Shown: piece after piece, positions 1-13,727 of the stretch | Layout of the letters: every line of letters begins with the position of its first letter | Position numbering within the stretch: position 1 is the first letter of the stretch | DNA from: Betaproteobacteria bacterium | Lineage (GTDB): Bacteria; Pseudomonadota; Gammaproteobacteria; Burkholderiales; SG8-39 | Length of the DNA: 13,727 nucleotides | Direction of reading: 5' to 3' | Assembly: GCA_011391185.1 (NCBI GenBank) | Contig: JAABRB010000057.1 | Location: 1-13,727 of the forward strand | Made by a program: the position numbers and the translations under genes | Notes under the pieces: generated by a model | Told to the model about the DNA's origin: nothing | What the model saw: the letters and a program-made list of their open reading frames with translations, nothing else | The model's database searches: none

Positions 1-46
1 CGTCCTCGATGCTGAACGGGGCCCGCTCCTCCTTCGGTTGAACCAT
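1..46 (-). CDS. 5' end of a divergent gene, truncated by the window edge
   Basis: An ATG on the minus strand at 46-44 opens a frame that stays open to the window edge, giving about 15 residues (MVQPKEERAPFSIED...). A good Shine-Dalgarno, GGAG (complement of 53-56), sits six bases upstream of this ATG. It diverges from the LysR-type gene starting at 132, the classic arrangement of a LysR regulator and its target. The fragment is too short to assign a product. It is called from the start codon, ribosome binding site and genomic arrangement only. Confidence 0.5.
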   Translation of the reverse strand, partial: MVQPKEERAPFSIED

Positions 47-93
47 TCTCTGCTCCGGTACTTATTCGACATTGCGAGCATCGCCGGGGCTGA

Positions 94-123
94 GATATCA
101 TTCCACTTTATATATGTGATATC
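94..123. promoter_or_regulatory. AT-rich dyad between divergent genes, candidate LysR operator
   Basis: Arms GATATCA (94-100) and TGATATC (117-123) are a perfect 7-bp inverted repeat around an AT-rich 16-nt centre (TTTATATATG). This is the only AT-rich stretch in a GC-rich neighbourhood, and it lies between the minus-strand start at 46 and the lysR start at 132. LysR-type regulators commonly bind dyads here to repress themselves and control the divergent gene. The assignment is by position and symmetry. The arm spacing is wider than a minimal T-N11-A box. Confidence 0.4.
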
Positions 124-131
124 AGATATTC

Positions 132-1046
132 ATGGCGCTGAACCTGAGGACGATCGATCTCAACCTTCTGGTCGTGTTCGACGTGGTCTACGCCGAAGGA
201 AATCTGAGCCGCGCCGCGGGCCGGCTCGCGATGACGCAGCCCGCCGTGAGCAACGCGCTCGCACGGTTTCGTGCGCTGACGCGCGACCGGCTGTTCGTAA
301 GGGGCGCGCGCGGTGTGACGCCGACTCCGCTGGCCGATCGCCTCGCGGAACCGGTCCGCCGGGCGCTCGAGCTGGTCCGCGAAGGTCTGGAAGGCGTGCG
401 CGCCTTCGATCCGCGGACGTCCCAGCGGAGCTTCACGCTCGCCAGCGCATTCGGCATCGAGGTGCTCGTGGGCGCGGAGGTCCTGAAATGGGTGCGCCGC
501 GTCGCGCCCGGTGTCATGGTTCGCGGCATCACCGTGCTCGAGCGGCAGCGCCTGTGGCCGGATTTGCGCGATGGAATCGTCGACATCGCCGCCGACTTCA
601 TTCCGCCGCGCGACGGGCGGTTTGCGTCGGAGCGGGTGATGCAGGCGGAGGCTGTCGCCATCGTGCGCAAGGGTCATCCACGCGTCCGCTCCCGGTTGAC
701 GCTTGCCGGGTATCTCGCCGAGGAGCACGTCGTGCTGTCGCGCTCGAGTCTGGTGGACACGCGACTGGACGGGGCCGAGCCGCTGCTTGCGCTCGATCGC
801 AAGGTGCTGTTCGAAGTCCCCAGCACGCTTGCGGCCGCGCTGGTTGTCAGCCAGAGCGATCTCGTGGGAGTGCTCGGGCGCAGGCTTGCCGACGTGCTGG
901 CGCCCCAGCTCGGATTGAAGATCCTGCCGCTGCCCGTCAAGCTTCCGCTTTTTCCGGCCTACCTCGTCTGGCACCGCAGCCGGGATGCCGACCCGGGGCA
1001 CCGCTGGCTTCGGCAGGGCATCAAGGAGATATTTGCGAAGCTCTGA
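132..1046 (+). CDS. LysR-family transcriptional regulator
   Basis: A 304-residue protein of standard LysR-type length. The N-terminal winged helix-turn-helix is clear: IDLNLLVVFD at residues 8-17, then SRAAGRLAMTQPAVSNALAR at about 26-45 as the recognition region, followed by DRLFVRGARGVTPTPLA. The C-terminal part (about 91-300) has the length and character of the periplasmic-binding-protein-like effector domain. The ATG at 132 matches the usual family start just before the helix-turn-helix. No Shine-Dalgarno is visible, so initiation may be weak or leaderless. The gene diverges from a truncated gene at the left edge and is followed 97 nt later by the phosphofructokinase gene. Its effector and targets cannot be read from sequence. 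The divergent gene, or the downstream catabolic genes, are the natural candidates. Confidence 0.93.
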   Translation: MALNLRTIDLNLLVVFDVVYAEGNLSRAAGRLAMTQPAVSNALARFRALTRDRLFVRGARGVTPTPLADRLAEPVRRALELVREGLEGVRAFDPRTSQRSFTLASAFGIEVLVGAEVLKWVRRVAPGVMVRGITVLERQRLWPDLRDGIVDIAADFIPPRDGRFASERVMQAEAVAIVRKGHPRVRSRLTLAGYLAEEHVVLSRSSLVDTRLDGAEPLLALDRKVLFEVPSTLAAALVVSQSDLVGVLGRRLADVLAPQLGLKILPLPVKLPLFPAYLVWHRSRDADPGHRWLRQGIKEIFAKL

Positions 1047-1047
1047 T

Positions 1048-1065
1048 CCGGCGCCCGGGCGCCGG
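1048..1065. repeat. 18-bp perfect GC palindrome after lysR
   Basis: The sequence CCGGCGCC-CG-GGCGCCGG is fully self-complementary and begins just after the lysR stop codon. As RNA it would form a strong short hairpin, but no T-run follows on either strand, so it is not a canonical intrinsic terminator. It may help separate lysR from the phosphofructokinase gene. In GC-rich DNA a chance or modification-site palindrome is also possible. Confidence 0.4.
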
Positions 1066-1143
1066 GTCACCTACGCCGCCCCGCGATTCGGCGATCCACG
1101 GATAATTCGGGCTGAGCGGACACTGGACAAACGGAGCAAGCCC

Positions 1144-2406
1144 ATGAAGCCGAAAAGCGTCTTCTATGCCCAGTCGGGCGGCGTCACCGCCGTGATCAAC
1201 GCAAGCGCGGCGGGCGTGATCGAAACGGCCCGCAAGCACAAATCGAAGATCGGCAAGGTGTTTGCCGGGCGCAATGGCATCATCGGCGCGCTGACGGAGG
1301 ACCTGATCGACACCCGCCGGGAAAGCGCGCGATCGATCGCCGCCCTCAAGCACACGCCCGGGGGCGCGTTCGGATCCTGTCGTTACAAGCTGCAGCCGTT
1401 CGAGAAGGATCCCGTCCAGTATGCGCGGCTGATCGAGGTTTTCAGGGCCCACGACATCGGATTTTTCTTCTACAACGGGGGCGGCGACTCGGCCGACACC
1501 TGCCTGAAAGTCTCGCAGCTCGCGGAAAAGCTCGGCTACCCACTCCAGGCGATCCACGTGCCGAAGACCGTGGACAACGACCTGCCGATCACCGACAACT
1601 GCCCCGGGTTCGGGTCGGTCGCCAAGTACGTCGCCGTGTCGACGCGCGAAGCGACGCTCGACGTCGCATCGATGGCGCTCACGTCCACCAAAGTGTTCAT
1701 CCTGGAAGTCATGGGCCGGCACGCGGGATGGATCGCCGCGGCCGGCGGCATGGCATCGAGCCCGGATCTGGAGCAGCCGATCCTGATCCTGTTCCCCGAA
1801 GTACCGTTCGATCAGGCGAAATTCCTGGCGCGTGTCGATGCGACCGTGAAGCAGCACGGGTACTGCTCCGTGGTGGTGTCCGAAGGCGTGAAAGGTCCGG
1901 ACGGGAAATTTCTGTCCGATCAGGGGCTGCGCGACGCGTTCGGACATGCGCAGCTCGGTGGTGTCGCCCCGGTGGTTGCGGGCATGGTCAAGAATGCGCT
2001 CGACCTGAAGTATCACTGGGCGGTCGCCGATTACATGCAACGTGCGGCGCGCCACATCGCGTCAAAAACCGACGTGGCGCAGTCCTATGCGATGGGCAAG
2101 GCCGCAGTCGAGTTCGCGCTGAAGGGGCACAATTCCGTGATGCCCACCGTCGAGCGCGTCTCGAACAAGCCCTACAAGTGGAAGGTCGGTATGGCCTCGC
2201 TCGACAAGGTGGCGAACGTCGAGAAGACGATGCCTGCCGACTTCATCACCGCCGACGGCTTCGGCATCACCGAAAAATGCCGGCAGTATCTGGCGCCCCT
2301 TATCCAGGGCGAGGACTATCCGCCGTACCGGAATGGGCTGCCCGACTACGTGCGCCTGAAGAACGTCGCCGTGCCGAAGAAGCTCGCGGCCGCATTCAAG
2401 ATCTGA
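1144..2406 (+). CDS. pfp: pyrophosphate-dependent 6-phosphofructokinase
   Basis: A 420-residue phosphofructokinase-fold protein. It interconverts fructose 6-phosphate and fructose 1,6-bisphosphate in the cytoplasm, most likely with pyrophosphate, making the step reversible. Seen: nucleotide/PPi loop YAQSGGVTAVINAS (8-21); NGGGDSADT (111-119); the catalytic segment PKTVDND (140-146), with Asp144 as the expected base and Lys141, the residue that marks PPi users where ATP enzymes have Gly; MGRHAGW (190-196); SEGV (246-249). The ATG at 1144 is preceded by GGAG (1133-1136) at good spacing and starts right at the conserved N-terminus, so the longer in-frame extension upstream is rejected. Only 20 nt separate it from the hydratase gene, so the two are probably co-transcribed. 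PPi use is from family knowledge. Confidence 0.93.
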   Translation: MKPKSVFYAQSGGVTAVINASAAGVIETARKHKSKIGKVFAGRNGIIGALTEDLIDTRRESARSIAALKHTPGGAFGSCRYKLQPFEKDPVQYARLIEVFRAHDIGFFFYNGGGDSADTCLKVSQLAEKLGYPLQAIHVPKTVDNDLPITDNCPGFGSVAKYVAVSTREATLDVASMALTSTKVFILEVMGRHAGWIAAAGGMASSPDLEQPILILFPEVPFDQAKFLARVDATVKQHGYCSVVVSEGVKGPDGKFLSDQGLRDAFGHAQLGGVAPVVAGMVKNALDLKYHWAVADYMQRAARHIASKTDVAQSYAMGKAAVEFALKGHNSVMPTVERVSNKPYKWKVGMASLDKVANVEKTMPADFITADGFGITEKCRQYLAPLIQGEDYPPYRNGLPDYVRLKNVAVPKKLAAAFKI

Positions 2407-2426
2407 TTCCGATCCGCGCGGGAACC

Positions 2427-3224
2427 ATGGACGAGCTTGCCCGACAGCTGCTCGACGCGGCGGCACAACGCCGGCCGGTCGCGCCGTTCTCGCGCACCGT
2501 GCCGGGATTCGACATCACCCGTGCCTATGCCGTGAGCGAAGCACTGCACCGCGCGCGCCTCGCGCGCGGCGCGCATCCGGTCGGACGCAAGATCGGATTC
2601 ACGAACCGGACCATCTGGCACGAGTACGGCGTCTACGAGCCGATCTGGGGATTCGTCTACGACACGACGGTGAAGTTCGCCGCGGAACCGCGGGTGACGC
2701 TGGCGATCGGCCATCTCGCCGAGCCGCGCATCGAGCCCGAGATCGTTCTGCACTTCCGCGAGGCGCCGCGCGCGACGCGCGACGAAGCGGAGATCCTGGC
2801 CGCAGTCGACTGGATCGCGCACGGGTTCGAGATCGTGCAGAGTCCGTTTCCCGTTTGGAAATTCCAGGTCGCCGATACGGTTGCCGTGAACGGGCTGCAC
2901 GGCGCGCTGGTCGTCGGGCCGCCGGTATCGGTAACCGATATATCGGACTGCATTCGCAAGCTGCGCGAGTTCACGATCACGTTGTCGAGCGAGGACGGCG
3001 TGCGCGCCGAGGGCGGCGGCGCGAACGTGCTGGACACGCCGCTGCTCGCGATGGCGCACCTGCTCGAATTGCTGCGCGGGCTGCCGCAGTTCCCGCCGAT
3101 CGCGGCAGGTGAGATCGTCACGACCGGGACGCTGACCGCCGCGCTCCCGGTGCATCCTGGCGCGACCTGGCACACCACGCTCTCGGGCATCGATCTGCCC
3201 GGTCTGTCGGTGACCCTGACATAG
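2427..3224 (+). CDS. 2-keto-4-pentenoate hydratase / fumarylacetoacetate hydrolase family enzyme
   Basis: A 265-residue protein of the MhpD/DmpE/HpcG group, usual length about 260. These enzymes add water to 2-hydroxydienoates, or decarboxylate 4-oxalocrotonate, late in meta-cleavage of aromatics, using Mg or Mn. Seen: GRKIGFTN (53-60); the metal-ligand pattern EPE (Glu103, Glu105) in RIEPEIVLHF; a third acidic ligand candidate, Glu135, in HGFEIVQS; and GALVVG (159-164). The C-terminus carries TTGTLTAALPVHPG, the usual family ending that lines the active site. The ATG at 2427 is 20 nt after the pfp stop with GGGAA just upstream, so it looks like the second gene of a pfp operon. No ring-cleavage dioxygenase is in the window, so the substrate is open: hydratase, decarboxylase or hydrolase activity are all possible. 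Confidence 0.85.
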   Translation: MDELARQLLDAAAQRRPVAPFSRTVPGFDITRAYAVSEALHRARLARGAHPVGRKIGFTNRTIWHEYGVYEPIWGFVYDTTVKFAAEPRVTLAIGHLAEPRIEPEIVLHFREAPRATRDEAEILAAVDWIAHGFEIVQSPFPVWKFQVADTVAVNGLHGALVVGPPVSVTDISDCIRKLREFTITLSSEDGVRAEGGGANVLDTPLLAMAHLLELLRGLPQFPPIAAGEIVTTGTLTAALPVHPGATWHTTLSGIDLPGLSVTLT

Positions 3225-3245
3225 CGGAACCGATCTGTCGACGGG

Positions 3246-3279
3246 TGGCGGGGCATCTGCCCATGTGGTAGCTTGCCCC
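3246..3279 (+). promoter_or_regulatory. weak sigma54-like site and dyad upstream of the small ORF
   Basis: TGGC (3246-3249) and CTGC (3257-3260) place GG and GC ten bases apart, the spacing of a -24/-12 sigma54 promoter, but the rest of the match is poor. The same stretch holds an inverted repeat GGGGCA (3250-3255) / TGCCCC (3274-3279). It lies in the 87-nt gap before the 84-residue protein. This is a low-confidence regulatory candidate. Confidence 0.2.
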
Positions 3280-3311
3280 GATCACGTCGACTTTCCGAGG
3301 AGCAGACGCCC

Positions 3312-3566
3312 ATGACACCGAAGCGCGGCCTTACCATTCATTTCAACGACGGGACCTCGCTCACGATCGAGTTTCCCGAACAGGCCGCGAACGAATATGC
3401 GCGGACCATCCTGCAGGAGGAAATCCTCAAGCGGCGAATCCTCACTGTCGAGGCAGAAGGGGCGCTGCTCTTCATACCCTTCGAGAACATCAAGTACTTG
3501 ACGGTCTTTCCCGCGCCGGAACAAGCGCCGAAGTTTGCGATCCGCGGCGCGTCCATCTCGAGCTGA
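3312..3566 (+). CDS. 84-residue conserved-looking small protein, function unknown
   Basis: A small soluble protein with a strong ribosome binding site, GAGGAG (3297-3302), nine bases before the ATG. The N-terminus reads as a beta-rich segment (LTIHFNDGTSLTIEFPEQ, residues 7-24). A helical segment follows (NEYARTILQEEILKRRIL), then a second strand pair (LTVEAEGALLFIPFENIKYLTVFP, about 43-66). The pattern 'HFxDGxxLxxEFPEQ ... VEAEGALLFIP' resembles small uncharacterised proteobacterial proteins I cannot name. There is no signal peptide, transmembrane segment or metal motif. It stands alone, 87 nt after the hydratase gene and 212 nt before dctQ, so it is probably its own transcription unit. The gene is likely real because of its ribosome binding site and balanced composition. 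Confidence 0.75.
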   Translation: MTPKRGLTIHFNDGTSLTIEFPEQAANEYARTILQEEILKRRILTVEAEGALLFIPFENIKYLTVFPAPEQAPKFAIRGASISS

Positions 3567-3613
3567 TCCGCGTACACTGACCCGCGTAAAGACGGCGGAT
3601 TCTGTGGAATTGT

Positions 3614-3697
3614 CCGAAATGGGCCACAATCCGAAATGGGCCACAATCCGAATTGAGCCCGATCCGTATTGGATCCGTATTGGATCCGTATTGGGAG
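3614..3697. repeat. six-copy degenerate direct-repeat array upstream of dctQ
   Basis: Two exact 17-bp units (CCGAAATGGGCCACAAT at 3614-3630 and 3631-3647) are followed by a diverged third (CCGAATTGAGCC, 3648-3659). Three exact 11-bp units then follow (GATCCGTATTG at 3661-3671, 3672-3682, 3683-3693). Aligned on CCG, all six share the core CCGWAWTGRG, starting at 3614, 3631, 3648, 3664, 3675 and 3686, with periods of 17, 17, 16, 11 and 11. The array ends about 80 nt before dctQ. It could be an iterated regulator-binding region or slippage-grown microsatellite DNA. Confidence 0.8.
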
Positions 3698-3700
3698 TGA

Positions 3701-3731
3701 GTCGAACGTAAGATTCGACGCAAGCGTCGGA
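3701..3731 (+). promoter_or_regulatory. two mutually exclusive hairpins in the dctQ leader
   Basis: GTCGAA (3701-3706) can pair with TTCGAC (3714-3719) around a 7-nt loop. The alternative is TTCGACGC (3714-3721) pairing with GCGTCGGA (3724-3731), with one wobble. The two structures share 3714-3719 and cannot form together. They lie between the repeat array and the dctQ ribosome binding site (AGGAGGAGG, 3766-3774). This is the geometry of a conformational switch. No known riboswitch class is recognised and no T-run follows. Confidence 0.3.
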
Positions 3732-3778
3732 CGAGAAGCAGCCCGGAAGACGGGGCCGGCGTACCAGGAGGAGGAAAC

Positions 3779-4288
3779 ATGGACGGTCTGGCGCGGCGCG
3801 ACCGGGATTTCGTCGATCGGTCGACGGAGATCCTCAGCACGATCTCGGCGTTCTGGGCGCTGCTCCTCGCGGCGATCTTTCTCTACGATATCGTCGGGCG
3901 CGAGGCCTTCAACTCGCCCTTTCTCGGCGCCCATGAGATCGTCGGCAACTCGATCGTCGGCATCCTGTTCCTCGAGCTCCCGTCGTCGATCAAGCGCGGG
4001 GCAATGCTGCGGACCGACATCGTCTACCAGGGCCTGAACGATTCCTGGCGACGGGCGATCGACAGCATCACGTATGTACTCGGCGTCGCGCTTTTCATCG
4101 CGATCATCGGGGGCGGCTGGGGGGCGATGATCGTCAGCTGGAAGACGCTCGAGATCGAGGGCGCCGGCGCGTTCGAGGTTCCGGTCTACCCGGTCCGGAC
4201 GGTGATCATCCTTTTCAGTGCCATCTGCGTGCTGGTCTATCTGCAGCTCTTGTATTTCACCCTGACACGACGCGTAAAGCCGGCCTGA
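3779..4288 (+). CDS. dctQ: TRAP transporter small permease (DctQ type)
   Basis: A 169-residue inner-membrane protein, the small four-helix subunit of a tripartite ATP-independent periplasmic (TRAP) transporter. It pairs with DctM and docks the periplasmic binding protein. Hydrophobic segments are at about 20-39, 55-70, 96-118 and 140-163. The family pattern of an acidic residue followed by KRG is present (LELPSSIKRGAMLRTD, 65-80). A very strong Shine-Dalgarno (AGGAGGAGG, 3766-3774) precedes the ATG. dctM follows after 60 nt. Upstream lie an unusual repeat array and alternative hairpins that may control the operon. Substrate cannot be told from this subunit. Confidence 0.92.
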   Translation: MDGLARRDRDFVDRSTEILSTISAFWALLLAAIFLYDIVGREAFNSPFLGAHEIVGNSIVGILFLELPSSIKRGAMLRTDIVYQGLNDSWRRAIDSITYVLGVALFIAIIGGGWGAMIVSWKTLEIEGAGAFEVPVYPVRTVIILFSAICVLVYLQLLYFTLTRRVKPA

Positions 4289-4313
4289 GGCCGGGCGTCC
4301 CGTTTAAAAAAAA
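4280..4313 (+). promoter_or_regulatory. hairpin over the dctQ stop plus A8 tract in the dctQ-dctM gap
   Basis: CCGGCC (4280-4285) pairs with GGCCGG (4289-4294), and the TGA stop codon of dctQ is the loop. Eight consecutive A residues follow at 4306-4313. It is not a terminator for the plus strand, since the run is A rather than T. An intercistronic hairpin of this kind may stabilise the upstream message or set the DctQ:DctM ratio. That role is inference. Confidence 0.35.
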
Positions 4314-4348
4314 CCGCGGCCCAACGTGCGCCTGCCGAAAGGGGAATC

Positions 4349-5653
4349 GTGCTGGACCCTACAACTACGCTGATCATCATTCTCATCGCGCTGATCGCGA
4401 TGATCGTCGTCGGCATCCACATCGGCATCGTCCTCGGGATCGTGTCGCTAGGCGGCGCGTACCTGCTGTTCGGCAATCTGGGCATCACCCTGGAGCTCGC
4501 CAACCAGGCCGCCTACGCGGTGCTGCGAAACTCGGTGTTCGCGGCCATTCCGCTCTTCGTGCTGATGGGCGAGTTCATGAGCCGGTGCGGCATGGCGGGC
4601 GACCTGTACCGGATCTGCAATTACTTTCTGCGCCGACTGCCGGGCCGGCTCGCGGTGGCGACGGTACTGGGCAATGCGGTCTTCGCCGCGGTGACGGGCG
4701 TGAGCATCGCGTCGGCCATGGCGTTTTCGCGCATCGCCTACCCCGAGATGCGCAAGCTCGGCTACAACCGCATCTACGCGGTAGGCTCCATTGCCGGCAG
4801 CGCGAGCCTCGGCATGCTGATCCCGCCGAGCGTGCTCATGATCGTGTGGGGCGTCGTGATCGAGTACTCGATCGGCAAGCTGTTTCTCGCGGGCATCATT
4901 CCCGGGATCATCCTGGCGGTGCTGATGATCGTCTACTGCTCGGTACGCGCCGGAATGAACAAGTCGCTTGCCCCGTCACCGCCCGCCACGGCCGAGGCAA
5001 AGCCGTCCCTCGTGGAGATTGTAAGCGGCCTGGGCGTGATCGCGCTCATCCTTCTCGTCCTGGGCGGATTGTTCGGGGGGTTTTTCACGCCGTCCGAGTC
5101 GGCCGCGGTGGGCTGCGGCGGCGCAATCTTCTTCGCGTGGTTGAAGGGGATGCGCTGGAAAGGCGCGCGCCGCGTCGTCATCGACTCGGGCAAGACGATC
5201 GCGCCGATCCTCTTCGTGCTGATGATGGCAGCCATGTACGCGAAGTTCCTGGCGCTCGGCGGCATCATCACCATCATTCAGGATTCCATCGATGGGCTGG
5301 GCCTGAGCGGTTTCGGCGTGATTCTGCTGCTGGTGGCGATCTGGCTGGCCCTGGGCACACTCATCGACTCGATCTCGATCATCCTCCTCACCGTGCCGAT
5401 CTTCTGGCCGCTCGCCCAGGCCGTCGGCTGGGATGCTGCCGCATTTGCGATCTTCGGCATCCTCGCGATCGAGGCGGGGCTGCTGACGCCGCCCTTCGGG
5501 CTCCTCGTCTTCACCGTCAAGGCGGCGGTGCCTGACGACTCGGTGACTCTCGCTGAAATCTTCCGCGGCTCCATTCCGTACTGGATGCTGATGCTACTGG
5601 TGATGGCGATCATCTGGATCTGGCCGGTCACCGCTACATATCTCACACGGTGA
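4349..5653 (+). CDS. dctM: TRAP transporter large permease (DctM type)
   Basis: A 434-residue polytopic inner-membrane protein with about a dozen hydrophobic segments, the usual DctM length. It is the ion-coupled translocation subunit of the TRAP transporter. Seen: PLFVLMGE (68-75), the GNAVFAAVTGVSIASAMAFSRI segment (109-129 region), GSASLGMLIPPS (150-161) followed by IGKLFLAGIIPG, and a C-terminal inverted copy with LTPPFGLLVF, which in this family forms the second re-entrant hairpin. The start is GTG at 4349, with AAGGGG (about 4339-4344) as ribosome binding site. Its TGA overlaps the GTG start of the next gene (GTGA), so translation of the molybdenum-enzyme subunit is coupled to it. The binding protein DctP is on the other strand downstream. 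Confidence 0.94.
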   Translation: MLDPTTTLIIILIALIAMIVVGIHIGIVLGIVSLGGAYLLFGNLGITLELANQAAYAVLRNSVFAAIPLFVLMGEFMSRCGMAGDLYRICNYFLRRLPGRLAVATVLGNAVFAAVTGVSIASAMAFSRIAYPEMRKLGYNRIYAVGSIAGSASLGMLIPPSVLMIVWGVVIEYSIGKLFLAGIIPGIILAVLMIVYCSVRAGMNKSLAPSPPATAEAKPSLVEIVSGLGVIALILLVLGGLFGGFFTPSESAAVGCGGAIFFAWLKGMRWKGARRVVIDSGKTIAPILFVLMMAAMYAKFLALGGIITIIQDSIDGLGLSGFGVILLLVAIWLALGTLIDSISIILLTVPIFWPLAQAVGWDAAAFAIFGILAIEAGLLTPPFGLLVFTVKAAVPDDSVTLAEIFRGSIPYWMLMLLVMAIIWIWPVTATYLTR

Positions 5654-7962
5654 GCAGGGCGCGCGAGTCGGGGGCGCGCGCCGCGCGGCCCATGCGCCGC
5701 GTCGAGGATGTCCGGCTCCTCACCGGCGGCGGTCGCTACCTTTCGGACCTACTCGTCGCGGGCGCAGCGGCGGCGGTGTTCGTCCGCTCCGTTCATGCGC
5801 ATGCGCGGCTCGTTTTCGTCGCGCGGCAACGCGCCGTGGCCGCGCCGGGCGTCCTCGCGGTGTACACGGGAGTGGATCTAGCCGTGCGGGACATCGGTGC
5901 GATTCCGTTTCGGCAGTTGCCCTCCAATCCGCTCGCGGTGCCGCTCGGCGCGCCGCCGCGCATGCCGCTTGCCACCGATGCAGTCCGTTACGTGGGCGAT
6001 ACCGTCGCGCTCGTCGTGGCGGAGACGCTCGAGCAGGCGCTCGATGCGGCGGAAATGATCGAGATCGAGTACGAACCGCTCGCGCCGGTGGCGGATCCGC
6101 GTGCGGCGGTGCGCAGCGGCGCACCCGGCATCTGGCCGAGCCGCCCGGGCAACATCGCGGGCGTCTGGGAGGAGGGCGACGCAGCGGCAGTGGACGCTGC
6201 GTTCGCGGGCGCCGCCCACGTCGCCGCCATCGAAGTGATCAACAACCGCCTGGTGCCGACGTCGCTCGAGCCGCGCGGTGCGCTGTGCGAATACGACGCC
6301 GCATCCGGCCGCTACACGCTGCATGTCGGATGCCAGATGCCGCATCTTCTGAGGGAGCATCTCGCGCGCGAGGTTCTGCGAATTCCCGAGCAGGACCTGC
6401 GCATCGTCGTCCCGGACATCGGCGGCGGATTCGGCGCGAAGGTCTTCTGCTACCCGGAGTACGCGGCGGTCGCGGTCGCCGCGGGCGACCTCCACCGCCC
6501 GGTGCGCTGGGTCGGCGCCCGCTCGGACGCGTTCCTCAGCGACATCCATGGGCGCGATCAGGTGAATCGCGCCGAGCTCGCGCTCGACGCCGCCGGGAAG
6601 TTTCTGGCGCTGCGGGTTCGCTCGCTCGGCAACGTCGGCGCCTATCTGTCGTTCCAGGGCGGTTTCATTCCGACCATCTCTTCGTTTCGCGTGCTGACTG
6701 GCGTCTACGACATTCCGCTCGCGCATGCCCGTTGCGAGTGCGTCCTGACAACCACCGGTCCGGTCGACGCGTACCGCGGCGCGGGCCGACCGGAAGCCGT
6801 GTACGTGCTCGAACGGCTGGTGGACATCGCGGCCGGCGAGATCGGAGCTGATCCGGTCGAGCTGCGCCGCCGGAACATGATTCCTGCCTCCGCAATGCCC
6901 TACAGAAGTGCGATGGGCGTGACGATCGATAGCGGCAACTTCGCACGTGTCATGGCGCGGGCGATGGCCGCCCATGACTGGAACGGTTTCGCCGCGCGCC
7001 GCCGGGATGCCGCAGCGCGCGGCCGACTCGCGGGACGCGGCCTCGCGATGTTCATCGAGCATACGGGACGCAACGAGCATACCGAGACCGTCACGATCGA
7101 AGCCCACGCGGACGGGCGCGTCATCGTGCTCTCCGGCACGCAGGAAATGGGGCAGGGACTCAGGACTTCTTACGTCCAGCTCGTTGCCGAGCGCCTGCAG
7201 GTGTCGGCAGACCGGATCGACGTCGTGCAGGGCGACACTGATCGCGTGGCGACCGGCGGTGGCAGCGGCGGATCACGTTCCCTGTTCGTGGGCGGCTCGG
7301 CGGTGGCGAGCGCGTCGAAAGTGCTCATCGAGCGCGGCAGGACGCTCGCGGCGAGCGTCCTCGAGGCCGCGGTGTCCGACATCGAGTACGCCGCGGGTCA
7401 ATTCAGGATCGGCGGGACGGATCGGACCGTTCCTCTGACCGATCTCGCCGGCCAGCAGCCTGGAGGGACGCTCTGCGTCGCCGAAACCACGACCTCGGGC
7501 GGATTGACCTGGCCGAACGGTTGCCATATCTGCGAGGTCGAGATCGACCGCGAGACCGGTGAGGTCGCCGTGACGCGGTTCACGGCGGTCGACGACGTCG
7601 GCAACATCGTCAATCCGACGATCGTGGCAGGCCAGGCGCATGGGGGCATCGCCCAGGGGATCGGACAGGCCCTGCTGGAGCGGACGGTCTACGACGAGAA
7701 CGGACAGCTCCTCTCGGGCTCGCTCATGGATTACGCGCTGCCCCGCGCCGACGATCTGCCGAGCTTTTTCGTGGCGCATGATGAATCGTCACCGTGCACG
7801 ACGAACCTGCTCGGCGCAAAGGGTGCTGGAGAGTGCGGGGCGACGGGTGCGCCGCCTGCGGTCGTCGGCGCGGTGGTCGACGCGCTGCGGCCTTACGGCG
7901 TGCGGCACATCGACATGCCGATCCGCGCCGAGGATGTCTGGCGGATTCTTTCGAGGGAGTAA
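5650..7962 (+). CDS. xanthine dehydrogenase/CoxL-family molybdopterin-binding large subunit
   Basis: A 770-residue catalytic subunit of a molybdenum hydroxylase, which hydroxylates an aldehyde or heteroaromatic carbon with water and passes electrons to Fe-S and FAD subunits. The N-terminal a/b hammerhead domain covers about 15-135, opening with MRRVEDVRLLTGGGRYLSD. The cofactor-binding domains follow: PDIGGGFGAK (255-264), AYRGAGR (374-380, the form II CoxL-like signature rather than the AYxCSFR of true CO dehydrogenase), GTQEMGQG (496-503), and the active-site Glu728 in KGAGECG (724-730). The GTG start overlaps the dctM stop by 3 nt. No twin-arginine signal is seen, so the enzyme is probably cytoplasmic. 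The small [2Fe-2S] and FAD subunit genes normally found beside it are absent from the window. Substrate is unknown; true CO oxidation is unlikely. Confidence 0.92.
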   Translation: MSRARESGARAARPMRRVEDVRLLTGGGRYLSDLLVAGAAAAVFVRSVHAHARLVFVARQRAVAAPGVLAVYTGVDLAVRDIGAIPFRQLPSNPLAVPLGAPPRMPLATDAVRYVGDTVALVVAETLEQALDAAEMIEIEYEPLAPVADPRAAVRSGAPGIWPSRPGNIAGVWEEGDAAAVDAAFAGAAHVAAIEVINNRLVPTSLEPRGALCEYDAASGRYTLHVGCQMPHLLREHLAREVLRIPEQDLRIVVPDIGGGFGAKVFCYPEYAAVAVAAGDLHRPVRWVGARSDAFLSDIHGRDQVNRAELALDAAGKFLALRVRSLGNVGAYLSFQGGFIPTISSFRVLTGVYDIPLAHARCECVLTTTGPVDAYRGAGRPEAVYVLERLVDIAAGEIGADPVELRRRNMIPASAMPYRSAMGVTIDSGNFARVMARAMAAHDWNGFAARRRDAAARGRLAGRGLAMFIEHTGRNEHTETVTIEAHADGRVIVLSGTQEMGQGLRTSYVQLVAERLQVSADRIDVVQGDTDRVATGGGSGGSRSLFVGGSAVASASKVLIERGRTLAASVLEAAVSDIEYAAGQFRIGGTDRTVPLTDLAGQQPGGTLCVAETTTSGGLTWPNGCHICEVEIDRETGEVAVTRFTAVDDVGNIVNPTIVAGQAHGGIAQGIGQALLERTVYDENGQLLSGSLMDYALPRADDLPSFFVAHDESSPCTTNLLGAKGAGECGATGAPPAVVGAVVDALRPYGVRHIDMPIRAEDVWRILSRE

Positions 7963-7975
7963 CGCGACAGATACT

Positions 7976-8004
7976 AAAAGGCCCGGCGCGCCGCGCGCCG
8001 GGCC
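7976..8004 (-). terminator. intrinsic terminator of dctP
   Basis: An 11-bp perfect GC stem (7980-7990 with 7994-8004) around a 3-nt loop lies in the 60-nt gap between the convergent molybdo-subunit and dctP genes. Read on the minus strand it starts 18 nt after the dctP stop and is followed by TTTT (complement of 7976-7979), a short but adequate T-tract. For the plus strand there is no T-run, though the hairpin may still slow read-through. Confidence 0.75.
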
Positions 8005-8022
8005 CACGGGCCGCGGGGCCGC

Positions 8023-9108
8023 TTACTTGAAGGTATACTTGTGCGGCAGCTTGACGCCGGACGTTTCGGCGATTTCGAGATAGCGGCGGAAGAGCTTGGT
8101 GCCGGGCAGGCCTTCCGCGTCGAACTTCTTCGCGTTCTCGTCCGGCCATCCGCCGAGCGCCTTCGCCATCACCGCCCGTTCTTCGAACGGCAGCTCCAGC
8201 ACCGTGCTGCCGGTCTCCTTCAGCTTCTTCACCGATGTGCCGAAACGCTTGGTCGACTCCTCGGCCACCTTCACCATCCAGGTTTCCGACTCCTCGGAGA
8301 TGATCTTCTGGATCTCCGGCGGGAGTTTCTTCCAGGAGTCGTTGTTCATGGACATCTGGTAGATCGACGTCGCACCCCAGCCGACGTTCGTGAAGACCTT
8401 CGCCGTCTCGTTCAGCTTGAAGCCGAGCCACGCCGGCGGAAAGATCACCACACCTTCATAGACGCCGGATTGAAGCGAGTTGTAGGCCTCGTTCAGGCTC
8501 GTCTGCACCGGTGTCGCGCCAGTGAACTTCAACCACGGCAGATTCGGGCCCGCGCCGGCGATCTTGTGGCCCTCGAGATCCTTCATCTTGGTCCACTTGA
8601 ACTTGGTGCCAAGGCCGTACGAGGAAAACGTCCCGTAGCCGAGCCAGCGCTGGTTGTATTTCTTCGAGATAGAGTCGGTCCAATCCGGGAACTCCTTGTA
8701 GGCCTGCCGGGTGATCTTGTACTGCGTCATCGGGTCGTCGGTGACGAACGGAACGAAGTAGTGATAGGCGAGATGGACCGCCTTGGTCGGCTCGAAGCAC
8801 GCGCACCAGAGCCCGATGTCGAACAGGCCCTTCTCGACCGCCTCGAGCACGTCGAACGGCCCCGCCACGGTGCCCCCGTAGGTCTCGATAAAGGTGACCT
8901 GGTGCTTGGTCTCCTTCTCGACGCGCTCCTTGACCTTCGGCACGAGATAGTTGTGCGCCATGAAAATCGGCTCGAGCGGCGCCATCGGCTGGCCAGCGCC
9001 GATGCGAATCGTGATCGAGTCGGCGTAAGCGGCCGGAACCGAGAGGGCCGCAGCCGCGACGGCAACGGCCGCGGCGCGGGTCAATGTGACTACTCTCCTG
9101 GCTTGCAT
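8023..9108 (-). CDS. dctP: TRAP transporter periplasmic substrate-binding protein (DctP family)
   Basis: A 361-residue secreted binding protein that would deliver substrate to DctQM. A Sec signal peptide is clear: MQARRVVTLTR, a hydrophobic Ala/Val core, then AYA before Asp30. The mature part has the DctP layout: TFIETYGGT (72-80), GLFDIGL (94-100), then DLEGHKIAGAGPN (178-189), ATPVQTSLNEAYNSLQSGVYEGVV, and a long C-terminal helical region. The start at 9108 has AGGAGGAG immediately upstream on the minus strand, so the longer open frame (to 9384) is rejected. It is convergent to the rest of the transporter, with its own terminator and probably its own promoter. Position 184 is Ala where many DctP proteins carry a carboxylate-binding Arg. 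Two nearby cysteines (Cys102, Cys104) are unusual in this family. Ligand unknown. Confidence 0.92.
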   Translation of the reverse strand: MQARRVVTLTRAAAVAVAAAALSVPAAYADSITIRIGAGQPMAPLEPIFMAHNYLVPKVKERVEKETKHQVTFIETYGGTVAGPFDVLEAVEKGLFDIGLWCACFEPTKAVHLAYHYFVPFVTDDPMTQYKITRQAYKEFPDWTDSISKKYNQRWLGYGTFSSYGLGTKFKWTKMKDLEGHKIAGAGPNLPWLKFTGATPVQTSLNEAYNSLQSGVYEGVVIFPPAWLGFKLNETAKVFTNVGWGATSIYQMSMNNDSWKKLPPEIQKIISEESETWMVKVAEESTKRFGTSVKKLKETGSTVLELPFEERAVMAKALGGWPDENAKKFDAEGLPGTKLFRRYLEIAETSGVKLPHKYTFK

Positions 9109-9426
9109 GGGTCTCCTCCTAATCATTGGTTGTGTGTCGAAAAACGGATCAGAGCCCGGTCGGTGGTCCAACAGAGCGTGGGGCCGACTTCTTGTCTGGA
9201 TTCCGGTGCTGCGCTCATCCCCCCGCGCAGCTTGAAACAGGCGCCGTTTCAGGCGGTAGTCCTCCGTCCGGGACACCCTAGCAAGTAAATGCGCGAACGG
9301 CAAGCGAATCGGGACCCCGCGCAATGTGCGCACGAAACGCGGCACCGTGGAAACAATCGCCGCACCGGTGTCTTCTTTGTGCACTGCACGGTCGTTTCGC
9401 TCACGCGCTCACGTATAGTCACGCCC
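9109..9426. other. 318-bp divergent intergenic region between dctP and the aldolase-fold gene
   Basis: No gene is convincing here. It must hold the promoters of both flanking genes. Visible elements: the dctP ribosome binding site (complement of 9112-9120); a dyad TGAAAC (9233-9238) / GTTTCA (9246-9251) with a GGCGCC core, a possible operator; and TATAGT at 9414-9419, a good -10 hexamer seven bases before the plus-strand ATG at 9427, without a convincing -35. Open frames crossing the region are extensions of the flanking genes. Confidence 0.5.
9233..9251. promoter_or_regulatory. dyad in the dctP/aldolase divergent region, candidate operator
   Basis: TGAAAC and GTTTCA form a 6-bp inverted repeat around AGGCGCC, whose GGCGCC is itself palindromic. 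It lies about 125 bp upstream of dctP and 175 bp upstream of the aldolase-fold gene, a fitting place for a shared regulator. No regulator family is assigned. Confidence 0.3.
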
Positions 9427-9427
9427 A
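9414..9427 (+). promoter_or_regulatory. -10-like TATAGT immediately before an ATG, possible leaderless start
   Basis: TATAGT (9414-9419) is five of six to the sigma70 -10 consensus. It is followed after seven bases by the ATG at 9427, which also lacks any Shine-Dalgarno. Transcription starting about seven bases after the -10 would begin on the start codon. No clear -35 is seen at 16-18 bp, so this is a suggestion only. Confidence 0.3.
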
Positions 9428-10206
9428 TGCCCGGAAAGCCACGCGGTGCAGTGACCGGACCACCCACCCGCAGCGCGGCCGCGCTGCGCCGACCGTCCGC
9501 GTCGCTCCGGGCACTGATGGAAGACCTGGTCGCAGCGAACCGGATCCTTGCGCACTATGGCGTCCTGGACGCCTACGGCCATGTCAGCGCGCGACATCCT
9601 GCCGACGCGGACCGATTCCTGATCTCCCGGTCGCGCGCACCCGAGCTTGTCACGGCAACCGACGTGATGGTGCTCGACCTCGACTGCAATCCGGCCGCCG
9701 GGGATGAGCGGCAGCCCTATCTCGAGCGGTTCATCCACGGCGAGATCTATCGAGCGCGGCCCGATGTCCTGGCCATCGTTCACAGTCACGCGCCTGGCGT
9801 CATCCCGTTTGCTGCATCGTCGATTCCGCTGCGCCCGATCTACCACATGGCGGGTTTCCTCGGACGCGGCGCGCCGGTGTTCGATATCCGGAGCCGGTTC
9901 GGCCCCACCGACCTGCTCGTCCGTAATCACGATCACGGCCGGGCGCTCGCCGAGACGGTCGGCGCGAGCGTCGTCACACTCATGCGCGGCCACGGGTACG
10001 TGGCGGTTGCGCCCAGTGTTCCGCTTGCCGTGTTTCGCGCCATCTACACCCAGCTGAACGCGTTGCTGCAGCAGCAGGCGATCGCGCTCGGCGGAACGGT
10101 GACCTATCTTGTGCCCGAGGAGGCCGCGCTTTCCGAGCCCACTCACGCGAGCACAATCATGCGGCCTTGGGAACTCTGGAAGCGCAAGGTCGCGCCGGGG
10201 AAATAG
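9427..10206 (+). CDS. class II aldolase / ribulose-5-phosphate 4-epimerase family protein
   Basis: A 259-residue cytoplasmic enzyme of the FucA/AraD fold. These use a divalent metal for retro-aldol cleavage or epimerisation, and some members are decarboxylases or dehydratases. Seen: LMEDLVAANRILAHYGVLDAYGHVSAR (about 30-56, typical opening), IHGEIYRARPDV (103-114), VHSHAP (118-123, metal ligands His119 and His121), and RGHG (187-190, third ligand His189). The ATG at 9427 has no Shine-Dalgarno but sits right behind a -10-like box. An alternative start is Met31 (9517), where family similarity begins. It diverges from dctP and is followed 19 nt later by a MITE-like element and then modBC. Exact substrate unknown. 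The close relation to hydroxy-acid metabolism fits the nearby TRAP and hydratase genes. Confidence 0.85.
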   Translation: MPGKPRGAVTGPPTRSAAALRRPSASLRALMEDLVAANRILAHYGVLDAYGHVSARHPADADRFLISRSRAPELVTATDVMVLDLDCNPAAGDERQPYLERFIHGEIYRARPDVLAIVHSHAPGVIPFAASSIPLRPIYHMAGFLGRGAPVFDIRSRFGPTDLLVRNHDHGRALAETVGASVVTLMRGHGYVAVAPSVPLAVFRAIYTQLNALLQQQAIALGGTVTYLVPEEAALSEPTHASTIMRPWELWKRKVAPGK

Positions 10207-10225
10207 CGCGCGATGCGCGTCGCTA

Positions 10226-10436
10226 GTGTCCCGAATCAGGGATTCGTTGAACAAGTTCTCAGGTGGAACTGCCCTATCCATGATCGACGAGTACGCCGAA
10301 GGCAAGCGAAAACCGCTCGGTTCGCCGTCAGGCGAGGCGCGCGACGCAGCCCAGACTGGCCGTCTTGGCAAGGAGCGGAACGACGCCTGGCGGCGAACTG
10401 GGCGGTTTTCTTCGGCGAATTTCTGATTCGGGACAC
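10226..10436 (+). mobile_element. MITE-like element with terminal inverted repeats and a 58-bp folded core
   Basis: The ends GTGTCCCGAATCAG (10226-10239) and its exact complement (10423-10436) are bounded by TA (10224-10225, 10437-10438) inside CTAG. Excising it leaves CGCTAGCG. As plus-strand RNA, 10221-10251 pairs with 10411-10441 (31 bp, four G-U). Then 10308-10334 pairs with 10384-10410 (27 bp, three G-U) with no gap on the 3' side. The 56-nt 5' bulge carries a small hairpin (10254-10258/10266-10270). The tip carries another (10349-10356/10362-10369, one mismatch). No transposase is encoded. TA duplication at CTAG is known for IS630-type transposition; a 4-bp CTAG duplication (IS5-type) is the alternative. 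ERIC and Correia elements are analogues in size and folding. Confidence 0.8.
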
Positions 10437-10442
10437 TAGCGC

Positions 10443-11108
10443 ATGGACTGGAGCGCACTTTGGCTGTCGCTGAAGCTCGCGGTTGCGACCGCGACGCTGC
10501 TGCTGCCGCTTTCGATTCTCCTTGCTCGCGAGCTCGCGTGGCGGCGCTTCGCGGGCAAGGCCGCCGTGGAGGCGCTGGTCGCATTGCCGCTCGTGCTGCC
10601 GCCGACGGTCCTCGGCTATTACCTGCTCGTGGTCTTCGCGCCGCAGTCGGTGCTCGGCCAGGCCTTTGCGGCGCTCACCGGCGGGACCCTCGCGTTCAGC
10701 TTCGCGGGATTGCTCGCGGCATCGATCCTCTTCAACCTGCCCTTCGCGGTGCAGCCGGTGCAGCGCGCGTTCGAATCTATTCCCGTGCATGTGCGCGAGG
10801 CGGCATGGCTGTGCGGCATGTCCGGCTGGCGGACGCTATGGCAGGTCGAGCTGCCGCTCGCGTGGCCCGGGCTGCTGAGCGCGTTCGTGCTGACCTTCGC
10901 GCATACGCTGGGCGAGTTCGGTGTCGTGCTGATGGTCGGGGGCAACATTCCCGGAGAGACGAAGACGATTGCGATCGCGATCTACGACCGCGTGCAGGCG
11001 CTCGACGATGGCGCGGCCGGTGTCATGTCGGCGCTGCTGCTGGGAATCTCGTTCGTGTCCATCACGGTGATCTACACGCTCGACCGGGCGAGGCGGCGGC
11101 GTGGCTGA
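10443..11108 (+). CDS. modB: molybdate ABC transporter permease
   Basis: A 221-residue inner-membrane permease matching ModB in length and motifs. It has about five hydrophobic segments, ALPLVLPPTVLGYYLL (47-62), the cytoplasmic EAA loop REAAWLCGMSGW (118-129) that couples to the ATPase, and THTLGEF-type GEFGVVLMVGGNIPG (157-171), all typical of ModB. The ATG lies five bases beyond the right TA of the MITE-like element. The only ribosome-binding-like sequence, GGGA (10430-10433), is inside that element. It overlaps modC by 8 nt (11101-11108). No substrate-binding modA is found in the window, and the element sits where a preceding gene would be expected. Molybdate, tungstate and sulfate permeases are related, but the motifs and the neighbouring molybdo-enzyme favour molybdate. 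Confidence 0.88.
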   Translation: MDWSALWLSLKLAVATATLLLPLSILLARELAWRRFAGKAAVEALVALPLVLPPTVLGYYLLVVFAPQSVLGQAFAALTGGTLAFSFAGLLAASILFNLPFAVQPVQRAFESIPVHVREAAWLCGMSGWRTLWQVELPLAWPGLLSAFVLTFAHTLGEFGVVLMVGGNIPGETKTIAIAIYDRVQALDDGAAGVMSALLLGISFVSITVIYTLDRARRRRG

Positions 11109-12264
11109 GCCGGCGCTCATCGTCCGGCTCGACCAGGCGGCGCCGATTCCGCTCAAGGTTGCATTCGAATGCGTGGCCGGCGAACTCGTCGCGCTCGTCG
11201 GCCCGTCCGGCAGCGGCAAGTCCACCATCCTGCGCGCGATTGCGGGACTGGTGAAACCGGGGTCGGGCGAGATCCGATGCAACGGTGAGACGTGGCAGGA
11301 CGCGACGCGTTTCGTGGCGCCGCAGGCGCGCCACGCGGGGCTGGTCTTCCAGCACTACGCGCTCTTTCCGCACATGAGTGCACGCCGCAACGTGGAGGCA
11401 GCGCTCGGCACCGTTCCCCGGATGGCACGGCACGACCGCGCGCGTGAATTGCTCGACCTCGTCAACCTCGGCGGTCTCGAGGATCGCTTGCCGCATGCGC
11501 TCTCGGGCGGGCAGCAGCAGCGGGTTGCCGTGGCCCGGGCACTCGCACGCGACCCGCAGGTTCTGCTGCTGGACGAGCCGTTCTCGGCCGTGGATCAGGT
11601 GACGCGACGCAAGCTGCAGCGCGAGCTCGCGCTGCTGCGCCGGCGGCTGCGCATGCCGATCGTGCTGGTCACGCACGATCTCGAGGAGGCGGCGATGCTC
11701 GCCGACCGGATGGTCGTGCTGCACGCCGGCGAGACGCTGCAAGCCGGCCCACCCTTCGAACTGATCGCCCGGCCCCGTGACGTGCAAGTCGCGCGGCTGG
11801 TCGACTTTCGCAACCTGTTTCACGGCGAGATCGTCGCGCACCATCCCGACGCGGGCCACAGCCTGGTGCGCTGGCTCGACTACACGCTCGAGGCGCCGCT
11901 GCGCACGGAGTTTGCGGCGGACGGCCCGATCTCCTGGGGAATCCTGCCCGCGCATTGCATCCTGCACCGGCGCGACCGGCCCTCGCGCGGCGAGCGCGAA
12001 AATCCCGTGAGCGGGGTGATCGGCGAGTTCCTGCCGTTCGGCGAGAATGCGGCGGTGACCATGCACGTGGACGGGCGCGTGGACGCGGACCTGCAGGTCT
12101 CGATCCCGCTGCATGTTGCCGATCGGAACGGCCTCGCGCTGGGCACCGAGATCCGGGTCTCGCTGCTCCGGGACGGCATTCACCTGATGCCGTTTCAACC
12201 CCTGGATCGCAGGGCGGGTGTTCCGCGAGGCGCGGGAGTTGACCCGCGGTTGGCGGATGAGTAA
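11101..12264 (+). CDS. modC: molybdate ABC transporter ATP-binding protein
   Basis: A 387-residue cytoplasmic ATPase that drives ModB. Seen in order: Walker A GPSGSGKST (34-42), Q-loop Gln84 in LVFQHYALFP, signature LSGGQQQR (134-141), Walker B VLLLDEP (154-160), and switch His192 in VTHD. A linker follows, and a C-terminal TOBE-type anion-binding domain covers about 303-367 (SGVIGEFLPFG ... LGTEIRVSLL), as in ModC and CysA. The GTG start overlaps modB by 8 nt, so translation is coupled. The tail after the TOBE domain (about 20 residues) is not conserved-looking. The stop codon touches the IscR-like site of grxD. Confidence 0.9.
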   Translation: MAEPALIVRLDQAAPIPLKVAFECVAGELVALVGPSGSGKSTILRAIAGLVKPGSGEIRCNGETWQDATRFVAPQARHAGLVFQHYALFPHMSARRNVEAALGTVPRMARHDRARELLDLVNLGGLEDRLPHALSGGQQQRVAVARALARDPQVLLLDEPFSAVDQVTRRKLQRELALLRRRLRMPIVLVTHDLEEAAMLADRMVVLHAGETLQAGPPFELIARPRDVQVARLVDFRNLFHGEIVAHHPDAGHSLVRWLDYTLEAPLRTEFAADGPISWGILPAHCILHRRDRPSRGERENPVSGVIGEFLPFGENAAVTMHVDGRVDADLQVSIPLHVADRNGLALGTEIRVSLLRDGIHLMPFQPLDRRAGVPRGAGVDPRLADE

Positions 12265-12288
12265 AATCTGACTAAATTGGTCGGGTAT
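12264..12288 (+). promoter_or_regulatory. IscR type 1-like binding site upstream of grxD
   Basis: GACT-AAATT-GGTC-GGGTAT (12270-12288) matches the core of the E. coli type 1 IscR consensus at all but one position. The six bases upstream (12264-12269) match at four of six, so about 22 of 25 overall, compared by eye. The site is 52 bp before the grxD start and begins on the last base of modC. IscR with its [2Fe-2S] cluster binds type 1 sites, usually as a repressor, which suits a glutaredoxin that carries Fe-S clusters. Confidence 0.65.
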
Positions 12289-12339
12289 TGAAGCCCGGCC
12301 AGGGAAGATACAAGGACGGACGAGACAAGGACACCGACG

Positions 12340-12663
12340 ATGAGCATTCAGGACGAAATCAAAGCGATCGTGACTTCGCACCGGGTTGTACTGTTCATGA
12401 AGGGCACGCCCGATTTCCCGCAATGCGGTTTCTCCGCCAACGTCATTCAGATCCTCAAGGCATGCAGCGCGACGGATGTCGCGACCGTGAACGTGCTCGA
12501 GCATCCCGAAATCCGGCAGGGTATCAAGGAGTACGCGAACTGGCCCACGATCCCGCAGCTCTACGTCAACGGGGAATTCGTCGGCGGATCGGACATTCTC
12601 AGCGAGATGCATCAATCGGGCGAGCTGCAGACGATGCTCGCGCCGAGCGATCAGAACGCATGA
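12340..12663 (+). CDS. grxD: monothiol glutaredoxin, CGFS type
   Basis: A 107-residue cytoplasmic protein of the Grx4/Grx5 class, which binds a bridging [2Fe-2S] cluster with glutathione and hands clusters to target proteins. Seen: [12 protein letters not shown] (21-32) with the single active Cys29 in CGFS, the glutathione-contacting [19 protein letters not shown] (about 68-86), and the usual length. The ATG has AAGGA (12327-12331) eight bases upstream. An IscR-like operator lies at 12264-12288. It is convergent with the kinase gene, with a GC hairpin between. It is likely transcribed from its own promoter rather than with modBC. Confidence 0.95.
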
Positions 12664-12673
12664 GTCTGCAGCG

Positions 12674-12693
12674 AGGCGGGCGGCAACCCGCCT
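12674..12693. terminator. hairpin between convergent grxD and ketosamine kinase genes
   Basis: AGGCGGG (12674-12680) pairs with CCCGCCT (12687-12693) around a 6-nt loop, in the 36-nt gap between two convergent stop codons. No T-run follows on either strand, so it is a weak or Rho-assisted bidirectional terminator at best. Position is the main support. Confidence 0.45.
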
Positions 12694-12699
12694 GACAAT

Positions 12700-13590
12700 T
12701 CACCCTTTCGTTTCCGCGAGCAGGCGCTCCATCATCCGTTCCGCCTGCGCCGCGTACCTGCCACCGAACAGGTTCGCGTGATTGAGCACGTGGTACAGGT
12801 TGTAGAGCGTGCGCCGTAACGGGTAGCCATCGGCGGGCGGCGCGGCTTCCCGGTATGCCGCGAAGAACGCGGCCGGAAATCCCCCGAAGAGCTCCGTCAT
12901 CGCCAGGTCGGCTTCGCGGTCTCCGTAGTACACCGCGGGATCGAACACGACCGGCGTGCCGTCCGCAAGAAACGCCGCATTCCCGCTCCATAGGTCACCG
13001 TGCAGCAGTGCAGCTGCGGGCGCGTGACCGGCGAGCATTCGCGGAAGCGCCGCACTGAGCGCCTCGCCAAGGCGTTGCAGCTTGCCGCGCATCCCGTTTT
13101 TCGCCGCGAGCGCGAGCTGCGGCGCGAGCCGTGCATCCCGCCAGAATCCCACCCAGGATCCGGATTCCCTATTGTGCTGTGCTGTGGCGCCGATGAAGTT
13201 GTCCCGGTGCCAACCGAACCGCGCGCCGTGATGCGCATGCAGGGCCGCGAGATGCGTGCCCAGGGCACGGTATGCGACTTCGTTTCCCGGCCCGAGCTCC
13301 AAATGCTCGAGTACCAGGAACGCGCCGCCCTCCGCGGCGCCCCGCGCGATCACGCCGGGGGCCCGAATGCCGGCCTTCGAAAGTGCGTCGAGCCCGTCTG
13401 CTTCTGCGGCGAATGCATCCGCGAAGCGTTGGTCGTTCAACTTCGCGAAGAAACGCGCGCCATCCCCTTCGAGAACCATCGCGCGATGGATGCAGCCGCC
13501 GGCAATGCCACGGGTCTGTGCGATCCGAAACGGCTCACCGATCGCCGTGGATATTGCACGTTCAATTTCGGCGCGGAGGACAGGAGTCAT
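12700..13590 (-). CDS. fructosamine/ketosamine-3-kinase family protein
   Basis: A 296-residue cytoplasmic kinase of the FN3K family, which phosphorylates sugar adducts on protein amines so that they fall off (deglycation repair). Seen: the glycine-rich loop GIAGGCIHRA (28-37), Lys50 in FFAKLN, HRDNFIG (128-134), catalytic loop HGDLWSGN (197-204) with Asp199 as base, metal-binding Asp217 in VVFDPAVYYGDREADLAM, and C-terminal YNLYHVLNHANLFGG. Length and motif order fit the bacterial family. I chose the ATG at 13590 because similarity begins there; an in-frame GTG at 13617 would add nine residues, and neither has a good Shine-Dalgarno. Cys33 in the P-loop matches the redox-switch cysteine described in some FN3K enzymes, notable beside a glutaredoxin gene. 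Confidence 0.92.
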   Translation of the reverse strand: MTPVLRAEIERAISTAIGEPFRIAQTRGIAGGCIHRAMVLEGDGARFFAKLNDQRFADAFAAEADGLDALSKAGIRAPGVIARGAAEGGAFLVLEHLELGPGNEVAYRALGTHLAALHAHHGARFGWHRDNFIGATAQHNRESGSWVGFWRDARLAPQLALAAKNGMRGKLQRLGEALSAALPRMLAGHAPAAALLHGDLWSGNAAFLADGTPVVFDPAVYYGDREADLAMTELFGGFPAAFFAAYREAAPPADGYPLRRTLYNLYHVLNHANLFGGRYAAQAERMMERLLAETKG

Positions 13591-13620
13591 CGAAGTGAAT
13601 AGCGTGGACTGAACCACCCC

Positions 13621-13657
13621 GGCTGCTTTGCAGCCACCCCTCCTTGAAAAGGAGGGG
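13621..13657. repeat. tandem palindromes upstream of the kinase gene, REP-like
   Basis: Two perfect hairpins stand side by side: GGCTGC (13621-13626)/GCAGCC (13630-13635) with loop TTT, and CCCCTCCTT (13637-13645)/AAGGAGGGG (13649-13657) with loop GAA. The second resembles intergenic palindromes that recur in many proteobacterial genomes. No T-run follows on either strand. The remaining 70 nt to the window edge hold no recognisable gene; a purine-rich tail (GGAAGGAGGG) lies at the very end. Confidence 0.6.
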
Positions 13658-13727
13658 AATATTCAAAAACATCAACCCCCGCATGTGCTCGGCCTGCTCG
13701 CAGCGGGAAGGAGGGTAACGGGAGGAA

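Follow-up and report, generated by a model that had tools for sequence, protein, structure and literature searches.

A hairpin-forming IS630-type MITE in a betaproteobacterial genome bears a covarying tip shared with MITEs of other ends

A short element lying between an aldolase-like gene and modB in betaproteobacterial DNA is read here, with a probability of roughly 0.7, as a non-autonomous MITE of the IS630 family that carries a separate structured module, one that has been kept or acquired by MITEs of both IS630 and IS5 type. The element folds into a long hairpin, has copies in related genomes, ends in IS630-like sequence and bears a tip that covaries across elements, all of which we regard as established. 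As an IS630 MITE the element itself is of a known kind; what stands out is the covarying tip that it shares with others. The window, which is the whole stretch of 13,727 nucleotides analysed, was previously described in an earlier note from its sequence, and the coordinates of the features under study are collected in Table 1.

On the plus strand, all 31 positions of the outer stem (10221-10251 with 10411-10441) are paired, 27 by Watson-Crick and 4 by G·U pairs, and so are all 27 positions of the inner stem (24 Watson-Crick and 3 G·U), so that the 58 gapless pairs comprise 51 Watson-Crick and 7 G·U and include neither A·C nor any other mismatch. This recount agrees with the 31 consecutive outer pairs, the second stem of 27 bp continuing without a gap on the 3' side and the 56-nt bulge on the 5' side that the earlier note had reported. 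Its description of the 58-bp stem as mismatch-free holds for the plus strand if G·U is counted as a pair, but not for the minus strand, where the seven G·U turn into A·C. Folding of both strands, a check that had also been proposed there, yields a long hairpin on either, stronger on the plus strand (-135.9 kcal/mol, shuffled mean -86.8; z -10.4) than on the minus strand (-117.6 kcal/mol; z -7.0), and in neither case did any of 200 shuffles equal the observed energy. The "small hairpin" placed at the tip is indeed present, as a 49-nt tip with a hairpin of its own, but it is more than incidental: no other part of the element is shared so widely. Similarly, the proposed span of 10221 to 10441 is better drawn from TA to TA, since the outermost stem pairs belong to the flanks. 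No transposase gene lies inside the element, which is crossed only by mechanical reading frames.

Table 1. Features of the element and its two neighbouring genes, in window coordinates.
Feature	Position	Strand	Basis or remark
Class II aldolase-like gene (below model cut-offs)	9289..10206	+	ends 17 nt 5' of the element
Left-edge CTAG	10223..10226	.	TA 10224-10225; putative duplication by IS630-type insertion
Whole element, TA to TA, 215 nt	10224..10438	+ (strand reading the tip forward)	terminal inverted repeats; comparison with 193-nt copies
5' terminal arm, IS630-type end (GTGTCCCGAATCAGGGATTCGTTGAA)	10226..10251	+	pairing; comparison with IS630 ends
Unpaired 5' bulge, 56 nt	10252..10307	+	fold; equivalent stretch varies most among 193-nt copies
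Inner stem, 5' arm, 27 nt	10308..10334	+	pairing
Conserved tip, 49 nt	10335..10383	+	fold; match to model R1
Apical hairpin of the tip (GCCCAGAC-TGGCC-GTCTTGGC)	10349..10369	+	stem sequence covaries between elements
Inner stem, 3' arm, 27 nt	10384..10410	+	pairing
3' terminal arm, partner of the 5' arm	10411..10436	+	pairing
Right-edge CTAG	10436..10439	.	TA 10437-10438
modB	10443..11108	+	ATG 4 nt past the element; synteny with relatives starts here

The ends of the element match those of IS630-family insertion sequences at up to 21 of 23 bases, and the element is therefore assigned to the IS630-type MITEs; of the two parents offered by the earlier note for a transposed non-coding MITE, IS630 or IS5, the former is thereby supported. 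The figure of 21/23 belongs to the window's 3' end and the right end of a Paraburkholderia IS630, with 19/23 for the 5' end, and comparison with Variovorax IS630 ends gives 20/23 (3' end) and 18/23 (other end). A Variovorax element of this family (L292, in genome G003) is 1167 bp long, has ends starting TAGTGTCCTGAGTTAGAAATTCGTTGAA and encodes a transposase that scores 262 bits against the IS630 model (cut-off 100). Relatives of 1171 bp with the same kind of ends are found in Pseudomonas sp. MPC6 and Paraburkholderia sp. PGU19; among the five named relatives inspected, that of Bradyrhizobium has no clear ends and those of Cupriavidus and P. syringae have other TAGTGT ends. Among the 30 PF13358 loci listed in DDE searches of eight genomes, L292 has the ends closest to the window's, and three further loci (L274 with PF13358, L297 and L298 with PF01609) also begin TAGTGT but diverge beyond. 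When 114 TAGTG sites in the fetched DNA were compared over 24 bases, 72 had 6-15 matches and 42 had 18-22, with L292 at 19; we take these two groups as unrelated sites and family sites, respectively. The tip was found in none of 60 DDE loci from the eight genomes at E 0.01, and among the end matches listed for seven genomes (at most one mismatch) no pair, on inspection by eye, lay 0.5-3 kb apart as an autonomous copy with the window's ends would. Insertion of an IS630-type MITE of this sort at TA would depend on a transposase supplied in trans. For such parentage there is a precedent in RUP of Streptococcus pneumoniae, a MITE that, in the excerpted text of PMC2229807, is 107 bp long, has the ends of IS630-Spn1, is inserted at TA and occurs in 108 copies; it resembles the window element in family of ends and target and differs in size.

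An exact pattern of the window's end, searched in the genome-contig collection, identified 44 loci. Twelve of them contain a paired element, always with the tip; its length is 193 nt in eleven and 163 nt in one (Variovorax). TA is present at both edges of the window element, within CTAG as the earlier note had it, and in 10 of these 12 other copies. In the remaining 32 loci the matched end lies outside any tip-bearing element (in one of them, L010, a tip match occurs at another place in the locus), and 23 of these are palindromes of 56-76 nt, 19 in records titled Alphaproteobacteria or with the name of a member of that group and 4 in records titled only Proteobacteria. Several Alphaproteobacterial intergenic regions (L003, L005, L014, L036 and others) have two to four short TAG-ended hairpins of different sequence side by side, one kind of which has the window's end sequence but no tip. 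Full-length copies number nine in one genome (G001) and six in another (G002), the latter with one more cut at a contig end. With one copy and its flanks as query, 32, 13, 41 and 37 matches were obtained in four of four genomes of the G018 genus, at most 40 candidates being scored per genome, a few matches being to the flanks and many copies being cut at contig ends. Relatives with such ends are multicopy per genome in betaproteobacteria. The multicopy occurrence with TA-bounded ends that had been anticipated for related genomes is thus borne out by the 12 paired loci, by G001 and G002 and by the whole G018 set, and the stem is kept among copies; the element proved neither single-copy nor unconserved in its stem.

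Comparison of individual sites bears on mobility. One copy of the G018 genus is missing in all three genus mates, whose intergenic flanks have diverged. A double-hairpin copy in B. cenocepacia, which lacks a CTAG duplication, is clearly absent at the corresponding position in B. arboris and B. stagnalis; a third record for the site (B. multivorans) matches only from inside the element onward. In a BLAST search of plasmids with the window element, nothing but the 51-nt tip region matched, and this in two Burkholderia replicons with different stems and ends. Named plasmids or chromids of Cupriavidus, Mitsuaria, Comamonas, Diaphorobacter, Azotobacter, Halomonas and Variovorax match parts of tip-bearing elements in BLAST, and three of the seven plasmid or chromid records in one such search were typed conjugative. 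An actinobacterial element (L333) had no plasmid match, phages gave a single weak match (Burkholderia phage KS10, E 0.06), and viral contigs had no match to two patterns.

The tip is conserved with strong covariation. Fifteen tips from elements with unlike stems can be aligned and share conserved motifs and covarying helices. They were taken from BLAST matches and from a finder demanding an outer stem and a GGCRC-like motif, so that the outer helix and this motif are partly preselected, and one sequence (L085a) was left out because it aligned badly. In this alignment 90.4% of cells are paired, compared with 66.0% after shuffling and 31-41% in slid-structure controls, and 81 cells carry double changes, compared with 28.7 after shuffling and a value that none of 500 shuffles reached. 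Double changes occur in 15 of the 21 pairs, which is a weak measure because 12 of 500 shuffles also reach 15. The two inner helices, which were not preselected, comprise 12 pairs, 8 of them with double changes. A covariance model of the tip (R1), built from 15 sequences including the window, matches the window at 10326-10392 with 71.6 bits, a score to be read with the window's place among its sources in mind. At E 1e-3, R1 has matches in 64 of 398 genomes of Pseudomonadota and 14 of 296 of Actinomycetota, counts that rest on at most 13 and 17 scored candidates per genome, respectively, strict filters and rough E-values. All eight actinobacterial loci inspected combine the R1 match with the tip motif, and five have TAGTG ends; each of the six folded on the tip-forward strand forms one long hairpin, and the two folded on the opposite strand are weaker. 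R1 hits are selected for pairing, whereas outward extension of the stem is free of such selection, and in 130 of 160 tip matches (not deduplicated) this extension exceeds the 99.9% level of shuffled flanks. None of 4227 Rfam models matched the window at gathering scores, nor positions 10150-10500 at E up to 1; two related loci (L001 and L002) had sub-gathering matches only, the best with a microRNA model at E 0.0085, and sets of 14 and 20 related loci returned only tRNA and Alpha_RBS. Searches of the open-licence PMC literature listed no description of the window's ends or tip.

Elements with this tip come in two architectures. A strict test for an end pair succeeded in 47 of 112 tip loci and failed in 65, partly from short flanks or imperfect ends, so the sizes given here rest on a part of the set. 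Single hairpins with TAGTGT-type ends (n=16) include ten of 154-165 nt (nine of them 162-165), five of 193 nt and the window element at 215 nt; double hairpins with TAGGG ends (n=15) measure 267-273 nt as read by eye, and some of the TAA-type ends assigned at other sizes probably represent internal repeats. Where a locus has two tips (n=51), they stand on opposite strands, with a spacing of 103-108 nt in 50 loci and 116 nt in the other. Within a single genome (G002), a double-hairpin MITE (L205) agrees with a resident IS5-family element at 19/19 bases of the left end and 18/19 of the right, and IS630-type single-hairpin MITEs with the tip are also present. The tip is therefore a module shared across transposase families, occurring in single-hairpin MITEs with IS630-like ends and in double-hairpin MITEs with mostly IS5-like ends, a split that is not absolute because two doubles (L224 and L231) have TAGTG-type ends. 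A separate module of this kind, an inner stem capped by the conserved covarying tip, would have been acquired or kept by both IS630-type and IS5-type MITEs. In another genome (G595; e.g. L241), palindromes of 53-54 nt consist of two IS5-like ends with little between them and are perhaps deletion derivatives of double-hairpin elements. The same genome has a pair of IS5-like ends 3.96 kb apart, which was rejected as an autonomous element as it encloses FliK-like and SpoIIE/response-regulator genes and no transposase.

Selection for the folded structure is well supported. Across 19 distinct 193-nt copies, variability per ten-base block is 0.36-0.57 in the bulge and 0.06-0.29 in the paired parts, and pairs are kept in 98.4% of cells in the terminal inverted repeats (95.4% shuffled) and in 88.8% in the inner hairpin (81.1% shuffled). 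For strand-specific selection the evidence is mixed and not general, pointing to some families only. Beyond the model, G·U outnumbers A·C on the tip-forward strand by 50:12 in 81 non-redundant hairpins; by class the ratios are 27:3, 14:6, 10:5 and 12:0, or 63:14 pooled under another deduplication order, and in the 19 copies of 193 nt they are 58:4 for the terminal stem and 30:22 for the inner hairpin. Most of the excess comes from four genomes, G020 (49:4), G038, G363 (19:0) and G003. Strand selection as a general rule was rejected, because the signal is strong when pooled but not significant by genome (sign test, 23 vs 14 with 13 ties, p 0.19). Orientation to genes shows no preference either: the upstream gene runs in the direction of the tip in 11 of 18 copies, or 11 of 21 with three more copies included (gene calls crude).

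Among the alternatives, a mobile RNA stem-loop of the ERIC/NEMIS type, which in read-through mRNA would bring about RNase processing or altered stability of neighbouring messages, is the best placed, and we consider it possible though rather doubtful. At the window locus the element is co-directional with both neighbours, its plus-strand fold is very stable and has G·U without A·C, and two genomes (G020 and G363) show the large excess given above; the copies examined show no orientation bias, however, and double-hairpin elements bear tips on both strands. Precedents for such stem-loops are described in the excerpted part of PMC2229807, in which ERIC/IRU and Correia/NEMIS are, like the window element, short TA-bounded MITEs with long stem-loop transcripts; the window element differs from them by its inner stem and tip, and a blastn search of 20,395 E. 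coli records at E 0.01 gave none of the matches that would mark an ERIC member. Other families can be compared by description, from excerpts of the respective papers. CIR of Caulobacter and Brucella resembles the double-hairpin relatives in having two hairpin arms with a linker and TA termini, but it has a GANTC motif at a loop and terminal inverted repeats marked absent in the table (PMC2229807). The R0 and R2 repeats of P. fluorescens are likewise probable MITEs that form hairpins and have the ends of resident insertion sequences, and differ in their 89 and 110 bp (PMC2718517).

A second alternative concerns the position of the element only. In two relatives, G023 and G369, modB follows modA, and the aldolase gene lies on other contigs and is followed by other sequence. 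The empty CGCTAGCG site predicted by the earlier note did not turn up in either, the aldolase gene and modB not being neighbours there. As the flanks are non-adjacent in both, the element marks a synteny break, either a rearrangement or an assembly join. A repeat copy may thus have joined two distant regions in assembly, the element being real and its position not, which we hold to be unlikely. Synteny with the two relatives breaks at the element, and many matches in the draft genome G113 are located some 110-125 bases from the start of a contig, as would happen if contigs broke off within copies; on the other side, recombination between two copies or deletion beside the element would leave an identical trace. 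The same trace would be expected from inter-copy recombination, from an element-linked deletion removing modA, or from assembly through a repeat. In the stretch 10207-12264, modB is accompanied by a ModC-like gene (below the model cut-off), with no modA upstream, and a modA-like gene, identified by eye, precedes modB in both relatives examined. The 3' arm overlaps the stretch where the modB ribosome-binding site would lie, so that lower modB translation on a read-through mRNA is plausible; such an mRNA, coming from the aldolase gene, would place the hairpin directly before modB and probably lower its translation. Elsewhere in the window, at 3613-3694 before TRAP transporter genes, there are two tandem arrays, one of 17 nt x 2.4 (TCCGAAATGGGCCACAA) and one of 11 nt x 3.1 (GATCCGTATTG).

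Template-switch correction of quasi-palindromes is a known process, and it provides the basis for a third alternative, in which the element is an ordinary IS630 MITE, the hairpin is a by-product kept paired by template switching and the tip reflects shared descent without function. The non-significant per-genome G·U test, the G·U to A·C ratio of 30:22 in the inner hairpin and the lack of preference in gene orientation would all fit. This explanation nevertheless seems improbable to us, since the tip motifs and covarying pairs persist where stems share little sequence, the tip sits in both IS630-like-ended and IS5-like-ended MITEs at near-fixed sizes, and the unpaired bulge is more variable than the paired parts. 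Finally, mobilisation as a REPIN-like substrate of an HUH Y1 (RAYT/TIRYT) transposase that recognises the tip hairpin was rejected as very improbable: inverted hairpin pairs do look like REPINs and Y1 matches occur in 16 of 18 genomes searched (15 above the family cut-off), but at E 0.01 no tip was found in any of 22 Y1 loci, where the best match had 18.1 bits (E 0.028), five of the eight examined have flanking inverted repeats of their own, and the MITE ends match DDE elements. Four of the Y1 (RAYT-like) genes (L250, L251, L253 and L255) lie between inverted repeats of their own, which are of the GGG-CAG kind and have no relation to the tip. In the excerpted text of PMC3733652, REPINs and TIRYT-associated TIR repeats are similarly dispersed and often paired hairpins, and differ in depending on an HUH rather than a DDE transposase.

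On the preferred reading, an IS630-type MITE with a separate tip module, our best guess is that the working form of the tip is a folded single strand, RNA or ssDNA, two options that the present data do not separate. Selection would act on this strand either as read-through RNA or as ssDNA exposed in replication, and a host factor would recognise the tip in it and so raise the persistence or spread of the element. Tentatively, and with low confidence, the tip may represent a new type of structured nucleic acid, most probably a hairpin of RNA or ssDNA that a conserved host factor recognises; MITEs of at least two unrelated transposase families across Pseudomonadota and Actinomycetota would have adopted it because it helps them to spread or keeps long palindromes from being removed.

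MITEs are usually seen as passive remnants of insertion sequences. That MITEs with different transposases have a covarying tip in common suggests a part under selection for which no one transposase can account. R1 provides a searchable model for a large repeat class, of which we found no listing, and with it the long-standing question of why MITEs of bacteria form such good folds can be put to a direct test.
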